DNA of 64,000 nt from Bacteroidetes bacterium GWF2_43_63. GTDB lineage: Bacteria; Bacteroidota; Bacteroidia; Bacteroidales; DTU049. Below are positions 1-64,000 of the stretch, piece by piece. The position numbers and the translations under genes are program-made. The stretch is taken from the NCBI GenBank assembly GCA_001769275.1, contig MEOQ01000039.1, positions 1 through 64,000 on the forward strand. The letters are read 5' to 3'. Every line of letters starts with the position of its first letter. Position 1 is the stretch's first letter. The notes beneath the pieces are model-generated. The model saw nothing but the letters and a program-made list of their open reading frames with translations. It did not search any database and had not been told where the DNA came from.

Positions 1-84
1 TAGTGCGACAAATTTCATCATTTTTTGTCACAACTAACTGATTTTCAATAGCGATTTTTCAACATGGCAACAGGGGCGGACAAG
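1..84. other. Window edge, no gene recognised
   Basis: This stretch lies downstream of the minus-strand gene that ends at 85. No continuation of that protein with family-like sequence was recognised in any frame. One alternative minus frame runs about 15 codons past the stop and then terminates. I see no terminator hairpin. Confidence 0.4.
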
Positions 85-561
85 TCAGGAGCCCAACACA
101 TAGGCGCAGGAGTATTTTGTCAGATCGCCGATTGGATTGGCCAATGCGGTTGTCCGGTTTGACTTCATATTGAAAGTCCACGTGACTATTCCGGGATTTG
201 ATGACAACACCGTGTTGTAAGGACTCCCATACGATGCAGTACTTGTGTAGGCAAATACCCAATTGGCAGCATTGGCCGTTCCGCTGACATCGTTGCTCAA
301 CTCGATGCAATTGGGGGCTGTGGCTCTGCGGCGTGCGCCGAAATCTCCGCCGCCACGGATCACCGACCATGCACTGGTCCCTATCGCTCCGCTGGTTGTA
401 TAGGTATCGCTGGTAACAGAGTTGAAGTCATCTGAAAAAACAACTGTTTGCGCGTTCATGTTTTCTGAAAGCGCAAAAGTCAAAAGCAGCAACGCTGTTA
501 TGGCTGTAAAAAGTTTCTTTCCGGATGCAGTTTTAAGTGGCAGGGTAAACAGTTTCTTCAT
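85..561 (-). pseudogene. Truncated secreted protein (N-terminal part only)
   Basis: The start is taken at the internal Met followed by KKLFTLPLK, because it begins a long signal peptide ending near SENMNAQ. The mature part opens with a TVVFSDDFNS segment, as in secreted Bacteroidota lectin-like or 'choice-of-anchor' beta-sandwich proteins. It continues through a tryptophan-rich beta domain and stops abruptly at CAYVLGS. Relatives that I recall continue for hundreds of residues to a T9SS sorting domain, and none follows here. The gene is therefore probably a truncated or frameshifted remnant, although a genuinely short secreted protein is possible. A TATATTTG box lies about 215 bases upstream on the same strand. 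Confidence 0.5.
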
Positions 562-777
562 TCTTGAGGCAATTTGGGTAATACAGATTAAAACCAGTGA
601 ATTTCTTACGAAAAGCACCGGGACTGAAAGCCCAGATATAACAGATTAAGAAACCATCTCTGGTATTGCGGACAATTTGCCGACGCCCCAAGTCTGCAAA
701 CCCTTCTGTCGGAGAAGAAAAGAAATAATCTTTTTACCCTAACACCAGTTTTAACCAGAATTATTCTGATTAACTTT

Positions 778-785
778 CAAATATA
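778..785 (-). promoter_or_regulatory. Bacteroidota -7 promoter box (TATATTTG)
   Basis: Exact match to TAnnTTTG on the minus strand. It is the nearest such box upstream of the truncated secreted gene. The implied leader of about 210 bases is long, so assignment is uncertain. Confidence 0.35.
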
Positions 786-1071
786 AGGACTCATTAAGCT
801 GAAATCAAGGCAAATTCGCCGAACTCACCTGATTTTACATTTAAAAACCTAAATATAAGGACAAGATAATATTACACAATACATGCACCACCTAAAGTGG
901 GACTCAAATACCGATGTTTGCCATAGCGAAAATCAATAATAAAAAGCCTATAGCATAAGATGAGATACCGGCTTCCACCTGCAAAGCTTGTGGACACGCG
1001 GAGACTGGGAACTTCATTAGACTTTTTTTATTGATTTTCGGAATTTTAAACAATTGAGTCATTAGCAGTGT

Positions 1072-1085
1072 CCGCCAGCTGGCGG
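1072..1085. repeat. Perfect 14-base palindrome CCGCCAGCTGGCGG
   Basis: A GC-rich perfect palindrome in an otherwise AT-rich spacer, downstream of the sialidase stop on its coding strand. It could fold as a hairpin but has no U-run, so it is listed as a repeat rather than a terminator. A related palindrome with a TTC loop occurs at 5939-5955. Confidence 0.6.
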
Positions 1086-1154
1086 CAAGTGTTGAATCTC
1101 TTTGCACCCAATACTTCCGGAGCCGCAGTATTCCCAGCTCCGAATCATCAGACG

Positions 1155-2744
1155 TTAATCCAGAGGGGAAAAATGATCGGCACCATCGGTTAGCCAATCG
1201 AGCGAAAATCTTGTAAAATACATTTGGTAAATTTCATATTCTCCAACCTCGTAATAAATTCCGATAGTACCGTCCGGCAGCACGCAGAGCGATGAATAAG
1301 CAGATGGTCCTGAATAAATAGTCTTTTTCACCGGCCACGAATTTCCTTCATCGTAGCTCATCAGAACCGATACATTTGTCCGGTTGGCTGCAAATGGAAT
1401 TGAATGAAGAATTCGGTTTTTCGAAAATTGATTATTTACACAAGTGTATCTAAGAATATCACCGTTGCAAAATGGATCAGTAATTTCATTTTCAACATAT
1501 GCAACGCCCCAGTTCAAGCCATAATCAGACGATTTATTGAAGCAACGGTAACCCGCATTCCGGATACTCATAAGAATTGTGCTATCGGCAAGCTCCACCA
1601 TTTTTGCTTCGTCTCCTCCAGCTTTAGCCCGATCGATGCTTACATTCCAGGTGATTCCGTGATCGTCGGAATAAATCATATAATTATCAAGCGAGGTCGT
1701 AGAAGTTCTGCGCGCCGCTATCACTGCGGCAAGGCGACCATTGCTGAATTGCACAAAACTACCCGAAGCGACAAAAGCACCCAGCCAGGTTGTTGTGATG
1801 CCGTTGTTGCAACCAGCACCATAAATCATTTGGGTGATATCCGCAGGCGATGACCATGTGGTGCCATTGTCGGTGCTAATGCTTTGCATAATTTTAATCG
1901 GATATGCCGCTGTCGAAGTCCACAAACCGGGACCCGAGGCCATCAGACAAATAATATTTCCGGTCGTTTTATCGACACATAAAGCAGCATCGCCAAACCC
2001 CATAGTGGTATCGGCGCCTGCAATGGTCAAAGGAGCAGACCATGTTTCGCCCATATCAGTACTGCGACTGATGAGAATATCAATGTCGTTTGGTAAATCG
2101 GCAGAATTATTCCATCGCTTATCCGTAGCTGCAATGAGGGATCCGTCGGGTGCTGTTACTATGGCTGGAATTCGGTAATGTTTAGACCCCGCATCGTTGC
2201 AGCTAAAAAGAAGTGTGTTGGCGAGCAATATTGTTCTCGCCCCGCTCTGATTGGCAGCTGTATATGCTTTTCCACTCACAACAACGGAATCAATTACGGC
2301 ATCTAACAGATTGCCTTCTGTGGCAGATGAGCTCACATCGTAAACAATCCAAAAATAATTGGTATCAGCGCTCAAAGCCTGATTACAACTTAAGGAAATT
2401 GCACCGGATATTGGTCTTTCTGAATCAAGAAGTACACTTCCGGTACCCGAATAAAAACGGTTGGAATCGGCCGTAAAATAAAGCTTAACAGCCATTACAT
2501 CGCTGATATTGGTAGTGCCTGTCATCTTCATGGCCACCTGCGAAAGGGTTGCAGTATTTTCGGATGAATACACCTTGATGCCAAGAATGCGCTGATTGGA
2601 ATCGCCAATTCCAGTTGGGAGCTCGCACTGATGAAAAGAAACTATTGTGTTTGCTTTTTGAGCGTCCGGAAAGTTTTGCATCTGAGCGTTCAGATGAGCA
2701 AGAAATATTGCCGAAAAAATAAAAACTATTATTGCTTTTTTCAT
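1155..2744 (-). CDS. Secreted exo-alpha-sialidase (neuraminidase), GH33-like
   Basis: Predicted to hydrolyse terminal sialic acids from glycoconjugates (EC 3.2.1.18) outside the cell or in the periplasm. A signal peptide covers residues 1-21 (cleavage after LNAQ). Residues about 22-172 look like the BNR-associated N-terminal beta-sandwich. The propeller follows, with the FRIP-type motif YRIP at 190-193 and five Asp boxes near 227-236, 289-297, 359-366, 405-412 and 463-470. The E379 region (GGDEAKMVEL), R395 and the tyrosine pair at 497-498 before Glu499 fit the catalytic positions of the family. No T9SS tail is seen, and no sialic-acid uptake or catabolism genes lie nearby. The 529-residue length is normal, and the C-terminus with FSLDWLTDG looks complete. 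Confidence 0.9.
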   Translation of the reverse strand: MKKAIIVFIFSAIFLAHLNAQMQNFPDAQKANTIVSFHQCELPTGIGDSNQRILGIKVYSSENTATLSQVAMKMTGTTNISDVMAVKLYFTADSNRFYSGTGSVLLDSERPISGAISLSCNQALSADTNYFWIVYDVSSSATEGNLLDAVIDSVVVSGKAYTAANQSGARTILLANTLLFSCNDAGSKHYRIPAIVTAPDGSLIAATDKRWNNSADLPNDIDILISRSTDMGETWSAPLTIAGADTTMGFGDAALCVDKTTGNIICLMASGPGLWTSTAAYPIKIMQSISTDNGTTWSSPADITQMIYGAGCNNGITTTWLGAFVASGSFVQFSNGRLAAVIAARRTSTTSLDNYMIYSDDHGITWNVSIDRAKAGGDEAKMVELADSTILMSIRNAGYRCFNKSSDYGLNWGVAYVENEITDPFCNGDILRYTCVNNQFSKNRILHSIPFAANRTNVSVLMSYDEGNSWPVKKTIYSGPSAYSSLCVLPDGTIGIYYEVGEYEIYQMYFTRFSLDWLTDGADHFSPLD

Positions 2745-2760
2745 GGGGGGATTATCAATT

Positions 2761-2768
2761 CAAATGTA
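2761..2768 (-). promoter_or_regulatory. -7 promoter box (TACATTTG) for the sialidase
   Basis: TAnnTTTG match on minus, 17 bases upstream of the sialidase ATG, giving a short leader. Confidence 0.6.
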
Positions 2769-2890
2769 CAAATGATTTCAAAAACACTAAATCCAGATCG
2801 AATTTGTATAAGGATTCATGAACCTACAGTCTGAACATAGAACAAAAAAGGAGTTTTGTCGAAATTACCCGATTGCTTTAACATTAATAT

Positions 2891-2898
2891 TACCTTTG
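2891..2898 (+). promoter_or_regulatory. -7 promoter box (TACCTTTG) for the SNF2 helicase
   Basis: TAnnTTTG match 19 bases upstream of the GTG start, with a possible upstream TTG at 2873. It supports the GTG start at 2917. Confidence 0.6.
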
Positions 2899-2916
2899 CT
2901 CTAATTTACCGGAACC

Positions 2917-5865
2917 GTGATTCAAAAGCCCGAAACCAATTATAAATTAGTCTTTGCAATTGTACACTCCGCCACCTATAGCTGGCGTCTGGAAGCGTAT
3001 GCAGTGCAGATTATGAACAACGGGATGTTTGCCTACAACCACATTCGTGTTGCGGCCAGCACTGTAAATCACTATACCAAAGAATACAACAACGCCGAGT
3101 ACATGGTGCTTACGATTCTTGACGAATGCAGAAATGAATCGCTGGCACGCATCATCGGACACAACCGATTCAGACCGATTGATTTTGAAAAAGAAGTAAA
3201 TCGCGACAACAATCTGATGCGCCGGGTTGTCAAACATCTTCGGAATAAAACGGACATGGCCATCAGCATTCTGGCCGACAATCAAATTCCGATCTATTTC
3301 AAAGGCGATATTCAGGATATCATCAACGAAAAGCCCATCATTCCTCTGATTGATAAAATGCACGTAAAATTCAAGTTTGCATTTATTGGCGGAGAAATGC
3401 ATTATTCAATCACGACAGAGCTTTCAGGAAAAAAGGTAAAACTTACCGATAAAAATACTTTAATCCTCAATTATGATCCGTGCTGGCTCATTATGGATAA
3501 TAAGTTCATTCAGGTTTCGGATAATGTTGACGGAAAAAAAATTCAGCCATTCCTGACCAAAGACGAAGTTGTGGTTGAGCAATCTCAGGTAGAAAATTAT
3601 CTGAAAAAGTTTGTAAAACAGATCATCGCATTGTACCCGTTCGAACTGGAAGGGATTGAACATAAAGAATATAATAAGAATCCTGTTCCTGTCTTACGCA
3701 TCGAAACAACGCTGCAAAACGAAATTATGCTAATGCTTCGGTTTCGCTACGATGATGTGGAATTTGAGCTTGATTCCAATATTCTATCTCATGTATCATT
3801 GCAAAAACACCGCGACCGTTTTTCATTTGATGTGATACGGCGTGACAGGAATTTCGAGAACGCAATTGTTGACTGGTTAAAGGATAATGGACTGTTGCCT
3901 GTGCATGGTTCGTATTTCGCTCCATTTCAGGTGCAGCTGGATGATGAGAATAAAAGTTCTTCGGAGAAATTATACAACATTGTCAACTTCGTTAATGATA
4001 ATTCCGAATTGTTGCAGGAGAAAGGATTTGATATAGCTCAGTTGCTAAACCGCAAATTCTTTACTGGTCGAATTGAGCTCCAGCAGCAGTTTACAGAAGA
4101 TCGCGACTGGTTCGATCTTCAGATATATGTTTTGTTCGGCGACTTCAGAATTCCTTTCAGTGCATTGCGGAAAAACATTCTGGAAAACAATCGTGAGCTG
4201 GTGCTGCCCGATGGTTCCATAGCGATATTGCCTGAAGAATGGTTCTCGAAGTTTCATGATCTGGCACTTATCAGCAAACCTGTTGGCGAAAACGTGCGTG
4301 TGAAAAAAAGTCAATATGGTTTCATCAGCAATATTCTGGAGGGAAACAACCGCGTTGAAAAATTTCTTGAAACAGCTGGAATTGGAGACTTCGCAATTGA
4401 AGACGCGCCTGAAGGTCTGAAAAAAGAGCTGCGCCCATATCAGCTGCGAGGTATGAGCTGGTTCATGTTTTTGCATAAAAACAATTTCGGAGGATGTCTG
4501 AGCGACGACATGGGATTAGGTAAAACCATTCAGGTGCTGGCTTTTCTGCTGAAAATGAAAAAGAGTTCACCCGTGATGGTGCCAAAAACACAACTTGATG
4601 TTTTCAGCACCGAAACCGTTGTTCACCACACAAAAACTTCGCTCATCATCATGCCGTTATCGCTGGTGCACAACTGGGAAAATGAGATCAGAACAACAGC
4701 TCCGGAGTTGAAGTCCTTAAATTACACGGGTCTTGGCCGACGCTTTAATCCCAAACAGATTGAAAAATACGATCTGGTGCTAACAACCTACGGAACTGTC
4801 CGCAACGACTTTGAAAAACTGAGTAAATACAATTTCCGTTTTGTGTTTCTCGATGAAAGTCAATATATAAAAAACCCGGAAAGCAAAATATTTGCAGCAG
4901 TTTCGAAACTCAATGCTGAACAGCGTTTTGTGCTTACCGGCACTCCTGTTGAAAATAGTCTGATCGATTTATGGTCACAACTTCAGTTTGTCAATCCAGG
5001 TTTGCTGGGTGACCTGAAATTTTTCCGCGACCACTTCTACCAGCCCATCGAAAAACGAGGTTCCAAATCTTCGGAGAAAAAATTCAGGCAAATCATCAAC
5101 CCATTTATTCTGCGACGCACGAAAAATGAAGTTGCCAAAGAATTGCCGACACTGACAGAAAAAATTCATTTTTGTCCGATGACGCCGGAGCAACAGGAAG
5201 TGTATGAGAAGCGCAAATCGGAAGTCAGAAATTACATTATTGAAAGCACAAAGAAATATGGCGCAGACAAAGCCTACATGATCATTTTGTCAGGACTGAT
5301 GCGCATGCGATTGCTTGCAAATCATCCGGGCATTACGGAAAAAGAATACGATGGCAGTTCCGGAAAATTTGATCAGGTTACTGAAAGCATAAAAAAAGTT
5401 TTAAGCGGCGGACACAAATTGCTCATCTTCTCACAGTTTGTAAAACACCTCACCTTATATGCGTCCTGGCTCGAAGAAGAAGGCATTCCATTTCTGATGC
5501 TGACTGGTCAGACCAACACCATGCAACGCGAAAACATGATTAAGCAATTTCAGAAAGGATATGATTATCCGATCTTTTTGATTTCGCTTAAAGCTGGTGG
5601 AGTCGGCCTGAATCTCACTGCGGCCGATTTTGTTTTTCTGCTCGATCCGTGGTGGAACCCGGCTGTGGAGCAGCAGGCCATTAATCGCACGCACCGCATC
5701 GGCCAAAATAAAAAAGTGATTTCTTATAAGTTTATTACCGAAGGCAGCATAGAAGAAAAAATTATTGCCCTTCAGGAAAAGAAGATGGATCTGTTCAATA
5801 ATTTCATCAACCGGCGCTTCAGCAGCAACATCAGCAGCGAAGATCTGGTGGGACTGCTTGAATAG
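2917..5865 (+). CDS. SNF2-family DNA-dependent ATPase/helicase
   Basis: A superfamily 2 Swi2/Snf2-type translocase, expected to move along double-stranded DNA and displace bound protein; its biological role is unknown. The start is GTG, placed by the -7 box just upstream. Residues 1 to about 480 form a family-specific N-terminal region in which I see no SWIM zinc-finger cysteines. The ATPase core follows: Walker A DDMGLGKT near 530, DESQ (DEAH-box position) near 646, LTGTPVENS near 673, then the C-terminal lobe with RRTKNEVAKELP and the motif VI region NRTHRIGQ near 923. The length (982 aa) fits bacterial SNF2 proteins. It is monocistronic with no methyltransferase or nuclease partner, so there is no sign of a DISARM-like defence locus. 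Confidence 0.9.
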   Translation: MIQKPETNYKLVFAIVHSATYSWRLEAYAVQIMNNGMFAYNHIRVAASTVNHYTKEYNNAEYMVLTILDECRNESLARIIGHNRFRPIDFEKEVNRDNNLMRRVVKHLRNKTDMAISILADNQIPIYFKGDIQDIINEKPIIPLIDKMHVKFKFAFIGGEMHYSITTELSGKKVKLTDKNTLILNYDPCWLIMDNKFIQVSDNVDGKKIQPFLTKDEVVVEQSQVENYLKKFVKQIIALYPFELEGIEHKEYNKNPVPVLRIETTLQNEIMLMLRFRYDDVEFELDSNILSHVSLQKHRDRFSFDVIRRDRNFENAIVDWLKDNGLLPVHGSYFAPFQVQLDDENKSSSEKLYNIVNFVNDNSELLQEKGFDIAQLLNRKFFTGRIELQQQFTEDRDWFDLQIYVLFGDFRIPFSALRKNILENNRELVLPDGSIAILPEEWFSKFHDLALISKPVGENVRVKKSQYGFISNILEGNNRVEKFLETAGIGDFAIEDAPEGLKKELRPYQLRGMSWFMFLHKNNFGGCLSDDMGLGKTIQVLAFLLKMKKSSPVMVPKTQLDVFSTETVVHHTKTSLIIMPLSLVHNWENEIRTTAPELKSLNYTGLGRRFNPKQIEKYDLVLTTYGTVRNDFEKLSKYNFRFVFLDESQYIKNPESKIFAAVSKLNAEQRFVLTGTPVENSLIDLWSQLQFVNPGLLGDLKFFRDHFYQPIEKRGSKSSEKKFRQIINPFILRRTKNEVAKELPTLTEKIHFCPMTPEQQEVYEKRKSEVRNYIIESTKKYGADKAYMIILSGLMRMRLLANHPGITEKEYDGSSGKFDQVTESIKKVLSGGHKLLIFSQFVKHLTLYASWLEEEGIPFLMLTGQTNTMQRENMIKQFQKGYDYPIFLISLKAGGVGLNLTAADFVFLLDPWWNPAVEQQAINRTHRIGQNKKVISYKFITEGSIEEKIIALQEKKMDLFNNFINRRFSSNISSEDLVGLLE

Positions 5866-5905
5866 TGGTCAGTGGTGAGTGGCCAGTCGTCAGTGGCGAA
5901 GCTAC
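5863..5905. repeat. Stop-codon-adjacent GTGGTCAG repeat
   Basis: A run of short GTGGTCAGTGGTGAGTGG-like units begins right at the TAG stop of the SNF2 gene. The same phrase (GAATAGTGGTCAG) begins a repeat at the stop of the methyltransferase gene near 15392. Confidence 0.5.
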
Positions 5906-5938
5906 TAAAAAAGAGCTGCGGAGCTCCATCAGATGCGC

Positions 5939-5955
5939 CTCCGCCTTCGGCGGAG
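5939..5955. repeat. GC-rich hairpin CTCCGCC-TTC-GGCGGAG
   Basis: Perfect 7-base arms around a TTC loop. It is not followed by a T-run and is possibly a member of the same palindrome family as 1072-1085. Confidence 0.5.
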
Positions 5956-6211
5956 TAAATTCCAGCGCAAAATACATTAGCCGATGGCAAGGCCTCGGGT
6001 AAAACGTGCGCAGCACCCGTTAAAGATGTCAAGGTCAAGATTGAAAATGTGTCACGCGTCAGGAGACGCGCGCCCATTTTGAGGTTATGAGGCGACCATA
6101 TCACGTTTTACGTTTAGCCGTGAGAAAAGCTGATAGCGCATCGGATCATCGCCCGGGGCGAAGTCCCGGGAATACAATAAAAGCTGCAAAGCTCCGGTTA
6201 AAATATTTATT

Positions 6212-6219
6212 TATATTTG
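6212..6219 (+). promoter_or_regulatory. -7 promoter box (TATATTTG)
   Basis: Consensus TAnnTTTG followed by C. It sits about 65 bases upstream of the small lipoprotein gene. Confidence 0.65.
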
Positions 6220-6283
6220 CATTACATCGTGGAAGCCGAAAAACGATTTTTAACAGAGTAGGCCCTTATTAATCCTTATAACT

Positions 6284-6610
6284 ATGAATTGGAAATTACT
6301 GGTTTTGTTTCTGGGTATCGGTGTTTTCGCATCATGCGGTGGTGGCCCGAAAGACGATGCTGAAAAAGTATGCGATTGCGGCAACGGTATTATTACTATG
6401 CTGAATGACAATGCAAGCGAAAATGACGTTGAAGCTAAATGGAAAGAATGTGACGAACTTTTCGATCAGCTCGAAGACAAGTACAAAGACGACGAAGAAA
6501 AGCTGAAAGAATTCAACGAAGCCGGCGAAGCTTGCTCCGAAAAACTTGAAGAAGAAATGGATGCTGCCATGGAAAAATGGGAAGCAGCCCAGGAAGGCGG
6601 CGAGGAATAG
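6284..6610 (+). CDS. Small acidic lipoprotein, function unknown
   Basis: A 108-residue protein with a lipoprotein signal peptide: hydrophobic core LLVLFLGIGVF, then ASC with Cys18 as the likely lipidated residue, followed by GGGPKDD. The mature part is strongly acidic and helical, with a DEEKLKEF-type charged stretch and paired cysteines (CDC, later single Cys residues). The tail after EKLEEEMDAAMEKWEAAQ is probably a coiled coil. It has its own promoter box and a strong rho-independent terminator, so it is monocistronic and probably well expressed. No family was recognised. Confidence 0.75.
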   Translation: MNWKLLVLFLGIGVFASCGGGPKDDAEKVCDCGNGIITMLNDNASENDVEAKWKECDELFDQLEDKYKDDEEKLKEFNEAGEACSEKLEEEMDAAMEKWEAAQEGGEE

Positions 6611-6631
6611 TGCCTTTCGCTCAAAATAAAA

Positions 6632-6657
6632 AAAGCTGCCTTTGGGCAGCTTTTTTT
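6632..6657 (+). terminator. Rho-independent terminator
   Basis: Stem AAGCTGCC/GGCAGCTT with a TTTG loop, followed by a run of T. It lies 20 bases after the lipoprotein stop. Confidence 0.85.
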
Positions 6658-6700
6658 ATTTACAGTAATTGTAGCTGCATTCATTGAGTTTATTTGCACC

Positions 6701-6732
6701 AAAAAAGGCTGCCTCTTTTCAGAAGCAGCCTT
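6701..6732 (-). terminator. Rho-independent terminator of the minus-strand small gene
   Basis: Read on minus, GCAGCC-type 8-base arms (6705-6712 and 6725-6732) are followed by a T-run opposite AAAAAA at 6701. It sits 20 bases past the stop at 6752 and supports that gene being real. Confidence 0.75.
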
Positions 6733-6751
6733 CACATTGAACCATTACCGG

Positions 6752-7075
6752 TCATCTTATCTGAGCCAGCATGACGGATTTTTTGAGCTTCTGACATACG
6801 ACAGACATTGGACAGCAATCTGGCATTGAACTAAAAGGAAAATACGTGTTACAATTTTTCACCGCTATTTTACAAATTACCAAATTGCTTTCTGCTGAAA
6901 TTCCGTCATTGTTTTTGAACAGGAACAACTCGTCCGCTTTTGACATGTCGGGAACCATCTGTACAGAATCCGCTGAAACCGCTGAAACCGCCGATACCGC
7001 TGTTGTTGTACCCTGCGCCACGGCTGACTGATAAATGCCGGCAAATATTACTATTATAATAAAAACGCTTTTCAT
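6752..7075 (-). CDS. Small secreted protein, function unknown
   Basis: The start is taken at the Met beginning MKSVFIIIVIF, because a signal peptide ending QSAVAQ follows and a TAnnTTTG box lies 25 bases upstream. The mature protein is about 86 residues. It begins with a Thr/Ala/Val/Ser stretch containing three AVS units and ends in a cysteine-rich segment (CKIAVKNC, DCCPMSVVC) that could form disulfides. No family was recognised. The promoter box and the downstream terminator argue that it is a genuine gene. Confidence 0.6.
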   Translation of the reverse strand: MKSVFIIIVIFAGIYQSAVAQGTTTAVSAVSAVSADSVQMVPDMSKADELFLFKNNDGISAESNLVICKIAVKNCNTYFPFSSMPDCCPMSVVCQKLKKSVMLAQIR

Positions 7076-7099
7076 AGACAAATAGAATTGTATCACATA

Positions 7100-7107
7100 C
7101 AAATTTA
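7100..7107 (-). promoter_or_regulatory. -7 promoter box (TAAATTTG)
   Basis: TAnnTTTG on minus, 25 bases upstream of the chosen ATG at 7075. Confidence 0.55.
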
Positions 7108-7233
7108 ATTGTTTTAGCTACACTAATTACATCGGAATTGTTATTTAATTACGAAAAAGCATACTAATAACCCGTTTTAACAAATATATCGACATGTATA
7201 AAGGTCACGCTGATCCTGCTATCATCCTGATTC

Positions 7234-7450
7234 GCTGCTGTCACATTGAGTCATGCCTTCCGCAGGATAAACTCCGTCGAAGCGTTGAAGACTGGCTTTG
7301 CTGCCTCACTTCGATACGATGATGTCCGTAGTTAAATAATGCTCAATGTGGCATCACTGCTAATGACACACTTCTTGATTTTCTCTGCCGACGCTTCGAC
7401 GGAGTTTATCCCGCTGCCGACATTTCGACTCCGCTCAATGTGACAGCGGC
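7234..7450. repeat. 217-base nested imperfect palindrome (MITE-like or extragenic repeat)
   Basis: The outer arms 7234-7250 and 7434-7450 match at 16 of 17 bases as reverse complements. The inner arms 7265-7285 and 7391-7411 are a perfect 21-base inverted repeat containing CTCCGTCGAAGCG. No ORF lies inside. The layout resembles a non-autonomous mobile element or a folded extragenic palindromic sequence. Confidence 0.7.
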
Positions 7451-7625
7451 GGGGCTCAGCGTGACAGCAGCTTTTGTGTCATTTTTTATTTAGGTTGCGA
7501 GGCGCGCATCGCTGGATGTCTCAGTGTGACAGCAGGTTTTATCAGCTATCACAGCAAGTTTTTCGAAGCGAACAAAAGTCTAGAGTGGGTAGCGACCGGG
7601 AACTCAAATACTTTACTTCTGGTTT

Positions 7626-8258
7626 TCAGAATTTCCCAAACGACAAGGTCACATTTCCACCAAATCCGCGCAGTACATCGTCACTATATCCGTATAAATT
7701 CAATGGGGTTGTGAATCGATAGGACAGGCCGGCCGACAAGCGAATCCACTTAATCAGGTTCAGCTCAATTTCTGCTGCAGGCTCAATTATAAAATAATAA
7801 GATTCGTCCCTGATATCCCAATACGGCTCCCATGGCTCGTTATAATAAGTCGATAACGACATGGCGCCTCCAACACCCAGCAAAACAGGGAAAGACACAT
7901 GCACCGGAAATTTCGGAAAAATAACCGGCTGCAACAAAAGTCCTGCATAGCCACCCTGCACGCTCGAATAATCGGATCCGGACTCATGTCCGACATACAG
8001 ATCGTTTGAAAAACCCGTGGCTGCAAGTCCGATGGCAAAGCTGTGATTGATTATCCAGGCCGACCTGAACGAAGTGGTAAAAGCATTCTTGTCATCGATT
8101 TGCGAATAACCGCCACCAAGGCCGACATACCATCCGTTGCTGTGGTCGTGGCTACCAAACAAGGTCTTGATTTCATCGGTCTGAATACTGTCATTCTGAG
8201 CTATTGAACCCATTGTAAGCATCAGAAAAGCGGCAAGCGAAAGAATTATTTTTTTCAT
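7626..8258 (-). CDS. Outer-membrane beta-barrel protein
   Basis: The start is taken at MKKIILSLAAFLML, which begins a clean signal peptide ending GSIAQ and sits four bases after the stop of the upstream gene. The mature protein of about 190 residues has alternating aromatic/glycine beta-strand patterns (WYVGLGGGYSQID, WIRLSAGLSYRF) and ends VTLSFGKF with a terminal aromatic, the pattern of porin-like barrels. It is the last gene of a three-gene operon with another barrel-like protein and a DUF2807 lipoprotein. The substrate is unknown; it could be a structural or adhesin-anchoring barrel. Confidence 0.7.
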   Translation of the reverse strand: MKKIILSLAAFLMLTMGSIAQNDSIQTDEIKTLFGSHDHSNGWYVGLGGGYSQIDDKNAFTTSFRSAWIINHSFAIGLAATGFSNDLYVGHESGSDYSSVQGGYAGLLLQPVIFPKFPVHVSFPVLLGVGGAMSLSTYYNEPWEPYWDIRDESYYFIIEPAAEIELNLIKWIRLSAGLSYRFTTPLNLYGYSDDVLRGFGGNVTLSFGKF

Positions 8259-8262
8259 TTTC

Positions 8263-8760
8263 TTATTTTTTTGATGTGAAGTGATAACGAATACTGAAAC
8301 CAAAATCCCAAAGATTTACGCGCAGAAAACGATCAGGGACAAATTCCGCGAATGGCTTATAATCTAACGAAAAGCTTAGCGGAAGTCTGTTGAAATTATA
8401 AGTGGCTGCCAGAAAAAAATCGGCCCCGATCACCGGTACCTGCCGGTATGCAGAATAGAATTCTTCCGGCGAATAAGCTGAACGGGTATTTCCGATATGC
8501 GCTCCAAATGCGGTTTGCATTGTTAATGGCCAATTGCGGCAAAGCAAAAGCGGTGTATTTTTCCCTTTGAGTACATAGAGTTGAATTCCATGGTTTCGGC
8601 TGAACAACATGCCTTCGACCCAGTCATCACTACCTGTAAGAACACGCAACGAAACACCCGAGCTCAGTCCCGACCTGATGCCAGCTTCCATATCATAGCT
8701 TTGAGAAAAACCATACAGCGAAATACTCAGCCAGGTAAATAAAACTACAAATTTTTTCAT
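8263..8760 (-). CDS. Putative outer-membrane barrel protein
   Basis: The start is taken at MKKFVVLFTWLSISLYGFSQ, a signal peptide with cleavage after FSQ. The mature protein of about 145 residues has beta-strand-like stretches, including GIRSGLSSGVSLRV near the start, YNFNRLPLSFSLDYKP in the middle and FGFSIRYHFTSKK at the end. This is consistent with a small beta-barrel ending close to an aromatic residue. It is the middle gene of the operon, 10 bases after the DUF2807 gene and 4 bases before the next barrel gene. No named family was recognised. Confidence 0.6.
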   Translation of the reverse strand: MKKFVVLFTWLSISLYGFSQSYDMEAGIRSGLSSGVSLRVLTGSDDWVEGMLFSRNHGIQLYVLKGKNTPLLLCRNWPLTMQTAFGAHIGNTRSAYSPEEFYSAYRQVPVIGADFFLAATYNFNRLPLSFSLDYKPFAEFVPDRFLRVNLWDFGFSIRYHFTSKK

Positions 8761-8770
8761 ACTGAGTTTT

Positions 8771-9496
8771 TCAATGATGAATAACCTGACCACTTCCTAA
8801 TACATTGACACTAACTGCAGCGGTGCCATAATAATGGACATTGCCGCTTCCGCTAATCACAACATCAAGCAGGTCCGAAACAGTGAGGTACATACTTCCC
8901 GAACCCGAAATATCGGCCATGCATTCGCTGACAGGAAAAGTGTAAGCGTGAATGTCACCGGAGCCTGATATTTTGAAATCGGCGCTGGTGGCTGACCCCG
9001 AGAGGTTAATGTCGCCCGAGCCGGAAATCGTAGCATCCACGGTGTTTGCAACAAGCTGCAGACTTATATCGCCAGAGCCCGACAGGCGAACATCCATGTG
9101 CTGCGCTGAAAGCGAGTCAGACTCAATGCTTCCACTGCCCGACAGCTCTATACTTTCAAGATCTGGCACATGCACATAAACGACGATTGGATAATTGGGG
9201 TCAAGATTGCGCCGATGTGCAACGTCAATAATCAATGTCCCATCGTGCACCTCTGTATCAATATAAGGAATCAGATTTTCTTCTCCCTCAATCTCGACAA
9301 AGCATGCGGTGTCACGAATAATTTTCACATCGAGCGAACCACTGCTTTCGACTGCCGTAAACTGGCCGGTATTGCGATGAACAGTTATCACATTGCAATT
9401 GCCTTCAATTCGATATGGATGAAAGCATGACTGCAAGGCCAATGTGATCACAACCATTGCAGCTAAAATAATTTTTGTTTTCATTTTGAACTTCAT
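8771..9496 (-). CDS. Head-GIN domain (DUF2807) lipoprotein
   Basis: A lipoprotein signal with Cys24 (LALQSC) is followed by a region from about residue 40 to the end that matches the DUF2807 'putative auto-transporter adhesin, head GIN' fold. The sign is the evenly spaced SGSG ladder: ELSGSGSIE, RLSGSGDIS, TISGSGDIN, KISGSGDIH, DISGSGSMY and VISGSGNVH, each one turn of a right-handed beta-helix. The protein is probably anchored to the outer membrane or periplasmic face, and its ligand is unknown. A second Met at residue 5 (start 9484) is equally likely. It is the first gene of an operon with two barrel proteins. Confidence 0.85.
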   Translation of the reverse strand: MKFKMKTKIILAAMVVITLALQSCFHPYRIEGNCNVITVHRNTGQFTAVESSGSLDVKIIRDTACFVEIEGEENLIPYIDTEVHDGTLIIDVAHRRNLDPNYPIVVYVHVPDLESIELSGSGSIESDSLSAQHMDVRLSGSGDISLQLVANTVDATISGSGDINLSGSATSADFKISGSGDIHAYTFPVSECMADISGSGSMYLTVSDLLDVVISGSGNVHYYGTAAVSVNVLGSGQVIHH

Positions 9497-9779
9497 TTAC
9501 TCCAATGTCTTTTGAAAAAATGAAGGGTTGCAAAATCGTTAAGATTTCTTTTTAAAAACATACTCAATCATGATAATTTGGACTCGTGCCATAAAATACT
9601 TTTCAAACCATTAACCATAAATTGTGAATCTACAGGTCCCATTTTGTCGAATAAAGCAGCGCATGTAATGTTCAAACAGCGCTGCAGACGGCACATGACA
9701 ATTATCATACGTCCTGAAGATTAACAACAAAGCCATGTTTCATTAACAACTCCGTTGTAGGTTTCGCCTTTTGAGAGTG

Positions 9780-9787
9780 TATATTTG
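9780..9787 (+). promoter_or_regulatory. -7 promoter box (TATATTTG)
   Basis: Consensus box 24 bases upstream of the ATG at 9812. Confidence 0.65.
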
Positions 9788-9788
9788 T

Positions 9789-9807
9789 ATTTAGACTTAA
9801 TCTAAAT
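9789..9807. promoter_or_regulatory. Inverted repeat at the transcription start (possible operator)
   Basis: ATTTAGA-CTTAA-TCTAAAT: perfect 7-base arms with a 5-base spacer, between the -7 box and the start codon. This is where a repressor or a 5' hairpin would act. Confidence 0.4.
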
Positions 9808-9811
9808 AACA

Positions 9812-10843
9812 ATGAAAACCACTATACTCATCCTTGCCCTTTTCATCACACCGATGACCCTCAGCGCCAACTATGTCGTTGATTTTTCAAATCCGATGAC
9901 CTATCAGACAACCTGCGGCTCCGTGCAGCCGTCACAGTGGTCCGTTTCCGGTCAGACCTGCGAATTATTGCTGCCACCACTCAAAGCCACCACCGATTCG
10001 GTCATCACGGTCAATTATCTTTTCCGCATCAACCAGAGTGGGAACCTCTATAAATGGGATAATCTTTCTCTTATGTACAAAATGGGAATTAACGGCACCT
10101 GGCAAACTGACACAACCATTACGGGTCAACTCAACAACAATGTGCGCGATATTGCCGGCAGCTTTATATTGAGCAAAGGCGACACCCTGCATTTCAAAGT
10201 TGTTGCCTACACCCGCAGCACATCTGGATTCTGGGCCGTAAAAACCGGCGACATTTCAATCAGCGGAGTAACGCCGGTTTATTTTCCACTCCCGGTAGAA
10301 CTGCTGGATTTCAGCGGAATTCACAATGAGACCCGTCAAAGCAACCTGCTTTCCTGGTCCACAGCCAGTGAAACCAATAATGCAAAATTCGTTGTGGAAC
10401 GATCTGAAGATGGAACGACCTATGAAATACTACAGACGCTTCCTGGTGCCGGAAATTCCAACATACTGCTAACCTACGAATATGAAGATTTCGGGATCGA
10501 AAAAGACTATTATTACCGGCTCACACAAATCGATTATGACGGCCAGTACGAAATATTCAGTCCATTATTTATTGAACAATTTTCCGAAACAAGCTCCAAC
10601 TCAATGATTGAGAATGTCTGGATGAACGGAGATTTAATTTACTTCACCCTGAATTCAAAGTTGGACCAGCCCGTTTTTGTTTCATTGCACGATGTTTCAG
10701 GCAGCATAATCCATGAATCGCTCATAAATCCGGAAGAGATTGAGTCTTCCGTTGAATACTACGGAAATAAGGGCGCAATGCTGCTCTTAGTTATCAAAGA
10801 TTCAAACGGTAACAGTGAGACACGAAAACTGATAACCCTTTAA
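9812..10843 (+). CDS. T9SS-exported surface protein
   Basis: A signal peptide covers residues 1 to about 19 (LILALFITPMTLSA). The mature protein has an N-terminal beta-sandwich (about 20-155). Then comes the LPVELLDFSG / SWSTASETNN / FVVERSEDG / GAGNS / YYYRLTQIDYDG module typical of Bacteroidota T9SS cargo (about 160-255). It ends in a beta-rich tail closing with SETRKLITL, which resembles a type A sorting domain. It is therefore probably carried across the outer membrane by T9SS and left on the surface or released. There is no enzymatic domain, and the ligand is unknown. It has its own promoter and a terminator-like hairpin. Confidence 0.8.
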   Translation: MKTTILILALFITPMTLSANYVVDFSNPMTYQTTCGSVQPSQWSVSGQTCELLLPPLKATTDSVITVNYLFRINQSGNLYKWDNLSLMYKMGINGTWQTDTTITGQLNNNVRDIAGSFILSKGDTLHFKVVAYTRSTSGFWAVKTGDISISGVTPVYFPLPVELLDFSGIHNETRQSNLLSWSTASETNNAKFVVERSEDGTTYEILQTLPGAGNSNILLTYEYEDFGIEKDYYYRLTQIDYDGQYEIFSPLFIEQFSETSSNSMIENVWMNGDLIYFTLNSKLDQPVFVSLHDVSGSIIHESLINPEEIESSVEYYGNKGAMLLLVIKDSNGNSETRKLITL

Positions 10844-10872
10844 CCCATATAAAATCATGACTTAAAACAGAG

Positions 10873-10899
10873 CGGCTGCCCAATGACCCGGGGCGGCCG
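10873..10899 (+). terminator. Probable terminator hairpin
   Basis: CGGCTGCCC pairs with GGGCGGCCG (one G-T wobble), followed by TTTCTTTG. It lies 30 bases after the stop at 10843 and could also serve the convergent gene. Confidence 0.55.
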
Positions 10900-10963
10900 T
10901 TTCTTTGATTTAATTTTCCATTCTTATAATGAGAATATTTAAAAACTCAATCACCAAAAAGCA

Positions 10964-12241
10964 TTATTGCAGAAACACTTTTTTGCTTTCACTAAGGCGA
11001 TTACCATTAATGCTGATCATATAAACAGCATCCTGAAAAAGATTGCTGACTGTGATTTCATTTTGACCTGCAACAGCCGCAATTTGCTGCAGAAAAACGA
11101 GTCGTCCGCGCATATCGAAAATCCTTATCAAAGCAGGACTTTCATCCGGATTGAAAAACTGCATGTGAATCACATGAGCATCATCGGAATATGCAAATAT
11201 GTTATAGCCAGTGGTGTTAATGTTATTGCTGCATTTCGCTTCTATCACCCAGCCCTCACTTTCGGTACCATCAAAATCTGTCTGACTTAACTTATAATAA
11301 AAGCTTTGATTTATGGTACCTGAATCGGTATAGTTGTAGAAAAGCGGAGTATTGGAATTACCTGCTCCGGGAATCTCAGCTACGTTGTCCCAGCTAAGCG
11401 CATCCGATGAACGCTCAATTGTGAAATAGTGATTGTTTGTTTCGGAAAGAGTGGCCCATCGTATAACCGGGTTCCCTTTATAATTGCAATCAGCATCAAT
11501 GCTTGCAATTTCGACAGGCAACGAAGCTGGCTTTTCTGCGAGCATCCAGGTATAAAAATTTCCGCTTCCGGCATCGATTGAATTCACCTGATTAGCCGCC
11601 GCATTATTAACGCCAAACAGCGCTGTGCCAGAATTCCACGAAGGAGTCCATTGAGTACCATTCCAATATTGTGCAAGTAACCCCGATTCGCTGATTGTAT
11701 TTGAAGGTGCAAATTCAACATCCCGGTAACTAAACGTGAGTGAACTTGCAGGATTTGAAGTCCAGTTTTCTTTTCTCAAAATCCAGAAACGATCAACTGC
11801 ACTGAGGCTCTGATCGCCACCAGAGCCAAGTAGATTCATGTTTGCAACAACCGGCGAATAAACCGCAGGATAAACAGTATTGTTGTTTGCCGTAGCATAT
11901 GTACTTGCAATGAGCGTCCCGCTTGATGATCCGGCCGTTGTAATATTATAGGACATGTCGATTTTCGAACCGGTTGCAGCAACTCCGAACGGAATAACAA
12001 AGGAGCCAGTGCCACTGTTTATGAGCCATGCAACACGATTTGTTTCATTCTCACTTTGTATAAATCCTGTGCCAGTACCGATCAGCGAAATACCTGCTGC
12101 GTTGCTCTGATTGATAGAAAGAACGCCGCCCGCATTGAGATTGATGACCACTGCGTTGTTGAGAATTAGGGCGTTGTTTTGTGCTGCAGCTGATACTGTG
12201 AACAAACTAATAACCGCAAATAATTGAATGCGAAAATTCAT
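10964..12241 (-). CDS. T9SS-exported surface protein
   Basis: The start is taken at MNFRIQLFAVISLF, which gives a signal peptide ending SAAAQ; the longer frame would overlap the upstream gene. The N-terminal half is a repetitive beta-rich region (NALILNNAVVINLNAGG, GIGTGTGFIQSE-like). The middle carries the same LPVEI / RWATLSETNNHYFTIERSSD / GAGNS / YYKLSQTDFDG module as the gene at 9812. The C-terminus, including RIFDMRGRLVF and ending SESKKVFLQ, is a type A T9SS sorting domain. It lies 20 bases downstream of the fibre-like gene and is probably cotranscribed with it. Confidence 0.8.
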   Translation of the reverse strand: MNFRIQLFAVISLFTVSAAAQNNALILNNAVVINLNAGGVLSINQSNAAGISLIGTGTGFIQSENETNRVAWLINSGTGSFVIPFGVAATGSKIDMSYNITTAGSSSGTLIASTYATANNNTVYPAVYSPVVANMNLLGSGGDQSLSAVDRFWILRKENWTSNPASSLTFSYRDVEFAPSNTISESGLLAQYWNGTQWTPSWNSGTALFGVNNAAANQVNSIDAGSGNFYTWMLAEKPASLPVEIASIDADCNYKGNPVIRWATLSETNNHYFTIERSSDALSWDNVAEIPGAGNSNTPLFYNYTDSGTINQSFYYKLSQTDFDGTESEGWVIEAKCSNNINTTGYNIFAYSDDAHVIHMQFFNPDESPALIRIFDMRGRLVFLQQIAAVAGQNEITVSNLFQDAVYMISINGNRLSESKKVFLQ

Positions 12242-12260
12242 ACTTTTTTGGGTTCGGGAT

Positions 12261-13787
12261 TCACTCATTGTTTTCTATTGAGTCGTTTTCACCAGATTTA
12301 AGAATTGGCAATTCTGATTGAATGAGCTTCGAATCAGGTGTAAGCATCTGACCTGGTTCAGTTTTAGGGCCAGTGAAAACGCTCTTAGATTTTGGTTGTC
12401 CCCACAGTTCAGGCATCAGGTAGGTATCAGGCACCTTTTTCTGGACAATCACATTTTTCACCTCAGGATATGTTTGAATATACTTGTCATTTCGCTCGGC
12501 ATAAACAACCCAGGAAACTTTTTGCCCGGCGTTGCCCCCAGCAATAATAAAAGATCCGTCTATTATTTCTTGCTTTATATACAATCCACTAGCCGGCGCG
12601 CCAATTGGTGTCAGCTGATATGAAAAGTTAATGTTGATTGCTTCAAAGTAGTCGGGCAATTGGACTTCAATTTCACCATGACTATCCAGCTCGACATTTC
12701 CTCTGTACAAATTCAGTACTTCAGGAGACTCCATTGAAAAGTGTCGCAGGATTTTATTTCCAGGATCAAATGGGTAATCAATTTCGAAAGATTTTGCTCC
12801 TGTAGCTGCAAACATGCCAACACTGTACAACCCATATCCAGCTGAGCCAAGATTATTTGACACTCCATAAACTCCGACCCAACCCAATCCCCAAACCCCA
12901 ACATTTTTATAGGTTGTCCCAGAACTAGCATTCTGTCCAAAAACACCAGCACCTTGTCCATCAACTGTTTCGCCCCAAACACCCATGTATCCTCTACCAT
13001 AAGTTCCAACAGCATTACTGGTAGTTGCCGTCCCATAATTCCTGCCGAATACTCCATAGCCAGCCTGATAATTTGACTCACCAACTGTTCCATTAAAACC
13101 TATACCATACACTCCATGCCCGCCCGTAGTGCGCAGGTTGTTTCCATATATAGCTGATTGTGCAGATCCAGTGGCAGCAATCTGGCCACTCACACCGTAA
13201 GCCAAACCACTCGAATTGCCCATGACTGCTGACGTAGGAGGAGTGACGCTCCCAACAGTTCCATAGTTAGAGTTGGTTGTAGCTTGTATAGTAGCATATT
13301 GTACCGAAGTACTCGTGTTATCTGCTGAAACTGCGACGCCGTTGTTGCTATGTGTAGATTTAAAACCAATAGAGCTTGCATTTGCATCAGAAAGATTCAC
13401 ACTGTTTGTTCCGCTGATAATTATATTTCTTCCTGAACCAGAACCACTACAACCATCATATGCTTGTTGCAAAGTCAAGCACATTGACCCACTAAGCATC
13501 CGCACCCATTTCGAGCCGTCCCAGTAGTAGTAACCTGGGGTAACATCGCCTGCCGAAGCGGTATTGAAAACCAGCAGACTTAATGCCGGAGCAGTTACCG
13601 GAGATGCTGAGCTGGTGGCACTTAAAGCTACTCTTGGTATTAGCAAACCTTTATTGGTACTTCGGATTTCAAGCATCGATGACGCATCAGGCACAATAGC
13701 TGTACTTGAAATGCCGACATTCTGGGCAAACGATGAAGCAGATACCACTGCCACAAAAACAAATAAAACCAATAGATTACGATTCAT
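12261..13787 (-). CDS. Secreted fibre-like surface protein
   Basis: The start is MNRNLLVLFVFVAVV at 13787, preceded by the purine-rich site GGAGGG about 8 bases upstream and a TATATTTG box further out. A signal peptide ends ASSFAQ. The mature N-terminus carries the Bacteroidota signature VGIS...PDASSMLEIRSTNKGLLIPRV and then WDGSKWVRM, found in repeat-rich surface and tail-fibre-like proteins. Residues about 150-330 are glycine-rich repeats with recurring YGV, VWG and VFG triplets (YGVFGRNYG, GVWGETVDGQGAGVFG), probably a trimeric beta-structured shaft. The C-terminal domain of about 170 residues is compact (GNVELDSHGEIEVQLP). No T9SS tail was recognised, so the export route is unclear. Confidence 0.7.
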   Translation of the reverse strand: MNRNLLVLFVFVAVVSASSFAQNVGISSTAIVPDASSMLEIRSTNKGLLIPRVALSATSSASPVTAPALSLLVFNTASAGDVTPGYYYWDGSKWVRMLSGSMCLTLQQAYDGCSGSGSGRNIIISGTNSVNLSDANASSIGFKSTHSNNGVAVSADNTSTSVQYATIQATTNSNYGTVGSVTPPTSAVMGNSSGLAYGVSGQIAATGSAQSAIYGNNLRTTGGHGVYGIGFNGTVGESNYQAGYGVFGRNYGTATTSNAVGTYGRGYMGVWGETVDGQGAGVFGQNASSGTTYKNVGVWGLGWVGVYGVSNNLGSAGYGLYSVGMFAATGAKSFEIDYPFDPGNKILRHFSMESPEVLNLYRGNVELDSHGEIEVQLPDYFEAININFSYQLTPIGAPASGLYIKQEIIDGSFIIAGGNAGQKVSWVVYAERNDKYIQTYPEVKNVIVQKKVPDTYLMPELWGQPKSKSVFTGPKTEPGQMLTPDSKLIQSELPILKSGENDSIENNE

Positions 13788-13845
13788 TCTAATTCCCTCC
13801 AAAGTTTACAACATGGTTATCATTCTTCCAATGTTCAAGAGTGAG

Positions 13846-13853
13846 CAAATATA
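13846..13853 (-). promoter_or_regulatory. -7 promoter box (TATATTTG) for the fibre-like gene
   Basis: Consensus box followed by C on minus, about 59 bases upstream of the ATG at 13787. Confidence 0.6.
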
Positions 13854-13913
13854 CAATGACATTATACCCTGGCCATATTTTAGCAGGTGACAAATGGTTA
13901 ACATCCATCAAAT

Positions 13914-13935
13914 CATATGCATGATGCATCATATG
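13914..13935. promoter_or_regulatory. Near-perfect palindrome, possible operator
   Basis: CATATG and CATATG flank a core containing the perfect 12-base palindrome ATGATGCATCAT. One extra base breaks full symmetry. It is centrally placed between divergent promoters. Confidence 0.4.
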
Positions 13936-14019
13936 AAGTCAACATGAATAACTCATTGTCTTTTACATATAAACAGAAATTTATTATTAAGCAAAGGCAA
14001 CTTTTTCCCCAACATCAAT

Positions 14020-14027
14020 TACCTTTG
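14020..14027 (+). promoter_or_regulatory. -7 promoter box (TACCTTTG)
   Basis: TAnnTTTG match upstream of the rRNA methyltransferase gene. A second box (TATTTTTG) follows at 14053-14060. Confidence 0.5.
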
Positions 14028-14052
14028 TGTCGCGAAAGCACCGATTCTAAAA

Positions 14053-14060
14053 TATTTTTG
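14053..14060 (+). promoter_or_regulatory. Second -7 promoter box (TATTTTTG)
   Basis: TAnnTTTG match, 33 bases downstream of the first. Either or both could drive the methyltransferase gene. Confidence 0.4.
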
Positions 14061-14215
14061 TCTGCAGCCCGATGTTATAAAAATCTCGCGGGAGCTGCCT
14101 GAAAAAGTGTTGTTCTCTTAACTGGAAAGCATTGCATCCAAAAGCATTGAAGTTGATTATGCAGGAAAAAGATGCAAAGTTGCCCTGTAGTTTTTGTTTA
14201 TAAAAATTAAATCTC

Positions 14216-15397
14216 ATGAATATCAAACCCACCGCCCGTCTCATTCTCAAAACAGGGAAAATTGAATCACTCAACCGCTTTCATCCCTGGGTGTTTTCGG
14301 GTGCTATCAAACGCATTGAAGGTGAACCGAAAGAAGGCGATCTGGTTGATTTGTACGACAATCACGATCATTTTCTTGCCATAGGCCAATATGGCGAAAG
14401 CAGTATTATTGCGCGCATTCTGACATTTCAAAAAGAAGAAATCAATCACGAGTTTTTTACGAAGAAATTTGCAACGGCCTGGGCATATCGCCAGAGCCTT
14501 GATCTGCTGCGCAAGGACAATAATGTGTTTCGCCTGATTCACGGAGAAGCCGACGGACTTCCAGGGCTGATTGTTGATTTCTACAACGGCGTAGCCGTCA
14601 TGGAATTTCATACAGCCGGAATGGAAAACATAGCCCACGTCCTGTCAGCCGCTCTGTCAGAGGCTTGCAAAGATGATATAAAAACCATTGTCTCAAAAAG
14701 CAAAAGTACTAAAGAGAATGGGGCAAAGCTGCTTCTCGGCTCTGAACCTGTACTTCCGCATGAAATTATTGAAAACGGGAACAAGTTTCTTGTCAACTGG
14801 AGTGAAGGACAGAAGACCGGATTCTTCATCGATCAGCGCGAAAACAGGCAGATGGTGAAGGAATATTCCAAAGATCGCAAAGTGCTGAATATGTTTGGCT
14901 ACACCGGTGGATTCTCGGTGTATGCGCTTGCCGGCGGTGCTCAGCAGGTTGTAACAGTTGACAGTTCTGAAAAAGCAATGGAATTGTGCAGACAAAATCT
15001 GTCATTGAATAATTTTGATCCTGAAAAAAATCCATGCGTAGCAAAAGATGCGCTGGACTATCTGAAAGAAATGCCGGCCGGAGAATTTGATTTGATTATT
15101 TTGGATCCTCCCGCTTATGCAAAGCGCGTAGACGCAAGACACAATGCCATTCAGGGCTACAAACGACTCAATGCCGAAGCATTATCAAAAATAAAAAGTG
15201 GCGGATACTTATTTACCTACAGTTGCTCGCAAGTGGTCGACCGCAATCATTTCAATGGCGCTATAACTGCCGCTGCTATTTCGGCTGGCCGCAAGGTACG
15301 CGTGATTGCTCAAACCTCACAGGCAGCATGTCACGGACATTCTTTGTTTCACCCTGAAGGGTTTTATTTAAAAGGGCTGGTGCTGTTTGTGGAATAG
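14216..15397 (+). CDS. rlmI: Class I rRNA large-subunit methyltransferase, RlmI-like
   Basis: Predicted SAM-dependent 5-methylcytosine methyltransferase acting on 23S rRNA (RlmI/YccW family). Residues 1 to about 75 are the PUA RNA-binding domain (RFHPWVFSGAI, GDLVDLYD). A linker domain follows, with LIHGEADGLPGLIVDFY near 103. The catalytic Rossmann domain has KTGFFIDQRENR near 201, the SAM motif VLNMFGYTGGFS near 222-234, the acidic VTVDSS, DPPAYAK near 297-303 and the cysteine motif YSCSQ near 336. The length of 393 aa matches the family. It is a stand-alone gene and ends at a repeat block. Confidence 0.92.
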   Translation: MNIKPTARLILKTGKIESLNRFHPWVFSGAIKRIEGEPKEGDLVDLYDNHDHFLAIGQYGESSIIARILTFQKEEINHEFFTKKFATAWAYRQSLDLLRKDNNVFRLIHGEADGLPGLIVDFYNGVAVMEFHTAGMENIAHVLSAALSEACKDDIKTIVSKSKSTKENGAKLLLGSEPVLPHEIIENGNKFLVNWSEGQKTGFFIDQRENRQMVKEYSKDRKVLNMFGYTGGFSVYALAGGAQQVVTVDSSEKAMELCRQNLSLNNFDPEKNPCVAKDALDYLKEMPAGEFDLIILDPPAYAKRVDARHNAIQGYKRLNAEALSKIKSGGYLFTYSCSQVVDRNHFNGAITAAAISAGRKVRVIAQTSQAACHGHSLFHPEGFYLKGLVLFVE

Positions 15398-15476
15398 TGG
15401 TCAGGAGCCAGTGGTAAGGAGTAAGGAGTAAGGAGTAAGGAGTAAGTGGTAAGTGAAAGTGAAAGTGAAAGTGAAA
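15392..15476. repeat. Stop-adjacent repeat with two tandem arrays
   Basis: It begins GAATAGTGGTCAG at the stop codon, as at 5863. It then has four copies of GGAGTAA (15418-15445), a variant GTGGTAA, and four copies of GTGAAA (15453-15476). The units of 7 and 6 bases are typical slippage repeats, too short for CRISPR. Confidence 0.75.
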
Positions 15477-15509
15477 GTTGGAAAATTTACTCACAACTGA
15501 CTGCTGCTA

Positions 15510-16826
15510 TCACCACCCTTGCCATTGTTTATCCAAACCATAGAATAGACGCCACAATTCGTGTTCGAACTGGACTGAGCGAAGTTGTTCCGCAGCAATT
15601 TTTTCGGGATCGGAATAATCGGTCTGATGCGGCATCAAACCCAATTGCATCGCGGTAATATACGGGTAACTGAAGCTTTTGAAAAAACTAAAATGATAAT
15701 TCGATGCAGGAATTTCAGTCCTAAGTTGCGGAAAATAAAGCCAGGGACCGCCATGAAAAATAAGTGAATCATTTCTCTCAAACGAAGACAAAGGCTGGAT
15801 TGCCAGAGGCAGTTTATACATCAGCCATGTTTGCGAATTAAAAATTTCATCAACTTTATAAATGAATCCGCGCAGGTTTTTATAACTACCATCTTCGACA
15901 CTCAGACCGCTCAGATCGGGCTTGTCGTGCATGGGAAAATAAATTTCTCTCAATTCATCATCGGCATAAACTGACAGATTCCCTTTTATGAATGCGTCGT
16001 TCAGGACATCGAACAATGGCGCTGCAGAATCAGGACGAAAAAACAAAGACGTGGCATCGAAGATTGTATCGGAATAGTAGAACTTCTTAGAAGCCATAAA
16101 AATGTCGAAAGGATCCAGATAAAAAGATGACTGCGATGAGCCAGACATATCCATTACCCGCGCAGAAACCAAGGCTCCGTCGGGCGTAAATTCTTTGCGT
16201 TGACCCGTCGGGACACCATCCCTGTATTCGCACTGAAACTGCACTTTGCCATTCGTATGATAAATCTTTCTAAGCCCGTCGTAGAGCCCGTTTCTGAACT
16301 GAGTTTCGGACCGAATGGCTCCACTGGAATATTTTTCGATTTCCATTCCATGTTTTAATCCGCGACGAAATGGGACTGCGCTGATCAAATATTTTTGCGC
16401 TGTATCGTCCGAATACGCATCGAACTCAGGAATAGCGCTGACGATTATTCCTCTGCCGAAACGCACGCCGCCTTTTCCCGGAATGCGCGCCCGATGCAGG
16501 AATACATTGCCTTGCTCAGTAAAATCAATCACCACTTTTCCTTTGCCATTTTTTGAAAACAAGATCCATTTTCCGGTGCGGAAATTATTTTTAAACTCGC
16601 CTTTTGCTTTCAACTGTCCATTTGAAAAATACGATTTATAAGGACCATTCAGCAATCCATTCTGCCAGGTTGCGACAATACTGTCGCCATTATACACCGA
16701 CTTTTTCGAGCCGCTATACTGATCCCATTTTTCAAGATCGCTTTGGGTCGGAAAATCAGGAACAGCAATCTGCGCGCAGGCCAGCAAGCTGATGAAAGCA
16801 AGTATCGCGGTGATGAAGATTCTCAT
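15510..16826 (-). CDS. MORN/YwqK-type repeat protein with a GldN/PorN-like C-terminal half
   Basis: An N-terminal export signal covers about 1-18 (ILAFISLLACAQ); Cys17 could be lipidated, but the lipobox is weak. Residues about 45-100 and 150-218 carry MORN-like units (NGLLNGPYKSYFSNGQLKAKGEF, split by a variable insert; NGLYDGLRKIYHTNGKVQF). From about 250 to the end it resembles the gliding/T9SS protein GldN (PorN): DATSLFFRPD, a LFDVLNDAF segment, PWLYFPQLR near 361-369 and the closing QFEHELW near 419-425, which mirrors the FEHDLW-type end I recall for GldN. Both halves are therefore suggestive of envelope work. No gldKLM neighbours are present. The repeat assignment is firm; the GldN resemblance is from memory. 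Confidence 0.65.
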   Translation of the reverse strand: MRIFITAILAFISLLACAQIAVPDFPTQSDLEKWDQYSGSKKSVYNGDSIVATWQNGLLNGPYKSYFSNGQLKAKGEFKNNFRTGKWILFSKNGKGKVVIDFTEQGNVFLHRARIPGKGGVRFGRGIIVSAIPEFDAYSDDTAQKYLISAVPFRRGLKHGMEIEKYSSGAIRSETQFRNGLYDGLRKIYHTNGKVQFQCEYRDGVPTGQRKEFTPDGALVSARVMDMSGSSQSSFYLDPFDIFMASKKFYYSDTIFDATSLFFRPDSAAPLFDVLNDAFIKGNLSVYADDELREIYFPMHDKPDLSGLSVEDGSYKNLRGFIYKVDEIFNSQTWLMYKLPLAIQPLSSFERNDSLIFHGGPWLYFPQLRTEIPASNYHFSFFKSFSYPYITAMQLGLMPHQTDYSDPEKIAAEQLRSVQFEHELWRLFYGLDKQWQGW

Positions 16827-16839
16827 GGATGAAATTTTA

Positions 16840-16847
16840 CAAATGTA
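16840..16847 (-). promoter_or_regulatory. -7 promoter box (TACATTTG) for the MORN gene
   Basis: TAnnTTTG match 14 bases upstream of the ATG at 16826. Confidence 0.6.
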
Positions 16848-16859
16848 TGTAAATTATGA

Positions 16860-16935
16860 ATTCGTTACACGTGGAATTTATCCCGCTGGAAGCGGGGAGC
16901 GTTACAGTCGTTACAAGCGTTACGCGTGACAAGGG
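16860..16935. repeat. GTTAC-rich interspersed repeat, copy 1
   Basis: TTCGTTACACG, then GCGTTACAGTCGTTAC and AAGCGTTACGCGTGAC. A second copy with the same phrases is at 22408-22445. Confidence 0.5.
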
Positions 16936-17023
16936 TGACAGAATGACTTTACGGCGAGGGCGAAGCTTTGTAATGCACCGTGCTGCATGCTACATACGGA
17001 TGAGACAGGGCAGTGAAGTATTC

Positions 17024-17115
17024 AAGGTTGGGCGTAGTCTAATAATGATAATCTGCTGGGATTAGTCTGGAGACTAATCCCAACAAAAACATTAAAAAAG
17101 ACTACGCCCAACCTT
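17024..17115. repeat. Nested double palindrome at the 3' end of the kinase cluster
   Basis: The outer arms 17024-17040 and 17099-17115 are a perfect 17-base inverted repeat (core GGGCGTAGTCT). Inside lies a second perfect one, 17057-17068 and 17071-17082 (TGGGATTAGTCT with a GG loop). It begins three bases beyond the stop of the gene ending at 17119, so it may act as a transcript-end structure. It could also be a small mobile repeat. Confidence 0.75.
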
Positions 17116-17118
17116 TGA

Positions 17119-19407
17119 TTAAATGTCTTTATACACTTCCGCCAGATTGTTTTCGACAACGTGCATAACGGCTACCAGAGCGCCTTCGGCAGAGTAGCAG
17201 AATTTTTTCTGCATGCTTTTGAGCATAAATTTTATATCGCTTTTCAGTCGTGAATCATACGAGTTGAAATTCTCTGTGTGATATTCAGTAAGTGCGCGGC
17301 GGAAATTGCTGTTGGCCATATAGGGCTCCAGGGCATGCTTTTTCAACGTGTCGCCATATTTTTTAAAGAGCTGTGCAAACTGTTCGGTTTCGGTGATATC
17401 CATTTTTTTAATTCTTATATCCTGCGAAAGCGTACGTGCAATATATTCTTTATGAATGGCTCGTCGCCGGCTTGAAATCTCAGTTGCAGTAAGTCCTTCT
17501 CCAAACAAATATTGTTCAATGGTGTACAACCATGCTTCAGTAATGGTGAATTCATCATCCGTATATTTCGAACGAACGGTCTCACCTACTTCGAAGTTGA
17601 GCGCATAGAGATAATTACTGATGGCATCTTTGATCTGTTTCTCATTTACATTGAAAATCGCCTCTTTCACTTCTTCGAGGATAGAAATTTCATATAATCT
17701 GAAAAGCGCATCAATAAACCCTTTCGGAACCATCGAAGCTGTTTTTTCCTGTAGATTCCGGAAGTACTCCGCCACATTTCCCATTGTTATCAGTTCTCCT
17801 TTGTCACGGAATTTTGCAACAAATTCATTGAACAGCGAAAGCGATTGACGGCCTGAAACACCGCTCTGGCCCTCAATTTCGCTCAATTCAAGCAAACGCT
17901 TTCTTATAGGCTTGGTAAAACGTTTTACATCTTCTTCGGTGAGCCATTCTGGTACAAAACCCCTGTAGAGGTCCATTCTGAGCAAGAGCAAATCATCGTC
18001 AGTGTAACGGATGTACAATTGCTTATTGGAAATCCAGCTTTGCAAAACATCGTTGCCAAGATCGAGACGGGTGCTGATAATTATTTTGGCGAAATTTTCA
18101 AAAACGTGCGGTAGAAACATCCTGCCGACATTTTTTCCAAATTTGTTTTTATAAATTTTCAGCTCAGTATCATAATCCAAAACATAAGGTATCGTCACAG
18201 AAATAATACGATCCTGAAAAGACCTGATGTTTTCGAAATGCTTGCGGTCTTCCGCATTCAGCAACCCCATGAACAGACTCGTCACTTTTTCTTCAATATG
18301 TTCAACCTTGTGAACGCCATCGCTGATAACACCATGCAGATTGACAAGGCGTTTTACATTATTGTCTTTGATATCCATGAGCGCATACACTCCATTGTTG
18401 GTGTAGGCCAGGTCAGAATGAACAAAACGAATATCGTCGCTGCGAAAAAAGTTGTTCAGAAATCGCTGCAGGTTTTCATTCACAATGAGCCCGCGCATCC
18501 CTTCATCACCGGGATTCCAGACGCTGATGCCTTTTCCGAACTGACGGTTAAACTCAACGCGGCGCACATAAATCATATTAAAAACCTCGGCCGGATCATC
18601 CAGCTGATCGATCAGCTGATTGTAAATCGAACTGCAGATGGAACAGGGCGTATCTTTCAGAATCCACTCATACTCTTTCGATGTGGTAAACTTCTTATAT
18701 ACCGACTTGTCGAGCAAAAGTTCCTTCAGAAGATCTTTCCTAAGCTCTCGCGGAATCATCAGTATAGGATGATCATTGTTTGGGCATGAGAACATGAGAG
18801 AGTTACTACTCTCTTTGTCTTCGTCGGACAAATCCTCCAAAGCTTCATTTGGAATTTCTACAAATCCTTTGCGCAGCCGCGTCAGATCAATCTTCCAGTA
18901 AACACTAAAAAGGCGGCCTTCAGGAATTCTGGTATATTCTTCAAGTTTAATCAGTAGATTATTCAGAAACGTAGATTTGCCACTGCCCGGAGGGCCTTCG
19001 AAAAAATAAATATGATTGTTTTGTATGCCCTGACGGAAACTTTTAGCAAGATTCATAAATCGGTTTGCAAAAACACGATCAGCGAAAAACGGCTCGTCAA
19101 CCCCATTTTCAAGCAAGTCGGTGGTATTGTATCCTAAAAAACCAACCGAATCATCGCTCACTGGAAAATCGTCTTCGGTTTCAGGAATGTAATAATGCAC
19201 CATGTCGTAGAAAAGCTGAAAAATGTTTCGGAAAACAAGTTCCGGCTTCAGGTTGGCAATGAATAAAAAATCATTATACGACATCGGAATGCGACGATCT
19301 TTTTCGCGCAAGCCCTGAGAGAGTTTCAGGATGGACTCGAGTTTTTTGCCATGTTCAACAATGTCGATGGCGCCCAGTTTCTGCGATGTTTTAGATTTCT
19401 TTACCAT
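17119..19407 (-). CDS. prkA: PrkA-family serine protein kinase / AAA+ protein
   Basis: A member of the PrkA/YeaG family: AAA+ ATPase fold followed by a kinase-like C-terminal domain, linked to starvation and stress responses in other bacteria; the substrate is unknown. Walker A is GPPGSGKST at 138-146. The family's cysteine/His cluster is present as CPNNDHP near 208-214, the following MIPRELR, and CSIC at 255-258; these may bind metal. The downstream part carries LNAEDRKHFENI and the kinase-domain region to residue 762. It is the last gene of a four-gene operon, 8 bases after SpoVR. The length is longer than the roughly 640 residues usual for YeaG. The gene symbol is assigned by family, not by orthology. 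Confidence 0.8.
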   Translation of the reverse strand: MVKKSKTSQKLGAIDIVEHGKKLESILKLSQGLREKDRRIPMSYNDFLFIANLKPELVFRNIFQLFYDMVHYYIPETEDDFPVSDDSVGFLGYNTTDLLENGVDEPFFADRVFANRFMNLAKSFRQGIQNNHIYFFEGPPGSGKSTFLNNLLIKLEEYTRIPEGRLFSVYWKIDLTRLRKGFVEIPNEALEDLSDEDKESSNSLMFSCPNNDHPILMIPRELRKDLLKELLLDKSVYKKFTTSKEYEWILKDTPCSICSSIYNQLIDQLDDPAEVFNMIYVRRVEFNRQFGKGISVWNPGDEGMRGLIVNENLQRFLNNFFRSDDIRFVHSDLAYTNNGVYALMDIKDNNVKRLVNLHGVISDGVHKVEHIEEKVTSLFMGLLNAEDRKHFENIRSFQDRIISVTIPYVLDYDTELKIYKNKFGKNVGRMFLPHVFENFAKIIISTRLDLGNDVLQSWISNKQLYIRYTDDDLLLLRMDLYRGFVPEWLTEEDVKRFTKPIRKRLLELSEIEGQSGVSGRQSLSLFNEFVAKFRDKGELITMGNVAEYFRNLQEKTASMVPKGFIDALFRLYEISILEEVKEAIFNVNEKQIKDAISNYLYALNFEVGETVRSKYTDDEFTITEAWLYTIEQYLFGEGLTATEISSRRRAIHKEYIARTLSQDIRIKKMDITETEQFAQLFKKYGDTLKKHALEPYMANSNFRRALTEYHTENFNSYDSRLKSDIKFMLKSMQKKFCYSAEGALVAVMHVVENNLAEVYKDI

Positions 19408-19415
19408 GACCAGCC

Positions 19416-21017
19416 CTACAGATTAGTTTTATTTATTTTCTTGTCAGAACAAGAATAGAGCACTCTCCGGAACTCAAACATTTCATCTTCGTTTTCAGCT
19501 TCGCGGTTTACTACAATGTCGGTTGTTTCAAGCTTCACTTCGCCGCCCCACAAAAAACATAGCCCATTCAATACTTCCGGAATAAACTCCTGCACCAGCT
19601 GTTTCCCTTCGAACTGATGCGTAAGATACAGGCACTCATCTGTAGTCTTGTTTGTGTCGGGCTGCACAACCGGCGGATGATACAAACTGTCAACAAGCAT
19701 TTTCTTGTAATCCGCGGCCTTTCTGCTTTTCACGTAATATTCAATGGTGCCTTCTTCCGGATTGGGGCGTTTCCCGACAACAAATAAATCATGCATATCA
19801 ACAAATTCCTGCGTTACAAAAGTGTTGATCAGCATGAAATCGTTGAAGTTTTCACGTAATGAAAATATGGCTTTCTGCCCGTTTCCGGTTTTCAGATCAA
19901 ATTTATTTTTATCGTCGGTGAGCAGCAGCCGCTGATACTCCAACGTCATCTTGCCTTTTTCGGCCAGGTCTTCTACATATTCAATTAATCGCAGACCGAT
20001 GGCGTATGGATTCAGCCCAACACGGCTCAACGAAGTTACGCCAGCGTTCAAAACCCCATACCCTACTTCGTGCCCGACAATGCGATCGTCGCCTCTGAAC
20101 AGCTTGTCGTGCCAGTAACTGGCCCAGCCTTCGTTCAATATTTTTGTTCTGATTTGCGGCGCAAAATACTGAGCTGTATTACGCACAATCGTCAGAATTG
20201 CTTTCATCCAATTGTTGCCATCACGCTTCAGGAAAGGGCTGTGATCGCGGATGAATTCAAGCAGATCGGTTGGTGGCTCTGTCGGATGCCAGTTTTTGAA
20301 AGCGCTTTCAAATTCAGTATGTCTTGACTTGATATCTGAAAAGAATGCTGTGATTCCCAGCTCGCCCTGCGATTCAGTGAGATCGTTATATCGCTCTTGT
20401 TCTTTAAAAATGGCCAGATCCTGCACCTTCAGAACATCAGGCAAAAAATGATTGAAATAAAACGAAACCATCGGTTGCGGATCCATTTCCGAGGGATAAT
20501 CCATCCGCGACAAGGTTTTGAAGTACCCGGTTATATTATCAATGCTGCGTGTAAACTCAATAATGTAATCTGTCCAGCGGCCATATTTACTTCGGTAAGA
20601 CTCGATCAGGCGTTTGTCGCTGAGCGCCACTCCAACAAAATCATCATTCCATGTATGCTCGAAAAGCCGATTGTGCCTGAAAAAATCAATATGTGCCAAC
20701 ACATGATAAAAAATCATGATGTTCATCCAGTCCGGATTGTTGTCGTTGTAAAACGAAATCGCCGGACGGCTGTTGATCACGGTTTCATAGGGATTGGACG
20801 GATAGAGTTTGTATTTGCCATATTCCTTGAGCACCTCCACATCGTTTACCCAGAAATCGTACAACGTAGGAATCATGACCTTTGGCGATAGTTCGAGCAG
20901 GTCTTTGTTGGTCACAATGTATTCGAGTGTTTCATTGCCGAATTCAAGACCCTGCGCCTGCGCCCTGATCTTGCATTGCTCCATTACGGCCTTGGTATGT
21001 TGATCTAACAGATACAT
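19416..21017 (-). CDS. SpoVR/YcgB family protein
   Basis: A member of the SpoVR family, named for a spore cortex role in Bacillus but widely present in non-sporulating bacteria next to PrkA and YeaH; the biochemical activity is unknown. It is recognised by the N-terminal YPSNPYETVINSRPAISFY region, the FYHVLAHIDFFRHN motif near 106-119, the hallmark LNEGWASYWHDK near 293-304, and HEVGYGVLNAGV. The His, Asp and Asn-rich stretches look catalytic or metal-binding. The 533-residue length is normal. It starts one base after the YeaH-type gene ends and is followed 8 bases later by the kinase gene, so it is translated as part of the operon. Confidence 0.92.
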   Translation of the reverse strand: MYLLDQHTKAVMEQCKIRAQAQGLEFGNETLEYIVTNKDLLELSPKVMIPTLYDFWVNDVEVLKEYGKYKLYPSNPYETVINSRPAISFYNDNNPDWMNIMIFYHVLAHIDFFRHNRLFEHTWNDDFVGVALSDKRLIESYRSKYGRWTDYIIEFTRSIDNITGYFKTLSRMDYPSEMDPQPMVSFYFNHFLPDVLKVQDLAIFKEQERYNDLTESQGELGITAFFSDIKSRHTEFESAFKNWHPTEPPTDLLEFIRDHSPFLKRDGNNWMKAILTIVRNTAQYFAPQIRTKILNEGWASYWHDKLFRGDDRIVGHEVGYGVLNAGVTSLSRVGLNPYAIGLRLIEYVEDLAEKGKMTLEYQRLLLTDDKNKFDLKTGNGQKAIFSLRENFNDFMLINTFVTQEFVDMHDLFVVGKRPNPEEGTIEYYVKSRKAADYKKMLVDSLYHPPVVQPDTNKTTDECLYLTHQFEGKQLVQEFIPEVLNGLCFLWGGEVKLETTDIVVNREAENEDEMFEFRRVLYSCSDKKINKTNL

Positions 21018-21018
21018 C

Positions 21019-22365
21019 TTATTCGCTTACCAGTTTCTTGATTGATTCAATGATGCGGGTTTCATCGGCGGTTTCGGCGTTGAAACCATCGATGCGGAAT
21101 TCCTTCCGTCTTTTTTGAGCTATACCCGATTGAGCAATGTTTTTCTCAACCGTCGTTTCGTTTTCACCAGTCCAGGAATTCTTCGAAACAGTAATTCCGA
21201 TGCGACTTACAACTGGAAGTAGTTTATTCAGTTCTTCATTCAGTTCCTTGCCATCGCTGTCCCAGTCATCGCCGTCGGTGCCGTAGAAAACATAGATATT
21301 GTAATCACGCGCTAAGTTTTCGGTCTGGATAATTTTATTGACCATCGCAAACGCAGGTGCCACGCGGGTTCCACCAGCTACCTGCAGTTGATAGTATTGC
21401 TGAAAATTATCGACTTCCTTTGCTTCGGTGTCGTGAACAATAAAACGGCTGACCACATTGTTGCTAAACTGATACATCAGCCAGCTGTAGATGAATAAAT
21501 GCTGCGTTGCAATGGCTTCAGTAGGTTTACCCTGCATCGATCCGCTGTAGTCGCGCACAAAAAACACAATCGCCTGATTCTCGAAATCCATTTCGGCCGA
21601 CATGATGCGGTAAACGAGATCGTCAGGACTAATGATGAGTTTGCTGGTATCAACCGGCTCGCCAGGCAGAATATTGCCCAGCTGAATATTTGTTTCTACA
21701 ATGCGCTTAATGGTGGCTTTTTTCTCAAGAAGCTGACCAAATCCACGGTTGCGGTCGGTCAGGTCGTAAGTGATTTTCGTCAGACTACGTTTGCTGCCCT
21801 TGGGTTTTATGTTCGGCAACTGAAATTTCTCAGTCAGAATTTTTCCAAGATCATACACATCGCTTCCTTCTTCGTGGCTCTCGCCACCGCCTTGTCCAGC
21901 TCCCTGTCCTTCGCCTTCGCCCTGTTGCGGCTGTGCTTTTTGTTTGCCGATCACTTCGCCTTCTTCACCTTCGCCAGAGCCACCGGTCGAATCTTCATCG
22001 GTAATACTGTCGTCGTGATAAAATTTTGGCTCTGTGGTTGAAGGCACAATCACCACTTTGCTTTTCTTGCCTTTGCCGGGTTTTACAATTTTCCCAAGCC
22101 TGATACGCCTTGTAAAGCCATCTTCTTCGCGCTTTTTATCTTTATCGAGCAAGTCTTCGAGCGAACGCAGCATCAATCGGGCATCGGGCGCCGGAGTGTG
22201 ATATCCGGGAAGCACCATCCAGTCGTGCATGAAATATAGTGAATGACTTCGCGCATCCGGATCGAACATGGTCGGATTTTCACGCAGCAATTCATTGATC
22301 TCCTGCTCGCGGCGGATGTATTCTTCCTGCGTCAGCGACGGAATATGTTTTTCTCTTTTTGTCAT
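21019..22365 (-). CDS. YeaH/YhbH family protein (DUF444, VWA-like)
   Basis: A cytoplasmic protein of the YeaH/YhbH family that nearly always accompanies PrkA/YeaG kinases; its role is inferred to be partner or substrate binding. Residues about 110-168 are a disordered acidic Gly/Glu/Gln linker (GEGEGQGAGQGGG). The C-terminal half is a von Willebrand A-like fold with an intact MIDAS-type motif RDYSGSM (Asp272, Ser274, Ser276), the threonine position in GGTRVAPAF and the acidic YGTDGDDW. It is the second gene of the operon: 181 bases after the first ATPase gene, which leaves room for an internal promoter, and one base before SpoVR. Confidence 0.9.
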   Translation of the reverse strand: MTKREKHIPSLTQEEYIRREQEINELLRENPTMFDPDARSHSLYFMHDWMVLPGYHTPAPDARLMLRSLEDLLDKDKKREEDGFTRRIRLGKIVKPGKGKKSKVVIVPSTTEPKFYHDDSITDEDSTGGSGEGEEGEVIGKQKAQPQQGEGEGQGAGQGGGESHEEGSDVYDLGKILTEKFQLPNIKPKGSKRSLTKITYDLTDRNRGFGQLLEKKATIKRIVETNIQLGNILPGEPVDTSKLIISPDDLVYRIMSAEMDFENQAIVFFVRDYSGSMQGKPTEAIATQHLFIYSWLMYQFSNNVVSRFIVHDTEAKEVDNFQQYYQLQVAGGTRVAPAFAMVNKIIQTENLARDYNIYVFYGTDGDDWDSDGKELNEELNKLLPVVSRIGITVSKNSWTGENETTVEKNIAQSGIAQKRRKEFRIDGFNAETADETRIIESIKKLVSE

Positions 22366-22546
22366 TTAGTTCAGCTCAAAAATCAAATATCAGCTTTCCG
22401 TTTTTGTTCGTTACACGTTACGCGTTACAATCGTTACGGATTCTCAGTAAAATCTCTCTTCACCCATTTTCACATCGGTGAACGAGTAACGTTTTACGTG
22501 AGCCGCACATTTTCACATCTCCATATTTCCACATCGATTCGTATTT
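22366..22546. repeat. GTTAC-rich interspersed repeat, copy 2, in the operon spacer
   Basis: The only long gap within the kinase cluster. It contains GTTCGTTACACGTTACGCG, then TTACAATCGTTACGG (22408-22445), and further TAACGTTTTACGTGAG and short ATTTTCACATC repeats. These match the patch at 16860 and the 6050-6115 stretch. No promoter box is evident. Confidence 0.5.
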
Positions 22547-24634
22547 CTAATTTGTATCATCCTGCGTGCAGAAATATTCAATCGTTTTCTCAGCACATGT
22601 GTGGCAATAGCCCAGCACATTAATCATGGTGTCGATCATGCGATTGTACAGGCGATTGTTTTCATCGTTGTTGCGGTTCGACAGCGCGCCAACAAGGCTT
22701 CCGGCGCCGGCAATATCGCTCTTCAGGCGCACATCGGTAACCGCTTTCACCAGATCGTTGTTGTCCATGAAATTGTAATTCGGATCGGTGTTCATTTTCT
22801 GACCGTAGATTTTTGCAATCGTAGTTCTGAAGCTCTGTTTCTGCTCTTCGCTTTTCAGTCCCAGACGATCTTCGACACTGTTGATGTACGATTCGTCAAT
22901 CTTAATACTGATCAGTTTTTTCGACTGCGGATCCTGATAGGTCCATATTTTATTGGGACCGAGATTTTTCGCATCAATGCCGATGATCATGTTCACATAA
23001 TTCATTACATCTTTTTCAATGGCATTTGCCTCATTCATATACGCATTGAAAATGGCTGTCATCACATTTTCGCGATACAGCTTACGGGCGATTTTCACGT
23101 CATTCATAAACTTAATGCGGTCGTTCTGATCCTGCACATAATCAATAATAACCTTGTCAATGGCCGAGAAAACGTCGTAGGCATACATGCATTCGCCTTC
23201 CTGCGTGTCGCTTTGTTCGAGCAGAATCTGAATGGCGCGTCCGAGATTACGATGTCCGAGACCTTTCTGTCCAAAGCGGCGTGTGATGTCGGGATCGGAG
23301 TTGAGTTCATTGACAACTTCGGCCAAAGTGCGCATGCTTTTCTCACCTGCCACTTCGCCGGCAGCCAGTTTCATCATTTCGACCGGATTCAGCTTTTCGT
23401 TACCAGGCATGCGAGTGAGAATAAATGCCGTCGAGATGGCCTGATTGAGGTTCGGATCGATGTGAAGTTTTTTTCCTACAAAGTTTGTTTTTTCAACACC
23501 GCCCAACGAGTAAGATGTCAGCAACTTTTGCAGGTGCAGATTGGTGTTGTGCGACATATACGTAAGTCTGCAGCGGTCGATGATGGGTGCCTGTTCCTTT
23601 TCTTCCTGAAAGCGGGCAAATTCGGCATTGTTCGAAGTAGCCACAATCAAGGTGTCGAGCGGCCATTTGAATCCTTCGATTTCGATGGAGCGGTTCTGAA
23701 TCACGCCCAGATAAACCTGAACAAGGTCGCGTTTATTTTTAAAAATTTCATCGGCAAAGTGAATACCACCGCCTGCAACACGAGCAAGAGCGCCACGTCG
23801 CAAATCGAAGCGATAAGGGTTGTCGGCATCGGCCAGATGCAGCAACCGGCTGATGCTTTCATCGCCGAGAAGGTCAACTGAACTGGAAGTGATTTTATCC
23901 TTGGCCGCATATTTTCCTGTCAGCGTTCCTCTCGATTCGCTCACCGGAACCGGTACAATTTCAATATGTTTCAAGATTTCGGCCATGTCGCCGCCAAAAT
24001 AATCTTTCAACTGATTGTAAACAAAGTAGGTACAAGCTCCAAGCGGACGATAGGCTCTGAACAGCTTTTCGAGCTGACTATCGGAATATCCAAGTTTTGA
24101 CAGATACTTTTTATTGTCGTCGCGCGACTCAAATAAGTTCATTGCCAGCACCATTGGATCCTCGTAGGTCTGACTTTCAATCCGGTCGATTTTCCCATAT
24201 CGTCCGGTCAGGTCGACATTATTAAATCTAAAGGTATAGCGCAGGTTGGCCGGATTTGAAATAAACTCCCGGTATTTTGTGCTGAGAAAATCGACGAAAA
24301 ATGTTTTACCGTTACCAGGTTCGCCAATGAGTACAAAAGCCATTTCGGCAGAAGAACCACCCTCGGCCGCATCTTTTACGAATGAAACAAAGCTGTTGAT
24401 TTCGTCATACATGCCAACAATATGCTTTTTCCCGTCGCGGAAAAGTTTGAAATCATAGGTTGGTTTGCCGTTTATGGTCACCTTTTCCACTTTGTCCGGA
24501 CCGTCCAGAATCATTCTGGAAACAGATTGAAAAACATTTTCAAATGCTCTTTCGCCGGAGATAACTTTCAGTATATGAGCATCGAGTGAGGCCGGATTCA
24601 CATCCAACTGCTCTGCGCTGGTCTTTTTTGCCAT
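22547..24634 (-). CDS. PrkA-like AAA+ ATPase (second, divergent paralogue)
   Basis: A 695-residue AAA+ protein related to the PrkA kinases. Walker A is GEPGNGKT at 104-111. A Walker B-like segment is GGGIHFADEI at 288-297, sensor-1-like VATSNNAE is at 331-338, and the arginine-finger-type PIIDRCR is at 350-356. Other PrkA-like marks are FESRDDNKK and TGKYAAKDK. It lacks the CP-x-x-x-x-HP / CxxC cluster of the partner kinase at 17119. The two have little similarity outside the ATPase core, so this is an ancient paralogue pair, not a recent duplication. It is the first gene of the cluster. I could not find a clear TAnnTTTG box upstream. Confidence 0.8.
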   Translation of the reverse strand: MAKKTSAEQLDVNPASLDAHILKVISGERAFENVFQSVSRMILDGPDKVEKVTINGKPTYDFKLFRDGKKHIVGMYDEINSFVSFVKDAAEGGSSAEMAFVLIGEPGNGKTFFVDFLSTKYREFISNPANLRYTFRFNNVDLTGRYGKIDRIESQTYEDPMVLAMNLFESRDDNKKYLSKLGYSDSQLEKLFRAYRPLGACTYFVYNQLKDYFGGDMAEILKHIEIVPVPVSESRGTLTGKYAAKDKITSSSVDLLGDESISRLLHLADADNPYRFDLRRGALARVAGGGIHFADEIFKNKRDLVQVYLGVIQNRSIEIEGFKWPLDTLIVATSNNAEFARFQEEKEQAPIIDRCRLTYMSHNTNLHLQKLLTSYSLGGVEKTNFVGKKLHIDPNLNQAISTAFILTRMPGNEKLNPVEMMKLAAGEVAGEKSMRTLAEVVNELNSDPDITRRFGQKGLGHRNLGRAIQILLEQSDTQEGECMYAYDVFSAIDKVIIDYVQDQNDRIKFMNDVKIARKLYRENVMTAIFNAYMNEANAIEKDVMNYVNMIIGIDAKNLGPNKIWTYQDPQSKKLISIKIDESYINSVEDRLGLKSEEQKQSFRTTIAKIYGQKMNTDPNYNFMDNNDLVKAVTDVRLKSDIAGAGSLVGALSNRNNDENNRLYNRMIDTMINVLGYCHTCAEKTIEYFCTQDDTN

Positions 24635-25015
24635 AATGCTAGTTTTTATCGTTTAAAATCGACCACAATATATGGCAATTTTCAGTATTATCGACATTCT
24701 CACCCTAATTTTAATAACAAGTTGAATCTTTTAGCATCAATTAAATAATAATAACTAGTGGCAGTTTTCACATGACACATCCTGGCAATTTGTCAATCAG
24801 TAGAAAATAAATTTACTCTTGTGTAATTCTGACGGTTATCATTCGGTTAACCACTGACTTTTATTACTGTTTTCATCTTACTGAATATCAATGATTTAAA
24901 AAAAGCAATCGCCTCAAATAATTTTAAAAAATATAAAAATCAATTTTCACACATAAATAGGATTTCAAAGACATATAAATGTTATATTTGTCGGCACGAA
25001 TCAGAATTTCATTTA
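24635..25015. other. Intergenic region between divergent genes, about 380 bases
   Basis: Very AT-rich, with no gene. It contains the plus-strand promoter of the histidine kinase (24983-24990). Nothing else is recognised. Confidence 0.5.
24983..24990 (+). promoter_or_regulatory. -7 promoter box (TATATTTG)
   Basis: Consensus box 25 bases upstream of the GTG start of the histidine kinase. Confidence 0.65.
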
Positions 25016-27070
25016 GTGAAAAAGTTACTACTCATTTTCATAACTATAGGGCTTTGTATTTCAGGTATTTCGCAATCAAAATTACCTGAGATAGATAGTC
25101 TTGAGCGTCTGTTGGAATCAAAAACAGATACCGCACGTGTAAACATAATGTTGCTGATCGGTAAGCAATATCAGCAGAGAGACATGAAAACGGCGGAAGT
25201 ATTCTTTCTTAAATCGCTGGAATTAAGCGATAGTTTGAACTATTCCGAAGGCAAAGCGCAATCACTTAAGCATTTGGCCGACTTAAAAATCGCAACCAGT
25301 GATTATAAGCTGGGCTACACATATATAAATCAGGCAATGGAAGCTTATAAGAGCCTGGGAAGTATGGAAGGCGTGGCGTCGTGTTACCTTAGTTTATCGT
25401 TTATCAACAACCGCATTGCCAATTATCCGGTTGCACTGGAACAAGCTTCGAATTCGCTGATTCTTTTCCGCAAAGCCAATTCACTGGATGGAATGGCGCA
25501 AGCATACAACAATCTTGGGAACATCTATGATAATATGGGCAATTATGAACAATCGCTCAAGTATTATCATAAAACCCTTGAAATTCACAGCTCAGCCAAC
25601 AATAAGCAAGGTTTGGCGCGCGTATATATTAACCTTTCAATTGTTTATAATAAAACAAACCGACCTGATGAAGCTGAAAGTCTGCTAAACAAAGCTATTG
25701 ATATTGGCAAGGAAGCCAATGACATCCGCCTGCTTGCGGTTGCCTATGGTAATATCGGACTGATGCACGATAACGCAGGTGATTATAAAAAAGCACTTGA
25801 GTTCTACACGATGTCGCTCGAACTGAAAACGCAGCTTCAGGACAGGCACAGCATCATGATCTCTGAAATAAATATTGGCAACACCTATTTAAAAATGAAC
25901 CAATTAGAGAATGCCTTACAACATGTAAACAAGGCAATCGAAATCGGTTTAGCTCTGAATGCCAAGCGCGAACTAATTGATGCATATAACATTCAGGCAC
26001 AATTGTATGAAAAGAAAGGCAATTTTGCCAGCGCTTATGCGGCACTCAACCATAGAATTGCACTCAATGATTCAATTTTTGGAACAGACCAACTGAAGAA
26101 TCTGGCAGATGTTGACCGTAAAAACGAGATCAATCAGCTTGAAAGCGAGAATCAGATCCTGCGCCAGCAAAGCATTATAGACCAGCTTAAACTTGAAAAC
26201 AACCGATTTATACGCTATTATTTATTGATAGGTCTCTCTTTTGCCATTGTACTTATTGGATTGCTCATATATCAGTCGGGAGAACGCCGAAAAAGCAGCC
26301 GACGGCTTGACGAGGTGAACAAACAGCTGCTTAAAACCAACAAGCAATTAAAGCGCAGTGAGTCAGAACTGGCTGAATCGAACCGTTCCAAAGATAAATT
26401 CTTTTCTATCATTTCTCACGACCTCCGCAATCCGCTGGCCAGTATGGTGAGTTTTGTCCGGATTATGAAACGCGATTACGCCACGCTGGAGCAATATGAG
26501 CGCGATGCCTTGATTGAGGAATTTGAAAAAATTGTAAACCGGACCGGAAATTTGCTTGAAAACCTTCTGATGTGGTCAAGATCGCAAACAGGCCGACTTA
26601 TTATCACTCCTGAGAACTTCAGCGCCCGCAACGTTCTGGAGGAAAATGCTGAATTTCACGAAACGCTACTCAGAACTAAAAAAATCAGAATCAGTATTTT
26701 AGCTGATAACGATTCAACCGAAATATTTGCCGACAAGAACATGATCAATACCGTCGTCCGCAATTTATTATCTAATTCAATTAAGTTTACCCCCGCTGGC
26801 GGAAAAATTGAATTGGGATATAAGCAATCCGGCAAAAACTGCGTTTTTCATGTAAAAGACAGTGGTATTGGAATTGCGCCAGATAAAGTTCCAAATCTGT
26901 TTTCACTGGGCGAAGTTTACGTTAGAACCGGCACCGCCAATGAAAAAGGGAGTGGACTTGGACTTGTTCTCTGCAAGGAGTTCGTTGAGAAGAACCATGG
27001 GGAAATTTGGCTTGAAAGCGTTCCCAATGAAGGGACTACCTTCTATTTCTCAGTGCCGGTTGCTTCCTGA
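25016..27070 (+). CDS. TPR-containing sensor histidine kinase
   Basis: A membrane sensor kinase of the Bacteroidota TPR-HK type. The start is GTG, followed by a signal peptide (LLLIFITIGLCISGISQ). About eight tetratricopeptide units span residues 40-380 (typical phrases YNNLGNIYDNMGNYEQSL, YGNIGLMHDNAGDYKKAL) and lie in the periplasm. One transmembrane helix sits near 400-420, followed by a coiled coil. The dimerisation domain has SHDLRNPL with His468. The ATPase domain has VRNLLSNSIKFTP (N box), DSGIGI (G1) and GSGLGL (G2). There is no receiver domain and no adjacent response regulator, so its partner is elsewhere. The 3' end overlaps the convergent membrane protein gene by 28 bases. Confidence 0.93.
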   Translation: MKKLLLIFITIGLCISGISQSKLPEIDSLERLLESKTDTARVNIMLLIGKQYQQRDMKTAEVFFLKSLELSDSLNYSEGKAQSLKHLADLKIATSDYKLGYTYINQAMEAYKSLGSMEGVASCYLSLSFINNRIANYPVALEQASNSLILFRKANSLDGMAQAYNNLGNIYDNMGNYEQSLKYYHKTLEIHSSANNKQGLARVYINLSIVYNKTNRPDEAESLLNKAIDIGKEANDIRLLAVAYGNIGLMHDNAGDYKKALEFYTMSLELKTQLQDRHSIMISEINIGNTYLKMNQLENALQHVNKAIEIGLALNAKRELIDAYNIQAQLYEKKGNFASAYAALNHRIALNDSIFGTDQLKNLADVDRKNEINQLESENQILRQQSIIDQLKLENNRFIRYYLLIGLSFAIVLIGLLIYQSGERRKSSRRLDEVNKQLLKTNKQLKRSESELAESNRSKDKFFSIISHDLRNPLASMVSFVRIMKRDYATLEQYERDALIEEFEKIVNRTGNLLENLLMWSRSQTGRLIITPENFSARNVLEENAEFHETLLRTKKIRISILADNDSTEIFADKNMINTVVRNLLSNSIKFTPAGGKIELGYKQSGKNCVFHVKDSGIGIAPDKVPNLFSLGEVYVRTGTANEKGSGLGLVLCKEFVEKNHGEIWLESVPNEGTTFYFSVPVAS

Positions 27071-27504
27071 TTTTCAGCCGAGTCCATCTGTGAAATATAC
27101 AATGAATATGCACCAATAAATGCAATGGTGAAAATCATATCGGGTAGATCGGTGAAAAATACTACCACTGGAATCTGATTCCACATCAAATAAGGTATTA
27201 TCAGTAAAATTAATTGCGCTGAAGTGTACATGTAATATCCGGCTTTGCGGAGTTGGAATATCTTTAATGCTCCTACAAAAGAAACTCCGTACAAAAGGAC
27301 CTTTACATAAGGATAAAGAAAATGAGCACCAACAGTAAGCGAATAAATGGATGCATATCCCGGAATACGGGCAAACATCCTTATCATTTCCACATCAATG
27401 ATGCTGAGTATTCCAATCAGCACACCCAGCAATCCGCCACCCATAGACAGAATGCACAATCCCGCCAGTATTAATGATCTTTTTCTTTTTGCCATGTCTT
27501 TCAT
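27043..27504 (-). CDS. Small integral membrane protein, function unknown
   Basis: The start is taken at MKDMAKRKRSL, because a TAATTTTG box lies 12 bases upstream; Met at 27495 is an alternative. The protein of about 153 residues has four hydrophobic segments: LILAGLCILSMGGGLLGVLIG; the stretch near LYPYVKVLLYGVSFVGAL; YTSAQLILLIIPYLMW; and DMIFTIAFIGAYSLYI. A basic N-terminus faces the cytoplasm. No family was recognised. It is divergent from doxX and convergent with the histidine kinase. Confidence 0.65.
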   Translation of the reverse strand: MKDMAKRKRSLILAGLCILSMGGGLLGVLIGILSIIDVEMIRMFARIPGYASIYSLTVGAHFLYPYVKVLLYGVSFVGALKIFQLRKAGYYMYTSAQLILLIIPYLMWNQIPVVVFFTDLPDMIFTIAFIGAYSLYISQMDSAENQEATGTEK

Positions 27505-27515
27505 ATTGAGGGTAT

Positions 27516-27523
27516 CAAAATTA
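27516..27523 (-). promoter_or_regulatory. -7 promoter box (TAATTTTG)
   Basis: TAnnTTTG match on minus just upstream of the small membrane protein gene, implying a very short leader. Confidence 0.5.
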
Positions 27524-27611
27524 TTATTTCTTTTTGAATTGAGTACAACTAAATATAAAATGCCAGAGGTGATATTAAGCATGTTCATTTGCAAACAGCA
27601 ATTCCCGGGTG

Positions 27612-27619
27612 TATTTTTG
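27612..27619 (+). promoter_or_regulatory. -7 promoter box (TATTTTTG) for doxX
   Basis: TAnnTTTG match about 14-20 bases upstream of the two candidate ATG codons at 27633 and 27639. Confidence 0.5.
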
Positions 27620-27632
27620 GTATTCAATTAAA

Positions 27633-28097
27633 ATGACTATGAAAAAACTGTTTAGCACCTCCCCTCTCTTTTGCAACGACATCGCCGCAATATTCCCAAG
27701 AGTTATACTAGCACTTGTTTTTATGTTTCACGGCGGACAGAAAATGTTCGGATGGTTTGGCGGCGGCGGTCTTGAAGCCACCGCTGCATTTATGAATATT
27801 AATCTAGACATCCCTGTTTTTCTTGGATATGCTGCTGCCCTCGCCGAGTTTTTCGGCGCTGTATTCATATTACTTGGACTTTTCACAAGGCTTAGTGCTT
27901 TTGTACTTGGTTCAACAATGCTTGTAGCAATTGTCACCGTGCATCCTGATGCGTTTCTGCTTGCCGAAGGAGGTATGGAATACACACTTACTTTGCTTTT
28001 CATGTCGGTAGTGGCCTTCATTCTGGGCCCTGGAAAAATCAGCCTCGACGCGGTTCTTTTTAAAAAATGTATAACCAACGAGAAGTGTCATAAATAA
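27633..28097 (+). CDS. DoxX family membrane protein
   Basis: A DoxX-type protein, a small inner-membrane family linked to quinone redox or thiol stress in other organisms; the exact activity is unknown. It has four hydrophobic segments. The family motif FPRVILALVFMFHGGQKMFGWFGGGG appears in the first (quoted here in two parts: FPRVILALVFMFHGG, then QKMFGWFGGGG). Later marks are AALAEFFGAVFILLGLFTRL and the HPDAF loop followed by GGMEYTLTLL. Start at 27633 (MTM) or 27639 (MKK); the promoter box excludes the longer frame. A terminator follows. Confidence 0.9.
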   Translation: MTMKKLFSTSPLFCNDIAAIFPRVILALVFMFHGGQKMFGWFGGGGLEATAAFMNINLDIPVFLGYAAALAEFFGAVFILLGLFTRLSAFVLGSTMLVAIVTVHPDAFLLAEGGMEYTLTLLFMSVVAFILGPGKISLDAVLFKKCITNEKCHK

Positions 28098-28121
28098 ATT
28101 GAGACATAATCCATATTTCAG

Positions 28122-28159
28122 GCAGCCGGATTTGCATTTTTTTTGTCCGGCTGCTTTTT
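28122..28159 (+). terminator. Rho-independent terminator of doxX
   Basis: GCAGCCGGA pairs with TCCGGCTGC (28122-28130 and 28146-28154), followed by TTTTTG. Confidence 0.8.
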
Positions 28160-28175
28160 GATTTTAAATAATCCG

Positions 28176-28183
28176 TATCTTTG
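28176..28183 (+). promoter_or_regulatory. -7 promoter box (TATCTTTG) for tRNA-His
   Basis: Consensus box 12 bases before the tRNA 5' end. Confidence 0.65.
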
Positions 28184-28195
28184 CACTCCCAAAAT

Positions 28196-28270
28196 GGTGA
28201 AATTAGCTCAGTCGGTTAGAGCATCAGATTGTGGTTCTGAGGGTCGTGGGTTCGAATCCCATATTTCACC
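28196..28270 (+). tRNA. tRNA-His (anticodon GTG)
   Basis: Full cloverleaf. The acceptor GTGAAAT pairs with ATTTCAC. The D arm is GCTC/GAGC. The anticodon stem TCAGA/TCTGA surrounds loop TTGTGGT with anticodon GTG. The T arm is GTGGG/CCCAT with loop TTCGAAT. The extra 5' G at 28196 faces C73 at 28270, the G-1:C73 identity pair specific to tRNA-His, so the -1 G is gene-encoded. CCA is not encoded. It has its own promoter box and terminator. Confidence 0.97.
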
Positions 28271-28272
28271 CT

Positions 28273-28300
28273 AAAATCCGTCCGAAAGGCGGATTTTTTT
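28273..28300 (+). terminator. Terminator of tRNA-His
   Basis: AAATCCG(T)CC - GAAA - GGCGGATTT followed by a T-run, a few bases after the tRNA. Confidence 0.8.
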
Positions 28301-28340
28301 TTATAAAACCACCATCCTTATACAATTGTTGCAGCCCCGG

Positions 28341-29150
28341 CTATTCTGCATCCATTGGTTTGTCTTTGTTGTCGCGCCGGGTTCGCATTAATTCCTTCTG
28401 ACTGGCCAGATAATCCTGAAAGTCTTTCTCTTTTGCTTTTTCGATATTTCGAAGCCATTTATGACGTCTCACAAAAGGAGATCTGCGCTGAGCCTTGTTG
28501 ATGAACAAAACTGCAAATACCAGACAAGCAAAAAGGAATCCGAATGAAATATACATAAAATCCGCCGGCATCCACCAGGCAAGCAGAAAGAAGTCGTAGA
28601 TGCCATGTGCAATAACGGCCAATCCAAGCCCCAGAAGAACCAGCCATTTTCTCTGCTTAAGGTAGGTGAATTTTGCCTGCCCCATGAAATAACCCATGAA
28701 CACTGCAAAAACAAAATGGGCGGGAACTGCCGTAAGCGATCTCACAATCGCGGTTGTATAGACATTGTTGGCACCCAGCAAGTAAATAAAGGATTCAGTA
28801 AATGCAAATCCCAATGACAACATTACTGCATAAACAATTCCATTGATGGGCTCTGAAAAGAAACGCTTCCGGTAAAAAACTATTCTCAGGATGGCAAATT
28901 TGCAGAGCTCTTCGGTTAAAGCAACTACCAGAAAAGCATTTATCGCCAGCGAACCGAAATTGGGGCTTATTCCAAGACCGGCTCGTTCTTCAAGCATGCG
29001 CTCAATGAATATGGCCGGAACAATTGACAGACAACCGGCACCAAATGCGATCAGCAGCCAGATTAAAGGTTCCCGGTAGTATTTGTCTTTCAGATAGATA
29101 AACAAACCTAAAGCAAATACAGGAGCCAATGCCAGAGAAACAATAAGCAT
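28341..29150 (-). CDS. PrsW-family intramembrane glutamic protease
   Basis: A multi-pass membrane protease of the PrsW/CPBP type, which in Bacillus cleaves an anti-sigma factor; the substrate here is unknown. The start is taken at the Met of MLIVSLALAP, because the -7 box at 29175-29182 would lie inside the longer frame. Expected motifs are present: LKDKYYREP after the first helix, TEELCKF (catalytic EE), GFAFTESF, AVPAHFVFAVFMG and AHGIYDF. There are about seven helices, then a charged cytoplasmic tail (KAKEKDFQDYLASQKELM). No obvious anti-sigma factor is nearby. It is divergent from the cupin gene. Confidence 0.9.
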   Translation of the reverse strand: MLIVSLALAPVFALGLFIYLKDKYYREPLIWLLIAFGAGCLSIVPAIFIERMLEERAGLGISPNFGSLAINAFLVVALTEELCKFAILRIVFYRKRFFSEPINGIVYAVMLSLGFAFTESFIYLLGANNVYTTAIVRSLTAVPAHFVFAVFMGYFMGQAKFTYLKQRKWLVLLGLGLAVIAHGIYDFFLLAWWMPADFMYISFGFLFACLVFAVLFINKAQRRSPFVRRHKWLRNIEKAKEKDFQDYLASQKELMRTRRDNKDKPMDAE

Positions 29151-29174
29151 AAAACTGAATTTCGTAACTTTACG

Positions 29175-29182
29175 CAAAAATA
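29175..29182 (-). promoter_or_regulatory. -7 promoter box (TATTTTTG) for prsW
   Basis: Consensus box followed by C on minus, 25 bases upstream of the start at 29150. A weak plus-strand box (TAACTTTA at 29165) overlaps, for the divergent cupin gene. Confidence 0.6.
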
Positions 29183-29196
29183 GTCCCAAAATCGTT

Positions 29197-29472
29197 ATGT
29201 CAACAATTCACAGCGAAAAAATCAATTATAACGAAGCTGAAAAGCGAGAAATAACCACCTGGCCAGTATGGGAAAAAGAACCATCCCGGTTTCCGGCATC
29301 GTACGATTCAATGGAAGAGTGCTATATTCTGGAAGGAGAATTCGTTGTGGAGACCGGAAACGTGAGATTCAGCTTCGGGCCCGGAGATTTCGTGGTTTTC
29401 CCGAAAGGGCTTGAATGCGTCTGGGACATTAAAACAAAAGTCAGAAAACATTACAATTTTCCACAACAATGA
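29197..29472 (+). CDS. Small cupin-domain protein
   Basis: A 91-residue single-domain cupin of the DUF861/EutQ-like type. The beta-barrel marks are EECYILEGEFVVETG and FGPGDFVVFPKGLECVWDI, with Trp residues lining the pocket. It has few histidines at the usual metal sites, so it may bind a small molecule without metal or be non-enzymatic. It overlaps the following gene by four bases (ATGA), implying translational coupling with the DUF2027/Smr protein. Confidence 0.88.
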   Translation: MSTIHSEKINYNEAEKREITTWPVWEKEPSRFPASYDSMEECYILEGEFVVETGNVRFSFGPGDFVVFPKGLECVWDIKTKVRKHYNFPQQ

Positions 29473-30572
29473 AAATATTTCACGCAGGCGACAAAGTTCG
29501 CTTTATTTCATCCAAAGGCAGCGGAATAGTCACATCCGTAAAAAACAACATCGTTTCCGTTCTCATCGAAGATGGTTTTGAAATCCCTGTCGAAGCTTCG
29601 GATCTGGTTGTTATTGAACCTCAGGAAGGCAATAAAAACCCCTTTTTGAAAAAAGATGAATTCACTAAATTACAGGCCAGCAATAAATCAAAAAACGCTG
29701 TTGAACAAAAATCAAAAGAACAGGATTTAGCCTCAGATCAGGTCAGTAGTGATGTGGATGCTGACAAAAAAAACAGGCATGGCAAAAGCCGGACTGAAAC
29801 GATAATTAACGGGGTTTATCTTGCTTTCATGCCTGAAAATCAGGAGGTTCTGATTTCCGGAAACATGGACGTTTACCTTATCAACTATAGCAAATGGCAG
29901 GTAGCCTTTCACATTCTGAAGGCCGATCCCAGCAAAGGATTTGAGAGCATTGCTACCGGACTTATGGAAAAAGGAGATGCCACAATCATCGAAAGTTTGT
30001 CTGAATACGATCTTAAGAACTGGAGCCGGCTTCGCTTGCAATTGCATTGCTTCGATTCAAAAAATGGACAATTATTTGATTCTGAACTTATTGACCTCGA
30101 AATAAAGACATCAAAATTCATTAAAGAGGATATCTATGATGAAAATCCTTTTTTCGATGAGCTTGCTCATGTGATTTTTGTGCATGATTTATCACATCCA
30201 CCTTTGTATAACAGCACGCCAACCACAAATACTGAAATCTCAGAAAAGAAGACCAGCTCTGTCATAGACCGCTATATGATTGACAGATCCAATGCTGAAG
30301 TTGATTTGCATATTGAAAAGCTGCGCAGCGATCATAAAACCATGCGAAAAGACGATATTATGCCAATTCAGATCGCGTTTTTCCGCCAGTGTCTCGAAGC
30401 AGCCATCGCAAAAAAACTAGCTCGGATTGTATTCATTCATGGTGTAGGGGTTGGCCTTCTGAAAAAAGAACTGACCGATATTTTGAAGACCTATGCCGAT
30501 CTGGAATTCGAAGACGCAAGTATTCTGAAGTACGGAATTGGTGCCACGGAAGTCCGTTTTGTCAGGCATTGA
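29469..30572 (+). CDS. DUF2027 and Smr domain protein
   Basis: The N-terminal 60 residues form a small SH3-like domain (GDKVRFISSKGSGIVTSV, then EIPVEASDLVVIEP). After a charged linker comes a DUF2027 beta domain (about 110-250). The C-terminal 85 residues are a Smr domain (VDLHIEKL near 278, FIHGVGVGLLKKEL near 325). Smr domains bind branched nucleic acid and often nick it. The HGVG motif here is a variant of the usual HGxG and still has the His. Its role is probably RNA or DNA surveillance, but no phenotype is known to me. It overlaps the cupin gene by four bases. Confidence 0.87.
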   Translation: MKIFHAGDKVRFISSKGSGIVTSVKNNIVSVLIEDGFEIPVEASDLVVIEPQEGNKNPFLKKDEFTKLQASNKSKNAVEQKSKEQDLASDQVSSDVDADKKNRHGKSRTETIINGVYLAFMPENQEVLISGNMDVYLINYSKWQVAFHILKADPSKGFESIATGLMEKGDATIIESLSEYDLKNWSRLRLQLHCFDSKNGQLFDSELIDLEIKTSKFIKEDIYDENPFFDELAHVIFVHDLSHPPLYNSTPTTNTEISEKKTSSVIDRYMIDRSNAEVDLHIEKLRSDHKTMRKDDIMPIQIAFFRQCLEAAIAKKLARIVFIHGVGVGLLKKELTDILKTYADLEFEDASILKYGIGATEVRFVRH

Positions 30573-30636
30573 TGTAATCCCATTAATCGATTTTCGCAAC
30601 AAAATAAAACCAAATCTCTTTCTTTGCGATAGAGGC

Positions 30637-30729
30637 CAACCTCAATGCGTAGCGGACAGCGAGCTCCGTGCAATGACTTACTTATATTTTCACAACGCAG
30701 AGAGCTCGCTCCGCGAGGCACTCAGGTTG
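30637..30729. repeat. Long imperfect inverted repeat (stem-loop)
   Basis: The left arm 30637-30666 and right arm 30702-30729 pair with about four mismatches and a two-base bulge; the innermost GAGCTC and outermost CAACCT/AGGTTG ends match perfectly. A 35-base AT-rich loop sits between. It lies in the 280-base gene-free gap before the MMPL transporter. There is no T-run at either end, so it is not a simple terminator. Confidence 0.65.
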
Positions 30730-30852
30730 TGGAAATGCTTCTGGTCGAATTCAACAAGGTATAGGTTGATAATCTTTACGGAAAATTCACCCCATTTATA
30801 ATGTCTATTCCATATTTTGTGCGTAATTTCGGCGTCTGAAATTTAGTTAGGT

Positions 30853-33237
30853 ATGTGGAACAGAATCGTTGGTTACATTCTCAGAAGAAGAGCGCTCAAT
30901 CTTACTATTATAGGCCTGTTAACCGTATTCATGGCCTATCAGGCTTCAAAAGTCGAAATGTCCTATGAATATGCTCAGATGCTTCCATTGTCGGACAGCA
31001 CCAGCATTATCTATCAGGATTTCAAAAAACAGTTCGAAGAAGATGGAAGTGTGCTGTTTGTCGGTATAAAAGATGATAAACTTAAACAACTGGACGTTTT
31101 CAATGCGTGGTGCGATCTGTCACACGATCTGAAGAACATTAAAGGGGTTGGCGAGGTGATGTCGATTGCCAATTGTCTTGATCTTCAAAAAGATACGGCA
31201 GCAAAGAAATTTAAATTAGTTAAGCTGTTTGAGAAAAATCCTGCATCGCAGGCCGAGCTGGACAGCATTCTGGCCAAAGCCTATTCCCTGCCCTTCTACG
31301 ACGAGATGCTGTTTAGCAAGAAAAACGGTACTAACGTGATGATGGTGTACATCGACAAGAAAGTTCTGAACAGCAAGGAAAGAGAAAATGTGCTTGAAGA
31401 TATAAAAGCACCCATTGTTGAATTCGGACTGAAGCATGATATTGAGATGCATTTCTCGGGTATGCCATACATCAGAACGTCGATATCCAAACTGGTACAG
31501 CAGGAACTCAAAATATTCATTATCCTCGCTCTTATAGTGGCATCGATCATTCTGCTTGTGTTTTTTCGTTCGTTTAAAGCACTTGTGTTTTCAATCACGG
31601 TAGTCATCATTGGTGTGATATGGGCCATGGGATCTATGGTCTTGTTTGGCTTCAACATAACAATTCTTTCGGGGGTAATACCTCCAATTCTTATCATTAT
31701 CGGAATTGAGAATTGTATTTATCTGATTACCAAATATCACTACGAATTTGCCCAGCACGGTAATCAGGCAAAATCACTTTCCAGAGTTGTTCAACGCGTC
31801 GGTTTTGCGACTTTGCTAACCAATGCTACAACAGCTGTTGGTTTCGGGTCGTTTATGGTCACCTCCAATCCGATTATGGTTGAATTCGGAATCATCGCCT
31901 GTGTGAGTATCCTGCTGGAATTTCTTTTCACATTGATACTCATCCCAACCATGTACAGTTTGTTCCCCCCACCAAAGGGCAGACATATAAAACACCTGGA
32001 CTTTACCTGGATGAACGGAATTACACGATTTGTGCTTAATACTGTTCAGTACCAGCGCAGAGTTGTACTTGTTGTTGTGGTCATTTTGCTGGGCGCAGCT
32101 ACCTATGGTGTAACGCAGATTGAAAACAAAGGCAGCGTTGTAGATGATATTCCAAAAGGCGATAAACTGTACACCGATATGCTGTTTTTCGAAGAAAATA
32201 TGGGTGGCGTTCTTCCGCTGGAAGTGACCATTGATACAAGAAAAAACAAAGGCGTTCTGAATCTGAATACGCTGAGAAAAATAGATCAGTTTCAGAACGA
32301 ACTAAAGGAAATTCCGGCCATATCGAAACCGTTGTCGGTTGTTGAAATAGTGAAATTTGCAAAACAGTCGTTTTTTAACGGAAAACCGGATATGTACAGC
32401 CTGCCGAACGACAATGAAAAGGCGTTTATTTTGAGCTACTTGCCTGATTTTGACGACAATAAAGGTGGCAAATCCAACAGCATTCTCACTAATTTCATCG
32501 ACACCAACTATCAGGTTGCCCGCATCAGCCTGCGCTTGAAAAATGTTTATACGCCTGAAATCAAACAAATAAAAGATAGCCTTGAAACCAAGCTGTCCAG
32601 AATATTCCCGGCTGAGAAGTATAAAACCGTTGTGACCGGCTCCGCCGTAGTGTTTGAAAAAGGTAGTAATTATCTGGTCTCTAATCTTTATGGCAGCCTT
32701 GCATTGGCTGTTGTTATCATTGCGGGGTTGATTTATCTGCTGTTTAGCAATGTGAAAATGGTGTTTATAGCCATGGCGACCAATCTCATTCCGCTTTTTG
32801 TTACCGCCGGCCTTATGGGATTTTTGAATATCGACTTAAAGCCATCAACAATCATTATTTACAGCATTGCGCTTGGAATTGCAGTCGATGCCGCCATTCA
32901 GTTCCTGTCCAGATACAGGCACCAGCTAAAGATTTCGGATTGGAATATCAAAGAAAGTGTGCTGCATGCATTGCGCGAAACAACCAATGGGATGGTATTT
33001 TCAGGGATTGTGCTTGTGCTTGGTTTTGGTGTTTTTGTTTTCTCCCGCTTCGGTGGCACAGCAAGCCTTGGATATCTGATCGGTTTCACTTTGCTCGTTG
33101 CACTTTTCAGCAATCTGATCATTCTGCCTTCGCTAATTTTGTATATGGACAAACTCATAAAAAACAAAGAGGCCAGCAAGCCGCTTTTCGAGGTTGACGA
33201 AGATGATGAAGAAGGTGATTCCTCCAGAATTTTATAA
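30853..33237 (+). CDS. RND-superfamily (MMPL-type) transporter
   Basis: An inner-membrane exporter-like protein of 794 residues with the duplicated RND plan: TM1 (LNLTIIGLLTVFMAYQ), a large periplasmic domain, five helices (IFIILALIVASIILLVF, then the GIENCIYLITKYHYEF motif), a second TM7 near 395-415, a second periplasmic domain and a final helix bundle with IYSIALGIAVDAAIQFLSRYRH. The polar pair in the middle helix (AVDAAIQF) fits proton coupling. The length and single-subunit form suggest an MMPL/Patched-like lipid or sterol-type exporter. An acidic cytoplasmic tail follows. No MFP/OMF partners. RmlA starts 13 bases downstream, so it may share a transcript with cell-envelope sugar genes. 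Confidence 0.88.
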   Translation: MWNRIVGYILRRRALNLTIIGLLTVFMAYQASKVEMSYEYAQMLPLSDSTSIIYQDFKKQFEEDGSVLFVGIKDDKLKQLDVFNAWCDLSHDLKNIKGVGEVMSIANCLDLQKDTAAKKFKLVKLFEKNPASQAELDSILAKAYSLPFYDEMLFSKKNGTNVMMVYIDKKVLNSKERENVLEDIKAPIVEFGLKHDIEMHFSGMPYIRTSISKLVQQELKIFIILALIVASIILLVFFRSFKALVFSITVVIIGVIWAMGSMVLFGFNITILSGVIPPILIIIGIENCIYLITKYHYEFAQHGNQAKSLSRVVQRVGFATLLTNATTAVGFGSFMVTSNPIMVEFGIIACVSILLEFLFTLILIPTMYSLFPPPKGRHIKHLDFTWMNGITRFVLNTVQYQRRVVLVVVVILLGAATYGVTQIENKGSVVDDIPKGDKLYTDMLFFEENMGGVLPLEVTIDTRKNKGVLNLNTLRKIDQFQNELKEIPAISKPLSVVEIVKFAKQSFFNGKPDMYSLPNDNEKAFILSYLPDFDDNKGGKSNSILTNFIDTNYQVARISLRLKNVYTPEIKQIKDSLETKLSRIFPAEKYKTVVTGSAVVFEKGSNYLVSNLYGSLALAVVIIAGLIYLLFSNVKMVFIAMATNLIPLFVTAGLMGFLNIDLKPSTIIIYSIALGIAVDAAIQFLSRYRHQLKISDWNIKESVLHALRETTNGMVFSGIVLVLGFGVFVFSRFGGTASLGYLIGFTLLVALFSNLIILPSLILYMDKLIKNKEASKPLFEVDEDDEEGDSSRIL

Positions 33238-33250
33238 ATAAAAAAACTTT

Positions 33251-34114
33251 ATGAAAGGCATTATTCTCGCCGGGGGATCCGGTACACGACTTTATCCAAT
33301 CACCATGGCCATGAGCAAGCAGCTGATGCCCATTTATGATAAACCGATGATTTACTATCCGCTGTCAGTGCTCATGATGGCCGGAATACGCGATATTCTC
33401 ATCATTTCAACGCCGCACGATCTGCCGCATTTTAAGCATCTGCTTGGTGATGGCACCCGACTCGGCTGTAATTTCACTTATGTCGAGCAACAGGTTCCAA
33501 ACGGTCTGGCGCAAGCTTTCGTTCTCGGAGAGCAATTTATCGGCACCGACAATGTTTCTCTCATCCTGGGCGATAATATTTTTTATTCTTCGGGTCTTCA
33601 CGAAAAGCTCCGCCGAATGAAAAAACCGGATGGGGGAATCGTTTTCGCCTATCACGTGAGCGATCCCGAACGATACGGTGTTGTGGAATTCGACTCAAGC
33701 ATGAAGGCCATAAGCATTGAGGAAAAGCCAGAAAAACCAAAATCAAACTTTGCAGTACCTGGCTTGTATTTCTACGATAACAGTGTGGTGGATGTAGCCA
33801 GAAATCTGGCCCCCAGCGCTCGTGGCGAATACGAAATTACTGACGTAAACAAGCATTACCTACAAAACGGGAAACTGAGTGTCGAAGTACTAAGTCGTGG
33901 CACAGCATGGCTCGATACCGGAACATTTTCTTCGTTGTTGCAGGCCAGTCAATTTGTAGAGGTCATCGAAAGCCGACAGGGATTGAAAATCGGCTGTATC
34001 GAAGAAATTGCCTACACCGAAGGTTTTATCGATAAGGCTCAACTTGAAAAAGTCGCTCAGCCACTGCTGAAAAGTGGTTATGGTCAATATTTATTATCCT
34101 TATTGCAGAAATAA
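33251..34114 (+). CDS. rfbA: Glucose-1-phosphate thymidylyltransferase
   Basis: Makes dTDP-glucose from dTTP and glucose-1-phosphate, the first step to dTDP-sugars for surface polysaccharide. Nucleotidyltransferase motif GGSGTRLYP at residues 8-16 with [12 protein letters not shown] following (Lys and Asp active residues), then [10 protein letters not shown] and the [11 protein letters not shown] sugar-binding region, and GTAWLDTGT near 219-227. The length of 287 matches RmlA. The stop codon overlaps the start of the epimerase gene by one base. Other rml genes are not in the window. Confidence 0.95.
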
Positions 34115-35061
34115 TGATTTCAGTTTTACTCACCGGCGGAGCCGGCTTTATTGGCAGCAGTCTTGCTGAAAAACTACTTGAAAATCCCGAAGTATTTCTG
34201 GTAATTGTTGATGACCTGTCGACAGGATCCATTGATAAATTACCGGTTAAACACATTGACCGATACAAATTCATCAAGGCCGACGTAAATGAGTATCGTG
34301 ATATTTCAGAAGTTTTCCATGCATTTCGCTTCGATTATGTTTTTCACTACTCTGCCATGGTTGGCGTAAAGCGAACCCTTGAAAATCCGGTGAGTGTGTT
34401 GCAGGATTTGAAGAGCATTGAAAACATCCTTAACCTGAGTAAAAATTCGACTGTAAAACGCGTCTTTTTCAGCTCAAGCTCCGAAGTTTACGGCGAACCG
34501 GTTGAATTTCCACAAAACGAAAACACTACTCCGCTGAACTCCAAGTTGCCTTATGCCATTGTTAAAAATGCATCAGAGGCATTCCTGAAATCATATCATG
34601 CTGAATTCGGGCTCCCCTACACCATTTTTCGTTTTTTCAACACCTACGGACCCAAGCAAAGTAAGGATTTTGTAATCAGCCGGTTTATAAATCTTGCATT
34701 GAAAAACAAGCCGCTTACGATTTACGGCGACGGAAAACAAACACGCACGTTTTGTTATATTGACGACAATGTTGATGCTACCGTAAACTGCTTCAATCAG
34801 GTTCTTCAGAATCCGGCCATGCACAGCGATGTTTACAATATCGGTAACGACAATGAAACATTCATCGATGATGTTGCAACCCTGATCATCCGCGTTGCAG
34901 GGTCTTCGTCTGAATTAAAATATATGCCTCCATTAAAGGAAGGTGATATGCGCCGACGTTTGCCAGATATCAGCAAAATGCACAAACTGCTCAACAGACC
35001 TTTGCTTCCGCTCGAAGAGGGAATTAAAAACATTTTGAACGATACTCGTTTTATAATCTGA
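34114..35061 (+). CDS. NAD-dependent sugar epimerase/dehydratase (extended SDR)
   Basis: An extended short-chain dehydrogenase acting on a nucleotide sugar. Rossmann glycine motif TGGAGFIG at 7-14, acidic Asp33-34 for NAD ribose, Ser120-123 (FSSSSEVYG), and the catalytic YAIVK (Tyr147, Lys151). The RFFNTYGP and GDGKQTRTFCYIDD motifs mark the UDP-glucose-4-epimerase / UDP-glucuronate decarboxylase / dTDP-sugar branch. The exact substrate cannot be read from sequence. One-base overlap with rfbA suggests the same pathway. The length of 315 is normal. Confidence 0.88.
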   Translation: MISVLLTGGAGFIGSSLAEKLLENPEVFLVIVDDLSTGSIDKLPVKHIDRYKFIKADVNEYRDISEVFHAFRFDYVFHYSAMVGVKRTLENPVSVLQDLKSIENILNLSKNSTVKRVFFSSSSEVYGEPVEFPQNENTTPLNSKLPYAIVKNASEAFLKSYHAEFGLPYTIFRFFNTYGPKQSKDFVISRFINLALKNKPLTIYGDGKQTRTFCYIDDNVDATVNCFNQVLQNPAMHSDVYNIGNDNETFIDDVATLIIRVAGSSSELKYMPPLKEGDMRRRLPDISKMHKLLNRPLLPLEEGIKNILNDTRFII

Positions 35062-35068
35062 AGCCTAT

Positions 35069-36046
35069 ATGAAAAAAACGATACAGTATTATCAGAAAAT
35101 CTTTACAGAACGATTCAACAGTATCAATTTTGTAAAATTTCCGCATGAGCTGTATGAACCAATTGAATATGCATTAAAAGCTGGTGGCAAAAGGTTGCGC
35201 CCCGTATTGACAATCATGGTTTGCGATTTCTACGGAAATAATATGGAGGAGGCTATGAATCCGGCCATCGCTATCGAAACATTTCACAACTTCACGCTGG
35301 TGCACGATGATATAATGGATAATGCGCCCATCCGCCGCGGAAGACCTACTGTGTTCAACAAGTACGGATCCAACATCGGAATTCTTTCGGGCGATACTAT
35401 GTTCACAAAGGCCTATGAATTTGTCACACTCACACGCGAAGATAAATTACCAGCTGTTTTGAAAGTGTTTACCAAAACGGCCATGGAAGTATGCGAAGGG
35501 CAGCAACTGGATATGAATTTCGAAATCATGCCTGAAGTCACCATGGATGAGTATATGCAGATGATTTTCCTTAAAACGGCTGTACTGATGGGTGCTTGTC
35601 TGAAAATAGGAGCCATACTTGGAAACGCCACTAATGAACAATGCGAAGCCATTTATCAGTTCGGCGAACACACCGGCATGGTATTCCAGTTGCAGGATGA
35701 TCTGCTGGACACTTTCGGGAATGAAAAAACATTCGGAAAACGTATTGGAGGCGATATTCTTGATTGCAAAAAAACCTTTCTCTATGTAAATGCAATGGAA
35801 AAGCTGTCAGGCAGCGAACGTATAGCTTTCCAGCTGCTCTACAATGATAAAACAATGGATGAGGTTGAAAAAATCATTAAAGTAAAAGAAGCTTTCATTA
35901 AAAACGATGTCATTGCTGACTGCAAATCAACCATGCAAAAACACCATGATCTGGCCATGGAAGCACTGGCAAAGACCGGGCTAAAGCCGGAACAGAAAGC
36001 TGTTCTTCAGGAATTTGCTGAATCCATGCTGGTCCGCGATTTCTGA
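35069..36046 (+). CDS. Polyprenyl diphosphate synthase (trans-isoprenyl)
   Basis: A head-to-tail prenyl synthase that elongates isoprenoid diphosphate chains for quinones or carriers. First aspartate motif DDIMD at residues 80-84 with RRGRPT following; second motif DDLLD at 210-214. The KRLRP and GGKRLRPVLT region binds IPP. The residues upstream of the first motif (HNFTLVH) govern chain length; product size is not certain. The 325-residue length is usual. Eight bases after the epimerase, so probably in the same transcript. Confidence 0.93.
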   Translation: MKKTIQYYQKIFTERFNSINFVKFPHELYEPIEYALKAGGKRLRPVLTIMVCDFYGNNMEEAMNPAIAIETFHNFTLVHDDIMDNAPIRRGRPTVFNKYGSNIGILSGDTMFTKAYEFVTLTREDKLPAVLKVFTKTAMEVCEGQQLDMNFEIMPEVTMDEYMQMIFLKTAVLMGACLKIGAILGNATNEQCEAIYQFGEHTGMVFQLQDDLLDTFGNEKTFGKRIGGDILDCKKTFLYVNAMEKLSGSERIAFQLLYNDKTMDEVEKIIKVKEAFIKNDVIADCKSTMQKHHDLAMEALAKTGLKPEQKAVLQEFAESMLVRDF

Positions 36047-36127
36047 TTTTTCAATGTAAATGTATTTATTGTTTTTCGGTCCTGATCCGATTCATTCCAA
36101 CTTCACAATTCCTTGTTCAATATTCTT

Positions 36128-36135
36128 TACCTTTG
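36128..36135 (+). promoter_or_regulatory. -7 promoter box (TACCTTTG) for gltX
   Basis: Consensus box followed by C, 18 bases before the ATG at 36154. It falls inside the longer reading frame and so fixes the start. Confidence 0.65.
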
Positions 36136-36153
36136 CACTCCAAAATTGATTTT

Positions 36154-37662
36154 ATGGTACGTGTACGTTTTGCTCCCAGTCCCACAGGTCCGCTTCACAT
36201 CGGCGGTGTCAGGACAGCTCTTTACAACTGCTTTTTTGCTAAAAAAAATGAGGGCAAACTCATCCTCCGCATCGAAGATACTGATCAGACCCGCTTTGTA
36301 GAAGGCGCTGAAAAATACATCATTGAAAGCCTTACCTGGAGCGGCATTCACTTTGACGAAGGCCCTCATGTAGGCGGCCCATTTGGACCATACCGGCAGA
36401 GCGACCGCAAACCCATTTATCATCAGTATGCCATGCAGCTGATTGACAGCGGTAATGCCTATTATGCTTTTGATTCTGCTGAAGATCTTGACAATATTCG
36501 CAAAGAATGCGAATCGAAAAAAGAAACTTTTCAGTACGATTGCCGGACACGAAATAGTATGCGTAACTCGCTCACCATGCCTGAAGGCGAAGTGAAAAAC
36601 CTTCTTGACAGTGGCGCAGCATTTACCATTCGTCTAAAAGTGCCCGAAAATACCGTGATTGAATTTGATGATCTCATTCGTGGACATGTTTCAGTAAAAA
36701 GCGAAAATATTGATGACAAAGTTCTTTTCAAAAGCGACGGCATGCCTACCTATCATCTGGCGAATATTGTTGACGACCACTTGATGGAAATCACACATGT
36801 TGTTCGTGGCGAGGAATGGCTGCCATCGGCACCGCTCCACGTATTATTATATCGCTTTCTCGGTTGGGAACGGCCACAATTCGCGCACCTTCCACTATTG
36901 CTGAAACCCGATGGCAACGGAAAACTAAGCAAGCGCGACGGTGACCGTCTGGGGTTCCCCGTTTTCCCAATGCAATGGACCGATCCAAAAACCAATGAAA
37001 AAAGCTCCGGTTATCGCGAAAGCGGCTATTTTCCCGAAGCATTCATAAATATGCTGGCCTTGTTGGGCTGGAACCCAGGCGATGAGCGCGAAATTATGGG
37101 TATGGATGAAATGAGTCAGGCCTTCTCACTCGAACATGTTAGCAAAAGTGGAGCTAAGTTTGACCCGGTCAAAGCGCGATGGTTTAACCATCAGTATCTT
37201 ATGAAAGCCAATGTCGAAGATACTGCCAAAGAGTTTGAATCATTGCTGAAACAACAAAATCTGCTTGTCCCTGATAGTGCTACATTGCAGATTATGGTCG
37301 GGCTGCTCCGCGAAAGAGTTGATTTTATAAAAGATCTGCCCGAGGCAGGTCGCTTTTTCTTCGAGGCACCCAAATCATACAACGAAGCAGATTTAAAAAA
37401 ACACAGCAGCCGGGATTCCGGACGTTGGCTGAGCGAATTATCGCAATTGTTTGAAACGGCTGACTGGACAAATGAATCGATCGATTCAACCATTGCTTCC
37501 TTTGTAAAAGAAGGTTCACTGCCTGCCGGCAAGATTTACAATATACTCCGCATAGCCATGGTTGGCGCCAGTTCGGGTCCGCATCTGGCTGATATTCTGT
37601 TTCATTTGGGTAAAATCGAAACACTTTCCCGAATCAGGAATATGATTGGTTTTCTGAAATAA
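36154..37662 (+). CDS. gltX: Glutamyl-tRNA synthetase
   Basis: Charges tRNA-Glu. The start is MVRVRFAPSPTGPLHIGG; the promoter box rules out the upstream Met. The HIGH motif appears as PLHIGG near 12-17 and the KMSKS loop as KLSKRDGDRLG near 260. An insertion after the KMSKS loop (WTDPKTNEKSSGYRESG) is one I associate with Bacteroidota enzymes. The C-terminal anticodon-binding domain includes GAKFDPVKARWFNHQYL and PAGKIYNILRIAM. Length 502, complete. Confidence 0.96.
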   Translation: MVRVRFAPSPTGPLHIGGVRTALYNCFFAKKNEGKLILRIEDTDQTRFVEGAEKYIIESLTWSGIHFDEGPHVGGPFGPYRQSDRKPIYHQYAMQLIDSGNAYYAFDSAEDLDNIRKECESKKETFQYDCRTRNSMRNSLTMPEGEVKNLLDSGAAFTIRLKVPENTVIEFDDLIRGHVSVKSENIDDKVLFKSDGMPTYHLANIVDDHLMEITHVVRGEEWLPSAPLHVLLYRFLGWERPQFAHLPLLLKPDGNGKLSKRDGDRLGFPVFPMQWTDPKTNEKSSGYRESGYFPEAFINMLALLGWNPGDEREIMGMDEMSQAFSLEHVSKSGAKFDPVKARWFNHQYLMKANVEDTAKEFESLLKQQNLLVPDSATLQIMVGLLRERVDFIKDLPEAGRFFFEAPKSYNEADLKKHSSRDSGRWLSELSQLFETADWTNESIDSTIASFVKEGSLPAGKIYNILRIAMVGASSGPHLADILFHLGKIETLSRIRNMIGFLK

Positions 37663-37728
37663 TCTCTTCTGGAGATATTTGAAACAACCGACCATTATCA
37701 GGAATTGAAACAGTATTTATAAAATCAC

Positions 37729-37736
37729 TAATTTTG
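37729..37736 (+). promoter_or_regulatory. -7 promoter box (TAATTTTG) for the GH3 gene
   Basis: TAnnTTTG match that overlaps a possible TTG start at 37734, so ATG 37752 is the likelier start. Confidence 0.55.
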
Positions 37737-37751
37737 CCAAAACTACCTGCC

Positions 37752-39284
37752 ATGCCAATTATTGGTACGTTAATCAAAAGTGCGATAGAGTTGAAGAATA
37801 TTATGCCCGTCGAAAAGCGGAAGCCTTCAGCCATTGCGCAACAGAAAAAAGTACTTAAGAAGCTCGTTCGCAAGGCGCAATTGACTGCTTTTGGAGAGCA
37901 TTACAATTTCTCTGAAACACTCAAGGATTCTGATTTAATTAAGGCGTTTCAGAAGTCTGTTCCGATTCACGATTACAATAAAATGCACAACGACTGGTGG
38001 TATCGCACACTCACAGGCGAAGCTTATGTTAGCTGGCCTGGTCGTGTGAAATATTTTGCCTTGAGTTCTGGCACAAGCGAGGCAACCAGTAAATACATTC
38101 CAGTGACGCCCGAAATGCTGCGTGCCATTAAAAAAACAAGCATCCGGACATTGGTGGCATCGGCCCGCTATGATATTCCAACCGATTTTTTCAAACGCGG
38201 AATACTTATGCTGGGCGGCAGCACACATCTTCATTACAACGGTACTTATTACGAAGGCGATTTATCCGGAATCACAACCGGCAACATTCCTTTCTGGTTT
38301 CAGCACTTCTACAAACCCGGAAAACGCATCAGCCGTGAGCGTGACTGGGAAACAAAAATTGAAGAAATAGTGCGTAAAGCACCTGAATGGGACATTGGGG
38401 CCATAGTGGGAGTTCCCGCCTGGTTTCAAATTCTGATGACCAAAATAATCGAGCGCTACAATCTGAATAATATTCACGAAATGTGGCCAAACCTGTCCAT
38501 TTTCACCCATGGGGGAGTCAGCTTTGCACCTTATGCTAAAAGCTTCGAGAAGCTGCTTGGGAAGCCACTGATTTACATTGAAACCTATCTGGCATCAGAA
38601 GGATACATCGCCTACCAGGATGATCCTAAAAGCGACTCAATGGCATTGGTTCTCGACAACGGCCTTTTCTTTGAATTTGTTCCTTTCAACGATAATAACT
38701 TCGACAACGAGGGAAATATTAATCCCAATGCCGAGGCATTTACCATTGATCAGGTCGAAGAAGGTCGGGAATACGCATTACTGATAAGCTCTGTAGCTGG
38801 CGCCTGGCGCTATCTGATTGGTGATGTCGTGAAATTCACCAACCTCTCAAAAGCCCAGATTCACATTGTTGGGCGTACCAAGCATTATCTGAGTGTTTGC
38901 GGTGAGCATTTGTCGCAGGAAAACATGAACAGAGCCATTGAAATGCTTGAACATGATTACAATATTTCGGTTGCCGAATTCACTGTTGCAGGGCTGCCTC
39001 ATGACAATATGTTCAGACACAAATGGTGGATTGGCACCAACGACACCATAGATCCGGAAGTAGCAGCCAGAGCAATAGACAACAATCTGAAGCATCTTAA
39101 TGACGACTACCGCGTTGAACGAATTGCCGCAATTCGGAAAGTGGAAGCAGAGGTTCTTCCACTGGATGTTTTCTACGATTATATGAAGTCGAAAGGCAAA
39201 GTTGGCGCTCAGGTCAAATTTCCACGCGTCATGAAAAAACACCTTCCGGACTGGCTCGAATTTCTAAAAACTATAAATAAATAA
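37752..39284 (+). CDS. GH3-family acyl-adenylate amidosynthetase-like protein
   Basis: A GH3-fold ANL-type enzyme. Plant GH3 proteins link amino acids to acidic hormones through an acyl-adenylate; bacterial substrates are mostly unknown. Key segments are FALSSGTSEATSKYIPVT (ATP-binding P-loop), YIETYLASEGYIAYQ, FEFVPF and GRTKHYLSVCGEHLSQENM. The C-terminal swinging domain ends near HLPDWLEFLKTINK. The start is chosen as the MPIIGTL ATG because of the promoter box. The length of 510 is normal. It ends two bases before a LysE exporter gene. Confidence 0.88.
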   Translation: MPIIGTLIKSAIELKNIMPVEKRKPSAIAQQKKVLKKLVRKAQLTAFGEHYNFSETLKDSDLIKAFQKSVPIHDYNKMHNDWWYRTLTGEAYVSWPGRVKYFALSSGTSEATSKYIPVTPEMLRAIKKTSIRTLVASARYDIPTDFFKRGILMLGGSTHLHYNGTYYEGDLSGITTGNIPFWFQHFYKPGKRISRERDWETKIEEIVRKAPEWDIGAIVGVPAWFQILMTKIIERYNLNNIHEMWPNLSIFTHGGVSFAPYAKSFEKLLGKPLIYIETYLASEGYIAYQDDPKSDSMALVLDNGLFFEFVPFNDNNFDNEGNINPNAEAFTIDQVEEGREYALLISSVAGAWRYLIGDVVKFTNLSKAQIHIVGRTKHYLSVCGEHLSQENMNRAIEMLEHDYNISVAEFTVAGLPHDNMFRHKWWIGTNDTIDPEVAARAIDNNLKHLNDDYRVERIAAIRKVEAEVLPLDVFYDYMKSKGKVGAQVKFPRVMKKHLPDWLEFLKTINK

Positions 39285-39286
39285 GC

Positions 39287-39931
39287 ATGCTAGAAATGCT
39301 CGGTATATTCATCGAAGGTATATTGCTTGGTTTGGTGCTGAGCATTACCCTTGGGCCGGCATTTTTTACCATTATTCAAACCTCAATCGACCGTGGATTC
39401 AGATCTGCATTCCTTATCGCCATTGGTGTTGCGTTTAGCGATCTGTTCATTATTACCATTTCCTATCTGGGTTTGTCGGCGGTTATCGAAAGTGGGAAAA
39501 ATCAGGTCTATGCAGGCTTGGTCGGAGGGATTATACTCGTTATGTATGGAGTCTATACCTTTTTTAAAAAGCCGGAAGTTCTGAAACGACGAGCATCAAA
39601 GTCGCCCGGACCAGCACGGGTAGTCAGACCTATTACGTTTCTCGCAAAGGGTTTCTTCCTTAATATCGCAAATCCTTTTATTATCCTGTTCTGGCTGACA
39701 ATTATCGGATATATCAGTCAGATTGCCGAATATGGCAAGTTGGAAGAAACCGCCACAGTTTTTCTGTCCGGCACTATCATTACAGTGTTTTTAATGGATG
39801 TGCTGAAGAGCTTTGTAGGCTACAAAATCAAAAAATATTTGCGTCCTCGAATTCAACTTCTGATCAACCGAATTGTCGGAATATCGCTGGCTGTTTTTGG
39901 AATTGTACTAATAATCAGACTACTTTTGTAA
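39287..39931 (+). CDS. LysE/RhtB-family amino acid exporter
   Basis: A six-helix inner-membrane exporter of 214 residues. The family signature is SITLGPAFFTIIQTSIDRGF near 19-38, with AFSDLFIITISYLGLS next, GGIILVMYGVYTFF, and the later FFLNIANPFIILFWL. Expected substrates are amino acids or related metabolites. It starts two bases after GH3, so the two are translationally coupled and may act on the same compounds. Confidence 0.9.
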   Translation: MLEMLGIFIEGILLGLVLSITLGPAFFTIIQTSIDRGFRSAFLIAIGVAFSDLFIITISYLGLSAVIESGKNQVYAGLVGGIILVMYGVYTFFKKPEVLKRRASKSPGPARVVRPITFLAKGFFLNIANPFIILFWLTIIGYISQIAEYGKLEETATVFLSGTIITVFLMDVLKSFVGYKIKKYLRPRIQLLINRIVGISLAVFGIVLIIRLLL

Positions 39932-39961
39932 ATCCCTATTGATTGAATCTCTCAGATTGAT

Positions 39962-39969
39962 TATCTTTG
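39962..39969 (+). promoter_or_regulatory. -7 promoter box (TATCTTTG)
   Basis: Consensus box 16 bases upstream of the ATG of the small lipoprotein at 39986. Confidence 0.6.
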
Positions 39970-39985
39970 ACAAAACACTGCTACT

Positions 39986-40207
39986 ATGAAATCCTATTCA
40001 AAAGTGATTCGATTTTTCCTGCTGATCTTTTCAGCAGCAGCGCTTTTCCTGGTTTCAAACTCTTGTAAAAACAGGCAGCAGCAAACCAAATATGGGCCGC
40101 CAAGCGACAGCTATCAGGACCAACCTGTAACTAAATACGGCGTTCCGACCGACACTCCTGAACCCATACAGACCAAGTACGGCGTTCCTGTTCCTGAAAA
40201 CGAATAG
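39986..40207 (+). CDS. Very small lipoprotein with TKYGxP repeats
   Basis: A 73-residue protein: signal peptide with a hydrophobic core FLLIFSAAALFLV and likely lipidated Cys27 (VSNSC). The mature 46 residues are almost entirely three repeats of TKYGPP/TKYGVP separated by acidic-proline spacers (SDSYQDQPV, TDTPEPIQ, VPENE). No enzymatic content; no family name known to me. It has its own promoter and ends against the convergent RNase H gene (1-base gap). Confidence 0.7.
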   Translation: MKSYSKVIRFFLLIFSAAALFLVSNSCKNRQQQTKYGPPSDSYQDQPVTKYGVPTDTPEPIQTKYGVPVPENE

Positions 40208-40208
40208 G

Positions 40209-40829
40209 TTATTTTCTGCCGAAATCGGCTGGGATCTCACCCCACAAATCGGTTTCCCACTTTCTCACTTCGTTGTGAACGGGATTTTCCATCAACCATG
40301 CCTCTGCACGATGCAGCAACTGAAACACTTTGCTGTTGTTCGGCGTTCTCTCAAGTTTTGTTTTGGCTTTTTTGTTTCTTAACCACGCCATGGCTGTTCG
40401 CGAGTCCGAATACAATGGAATGTTCAGATTGTTTTTTTTGAGCCACGAAAGGCCATGAACAAGGGCGATAAACTCTCCAATATTATTGGTCGCATCCTTA
40501 AACGGACCTTCCCTGAAAATCAGATCTCCATTCTGGCCCCAGACACCCTGATATTCCATAACTCCAGGATTGCCACTACACGCTGCGTCAACGCAGATAC
40601 ACAATTCCTGCGGCCGAAGTGATGGATCGATAATTTTTTGTTTCCGAGGTTTAATGATTTCCTCATAGCCGCATTCATAAGCCTTTTCAGCTTCTTGTCT
40701 GGTGATAAAACCTTTGTATTTTGCACCCGCAAACCCGGAGATCTGCGCACGGCATTTATCCCAATTCGAATAAATGCCTGGTGCATGACCAACCCAAACA
40801 ACATAAAAGTTATTCTTATTCTTCGACAT
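40209..40829 (-). CDS. Ribonuclease H with N-terminal viroplasmin domain
   Basis: Degrades RNA in RNA-DNA hybrids. Residues 1-55 are a Cauli_VI viroplasmin-like domain (YVVWVGHAPGIYSNWDKC, then GFAGAKYKGFITRQEAEKAY) that binds RNA or hybrids, as in eukaryotic RNase H1. A linker precedes the RNase H fold with the catalytic residues Asp81 (CVDAACSGNPG), Glu119 (NIGEFIAL) and Asp142 (YSDSRTAMAW), plus a terminal Asp region. The length of 206 is normal. It overlaps the upstream methyltransferase gene by 14 bases, implying coupling. Confidence 0.92.
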   Translation of the reverse strand: MSKNKNNFYVVWVGHAPGIYSNWDKCRAQISGFAGAKYKGFITRQEAEKAYECGYEEIIKPRKQKIIDPSLRPQELCICVDAACSGNPGVMEYQGVWGQNGDLIFREGPFKDATNNIGEFIALVHGLSWLKKNNLNIPLYSDSRTAMAWLRNKKAKTKLERTPNNSKVFQLLHRAEAWLMENPVHNEVRKWETDLWGEIPADFGRK

Positions 40830-42000
40830 CCGGCTTTTCGTTTAGTCCCGAAACCGGGCGGCGACTTCCCTGATAAGCTTCGAAGCACAACAGCCGACTT
40901 TCAATCATGCCATTCAGCAACGGTATTTTAATGGTAGCTTTTAATCCGATGCTCTTCCACAATTCTTCATTTCCGACAATCATCCAGACCTTCGATCCCT
41001 GCAAATTATTCTTGATGGTATCGCCGATTTTCTTGTAGTACTCAATGCTGTTTTCTATTGGCATTCGTGCATCGTACGGTGGATTGAAGACAATGTGTGA
41101 AGGGTTTTCGGGAGCGATTTCAAAGAAATTCTGGCGATCAAGTTCTATGTCTCTGTCCAGACGTGCTTTTCGGATATTTGCACTGGCGGCCCTCAACGAT
41201 TCATCGGCGCGGTCTGCTCCAATTATTTGAAATTCAAATTCTTTGGTTTGTGCATCTGCCTCTTTCTTAATCCGCTCAAACATTGCTGGTTTAAACGTTT
41301 GCCAGTGCATGAATCCAAAATCACTGCGATAATAACCTGCCGGAATATTATTGGCCATCATGGCCGCTTCGATCAGAATTGTGCCTGACCCGCACATCGG
41401 ATCAATAAAGTCACAGTCCATTTTCCAGCCCGACAGCCCGATAATACCGGCTGCCAAAACCTCATTCAACGGAGCAACGTGCGCTGCAACTCTGTATCCG
41501 CGCTTATGGAGGGATTTTCCGGAACTATCCACCGATACAACACATTCGTCATTGTTGACGTAAATATTTATTAGCAGGTCCGGATTGTCCTTGTCAACAG
41601 AAGGCCTGAGCCCGTAGCGATTCCTGAAAAAATCAACGACTCCATCCTTTGTCAGTAACTCAACAAAATGCGAATTATTAAAAACAGGACTGGAAGTGAC
41701 CACTGAATCGACGGCTATTGTTTTGTCGGCCCCAACGTAAGTATCCCACTCAAACGAGCGAATATTCTTGAGGAATTCTTCTTTGTCGGTGAACGAAAAT
41801 CGAAGCACTTCGACCAGCAATCTGATGCCGAAACGCGAAGTGTAATTCAGTCTGTACATCATTGCTTCGTCGGCTTCGAACATGAATCCCCGCTTGACGG
41901 GTTCTATGTTTGCGCATCCGGCATCGTTAAGTTCTTTCTCGAGCAAAGGCTCAAGACCAGCAAGTGTTTTAAATGTGTAATGGTGTATCGTAGTCGGCAT
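40816..42000 (-). CDS. THUMP-domain RNA methyltransferase, RlmL N-terminal type
   Basis: SAM-dependent N2-guanine methyltransferase of the RlmL/YpsC family, probably modifying 23S rRNA. The start is taken at MPTTIHHYTFKTL, because earlier residues do not look native. The THUMP domain (about 50-150) and the catalytic Rossmann domain include DFIDPMCGSGTILIEAA, the later IIGADRADESL and the catalytic VFNPPYDAR. The C-terminus ends near LLCFEAYQGSRRP. The length of 394 is normal. It overlaps RNase H. Confidence 0.92.
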   Translation of the reverse strand: MPTTIHHYTFKTLAGLEPLLEKELNDAGCANIEPVKRGFMFEADEAMMYRLNYTSRFGIRLLVEVLRFSFTDKEEFLKNIRSFEWDTYVGADKTIAVDSVVTSSPVFNNSHFVELLTKDGVVDFFRNRYGLRPSVDKDNPDLLINIYVNNDECVVSVDSSGKSLHKRGYRVAAHVAPLNEVLAAGIIGLSGWKMDCDFIDPMCGSGTILIEAAMMANNIPAGYYRSDFGFMHWQTFKPAMFERIKKEADAQTKEFEFQIIGADRADESLRAASANIRKARLDRDIELDRQNFFEIAPENPSHIVFNPPYDARMPIENSIEYYKKIGDTIKNNLQGSKVWMIVGNEELWKSIGLKATIKIPLLNGMIESRLLCFEAYQGSRRPVSGLNEKPDVEE

Positions 42001-42101
42001 ATTGTGAAAGCTGTCTGAGATTGTTATTCGTGATTTCTTCACAAAAAAAGTCTGCAACTATTCATTCCCAATTGCAGACCAGTTTTGCACTTTGTTTTTT
42101 A

Positions 42102-42572
42102 TCAATTATAAGAAAGTGAGGTGAACAGGCCCTCTGTAATCGATTTGTTCAAAGCGGCGTTTTTGACATTTATCGCATTGAAATTAAATGTTCCTGAAAT
42201 CCGTCTGTTTGTCTGATCCACTTCAGAAAGAACTACAGTGCCATTAATAGCAGTATAAAGACTATCGGTATTGGATGCCACGGGGCTATATGAAGCACTG
42301 AAATTAAACTGCATTGTGCCCAGTGTGTAGGTACCGGTTGTTTCACCAACAATAGTAATATCAAGAGCATCGCTCTGCAATGCACTTCCATTGATGGAAA
42401 AACCGCCGGCGGTATTGGTTGTAACCCGAGTCAAAGCTGTCCACTGGACACCATCAATTTTGCACATCATTTTTGCATTCGGATTGATTATCACAGGTGT
42501 TCCGTCACCGTCTTCAGAACAAGACGTCATGACTAGACCAACCAAAGCCATTATTGCAAATATCTTTTTCAT
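42102..42572 (-). CDS. DUF6252-like lipoprotein
   Basis: A lipoprotein of about 156 residues. The start is MKKIFAIMALVGLVM, with the lipobox MTSC and Cys18 as the lipidated residue. After a short acidic linker (SEDGDGTPV) comes MCKIDGVQWTALTRV, the opening typical of the DUF6252 family. It is all beta: alternating strands, an internal GETTGTYTLG, and RRISGTFNFNAIN. Probably a small outer-membrane-anchored beta-sandwich of unknown role. A TACCTTTG box lies 16 bases upstream of the start. Confidence 0.78.
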   Translation of the reverse strand: MKKIFAIMALVGLVMTSCSEDGDGTPVIINPNAKMMCKIDGVQWTALTRVTTNTAGGFSINGSALQSDALDITIVGETTGTYTLGTMQFNFSASYSPVASNTDSLYTAINGTVVLSEVDQTNRRISGTFNFNAINVKNAALNKSITEGLFTSLSYN

Positions 42573-42587
42573 GCTAAAAAGTTTTTG

Positions 42588-42595
42588 CAAAGGTA
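42588..42595 (-). promoter_or_regulatory. -7 promoter box (TACCTTTG) for the DUF6252 lipoprotein
   Basis: Consensus box followed by C on minus, close to the ATG at 42572. Confidence 0.6.
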
Positions 42596-42622
42596 GTGGT
42601 TTTTTGCGAAACAAGGGGATTC

Positions 42623-42678
42623 AAAAAAAAGGGGGCGGGCACTCCCTGCAGCTCTGAAACACTAATCAGGCCCGCCCC
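42623..42678 (-). terminator. Rho-independent terminator of ssb
   Basis: On minus, GGGGCGGGC-type 9-base arms (42670-42678 and 42632-42640) with a roughly 29-base loop, then a T-run opposite AAAAAAAA at 42623. Confidence 0.75.
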
Positions 42679-42702
42679 AATGTCTGCAAAATGGCGACAG
42701 TT

Positions 42703-43047
42703 TTACCCCAGAACGCCCATGTCCTGACCGGGCACCCGCTGTTCGACAACCTGACCCACAATCTCTGTAATAATGCGCTTCTGACCATCTTTGTCCACCC
42801 AGTTGCGGTTATTCAGTTTTCCCGCAATATACAGGCAATGGCCCTTCTTCACAATGTCTTCGCATGTCAAAACTACTTCGCTCCATAATACAATCCGATG
42901 CCAGATGGTATTCTGCACCGTGTCTCCCATGGCATTCATGTAGCTTTCGTTTGTTGCAAGTGAAAAAAACAACATTTTTTTTCCGGTTTTTGTTTCACGG
43001 ACGTCCGGATCCTTGCCAACGCGCCCGATTAATTCAACTTTGTTCAT
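42703..43047 (-). CDS. ssb: Single-stranded DNA-binding protein
   Basis: Coats single-stranded DNA in replication and repair. The OB fold is recognised by MNKVELIGRVGKDPDVRE, FFSLATNESY and the TIWHRIVLWSEV segment, then GHCLYIAGKLNNRNWVDKDG. It is only 114 residues and ends soon after the OB fold (PGQDMGVLG), so it lacks the long acidic tail ending in DIPF that recruits partners in the main housekeeping SSB. It may be a secondary SSB. It is bounded by a terminator and a palindrome-rich upstream region. Confidence 0.93.
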   Translation of the reverse strand: MNKVELIGRVGKDPDVRETKTGKKMLFFSLATNESYMNAMGDTVQNTIWHRIVLWSEVVLTCEDIVKKGHCLYIAGKLNNRNWVDKDGQKRIITEIVGQVVEQRVPGQDMGVLG

Positions 43048-43083
43048 GACATTTATTTTTTAAGTTTCATGTCACAAAGGTGC

Positions 43084-43169
43084 AACCGGTTCTCCCGATT
43101 ATCCGGTTATTAATTACTTATTGTCGTTTATAAACGGATATAAATGCTTATAAATATTTGTAAGCATTT
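43084..43169. promoter_or_regulatory. Cluster of inverted repeats upstream of ssb
   Basis: Three dyads lie in the gap before ssb: AACCGG...CCGGTT (43084-43107), the perfect CGTTTATAAACG (43125-43136), and AAATGCTTA...TAAGCATTT (43142-43150 with 43161-43169). The last could also end the upstream ostA transcript. Their density suggests regulation of ssb. Confidence 0.45.
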
Positions 43170-43216
43170 GTTGTCGAAAAAAGCATTTGATTAGATCTCT
43201 GGGATCCGGCTTCAGA

Positions 43217-44773
43217 TCACGGATTATCGCCTCCCCGAATAACACCACCACTGTTGACAGGAGCGGCTTTTCGGAAAATGTCGTTTTTGTTCATTGGCCG
43301 CAACGAAGCCCGCCATTCAAATCCGGCCAGTTTGCGCTGATCGGCGGATAATTCCTTGTTCGGATATATGGTTCCCTGTGGAGATCCTGCCATGTTTATG
43401 GCAATTACAGTGCTGTTTTCGAAAAACAAATCCATGGATGAAGACGCGGATTTGTTGATCCCTGTTTTGGCTCCATTGTCGTCCTCGATAAAATAAACGG
43501 CTTCCGCATTTCCTGTAACCAGCATATGGTCCAGATCGTTGTTGATAAAATAGCCGTTCATACGCGATCCTTTTACCTGTTGAAAATCCAGCTCTTCATA
43601 AAACGAGACTATAAAGGCATTATCTTTCATCAACAGCTCTTTGATTGCATTGCGGTCAATGGCAAACTGAATATATTCGGCTGTCATTTGCGTCGAATCT
43701 GACCACAGACATGGTTTATCAAACATCCGCATCAGGGAATCTTTTTCGCAATAATAAAGAGAGTCACAAACACCCTGCATATCGTACCGGTAAAAACGTA
43801 CTCCGTAATAGGCCTGAATTGTGCGGCCCAATGCACTGTCCTTCGTTGTGTAAAGCGTATCACCATGCAAATAGAGCGAATCGGTTTTTTCCCAGGTGAC
43901 AAAAACAGCACTGTCGGTAGCAAGTACAGAGCTGTCCTTTTCAGTAAAATCAGCTTTATGAGCAAGCAGCAGCACATTCTCGAGCGTATCGCGGAAAACC
44001 ACATTCCTTCTGGCTTTACCTATACCGAGCTTTTTATCGTAATACAATGTGTCGCCTTCGAGCACTGATGTGCCGTTGATGAGTTTTGCCCGATTAAAAA
44101 GTTTAGTCTGGTCGGTCAATGTGTTATACCACCCATATTCGCAGTAAATATCCGTACTGTCGCTCTTGATGTGGGAATTCCCATAAAAATCGATCTGCTC
44201 TGTCGCTGTATTGTACATCAGACTATCCGATGTCAGTCGGAAATTATTCCCGGTAACAACAACGCCATGCCTGAAAAAAAACTCTTTTCGGCCGGAATAA
44301 TAATAGCCGTGCTTACTTACCAATTTGTTGTGCGGATCCTGAATTTCAGCACTGTCGAGATAATAGCCAACTCCGGTGCCAATATCGTAATACAGCTTCT
44401 CGGTATGCAGAACAATGTTGTTATCAATGAGCTCAACGTCCTCTTCCATGACCGCCTTTTTTTCATTGCCGTCATAGTGAAGTTTTTCGCCATAAATCTG
44501 AGTTGCATCCGACACTCTGATATGAACATTGCCGTATGCATCCATCGAGTTTTTGTTGATGTAAAGCAATGCGCTATCGCAATACAGCATCGAATTTTCG
44601 TGCTGAAACACAACATTCCCTTTGAGAAATTGAACATCAGGATCGACCGGTCGGTTATATTCAAGAACATTCGCCGACTTGAGCAGAATCTTTTTCTTTT
44701 CCTGAGCGGAAAGGTTCAATGAAAATCCGCAAAATAAAATTGCCAGAATTACAGTACACCCAAGACTTCTCAA
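43217..44773 (-). CDS. OstA-like (LptA/OstA_N) periplasmic protein
   Basis: A 518-residue secreted protein with signal peptide ending LNLSAQ. The OstA repeats begin with VDPDVQFLKGNVVFQHENSM and the characteristic YCDSALLYINKNSMDAYGNVHI, repeated several times through residue 400 (LTSDSLMYNTATEQIDFYGN). This is the LPS-transport beta-jellyroll: in Bacteroidota such proteins probably bridge LPS between membranes (LptA/LptD-N role). It overlaps the PepSY-like gene by four bases and so is part of the fur-purA-pepSY-ostA group. Confidence 0.87.
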   Translation of the reverse strand: MRSLGCTVILAILFCGFSLNLSAQEKKKILLKSANVLEYNRPVDPDVQFLKGNVVFQHENSMLYCDSALLYINKNSMDAYGNVHIRVSDATQIYGEKLHYDGNEKKAVMEEDVELIDNNIVLHTEKLYYDIGTGVGYYLDSAEIQDPHNKLVSKHGYYYSGRKEFFFRHGVVVTGNNFRLTSDSLMYNTATEQIDFYGNSHIKSDSTDIYCEYGWYNTLTDQTKLFNRAKLINGTSVLEGDTLYYDKKLGIGKARRNVVFRDTLENVLLLAHKADFTEKDSSVLATDSAVFVTWEKTDSLYLHGDTLYTTKDSALGRTIQAYYGVRFYRYDMQGVCDSLYYCEKDSLMRMFDKPCLWSDSTQMTAEYIQFAIDRNAIKELLMKDNAFIVSFYEELDFQQVKGSRMNGYFINNDLDHMLVTGNAEAVYFIEDDNGAKTGINKSASSSMDLFFENSTVIAINMAGSPQGTIYPNKELSADQRKLAGFEWRASLRPMNKNDIFRKAAPVNSGGVIRGGDNP

Positions 44774-46272
44774 AGATCTTCTTCTTTTAGAAATTTCCCT
44801 TTCATGTCGAACAATAGCCTTTTGCGCTCACGGTAACCTGTCTTTTTAATGAAAACACTGTATTTAAGCTGGTTTTCATCATTAATCATTATCCCGTCTG
44901 TAAATGACCAATCCGGATAGTTTTCTGAAATATATTTTGATGACTGCGAGGGTAGTTCTTTAAAAGAAACACTTTGACCATCCATCATATTTCCTTCTTC
45001 CATTGAAAGGTCGTCTTCCTCGGTCTCCTCATTGAAAACGGCATGCTGGTTATCTTTTTTCTCACGCAAATATTCATCTTCCGCATCAACATAATTGGCA
45101 AGGACTTCTTTTTCAAGACGACCGCTGGTTGAGAAAAATATTTCATGAAAAACCATGGGATCATTCATCCATGTCGGACCAAATAGTCTTACCAAAGTGA
45201 ATTTACTCTTGTCGGCATAAAGCAGGTTTTCTGCAGACTCAATTTCAAGATCCGGATAATTACTTGCCAGATAATTCTGTATCATCGGTAAAAGATCTTT
45301 TGGGTTGAGAACTGTTGCTGACATTACATAAACTCCTTTTGAATCAAAATGCATCCGGTTTTCGGTGCTTCGGACCGGATTGTAATATGTAGCGACATAC
45401 TGCCCTGCAATTGTGTCCCAGCGCACCTCTTCAGCTTTAGGTTCCTTTTTGGTAAATGCCTGTACTGCCACAGCTGGAACTTTACTTTGAGGGAAAGGAT
45501 TTCTGCCCAGTTTCTTTTGATCTTTTTTCGAATCTTTGTCATTCTGGCCCGCATCGGAATTTATTGGCTTATTGGCGCCGGAAATCGGAGTACCCTGATA
45601 ATCGAACCACAACTCAACTGCAGCTTTATCATCGGGTTTGCCTAGAACAACATAATAAGCATTCTGATACTTCTCGTTGTTTACAATATAGCTTTCCCGA
45701 ATGGAATACTCTGTGTAGTTAATGATTACATAGGAGTTTATCGATGATGGCAACTCTTTTGGATGAACAGCTAGCTTTCCGCGCTCATTTGCTCCCTGAA
45801 GCTGCAAGTCGATCTCGCTGCCTTTCGAATCACTCTTTCGGACAAACGCACCCGAAATGTCGTATATAGCAAACAAAAGCTGGTTGGTAATTGTGTCCTT
45901 TAATTGAACACTATACTCTGAAACGTCCTTGTTTTCGGAAAGAATAATTTTTACAATTTTCGTGTTTGCAAAGCCAGTCGTTACATGTTTCTGCATTGAT
46001 CTTGGGCAATCCACCAGTTTGTACTCGGATTCGGAATTTATCCACCGGCCGGATTCGGAGAATTTCACAACAACATTAATATCGTCATAATTAAATGCTG
46101 CATGAAAGTCGGTGTTGTGCTTGGTCCACTGCACACCGGTAGCACCCGGAAACAGATTAGGCAGTTTGCTTTTCACTATTTCAGGAACGTCGCTTTCCTT
46201 AACCGGAATCTGCGCCCATGCAATGCATTGTATTGACAATAGCATGATGAAACCGAGAAGTACTTTTTTCAT
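44770..46272 (-). CDS. Secreted PepSY-like repeat protein
   Basis: A 500-residue exported protein (signal peptide ends CIAWAQ) built from about six copies of a PepSY/BLIP-like alpha-beta unit: near 27-85 (LPNLFPGATGVQW), 90-145, 174-232, 265-320 (KKEPKAEEVRWDTIAGQYVA), 328-390 (YLASNYPDLEIESAENL) and 440-500 (YISENYPDWSFTDG). An acidic, Lys-rich linker (DSDAGQNDKDSKKDQKK) splits the set. Such domains act as inhibitors or sensors in the envelope; the ligand is unknown. It starts 5 bases after purA and overlaps ostA, so expression is tied to both. Confidence 0.72.
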   Translation of the reverse strand: MKKVLLGFIMLLSIQCIAWAQIPVKESDVPEIVKSKLPNLFPGATGVQWTKHNTDFHAAFNYDDINVVVKFSESGRWINSESEYKLVDCPRSMQKHVTTGFANTKIVKIILSENKDVSEYSVQLKDTITNQLLFAIYDISGAFVRKSDSKGSEIDLQLQGANERGKLAVHPKELPSSINSYVIINYTEYSIRESYIVNNEKYQNAYYVVLGKPDDKAAVELWFDYQGTPISGANKPINSDAGQNDKDSKKDQKKLGRNPFPQSKVPAVAVQAFTKKEPKAEEVRWDTIAGQYVATYYNPVRSTENRMHFDSKGVYVMSATVLNPKDLLPMIQNYLASNYPDLEIESAENLLYADKSKFTLVRLFGPTWMNDPMVFHEIFFSTSGRLEKEVLANYVDAEDEYLREKKDNQHAVFNEETEEDDLSMEEGNMMDGQSVSFKELPSQSSKYISENYPDWSFTDGIMINDENQLKYSVFIKKTGYRERKRLLFDMKGKFLKEEDL

Positions 46273-46277
46273 AGTGA

Positions 46278-47564
46278 CTAAAGTTTAATTATTTGATCTC
46301 TTCCTGGTCCGGTAGAGATGTGGGAAAGATGTACACCAGCAGCATTTTCCACAAAACTGATATAACTTGCAAGTTCTTCAGGGAAATGTGAAGGATCGGC
46401 TGTTTTTGCTAAATCTGCTGACCATCCTTTGAGATTTCTAGTGATTATTTCAGGTTCAAAACCGGCTGGAATGTCAGGCATATCATAGGTTACACCCTCG
46501 CATTTGTACGAGTCACATACTTTAATGGTTTCGATTCCTGTAAGCACATCGGCTTTTGTCATAATCAAATCAGTAACCCCGTTCAGCATCACCGAGTAAC
46601 GAAGTGCCGGTAAATCAAGCCAGCCCGTTCTTCGCGGTCTGCCGGTAGTAGCGCCGAATTCGTTGCCGTTTTTGCGTATCATTTCGCCCATATCATCAAA
46701 AAGTTCTGTTGGGAAAGGCCCGTTGCCAACCCTGGTGCAATAAGCTTTGAAGATACCAAAAACCTTGCCTATATGGCCAGGTGCTACTCCGAGACCGGTG
46801 CAGACGCCCCCTGTCATTGTGTTTGAAGATGTCACGAAAGGATAAGATCCAAAATCAACATCAAGCAAAGTGCCCTGAGCGCCTTCGGCAAGAACTCTTT
46901 TGCCTGCTGCGATGGCTTTATTCACTTCAATTTCAGTGGCAGCAATACGGAACTGTTTTAGCTTGTCAGCGGCTTTCAGCCATTCCTGTTCATAGTCATC
47001 GAATGAACGGCCGTCAAGCGTTATGTTTTTATAATCGACCCCTGATTTGGCGATAAGGTGCATGTGAGCATCCTTTCGTGATTGGTATTCACTTCTGAAC
47101 CCAGCGTGCAGAATTTCACCAACGCGCAGTCCAACGCGCTTATACTTGTCGGTATAGGTAGGGCCAATTCCTTTCAGCGTGCTGCCGATTTTTTTCTCAC
47201 CCATAGCTGCTTCGTTCACTGCATCCAGTAGCCTGTGTGTAGGCATGATGAGATGAGCGCTGCGGCTGATTACCAGATTCGAAACCGGATCAAATCCGGC
47301 ATCGCGAATAGTATCGATTTCATCAAAGAAAATAAAAGGATCAATCACTACCCCATTCCCAATGATATTGAGAATATTGCTTCTGAATATTCCACTGGGG
47401 ACAGTATGCAAAACAAACTTCCGGTCATTGAAAATGATGGTATGACCGGCATTGGGTCCACCCTGAAATCTGGCAATAATATCATATTGCGGCGCTAAAG
47501 CGTCAACAATTTTTCCTTTACCCTCATCGCCCCATTGCAGGCCTAAAATCACGTCAACTTTCAT
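46278..47564 (-). CDS. purA: Adenylosuccinate synthetase
   Basis: Converts IMP and aspartate to adenylosuccinate with GTP, first committed step to AMP. The signature GDEGKGK is at residues 12-18 with the catalytic Asp13, GPNAGHT follows at about 36-42, and later marks are KGIGPTYTDK, AEGAQGTLLDVDFGSYPFVTSS and GRPRRTGWLD. The length of 428 is normal. It lies 32 bases after the fur gene and 5 bases before the PepSY gene. Confidence 0.97.
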   Translation of the reverse strand: MKVDVILGLQWGDEGKGKIVDALAPQYDIIARFQGGPNAGHTIIFNDRKFVLHTVPSGIFRSNILNIIGNGVVIDPFIFFDEIDTIRDAGFDPVSNLVISRSAHLIMPTHRLLDAVNEAAMGEKKIGSTLKGIGPTYTDKYKRVGLRVGEILHAGFRSEYQSRKDAHMHLIAKSGVDYKNITLDGRSFDDYEQEWLKAADKLKQFRIAATEIEVNKAIAAGKRVLAEGAQGTLLDVDFGSYPFVTSSNTMTGGVCTGLGVAPGHIGKVFGIFKAYCTRVGNGPFPTELFDDMGEMIRKNGNEFGATTGRPRRTGWLDLPALRYSVMLNGVTDLIMTKADVLTGIETIKVCDSYKCEGVTYDMPDIPAGFEPEIITRNLKGWSADLAKTADPSHFPEELASYISFVENAAGVHLSHISTGPGRDQIIKL

Positions 47565-47595
47565 ACAGGTTTATTCAATTTACAAAATTAACAAA

Positions 47596-48093
47596 TTAAT
47601 CCTTCTTTTCAAAGCGCTTCTTGCTGTCTTTGGCACATTCTTCACAAACTCCATGAAAGACGAGTGAATGGCTTGAAGCGTGAAACCCAAATGAGTTTTG
47701 CAACGTTTTTTCTATTTCACCCACGCGGGGCTCACAGAATTCAATAACCTTATTGCATTTCATACAAATCGCATGATCATGCTGTTGAAAGCAAAAACAT
47801 TTTTCATACTGAGCGCTGTTTTGTCCAAACTGGTGCTTCACAACCAATCCGCTTTCGAGCAGCAACTCCATTGTGTTGTACAACGTGGCACGGCTCACCC
47901 GATACCGGTTGTTCTTCATTCGGATATACAGAGACTCTATATCGAAATGTCCGGCTTGACTGTATATTTCTTTCAGAATCGTAAACCTTTCAGGGGTCTT
48001 CCGATGCTTTGTACGGCTCAGATACTCAGTGAAAATCTGCTTCACATTGTCATAACTGTCCACCTTATGCTGATGATCGGCATTCTTATCCAT
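47596..48093 (-). CDS. Fur-family transcriptional repressor
   Basis: A metal- or peroxide-sensing repressor of the Fur/PerR/Zur group. The start is the ATG at 48093 (a GTG one codon upstream is possible). The winged helix includes [14 protein letters not shown] and the [20 protein letters not shown] recognition helix. The C-terminal metal site has HDHAICMKC and the second CxxC pair CEEC (structural zinc). It heads a run with purA, pepSY and ostA. A perfect inverted repeat of Fur/PerR-box shape lies just upstream and suggests autoregulation. Fur, PerR or Zur subclass cannot be decided from sequence. Confidence 0.93.
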
Positions 48094-48108
48094 CACGAAA
48101 AATTTCAG

Positions 48109-48116
48109 TAAAGATA
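48109..48116 (-). promoter_or_regulatory. Imperfect -7 box (TATCTTTA) for fur-purA
   Basis: One mismatch (final G is A) to TAnnTTTG, close to the fur start. It lies 11 bases from the inverted repeat at 48127. Confidence 0.4.
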
Positions 48117-48126
48117 AAAATTGTTT

Positions 48127-48143
48127 TTATTTAGAATAAATAA
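48127..48143. promoter_or_regulatory. Fur/PerR-box-like operator
   Basis: TTATTTA-GAA-TAAATAA: perfect 7-base arms around a 3-base centre. It sits in the promoter spacer of the fur gene, where binding would block transcription. Similar symmetry to known Fur-family boxes; the ligand class is unknown. Confidence 0.5.
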
Positions 48144-48179
48144 GATTTTCACCTGACAATGATAAATTAACAAGGATTG

Positions 48180-50420
48180 CTATTGATTTTCGGAAAGACG
48201 CAGGCGGAAAACCCGCTGAACCCCATCAACCTTTTTAAGTTGTGAAATCATGTTTTTGAGATGCTCGGTATCATTTACGAAAAGGATGATTCTTCCTTCA
48301 AATGTTTCTCCTTTGCTTTCCAGGAAAATAGAACTGATGTTGAGGTTATTCTCTTCTGACAAAAGCCTGCTGATATCGCGAAGAATGCCGATTTTATCCA
48401 TCCCGGAAACCTGAATGGCTGTTTTGAATGTGATGAGTTTGGAATCATTCCACTGCACTTTCTTAATGCGGTCGCCATATCTGGCACTTATCCGCACAGC
48501 ATTTGCACAGTTTGCCCGGTGAATTTCGAGTGTATTTTCAGAAACTACAAATCCCACTACTTCGTCGCCGGGAATTGGATTACAGCAATCGGCAATGGTG
48601 TATGATATTTTGGACTCAACATTCAGGTCTACTCCTTTTGTTCTGCGAATACCACGGGTTTTTTCAGTCCCTGGCTTAGCCCCGGCTTTACCTCGCATGA
48701 AAGGCATTCTGAGATACTGCAGCCAACCCGAACGATCGTGAACGGTAGCAAACGATTTCACTACTTTAATGTCTATTTTGCCACGGGCGGCTTCATAAAA
48801 CATTTCGCTGACACTCTGGACTCCAATGTATTTGGCAAATTCAAGAAGTACGACTTCATCAGAAACCAGTTTCACCTGTCCGAACATGCGGGTAACCATA
48901 TCGCGACCGCGATCAATCGATTTACGACGCTCTTCCTTAACCGCCATTTTTATCTGTGACTTCGCTTTTGCGGTGACTGCACTCTGCAGCCATTCTTCTT
49001 TGGGCGATTGCTTGTCGCTGGTGAGAACTTCAACCTGGTCGCCGCTATTCAGCACATGACTGATGGGAACAAGTTTGTGATTGACTTTTGCGCCGATGCA
49101 TTTATTTCCCAGATCAGTATGGATGGAATAAGCAAAGTCGAGAATGGTGGAATTCTTAGGCAGATTGCGGAGTTCGCCGGTCCGGGTAAACAAGTATATT
49201 TCGTCTGCGAAGAGTGTTAGTTTAAAGTCGTCCAGAAAATCGAGTGCATTTGCCTCGGGTCGCTGAAGAAGCTCGCGAATTTTCTTTAACCAGTCATCCA
49301 GCGAGTTCTCCATCCCATCCTTGTTTTCCTTATATTTCCAGTGAGCGGCATATCCCTTTTCGGCAATCTCATTCATGCGAAAGGAGCGGATCTGGATTTC
49401 GACCCATTTACCGGCATCGCTCATTACGGTGGTGTGCAATGCTTCGTAACCATTGGCCTTTGGTACCGATATCCAGTCGCGCAGTCTTTCCGGGTTGGGA
49501 GTGTACACCTGCGTCACCAGTGAATATGCTTTCCAGCAATCTATCTTTTCTTTCTGAGGATCGTCAGCATCAATAATAATACGGATCGCAAAAATGTCGT
49601 AGACTTCCTCGAAAGGAATACTCTTGTTCTGCATTTTTTTCCAAATGGAATTGATGCTTTTTGTTCTGCCGATGATATTAAAGTTCAGGTCTTCTTTCTT
49701 CAACAAGGATTCAACAGGCTTAATGAACTGATGAATAAATTTACGCCGGTCCTCTTCGGTTTCAATAAGCTTTTGGGTAAGGGTTTCGTAAATTTGGGGC
49801 TCAGTGTATTTCAGCACCAGATCTTCCATTTCGCTTTTGATGATGTATAGGCCAAGTCTGTGAGCCAACGGTGCGAAAAGGAATGCTGTTTCCGAGGCAA
49901 TTTTTAGTCGTTTTTCCGGAGGCATGTGCTCCAGGGTTCTCATATTATGCAGCCGGTCGGCCAATTTGATCAGAATAACTCTGACATCCTCGGCCATAGT
50001 GAGCAATATTTTTCTAAAATTTTCGGCCTGAATCGACGGACCAAAATCTGAGTTGTCAACGATTCCGGAAATTTTTGTCAAGCCATCAATAATAGAGGCC
50101 ACTTTTGGTCCAAAGAGACCACTGATATCTTCGAGCGTATAATCTGTGTCTTCAACAACATCATGCAACAGAGAACAGATTATAGAAGTTGTGCCAAGGC
50201 CAATTTCTCCGGCAGAGATGATGGCCACTTCCATAGGGTGAAAAATATAGGGTTCGCCACTGCGGCGGCGCATACCTTTGTGGGCTTCGGCTGCCAGGTT
50301 AAATGCTTTGCGGATCAGCCTTTTGTCTTTTGAATCTGTGATGGGCTTGCACACCTTCAACAAAGCGCGGTAACGCTTCAATAACTCTTTCTTTTCTATC
50401 TCGGTAAGGCCAAACTCCAT
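48180..50420 (-). CDS. Bifunctional (p)ppGpp synthetase/hydrolase, Rel/SpoT
   Basis: Makes and/or breaks the stringent-response alarmone (p)ppGpp. The HD hydrolase domain has HPMEVA and HDVVEDT at 86-92, with KLADRLHNMRTL near 157, so hydrolase activity is probably intact. The synthetase domain is near 250-360 (GRTKSINSIWKKM, EVYDIFAIRI, GYEALHTTV). A TGS domain lies near 410-470 and a C-terminal ACT domain near 670-746. The length of 746 is normal. A -7 box sits about 12 bases before the ATG, so the leader is very short. Separate from the fur group by an 83-base gap. Confidence 0.95.
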   Translation of the reverse strand: MEFGLTEIEKKELLKRYRALLKVCKPITDSKDKRLIRKAFNLAAEAHKGMRRRSGEPYIFHPMEVAIISAGEIGLGTTSIICSLLHDVVEDTDYTLEDISGLFGPKVASIIDGLTKISGIVDNSDFGPSIQAENFRKILLTMAEDVRVILIKLADRLHNMRTLEHMPPEKRLKIASETAFLFAPLAHRLGLYIIKSEMEDLVLKYTEPQIYETLTQKLIETEEDRRKFIHQFIKPVESLLKKEDLNFNIIGRTKSINSIWKKMQNKSIPFEEVYDIFAIRIIIDADDPQKEKIDCWKAYSLVTQVYTPNPERLRDWISVPKANGYEALHTTVMSDAGKWVEIQIRSFRMNEIAEKGYAAHWKYKENKDGMENSLDDWLKKIRELLQRPEANALDFLDDFKLTLFADEIYLFTRTGELRNLPKNSTILDFAYSIHTDLGNKCIGAKVNHKLVPISHVLNSGDQVEVLTSDKQSPKEEWLQSAVTAKAKSQIKMAVKEERRKSIDRGRDMVTRMFGQVKLVSDEVVLLEFAKYIGVQSVSEMFYEAARGKIDIKVVKSFATVHDRSGWLQYLRMPFMRGKAGAKPGTEKTRGIRRTKGVDLNVESKISYTIADCCNPIPGDEVVGFVVSENTLEIHRANCANAVRISARYGDRIKKVQWNDSKLITFKTAIQVSGMDKIGILRDISRLLSEENNLNISSIFLESKGETFEGRIILFVNDTEHLKNMISQLKKVDGVQRVFRLRLSENQ

Positions 50421-50431
50421 CTTTTTTATTG

Positions 50432-50439
50432 CAAAAATA
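50432..50439 (-). promoter_or_regulatory. -7 promoter box (TATTTTTG) for rel/spoT
   Basis: Consensus box followed by C on minus, 12 bases before the ATG at 50420. Confidence 0.6.
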
Positions 50440-50684
50440 GCAAATTGGAGCTTTCATGAGAATTTACTTTTGATTAATTCAGAATCGTCGCAATATTTTC
50501 GGCAAATATGTCCGGAATGCAAATCAAAGGATGAATGATGGTATGCATTTCAATTAATTTAACAGGAAGTCCTGACTAAACCACAATGTTAGTATACATT
50601 AAACCATTAAAAGTTAAATTTCAGGAGTTGTATATTTTAGCCAAATATTTCATCACTAAACCGTATTACACTATGATTTTTTAT

Positions 50685-50692
50685 TATATTTG
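50685..50692 (+). promoter_or_regulatory. -7 promoter box (TATATTTG) for giant surface protein 1
   Basis: Consensus box followed by C, 33 bases upstream of the ATG at 50725. Confidence 0.65.
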
Positions 50693-50724
50693 CCCTGTTA
50701 TCTGAACACAATCAAATTATTAAT

Positions 50725-53700
50725 ATGAAGACACTAGCACTTTTAAGCGCTATTCTGCTGGTTTTGGCTATGCCAGTAATCAGTCAGACCGTAATCGTGA
50801 ACGAGGATTTCGAATCTGCCCCGTATGATTTAACGTCAAGCGGATCGATCGCCTGGGGAATCAATTCAAGGTTACAGGCGGCGGGGGCCTTTTCAGACTC
50901 CTGCACCATTGGTCTATCCAGCACAAGTTATCTGACATCGAATTCATTTTCGACAGTAGGAAATATGAGTGTAATTCTGGAATTCAAGCAAATCTGTAAA
51001 ATCGAAAGCAGTGATGCCGCACAAATTGAATACTCCATCGATGGAGGTACTACCTGGACTTTGGTAAGCCAAAGTTATTACCTAGGTGCCGGATCATTCG
51101 CGTCGAGTAAATTCTCGGAATTCAGCTACCCTACTACCTGGATGGCTGGGAATGCTACAGCAGTTCCACAAAACACCTGGTGGAAATCAGAGCAGTTTGA
51201 TCTGAGCGGGCTGTGTGCCAATCAGGCCAATGTGAAAATTCGTTTTAAACTGAATGATGCCAGCAATAACGGAGCCAGCCAACGCACAGGCTGGTATCTG
51301 GATGATGTGAAAGTGACCGTTGCTGCTTCAGAGCTTATTCCACCAACAATAACACTGGTACCTGTAATTCATCAGGATACAGTTTTTACGCCAGGACCTT
51401 TTGAGGTTAAGGCAAAAGCAACGGACGCCTCTGGCATTGCTTCTGTAAAGCTTGTTTACAGCGTTAATGCAGGGCCCACCGACACGCTGGATATGTCGGT
51501 TTTGAGTGTTGATACATTTTCAGTGAGCATCCCGGCTCAGGCCTACAACACGCGCGTTGATTACTATGTTATTGCTACAGATGCTTCTCTGGCTTCGAAC
51601 GATGGCAGTTCGACCAATTATTGGCTGTATACAAAAAAACCGGCACCGGTTGTAATTATTGGGACAGGTACAACAACCAGCAGCTACACCCCAGCGTATG
51701 GGACGTGGGATTTTGGTTGGTCAGAAATGATCTATACTCCAGCGGAAATAGGAATGTCAGGTTCAATTGACTCTATTTTCTTTAATGTTGCATCATTGAC
51801 TGCTCCATACACTTTTTATAATCAGAAAATCTACATTTCAACATCGGCAATTTCTGAAATTCCGGCAGGCACCATGCCTGACACAAACTCAATGACGCTC
51901 GTTTATAGTGGAAATTATACATTCACTTCAGTTGGCTGGAATAAGGTTGTCCTTTCAACCCCATTTAACTACGACGGGATTGGGAATCTGCATATAATAT
52001 GGGTAAACCGAGACGGCGCCTGGGTCTCAGGGGGGCCATCATACAACTGCACTTCGACTAGCCCGGTATACAGGACTCAGTACAAATATGCTGATGACAA
52101 TTTCCCAACAACGACCGGAACAACCACCTACAGCAGACCAAATCTAAAACTGGCATTCACTGTGATCAACACTGTACATAATGTTGCACCGGTTCAGATG
52201 ACATCGCCATTAACTGTACCAACGCCCGTTACAGGCACGCCCTATGATGTAAAAATTAAAGTCAAAAATTTAGGGTCAGATACACTAAACACCTTAACCA
52301 TCAACTGGTCGGTGAATGGAACACTTCAGACTCCATATTCCTGGAACGGCACGTTGCTTCAGGATGAAATTTCGACGGACATCACGCTCGGTTCGGTTAC
52401 ATTTTCATTAGTTGGAAACAATGTGATCAAGGCCTGGACGAGCAATCCGGATGGTTTCGCAGATGAAGCACCTCAAAATGATACCATTTCAAAAACGTAC
52501 TTCGCTTGTTCGGCGGTTCTGGCTGGGACGTATACAATTAATCCTATTGTTCCAACCGGTGGAACCAATTTTCAGTATTTCTCAGACGTATTATCAACCC
52601 TGCAAAACTGCGGAATTACGGACACTACCATTTTTAATATTGTCGCCGGGACTTATGACACGTTGCTGACATTGGGAACAATTCCTGGAAATGGTCCCAC
52701 GGCCAGTGTTGTTTTCCAATCTGCCAGTGGAATAAATACAGATGTAACCTTGCGCTATAATGCAGCTACAGCAGTCGACAACTTTGTTTTTAAATTCAAT
52801 GCTGCAAAATACATTGAAGTTAAAAACATGACCATCAAAGCGCTTGGAACTACTTATGGAAAATGCGTTGACATTTCCGGCGGTTCAAATCATCTTTTGT
52901 TTGAAGGAAATATTTTTGAGAATCCGGCCAACTCCTCTACCTTAACAGATATGGCGTTGATCAACAACACCAGTGCATTAAACGATACGGCCATAACAAT
53001 CCGGAATAATGTGTTCAACAACGGATCTTATGGTATTTATTTTTATGGTGTCAGCAGCAGCCTGGAAGGTGGGAATATTATAGAAGGAAACACTTTCAAC
53101 AACTTCTATTACCGGGGAATTTACACTTACTACCAGAAAAACCTGCTTGTTCACAACAACACTCTAACATCAAACACCGTTTACTCGTCGCCGGCCGGTA
53201 TGCAACTGGCTTATAGTGACTATTCTACCGTTACCTCAAATAAAATCAGTGTCCCAGCTTATTATGGTCTCTACTTTTATTACAGTGATGGCGACGCCAA
53301 TAAATCAAGTTTGATTGCCAACAACTTTATTTCGATCGGTGGTTCATCTACCTCTTATGGCTTATATCCGTACTATTCCAACTATGTGGATATTTACCAC
53401 AACACTGTGAATAACTACGGATCAGGTACCTCCGCCCGGGCTTTCTATTTATATTATGGTGGTCCGATGAATGTCAAAGACAATGTATTTGCGGCAACTG
53501 GAGGTGGATATGCTTATTATGTGGCATCAACCGCAACTGTATTTGCATCAGATTACAACAACCTTTACAGCACCGGCACTTCGCTCGGTTATTACAGCAT
53601 TGCGCGTGCCGACCTTGCTGCCTGGACAACTGCCACCCTGAAGGATTCAAATTCCGTGAGTATAAATCCCGGATTTGTTAGTTCTACCAACCTTCACACG

Positions 53701-56700
53701 TTCAATTTGAATATGAATGATCTGGGTACCCCAGTAGGAATAACCACTGATATTGATGGACAAACTCGAAGTCTTATTACACCGGATATGGGCGCTGATG
53801 AGTTTTCACCTGCTCCGGAGGACGCTGGCGTAATTGCCATTCTTGAACCCACAACATCTCCGGTTCCTGTGACAGGAAATTTGTACAATGTTATTGTCGA
53901 AATAAAGAACTTTGGTACCGATACCCTGGAGACCGCCAGCATAGGCTGGTCGGTTGACGGAACAGTTCAAACTCCTTTTGCCTGGATTGGGAATGTTTTA
54001 CCCGGAGCTACAGAAAGCAACATCACCATTGGAACAGTGACTTTCCCAACTGCAGGCAGTCACAGCATAAAAGCATGGACTTCGATGCCCAACGCTGTTG
54101 CAGATCCAAACAACCTGAATGATACCACAATCAAAGCATATACTGTTTGTGATGTAGTGCTTTCAGGAACATATTCCATCGACCCCGTAACACCAACCGG
54201 TGGAACTAACTTTCAGTACTTTGCAGAAGTTCTGACAATACTTCAAAACTGCGGGATAAGCGACACCACTGTTTTCAATATTGAGCCCGGAACATATGAC
54301 ACAACGCTTACCTTCAACGGCGCCATTCCTGGAGCCGGACCATCGGCCTGTGTTATTTTCCAGTCGGCCACCGGTGTTAATACTGATGTGACCTTACGAA
54401 AAAATGCGACTGCATCCGGATCTAATTTTATTGTCAAACTTAACGGCACCAGCCGTGTGCAGTTTAAGAATATGTCCTTCCTCACACAGGGCACCTCTTA
54501 TGGAACAGCGATCAACCTTGGTGGTGGTTCGCATTATAACCTGTTCGAAGGAAACATTATCGAAGGTCCGGCAACTACGTTGACCTCATCCGACATGGCC
54601 TTGATTTATAATTCAATTACGGTCAATGACACCAATAATATTATCCGGAACAACGTTCTAAACAACGGTTCCTATGGAATCTACTGGTATGGAATTTCAT
54701 CAACTAACCTTGAGAAAAACAATGTAATTGAAGGAAACACCCTGAACAATTTCTACTATTACGGACTGTACACTTACTATCAGAAAGGTATCGTAATCAA
54801 AGGCAATGAACTCAATACCAATTCGGCCTATGGTTCAGTAGTGGGAATGTATTTGAACTATAACGACTATTCTGTAATTGAAAAGAACAATATTGTTGTC
54901 CCAACCTATTATGGTATTTATTTTTATTATTGCGATGCCGATGCAACAACGCATTCCCGAATCGTGAATAATATGATTCAGGTAGGCGGAACATCGACGG
55001 CATATGCGCTGTACAGCAACACCAGTACTTATGTTGATATTTACCACAACACGCTTAATACCAGTTCGACATCCACAACCGGCCGTGCACTTTACATTTA
55101 TTATGGCGGTAATCTGAATGTGAAGAACAACTTCCTCACAAATACCGGATTGGGCTACGCAATTTATAACAGTAGTGCTGGTACCGTATTTAGCAGTGAT
55201 TATAACAACCTCTATACAGCCGGATCAACACTTGGTTATCACGGTAGTGCGGCAGCCGATCTGGCCGCATGGAAAACATTGACGCAAAAGGATTCAAACT
55301 CTGTAAGTGTTGCCCCAGGTTATATAAGTGCCAGTGATCTTCATACCCTGGCCTTCAGTACCAATGGACTGGCGACTCCGCTGGGAATTACTGAAGACAT
55401 CGATGACGAACTCCGCAGTCTGACAACACCGGATATGGGCGCTGACGAATTTTTACCTCCACCATTCGAAGCTCAGCTGTTGTCGGTTATTTCGCCTTTA
55501 GGCGGTTGCGGATTGGGTGTTGAAGACGTTATCATCCGTGTAAAGAACAACGGCAGTGATACCATCAATGGTAATTTTACAGCCACCTATGTGGTGAATA
55601 ACGGAACACCTGTTACGGAGGCAATCACCGCTACGCTTCTGCCGATGGAAACCTATGATTTCACTTTTGCAGCAACCGTTGACATGTATGTAGGATTTGG
55701 TAACGACAGCTTATTTAATTTTGATGCATGGGTAACCCTTCTCGGCGATACCATTCACCAGAATGACAGCATCAGTTTTTCGGCAAATTCATTGCACTCA
55801 CCTGCTGTTGTGACACTTACAAGCGACACAATCCCTTATGGCACCGCTGCAACATTGACTGCAACCAGCGTCGATACCATTCAGTGGTTTGCAGATCCTG
55901 CCCTTACAACACTTCTTGCAACCGGATCTTCGTACACAACTCCTGTTTTGTATGACACCACAATTTATTATGTTGCTTCGACCAGTGCAATGGATATTAA
56001 TTACACTTTTGACAGTGATCTGCAGGGCTGGACAGCAATTTCTCCATGTTCTTATTCGTATAACTGGTCGTGGAGCAGCGATGGCGGAGCAGGTGCAGCA
56101 TATATGCCGAACCCCAGTGACACTTCCAGCGCATATCTGAAATCACCGGTCATCAATGTTTCAGGAGATACTGTGCAGCTTTCATTCCGACACCGATACG
56201 ACACTGAAAACTGCTGCGATCGCGGATATGTCGCATATCGCATTGATGGCGGGGCTTGGACACACCTAACAATGACTACTGGCTTGTATAGTGGGTTAGA
56301 TAATCTGTATAAAGATCCAATCCTGGGTGCATGCGTAGCTGGTCCAACAGTTGGGACATTTGGCGGATCCAATAACACATATTTTGTTAGTAGTGCGCCA
56401 ATAAACCTTAACGGTGGCTTACAACTGGAAATTGCATTCGTCTTTTCCTCTGATTATAGCTTAGGTTATACCGGCTGGTTTATAGACGAAGTTTCGCTAC
56501 ACAAATCCGGATGTCCGGGACCGATCAGCCCAGACACAGTGTTTCTTACCGGCGTGCCAGCCAATGACCTGGGAGTTATTTCTATCATTGAACCCACTTC
56601 AGGTATCGAACTCACAACCAATGAACCTGTTCAGGTTCAGATTCGGAACTATGGCACAGCACCTGCCGTAAACTTTGACATAAGCTATCAGATTAACTCA

Positions 56701-58809
56701 TTGACTCCGGTTACGGAGCAGTTTACCGGGACTATTCTCCCTGGCGACACAGGGCTGTACACCTTTACTACTGATGCAAATCTTTTTGCTTTTGCAAGTT
56801 ATGTATTCAAGGCATACCCAACGATTACCGGAGACATTTATCCAACAAATGACACAGCTTACAAAACAGTGACCAATGGTGAGCTGATTTATTGCACTTC
56901 AACAGCCACAAGCACAATCGATGAAGATATTTTCAACGTCACTATCGGTTCGTTGAATAATACTTCGCCTGCACCGCACACCATGATGTACACCGATTAC
57001 ACAACAACCGTTGCTGCTCCATTTCTGGCTCATGGTGTCACATATCCAATGTCAGTGACCATTGGTGACGATGCATCATCCTATTACGACGGATTCGTAG
57101 AAGCATATATCGATTTCAATCACGACGCTATCTTTTCTGATCCTGAGGAAATTGTGTTTTCTACTTCTTATGTTGATGCAATGGATACAACCATCACCCG
57201 AAATGTAACCATTCCGTTAACTGCCTTTACCGGAAAAGTTGGAATGCGGGTTGTTTGCCGTGAAGGCGGAACAGCTGTAACTGTAGTCCCTTGCGGCACT
57301 TACAGCTATGGCGAAACCGAAGATTATTTCGTGATACTTGCTCCGCAGATTCCGTTTGATGCAGGTGTAATCTCCATTGATGAACCAGGCTATATTCAAT
57401 CAGAAGCTTCCTCTGTGCCTGTAGTAGTGTCTGTCAAGAACTTCGGGACCAACACACTGACATCCATTCCTGTTACTTATGAAGCAAACAGTGGAACACC
57501 AGTCACTTACACCTGGAATGGCTCGCTTGCTCCAGATGATACTATTCAGATTACCCTTCCAAATGTCACTGTAATCGCAGACAGCAACCTCATTTGCGCT
57601 TATACCATGGTGCTGAATGATTCGAATACATTCAATGATCAGTCGTGTGCGTATTTCTTTGGCCTGCCTCCTACTGTAATTTTTGAAGACGACATGGAAA
57701 ATGGCACCCAGCTTTACGGCGACACATCGGCACTTTGGGAACACGGTGTTCCAACCGCAGATGTTATTAATATTGCTCATAGCCCCGATAACGTTTGGGC
57801 AACCATTCTGGACGGGGATTATCCAAGCTCAGCCAATGGGTTTGTTTACACACCCAACCTTAACTTCTTTGGTGTCAACGGAGCTTATCTGGCCTTCTAT
57901 TACTGGATTGATGCCGAGGAAAACAGTGATGGTGGATTTGTACAATACACAACCAACAATGGAGTGACATGGACATCACTGGGCGGTATTAACGATCCGC
58001 TGGGTTACAACTGGTTCGACTCTTTTGCATCAGGTACAGCTGGCTGGACCAAAGCAACCAACGGATGGAAACCTGCATTTATCAAACTTGATGCAGTCTC
58101 AGGTTTTAGTATTGTAAAATTCCGATTTGGCTTTAAATCAAACACAACTACGGTTAACAATGGATTTGCGATCGATGATGTAAAAATCTTTGGACCTCCG
58201 GCTCCTATTGATGGTGGTGTGGTTGAAGTTTTGACACCAAGTATTTCAACAAGTGCCGGCCAACAGGTCACGGTAAGTGTTAAAATCACAAACTTCGGCA
58301 GTGCAAACCTGACCTCAATTCCTGTTTCATATGCCCTCAATACAGGCTTCCCGCCGCAAAACGGAACATGGACAGGAACACTTGCCCCTGGTGATACAAC
58401 TACCTATACCTTTACCCAGACCTATCCGGGACCAGCCGCAGATTATGCGCTTTGTGCCTATACCAAGCTGAGCGGTGATCCGTATAAACTGAATGATACA
58501 ACCTGTGTCGATCTGCTCGATGCAACCGGAATAGAAGAGACCGTTCAGGAAGGAGTCGTTCTGTTGCAGAATGTACCTAACCCGGCATCGGACATTACCC
58601 GGATATCATTTATTCTGCCTGAACCAGGCACTGGTCTGATTACGCTTCGTAATGCAATCGGTGAAGTAATTTACTCCTGCTCAGTTGACGGAATTAAGGG
58701 TAAAAACGACCTGGATGTTAACCTGCAAGACATTGAACAGGGACTCTACTTTTACACATTTGAATTTAAAGATGTGAAACTTACACGCAGATTATCTGTA
58801 ATGAGATAG
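50725..58809 (+). CDS. Giant multidomain T9SS surface protein 1 (2694 aa)
   Basis: A signal peptide covers 1-21 (cleavage after VISQ). Domains in order, rough residues: choice-of-anchor-J-like lectin fold 22-200 (ending GWYLDDVKV); an Ig-like unit 203-310; a beta domain 311-480; CARDB-type 488-592; right-handed beta-helix 593-1030 (phrases NNFYYRGIYTYYQKN and FNNGSYGIYFYG); a second CARDB plus beta-helix 1033-1577; CARDB-like 1580-1692; Ig-like 1693-1755 (SDTIPYGTAATL); a MAM/immune-inhibitor-like unit 1756-1935; CARDB 1946-2052; GEVED 2053-2207 (YIDFNHDAIFSDPEE); CARDB 2211-2312; anchor-J-like 2318-2490; CARDB 2493-2600; and a type A T9SS sorting domain 2606-2694 ending LSVMR. An exported adhesin or carbohydrate-binding scaffold. 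Strong promoter and terminator. Confidence 0.88.
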   Translation: MKTLALLSAILLVLAMPVISQTVIVNEDFESAPYDLTSSGSIAWGINSRLQAAGAFSDSCTIGLSSTSYLTSNSFSTVGNMSVILEFKQICKIESSDAAQIEYSIDGGTTWTLVSQSYYLGAGSFASSKFSEFSYPTTWMAGNATAVPQNTWWKSEQFDLSGLCANQANVKIRFKLNDASNNGASQRTGWYLDDVKVTVAASELIPPTITLVPVIHQDTVFTPGPFEVKAKATDASGIASVKLVYSVNAGPTDTLDMSVLSVDTFSVSIPAQAYNTRVDYYVIATDASLASNDGSSTNYWLYTKKPAPVVIIGTGTTTSSYTPAYGTWDFGWSEMIYTPAEIGMSGSIDSIFFNVASLTAPYTFYNQKIYISTSAISEIPAGTMPDTNSMTLVYSGNYTFTSVGWNKVVLSTPFNYDGIGNLHIIWVNRDGAWVSGGPSYNCTSTSPVYRTQYKYADDNFPTTTGTTTYSRPNLKLAFTVINTVHNVAPVQMTSPLTVPTPVTGTPYDVKIKVKNLGSDTLNTLTINWSVNGTLQTPYSWNGTLLQDEISTDITLGSVTFSLVGNNVIKAWTSNPDGFADEAPQNDTISKTYFACSAVLAGTYTINPIVPTGGTNFQYFSDVLSTLQNCGITDTTIFNIVAGTYDTLLTLGTIPGNGPTASVVFQSASGINTDVTLRYNAATAVDNFVFKFNAAKYIEVKNMTIKALGTTYGKCVDISGGSNHLLFEGNIFENPANSSTLTDMALINNTSALNDTAITIRNNVFNNGSYGIYFYGVSSSLEGGNIIEGNTFNNFYYRGIYTYYQKNLLVHNNTLTSNTVYSSPAGMQLAYSDYSTVTSNKISVPAYYGLYFYYSDGDANKSSLIANNFISIGGSSTSYGLYPYYSNYVDIYHNTVNNYGSGTSARAFYLYYGGPMNVKDNVFAATGGGYAYYVASTATVFASDYNNLYSTGTSLGYYSIARADLAAWTTATLKDSNSVSINPGFVSSTNLHTFNLNMNDLGTPVGITTDIDGQTRSLITPDMGADEFSPAPEDAGVIAILEPTTSPVPVTGNLYNVIVEIKNFGTDTLETASIGWSVDGTVQTPFAWIGNVLPGATESNITIGTVTFPTAGSHSIKAWTSMPNAVADPNNLNDTTIKAYTVCDVVLSGTYSIDPVTPTGGTNFQYFAEVLTILQNCGISDTTVFNIEPGTYDTTLTFNGAIPGAGPSACVIFQSATGVNTDVTLRKNATASGSNFIVKLNGTSRVQFKNMSFLTQGTSYGTAINLGGGSHYNLFEGNIIEGPATTLTSSDMALIYNSITVNDTNNIIRNNVLNNGSYGIYWYGISSTNLEKNNVIEGNTLNNFYYYGLYTYYQKGIVIKGNELNTNSAYGSVVGMYLNYNDYSVIEKNNIVVPTYYGIYFYYCDADATTHSRIVNNMIQVGGTSTAYALYSNTSTYVDIYHNTLNTSSTSTTGRALYIYYGGNLNVKNNFLTNTGLGYAIYNSSAGTVFSSDYNNLYTAGSTLGYHGSAAADLAAWKTLTQKDSNSVSVAPGYISASDLHTLAFSTNGLATPLGITEDIDDELRSLTTPDMGADEFLPPPFEAQLLSVISPLGGCGLGVEDVIIRVKNNGSDTINGNFTATYVVNNGTPVTEAITATLLPMETYDFTFAATVDMYVGFGNDSLFNFDAWVTLLGDTIHQNDSISFSANSLHSPAVVTLTSDTIPYGTAATLTATSVDTIQWFADPALTTLLATGSSYTTPVLYDTTIYYVASTSAMDINYTFDSDLQGWTAISPCSYSYNWSWSSDGGAGAAYMPNPSDTSSAYLKSPVINVSGDTVQLSFRHRYDTENCCDRGYVAYRIDGGAWTHLTMTTGLYSGLDNLYKDPILGACVAGPTVGTFGGSNNTYFVSSAPINLNGGLQLEIAFVFSSDYSLGYTGWFIDEVSLHKSGCPGPISPDTVFLTGVPANDLGVISIIEPTSGIELTTNEPVQVQIRNYGTAPAVNFDISYQINSLTPVTEQFTGTILPGDTGLYTFTTDANLFAFASYVFKAYPTITGDIYPTNDTAYKTVTNGELIYCTSTATSTIDEDIFNVTIGSLNNTSPAPHTMMYTDYTTTVAAPFLAHGVTYPMSVTIGDDASSYYDGFVEAYIDFNHDAIFSDPEEIVFSTSYVDAMDTTITRNVTIPLTAFTGKVGMRVVCREGGTAVTVVPCGTYSYGETEDYFVILAPQIPFDAGVISIDEPGYIQSEASSVPVVVSVKNFGTNTLTSIPVTYEANSGTPVTYTWNGSLAPDDTIQITLPNVTVIADSNLICAYTMVLNDSNTFNDQSCAYFFGLPPTVIFEDDMENGTQLYGDTSALWEHGVPTADVINIAHSPDNVWATILDGDYPSSANGFVYTPNLNFFGVNGAYLAFYYWIDAEENSDGGFVQYTTNNGVTWTSLGGINDPLGYNWFDSFASGTAGWTKATNGWKPAFIKLDAVSGFSIVKFRFGFKSNTTTVNNGFAIDDVKIFGPPAPIDGGVVEVLTPSISTSAGQQVTVSVKITNFGSANLTSIPVSYALNTGFPPQNGTWTGTLAPGDTTTYTFTQTYPGPAADYALCAYTKLSGDPYKLNDTTCVDLLDATGIEETVQEGVVLLQNVPNPASDITRISFILPEPGTGLITLRNAIGEVIYSCSVDGIKGKNDLDVNLQDIEQGLYFYTFEFKDVKLTRRLSVMR

Positions 58810-58830
58810 GATTCTCATACGCTTTTCAAA

Positions 58831-58860
58831 TAAAAAAGAGGACGATCGTCCTCTTTTTTA
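58831..58860 (+). terminator. Rho-independent terminator of giant protein 1
   Basis: A perfect 30-base palindrome: AAGAGGACGATCGTCCTCTT flanked by A-run and T-run. It could work in both directions but lies 22 bases after this stop. Confidence 0.9.
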
Positions 58861-58902
58861 TTTTTTATTAAATGCAACAAAAGCTCATTTCAATATTGTC
58901 TA

Positions 58903-58910
58903 TATATTTG
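58903..58910 (+). promoter_or_regulatory. -7 promoter box (TATATTTG) for giant surface protein 2
   Basis: Consensus box followed by C, 24 bases before the ATG at 58934. Confidence 0.65.
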
Positions 58911-58933
58911 CCCATCCAAATCTAAATTCTCCT

Positions 58934-61900
58934 ATGAAATATTTCATTTTATCGCTGTTGGCTCTGGTTTTTGCGGTAAGTGCCGCCAAAAGCCAGACTA
59001 TCGTGCTGAACGAAGACTTTGAGTCAGCACCCTATGACCTCACGTCCTCAGGACCTATTGCCTGGGGAATTAACTCCCGGCTGCATGCCTCGGGATCATT
59101 TTCGGACACATGCACATTGGGTCTGACGAGTACCAGTTACCTGACCACTCCGGCTTTTTCTACTACAGGAAACACGAGCGTAGTTTTGGAATTCAAGCAA
59201 ATCTGCAAAATCGAAAGTGGTGATGCCGGACAGATTGAATATTCCATTGATGGAGGTGCTACCTGGACTTTGGTGACAATAAGCAACTACCTCGGTGTCG
59301 GATCGTTCGCCTCTAATAAATTCACGGAATTCAGCTACCCTACTACCTGGGCAGCCGGAGTAGGCGCAACTGTTCCGCAGAACACCTGGTGGAAAACAGA
59401 ACAATTCGATCTGAGCGGACTGGTTGGCAATCAGGCCAGCGTTAAGATCCGATTTAAGCTGAGTGATGGCAACAACAACGGCGCCAATCAGCGCACAGGC
59501 TGGAGTCTTGATGATGTAAAAGTTACAATCGCGCCATCGGAACTGATTCCGCCAACCATTACACTGCTTCCACTTATTTATCAGGATACAGTATTTGTAA
59601 ATGGCCCATTTGAAATTAAAGCTGCCATCAGTGACGCATCTGGAATTGCATCTGCAACCCTGTCTTACTCAATAAACGGCGGTGCCAGCACAAACGTGCC
59701 AATGACCGTTATTTTGGCAGATACATTTCATGCCACCATTCCTGCTCAGGCATACAATACACGTATAGACTATACGATTTCGGCTATCGATGCGGCATTG
59801 GCAGCCAACACCGGATCGACTACCGGGAACTGGTTTTTCGTAAAAAAGCCAGCTCCGGTTGCAATCATTGGAACAGGCACCGCCAGCGGCTATGAAGTGC
59901 CGGTGAATGCCTTTTACGATTATTCATGGAGTGAGCAAATTTACACAGCAACAGAAATTGGAATGTCGGGGATAATTGATTCCATATTCTTTCAGGTTGC
60001 CTCTACCCCGACTCCCTTCATAATGCCTAATCAGGACATTTATATCTCATCAAGTCCGGTCAGTGAATTCCTGACTTCGGCGTTCCCTGATACAACTCAA
60101 ATGACGCGGATTTTTACCGGCACCTATACTTTTACCGCAACCGGCTGGGCAAAAATACCAGTAACAGTGCCCTATTTTTATGATGGAACAGGAAATATCC
60201 ATATTGTTTGGATTAATAAAGACGGTGATTATGATTATACATATCCGGAATTCTATTACACCACTACCACTGGCAACCTCACTCAGTATGATTCTCAGGA
60301 CTATTCATTCCCATCAGGGGCCGGAACCCTGTCAACCGACCGTCCCAATCTGAAGATCGCTTTCCGGAGCAATAACAACAGCAACGATGTTGCAATGCAT
60401 CAAATTACGGAACCATTTAGCACCCCAACTCCAACCACCGGAACCCCATATCCGGTGAAAACCATATTCCGGAATCTGGGCGCCAACACAGTCACGAGTC
60501 TCACGCTCAACTGGAGTGTTGACGGAATTCTTCAAACGCCTTATCCCTGGACCGGATCGCTGCTTCAAGATCAGAATTCAGCTGAGATTCTGCTTGGCAA
60601 CGTGACATTTACGGGTCAGGGCAGTCATCAGATTAAGGTCTGGTCTTCGCTACCAAATGGAGTTGCCGATGAAGGACCCGTTAATGACACAATATTGAAA
60701 AATTATTTTGTCTGCAACACTTTACTTGCAGGCAACTACACCATCAATCCGGTAGTGCCCACCGGTGGTGCCAATTTTCAGTATTTTGCAGATGCCGTTG
60801 GGGCTCTGTCAAACTGCGGTATCAGCGATACAACAGTTTTCAACATTGTTCCCGGAACTTACACAACATTAATAAGTCTTCCTGAAATACCAGGTGCTGG
60901 TCCCAATGCCAATGTGACTTTCCAGTCATCGACCGGCGTAGCCACAGATGTTGTTTTGCAAAACACAGCTACATCTTCATCTGATAATTATATTTTCAAC
61001 CTGAATGGCACTGATTATTTCAGTATCCGTAACCTGAGCATTCAGGCACTGGGGGCTACTCATGCTCGTTGCATCGCATTAAGCAGTGGTTGTGAAAATA
61101 TCATTATCGAAGGAAACAATATTGCCGGGGCCAATGCATTAATGCAGGACAACAATTTGGATCTGATTTTCAAACTAACCAGCTCAAATGACTCCAATAT
61201 TGTTATTAGGAACAACAATCTGCAATACGGATCAACAGCGATGAACCTGATTACAGACTTCGCAGGTTTAAGCCACAATATTTCAATTACCGGAAACACC
61301 ATCACTGATTATTATTATGCAGGTATTCAAGTGGAATATTGCTCCGGTATTACTATTGACACCAATATTGTCAGTTCTGGCAACACTTCTGATTATGCCT
61401 TTGGTGTGAATGTCTATGAAAGCGACAATGTCGACATTCGGATGAACCGAATTTATAATGCAAAATATGCAGCATTGTATCTTTTCGCAGTTACAAATTC
61501 TGCTGCGGACCGGGGCAGTATTATTAACAACTTTGTATCAGCTGGTGGTACTGGTGATGCATATGGGATTTACTTCTATGAATGCACTAACTTTAATGTT
61601 TACCACAACAGCGTTAATTGCTATTCTTCGGGATCGAATTTAGATTATGCATTTTATTCCAATTATGGTGTTGACAATGAGATATTCAACAACATCTTTG
61701 CAAACACCGGAAGCGGTTATGCCATTGGATTGAATAATTTTTCGGATACAGCAAACTACAACAACCTTTATACAACCGGCAGTAATCTGGCTGTATTTGA
61801 TTATAACGACTATGCTAACCTGGCTTCTTATCAGACTGCCTCGGCTATGGATGCCAACTCAATCAGCTCGAATCCGATATTTATCAGCAACACAGAATTG

Positions 61901-64000
61901 CATACGATTGCTTTCGGCCTCAACAATCTTGGCTTTGGAGTTGGGGTTTCGAATGATATTGATGGAGAAGTGAGAAATGTAACAACCCCGGAAATGGGTG
62001 CCGACGAATTCACACCCCCATTGCAGGAAGCTGGCATTGTATCGCACCTTTCACCAATGGGTGGATGCGGACTTGCTATGGAAAGCATTGGAATTCAAAT
62101 TGCCTGCAATGGCTTGAATGCTATTAATGGAAACCTGACAGCCTACTACTCGGTCGATGGCGGAACGCCAGTCTCGCAGGCGATTTCCACACAGATTCTG
62201 TCCGGCGACACTCTAGACTTCACTTTCTCAACGCTGGCCGACCTTTCAGTCGGGGCGACAGATCATGTTTTCGAAATCAACACCTGGATTGCCTTGACCG
62301 GTGACCCGATTGCTGCAAACGACACACTTTTATTTTCTGTTACTTCGCTGCATAGTCCAGCTCCGGTTGTGGTTTCAAATGCAACAATACCTTATGGAAC
62401 AGCTGCAACACTAACAGCAACCAGCACCGACACCATTCAGTGGTATGCAGATCCTGCACTAATTACCCTGCTTGAAACCGGTACTTCCTATACGACACCC
62501 GTTCTGTATGACACCACAATTTATTTTGTTGCATCTACCTCTGGTGTAAAATATAATTACACTTTTGAAACAGATCTTCAGGGTTGGTCTGCGTTGGCTC
62601 CCTGCGCCAGTTACACCACATACAACTGGGGCTGGAATTCAGATGCCGGCGTTGGGACCGCGCTTATGGTTGACCAATCAAGCTCATCGGGAGCCATGCT
62701 GCTCTCGCCAGTATTTAATGTTTTTGGGACGGATGTTTCACTGACATTCACACACCGCTTCGAAACCGAAAGCTGTTGTGACCACGGTTATGTTGCATAC
62801 CGATTGGATGGCGGAGCCTGGAATCAGTTTGAACCAAGCACCGGAGGCTATAATTATGATGACGGATTGAATGTTGATCCGGCCATTGGCTCGTGCAATT
62901 ATTATGAACCTGCAGCTGGTGTTTTTTCCGGGAGTTCAGGTTATATGACAACTTCCGGGCAAATACTGCTGAACGGAGGAACTCAACTCGAAATTGCTTT
63001 TGTGTTTTCATCTGATGGAAGCGTAGGTGCAGAAGGTTGGTTCATTGATGAAGTTACTGTAGAAAAGGCCGGATGCCCCGGTCAGGTTAAGCCGGATACA
63101 GTTTTCGTTACCGGTGCTCCATCCGTCGATGTTGGTGTAATCGCGATTGATTCGCCAAACGATGGAATTGATCTAACAAACAATGAAACGGTTACTGTTC
63201 GCGTGAAAAATTACGGAACTACTGCTGCTTCAAACATTCCGGTTAACTATACCATTAATGCCGGCACTGCTGTTACCGGAAGCATTGCAGGACCAGTTAA
63301 TCCAGGCGATACCGCAACCTACACATTCGCTGCAGGAGCAAACCTCAGCACATTTGCAACCTATGAAATTGCTGCATACACTACTCTCTCCGGCGATCTG
63401 TATCCAGTCAACGACACTGTTAAGAAACAGGTTGTAAATTCTCCTCTGACTTATTGTGAATCATATGCCGAAAACGCAGGTGACGAAGATATAGGCAATG
63501 TGACCCTGAGTGGATTGAACAACACGTCTCCTACACCTTACAGCGGCACTTATACCGATTATACAACTACCGTGGCTCCTGCTTATCTCGCGCTGGGACA
63601 GACTTATCCGATATCAATCACCGTTGTTACAGGAGGCAGTGACTATTCAGGTTACAGTGAAGTATATATTGATTATAACCACGATGGTGTTTTTACCGAA
63701 CCCGCAGAACTTGCATTCGGATCGGCATATACAACCCAGCCTCAGGTGCTCACCGGCAATATAACCGTACCGCTCACCGCGGTGTCAGGAACAACTACCA
63801 TGCGTGTTGTTGTCCAGGAAAGCAACGATGCAGCGGAAACTGAACCATGTAATGTTTACTACTATGGTGAGACCGAAGATTACCTTGTAACTATCGCCCC
63901 GCAAATTCCCGATGATGCAGGTGTGGTTTCCATTGATTCTCCCGACTACATTCAGGCCGAAAATTCACTGGTCCCTGTTGTTGTTACTGTTCGCAACTTT
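58934..64000 (+). CDS. Giant multidomain surface protein 2, 3' end outside the window
   Basis: An open frame from ATG 58934 to the window edge, 1689 codons without a stop as far as I checked (the frame is consistent at 60422 and 63902). It is a close paralogue of the preceding gene: signal peptide (MKYFILSLLALVFAVSAAKSQ) and the same NEDFESAPYDLTSSG and EFKQICKIES opening. Rough domains: anchor-J-like 21-205; Ig-like 206-310; beta domain 311-480; CARDB 488-592; one beta-helix 593-1031; a GGCGL-type CARDB-like unit; Ig-like from about 1139; MAM-like 1203-1386; CARDB about 1400-1500; GEVED 1506-1654 (DYNHDGVFTEPAE); then another CARDB, cut off. It lacks the second CARDB/beta-helix module of protein 1. 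A T9SS tail is expected beyond the window. Confidence 0.85.
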   Translation, partial: MKYFILSLLALVFAVSAAKSQTIVLNEDFESAPYDLTSSGPIAWGINSRLHASGSFSDTCTLGLTSTSYLTTPAFSTTGNTSVVLEFKQICKIESGDAGQIEYSIDGGATWTLVTISNYLGVGSFASNKFTEFSYPTTWAAGVGATVPQNTWWKTEQFDLSGLVGNQASVKIRFKLSDGNNNGANQRTGWSLDDVKVTIAPSELIPPTITLLPLIYQDTVFVNGPFEIKAAISDASGIASATLSYSINGGASTNVPMTVILADTFHATIPAQAYNTRIDYTISAIDAALAANTGSTTGNWFFVKKPAPVAIIGTGTASGYEVPVNAFYDYSWSEQIYTATEIGMSGIIDSIFFQVASTPTPFIMPNQDIYISSSPVSEFLTSAFPDTTQMTRIFTGTYTFTATGWAKIPVTVPYFYDGTGNIHIVWINKDGDYDYTYPEFYYTTTTGNLTQYDSQDYSFPSGAGTLSTDRPNLKIAFRSNNNSNDVAMHQITEPFSTPTPTTGTPYPVKTIFRNLGANTVTSLTLNWSVDGILQTPYPWTGSLLQDQNSAEILLGNVTFTGQGSHQIKVWSSLPNGVADEGPVNDTILKNYFVCNTLLAGNYTINPVVPTGGANFQYFADAVGALSNCGISDTTVFNIVPGTYTTLISLPEIPGAGPNANVTFQSSTGVATDVVLQNTATSSSDNYIFNLNGTDYFSIRNLSIQALGATHARCIALSSGCENIIIEGNNIAGANALMQDNNLDLIFKLTSSNDSNIVIRNNNLQYGSTAMNLITDFAGLSHNISITGNTITDYYYAGIQVEYCSGITIDTNIVSSGNTSDYAFGVNVYESDNVDIRMNRIYNAKYAALYLFAVTNSAADRGSIINNFVSAGGTGDAYGIYFYECTNFNVYHNSVNCYSSGSNLDYAFYSNYGVDNEIFNNIFANTGSGYAIGLNNFSDTANYNNLYTTGSNLAVFDYNDYANLASYQTASAMDANSISSNPIFISNTELHTIAFGLNNLGFGVGVSNDIDGEVRNVTTPEMGADEFTPPLQEAGIVSHLSPMGGCGLAMESIGIQIACNGLNAINGNLTAYYSVDGGTPVSQAISTQILSGDTLDFTFSTLADLSVGATDHVFEINTWIALTGDPIAANDTLLFSVTSLHSPAPVVVSNATIPYGTAATLTATSTDTIQWYADPALITLLETGTSYTTPVLYDTTIYFVASTSGVKYNYTFETDLQGWSALAPCASYTTYNWGWNSDAGVGTALMVDQSSSSGAMLLSPVFNVFGTDVSLTFTHRFETESCCDHGYVAYRLDGGAWNQFEPSTGGYNYDDGLNVDPAIGSCNYYEPAAGVFSGSSGYMTTSGQILLNGGTQLEIAFVFSSDGSVGAEGWFIDEVTVEKAGCPGQVKPDTVFVTGAPSVDVGVIAIDSPNDGIDLTNNETVTVRVKNYGTTAASNIPVNYTINAGTAVTGSIAGPVNPGDTATYTFAAGANLSTFATYEIAAYTTLSGDLYPVNDTVKKQVVNSPLTYCESYAENAGDEDIGNVTLSGLNNTSPTPYSGTYTDYTTTVAPAYLALGQTYPISITVVTGGSDYSGYSEVYIDYNHDGVFTEPAELAFGSAYTTQPQVLTGNITVPLTAVSGTTTMRVVVQESNDAAETEPCNVYYYGETEDYLVTIAPQIPDDAGVVSIDSPDYIQAENSLVPVVVTVRNF

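Follow-up and report, generated by a model that had tools for sequence, protein, structure and literature searches.

Two divergent PrkA-family ATPases are paired with DUF444 and SpoVR proteins in a conserved bacterial gene module

PrkA/YeaG, YeaH/YhbH and SpoVR/YcgB are encoded by widespread stress and sporulation genes, the biochemical role of which is still obscure. YcgB, YeaH and YeaG have been described as linked (PMC2375023), and yeaG and yeaH deletions of E. coli behave alike in nitrogen starvation (PMC4664914). The DNA stretch analyzed here (64,000 nucleotides, in the following "the window") contains genes of all three families, and it contains PrkA twice. This raises the questions of whether both ATPases really belong to the PrkA family, whether their pairing is conserved, and what two such proteins might do in the same module.

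The four genes lie on the minus strand in the order PrkA-A, DUF444/VWA, SpoVR and PrkA-B, as read from the ORF coordinates (Table 1). This arrangement had been proposed in an initial annotation of the window, and it was confirmed by the ORFs together with Pfam. The intergenic gaps, calculated from the coordinates, are 181, 1 and 8 bases, and the genes are probably transcribed together. The terminator-like stem behind PrkA-B is one of 12 such stems in the whole window, compared with a mean of 10.1 after shuffling, all of them identified by consensus matching only. Upstream of PrkA-A, a divergent TPR/histidine-kinase gene is located at 25016-27070, and downstream of PrkA-B is a MORN-repeat gene with a weak match to GldN (E 0.012, below the cut-off). 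In 52 related loci, of which 13 kb each were compared, the four module families each had clustered members in 41 to 50 cases. The next most common family was present in 12 of 52, and no fifth gene family recurred in the flanks above this number.

Table 1. Features of the PrkA-A/DUF444/SpoVR/PrkA-B locus, in the order of their positions in the window
Feature	Position	Strand	Observation
Terminator-like stem, 16 pairs, directly after the PrkA-B stop codon	17052..17087	-	consensus match only
PrkA-B, second PrkA-family AAA+ ATPase, 762 aa, last operon gene	17119..19407	-	PF06798 103.9 bits, PF08298 38.4 bits; AlphaFold2 mean pLDDT 85.8; best PDB chains AAA+
Arg-finger pair D399-R400 of PrkA-B	18208..18213	-	R400 in 45/45, D399 in 44/45
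Walker B of PrkA-B, VYALMD, residues 340-345, lone Asp	18373..18390	-	M344 and D345 in 45/45
Cys cluster of PrkA-B, C208-P...C255xxC258, possible zinc site	18634..18786	-	C208, C255 and C258 in 45/45; aligns to CPMHEEP...CPVC of PDB 9xip
Walker A of PrkA-B, GPPGSGKS, residues 138-145	18973..18996	-	checked columns 138, 144 and 145 invariant, 45/45
SpoVR-family protein, 533 aa	19416..21017	-	PF04293 211.8 bits (cut-off 27)
NEGWA motif of SpoVR, residues 295-299	20121..20135	-	19/19 rows including E. coli YcgB
HxxxH motif of SpoVR, H105 and H109	20691..20705	-	both His in 19/19 rows; spacing one longer in YcgB
DUF444 (YeaH/YhbH-like) VWA protein, 448 aa	21019..22365	-	PF04285 113.6 bits; NCBIfam NF003712 585.3 bits (cut-off 421)
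MIDAS DxSxS of the DUF444 VWA protein, residues 272-276	21538..21552	-	D272, S274, S276, T333 and D364 invariant in 40 sequences
PrkA-A, PrkA-family AAA+ ATPase, 695 aa, operon gene 1	22547..24634	-	PF06798 115.2 bits, PF08298 50.7 bits, both above cut-off; one clade, 100% support
C-terminal CxxC...C of PrkA-A, residues 677-689	22568..22606	-	C677 in 35/37, C680 in 36/37, C689 in 37/37; absent from PrkA-B
Walker B of PrkA-A, IHFADE, residues 291-296, full DE	23747..23764	-	D295 and E296 in 37/37
Walker A of PrkA-A, GEPGNGKT, residues 104-111	24302..24325	-	checked columns 104, 110 and 111 invariant, 37/37

Both ATPases exceed the cut-off of 25 bits for both Pfam domains of PrkA, and therefore neither of them stems from an unrelated AAA+ family. 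Comparison of the profiles led to the same result (probability 96.1 over 578 columns between PrkA-A and PrkA-B), so that an unrelated origin of one ATPase, which would have undermined the initial annotation, was ruled out. A search of the PDB with the single PrkA-A sequence retrieved PrkA (9xip, E 1e-10), and profile searches of the PDB with SpoVR, DUF444 and PrkA-A yielded no matches. With the YeaG/PrkA equivalog NF011999 (PRK15455, cut-off 576 bits) PrkA-A scored only 27.9 bits, and PrkA-B was not listed. The claim that two very different paralogues bracket the module also held, as PrkA-A and PrkA-B share 25% identity over 145 columns by BLASTP (E 0.009). Elsewhere in the same genome, a third match to PF08298 exceeded the cut-off (an 811-aa frame on C40), and it covers 56 of 358 positions. 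The DUF444 protein belongs to the NF003712 subtype, which was found above the cut-off in 8 of 395 Bacteroidota, the genome under study included, and a VWA domain has been stated for the DUF444 gene (PMC3188799). SpoVR reached 111.9 bits with the equivalog NF008737, the cut-off of which is 679 bits.

PF06798 is named a kinase C-terminal domain, and one PrkA could, as suggested in the initial annotation, be a true Ser/Thr kinase that phosphorylates targets while the other controls it. The YeaG variant K426A, altered in the kinase-like part, indeed did not complement (PMC4664914). The literature on kinase activity of PrkA relatives is conflicting, however, and the cited sections of a 2026 study of Bacillus PrkA describe negligible kinase and protease activity in vitro and the lack of a P-loop in the kinase-like part (PMC13001217). 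The sequences of the window add nothing to the case for a kinase. We thus regard this explanation as very improbable, and the term "kinase" in the initial annotation, which was not borne out, as an inherited name only.

The AlphaFold2 model of PrkA-B has an AAA+ fold. The best match with VIA-align was ClpA (6w24_A; Z 9.8, rmsd 6.7, 242 aligned residues), and the 50 matches listed were AAA+ proteins, including MCM, RuvB, ChlI and NorQ; Foldseek alone gave no match at E <= 0.001. The resemblance to motors of the ClpA/ClpC/Lon type would fit a PrkA-type ATP-dependent protease or unfoldase, the two subunits of which unfold or degrade substrates picked by the VWA protein, and PMC13001217 cites a report of limited protease activity of PrkA from B. 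subtilis. However, the same source, in the sections cited, describes that the fully purified protein did not catalyze cleavage and suggests a contaminating hydrolase as the cause of the weak activity, and Pfam did not reveal a protease domain in PrkA-A or PrkA-B. We consider a protease or unfoldase improbable.

The conservation of the pair was quantified in a contig scan with PrkA-A as the query, which yielded at least 303 confirmed relatives, of which the best 80 loci were kept. Their sources are Bacteroidota (Kapabacteria and Ignavibacteria included), Desulfobacterota-type genomes and records under the names KSB1, Krumholzibacteriota and UASB270. The order PrkA-A, DUF444, SpoVR, PrkA-B (A-D-S-B) was present in 50 of these 80 loci, 49 of them intact and one with an interrupted PrkA-A. 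The other 30 loci contained A (13), ADS (8), AD (7), ADDS (1) or BAAD (1), the latter being the only locus among the 80 with the order B-A-DUF444 (L089); 17 of the 30 reach a contig edge and 13 do not. For ten of the incomplete loci, i.e. L089 and nine of the 13 that are not cut by a contig end (L060, L061, L077 and L112 were left out), the whole genome was searched. PrkA-A and PrkA-B were both found with HMMs in 10 of 10 genomes, SpoVR in 10 and DUF444 in nine. In the complete genome G208, the four genes occupy four different places, near 124 kb, 523 kb, 661 kb and 2042 kb, and in some genomes, e.g. G206, PrkA-A is separated from D-S-B. Because the 80 loci had been found via PrkA-A, a PrkA-B without PrkA-A could not appear among them. 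The searches with PF06798 could have revealed such cases, and none were seen there.

In these searches, PF06798 exceeded the cut-off in three of 148 Bacteroidota genomes, the genome under study included, and each of the three had two copies. Among 59 relatives, again including the genome of the window, 16 had a match, 13 of them two and three of them one. Of the three genomes with one PrkA, two have a completeness of 83% and 71%, and the third has a contig that stops inside SpoVR. In a second phylum, represented by 198 genomes including the module-bearing genome around which they were drawn (G215), PrkA was present in 24: 12 had PrkA-A and PrkA-B, 10 had one canonical copy, G292 had two canonical triads, and G236 had a third type of pair, which is described below. 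The order A-D-S-B was found in 10 of the 12 genomes with both ATPases; in G347 A-D is apart from S-B, and G215 is fragmented. SpoVR was present in 25 of the 198 genomes and in 23 of them together with PrkA; G293 and G390 had SpoVR without PrkA, and G256 had PrkA without SpoVR, with its DUF444 gene being cut by the start of the contig. A draw around G662 gave the same matching genomes, except that G662 replaced G215; as this draw is not independent of the first, it was left out of the counts. G662 itself contains the A/B set as well as a canonical triad in one genome, showing that the paired and the single versions can coexist, and a canonical triad was also found in G436, one of the Bacteroidota (L203). 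Of 14 control genomes, the same four (E. coli, B. subtilis, Thermus composti and Haloferax volcanii) matched PF06798, PF04285 and PF04293. Around a weak PrkA match in G077 (E 7e-4, below the cut-off) and a weak NF003712 match in G439, the HMMs detected no module genes in the respective stretches (L204 and L202). Taken together, co-occurrence across loci and genomes excludes a random pairing of PrkA-A and PrkA-B, the second result that could have overturned the initial annotation, and confirms that the pair is maintained far outside the window.

A tree of 59 proteins (58 of them different) divided the ATPases into PrkA-A (22), PrkA-B (19) and the single PrkA, in the following K (16), each split off with 100% bootstrap support and a long stem. 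PrkA-A and PrkA-B are thus two deep clades beside that of the single PrkA. In 46 four-gene loci, the mean identities were 73.0% for PrkA-A, 59.6% for SpoVR, 56.2% for DUF444 and 50.2% for PrkA-B, making PrkA-A the slowly evolving partner. The pairwise distances of all gene pairs in these loci correlated with r values of 0.89-0.91 (Mantel 0/2000), and with 0.91 for PrkA-A versus PrkA-B. This correlation is no proof of an interaction, as shared ancestry alone would lead to an r of 0.91.

To what extent the two ATPases differ in their active sites was analyzed in alignments of 37 PrkA-A (A6) and 45 PrkA-B sequences (A4). The motif names are taken from general knowledge about AAA+ proteins, and we presume the respective roles from the alignments rather than from a structure. 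In addition to the motifs in Table 1, the sensor-1 N335, R354 and the sensor-2 R462 of PrkA-A are invariant (37/37), and so are K144, the sensor-1 N384, R400 and the sensor-2 R520 of PrkA-B (45/45). The motif set expected for an active AAA+ ATPase, i.e. Walker A, the Walker B DE, sensor-1 Asn, Arg finger and sensor-2 Arg, thus appears to be complete in PrkA-A. The initial annotation had assigned such a set to the first ATPase, and rightly so, but the set does not distinguish it, as PrkA-B also retains Walker A, sensor 1, Arg finger and sensor 2. By its sequence, PrkA-B seems to lack a single element, the Walker B Glu, in either alignment register. The register of Walker B between PrkA-A and the other groups is uncertain by one column: MAFFT genafpair placed the PrkA-B Asp on the PrkA-A Glu, whereas MAFFT localpair and hhalign placed it on the PrkA-A Asp. 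Whichever register is used, PrkA-B has no Glu at the catalytic place.

To be independent of the register, the residues at a fixed distance of six from a conserved Gly were compared with the regular expression G-x5-[E/D]. They were DE in 89 of 95 PrkA-A sequences and MD in 62 of 67 PrkA-B sequences, totals that, because some genomes are repeated, correspond to 86 and 64 distinct sequences, respectively. For the single PrkA, 15 of 18 had IE, VE or QE, and the two ATPases of the third paired type, K1 and K2, had HE (4/4) and HD (4/4); remaining rows were not found or were mis-hits. A full DE is therefore confined to PrkA-A, a lone Asp occurs in PrkA-B and K2, and a lone Glu occurs in K and K1. 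One acidic residue is likewise all that the canonical single PrkA has at this place, so that a lone acid need not mean that the site is inactive. The variant K116A of E. coli YeaG, which was made at 64% of the normal level, did not complement (PMC4664914), and K116 aligns with the Walker A Lys.

The cysteine motifs are also divided between the two ATPases. The initial annotation had described the Cys cluster for the second ATPase only, and this was upheld: the PrkA-A columns that align with it contain Ser, Leu and, mostly, Cys, and the full set is absent. Conversely, the C-terminal motif is present in PrkA-A and missing in PrkA-B. Single PrkA proteins often have both, the C-terminal pair in 13 of 18 and each Cys of the cluster in 13 to 16 of 18. 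E. coli YeaG has neither of the two motifs, and thus these sites are not essential to the PrkA family.

In a mixed-type set of 24 DUF444 rows, three of which repeat a single gene, the DxSxS, T and D of the MIDAS were retained in every case. Pairs of an AAA+ and a VWA protein, NorQ/NorD among them, serve to remodel a client and to insert metal (PMC13036017). The window resembles NorQ/NorD and other pairs of MoxR and VWA proteins in that an AAA+ ATPase is combined with a separate VWA protein that has a MIDAS of the form DxSxS-T-D, as defined in the cited part of that source. It differs in that PrkA has its own C-terminal domain, in that two ATPases are present instead of one, and in that SpoVR stands in the place of a known metalloenzyme. 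The SpoVR model (mean pLDDT 78.5) had no match with Foldseek at E <= 0.001, and the top rows of VIA-align, RavZ with Z 5.5 and DPP III with Z 5.3, were too weak to be used. As the model has no significant fold match, a role of SpoVR as the client of a PrkA machine is a guess. The HxxxH and NEGWA motifs are reminiscent of a gluzincin, which is a lead only, since SpoVR lacks the Glu that is usual in HExxH and the motifs are spaced differently.

A second comparison is offered by the Mg-chelatase, ChlI/ChlD or BchI/BchD, which combines a competent and an impaired AAA+ subunit with a VWA domain. In the chelatase, the impaired subunit carries the VWA domain as a fusion, whereas this domain is a separate protein in the window. 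The fold matches of PrkA-B include ChlI and BchI, and the likeness is drawn from fold and description.

On the grounds of domain membership, conserved order and pairing, the MIDAS, and the split of Cys motifs and Walker B, the operon may encode a heteromeric two-subunit PrkA machine, in line with the hetero-complex considered in the initial annotation, with a hydrolyzing PrkA-A, an ATP-binding PrkA-B, and a VWA adaptor that acts on SpoVR or another client; we judge the chances of this reading to be evenly balanced. PrkA-A and PrkA-B would assemble as one mixed ring or as paired rings. PrkA-A, with its complete Walker B, would be the ATP-burning motor, and PrkA-B would bind ATP, contribute arginine fingers, and hydrolyze ATP poorly or not at all. 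An altered Walker B together with a conserved Arg finger is what would be expected if PrkA-B completes the site of PrkA-A. DUF444 would dock via its VWA domain and MIDAS and couple the motor to the client, as NorD does for NorQ, and SpoVR might be the dedicated client or effector. The output would presumably be adaptation to starvation or another stress, as for the modules with a single PrkA. Read in this way, the module would be an AAA+/VWA remodelling machine, with a motor split into A and B, and not a protein kinase. A natural split of an ATPase into two specialized subunits would show which features are separable, and it leads to the prediction of a mixed ring, which is directly testable.

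Alternatively, PrkA-A and PrkA-B might each form a homo-oligomeric AAA+ ring of its own for different steps or clients, with the VWA adaptor and SpoVR in common. The retention of Walker A, sensor 1, Arg finger and sensor 2 in both proteins is compatible with this possibility, as are their strong divergence and the separation of PrkA-A from D-S-B in genomes such as G206. In addition, the solved single PrkA comprises 30 chains in three PDB entries, and thus one PrkA can probably oligomerize alone. However, the one-to-one co-occurrence and the reciprocal split of Cys motifs and Walker B better fit subunits of one machine, and we regard two separate rings as possible but rather doubtful.

In the heteromeric reading, the locus seems to be a stress module of a widespread kind in which two subunits take the place of the usual single ATPase. 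The initial annotation had stated that a single ATPase is usual elsewhere, and such layouts were indeed found. The modules of Thermomicrobium and Pontibacillus contain the same three families in the order PrkA, DUF444, SpoVR, and in E. coli, which has the same three families, yeaG and yeaH are adjacent and ycgB is far off. In contrast to the window, with PrkA-A and PrkA-B from separate deep clades, they have one PrkA with a lone Walker B Glu and often both Cys motifs.

In 2011, a study of ten genomes described a cluster of two PrkA genes with DUF444 and SpoVR in every haloarchaeal genome that it covered (PMC3102087). The two-PrkA layout has therefore been in print since then and is not new in kind. 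As far as the cited part of that study describes it, the haloarchaeal cluster also contains two PrkA-related genes, one DUF444 and one SpoVR, but there the PrkA genes are adjacent, whereas PrkA-A and PrkA-B bracket DUF444 and SpoVR in the window. The match of the Haloferax volcanii control to NF003712 is below the cut-off. Searches of plasmids gave two matches for PrkA-A, none for PrkA-B and 77 records for SpoVR, and no haloarchaeal copies were among the matches listed, which for SpoVR were 40 of the 77. A published account of the paired module of Bacteroidota and Desulfobacterota, or of the Walker B split, was not found in titles and abstracts, a scope that excluded many subscription papers and all preprints. 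The suggestion of an under-described system consequently stood for the module of the window, albeit not for two-PrkA clusters in general: the paired module is real, conserved and under-described, and the present analysis adds the presence of the pair in genomes of Bacteroidota and of the Desulfobacterota type, its division into two deep clades and the split of its features.

The third paired type, with the order K1-DUF444-SpoVR-K2, was found in G236 and in three more of 12 genomes in the G236 class. K1 has about 740 aa, K2 has about 830-860 aa, and the type as such is very divergent. K1 has the Glu and a C-terminal CxxC, and K2 has the Asp and no CxxC, with Glu and Asp being distributed in this way in 4 of 4 pairs. 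As the Cys cluster is absent from both, the division of features between PrkA-A and PrkA-B is repeated only in part. It is tempting to speculate that modules with two PrkA proteins represent a heteromeric AAA+ architecture that is general and may have evolved more than once. The subunit with the C-terminal Cys pair would hydrolyze ATP; the other, having exchanged the Walker B Glu for Asp, would be a nucleotide-clamped arm that donates arginine fingers; and together with the MIDAS protein they would load metal into SpoVR or remodel it, similar to a chelatase, with an ancestry separate from that of the Mg-chelatase. We offer this generalization as tentative, and in its entirety it is unlikely. 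In the trees, K1 is placed beside K, and K2 beside PrkA-A, both with long branches. A test of the origins did not reject a clade of PrkA-B and K2 (p 0.372), and the result for PrkA-A and K1 was borderline (p 0.068).

A third paired type of organization, very divergent in sequence, was found in 4 of the 12 genomes of one class (L165, L198, L199, and L200), in which a DUF444 gene and a spoVR gene are flanked by a first and a second ATPase, K1 and K2. At a deltaproteobacterial locus carrying PrkA-A and PrkA-B, PrkA-B immediately precedes an interrupted PrkA-A, followed by DUF444. DUF444, SpoVR, and PrkA-B are encoded, in this order, on a separate contig of the same genome.

Genes of these families were also observed on phages. 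The complete canonical triad is present on a huge uncultured phage (595 kb), and the MIDAS motif of its DUF444 protein is intact. In Thermus phage TMA, three consecutive genes encode SpoVR, a hypothetical protein of 617 aa, and a PrkA-type "serine kinase"; the hypothetical protein may be the VWA partner. Matches to PrkA-A were obtained in six Thermus phage records, which represent three phages with repeated entries.

The SpoVR protein of the window has retained the HxxxH and NEGWA motifs. Structure comparisons with its predicted model did not reveal a clear match to a known fold, and the similarity to DPP III (Z 5.3) is a lead only.

The TPR/histidine kinase gene adjoining the operon could be a candidate regulator of it. 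One further family (example 661 aa) recurred in the flanks of 12 of the 52 related loci.

Coordinates of features in the window and at related loci
Feature	Location	Strand	Remark
DUF805b RNA element	window 6226-6264	plus	score barely above gathering score
SpoVR	window 19416-21017	minus	
TPR + histidine kinase gene	window 25016-27070		divergent from operon, directly upstream
tRNA-His	window 28197-28271	plus	GTG anticodon
PrkA-B, interrupted PrkA-A, DUF444	L089 735-5629		Deltaproteobacteria contig
PrkA-DUF444-SpoVR	L163 3923-9404		LR756511.1, 595-kb uncultured phage
Thermus phage TMA genes	L164 1-4686
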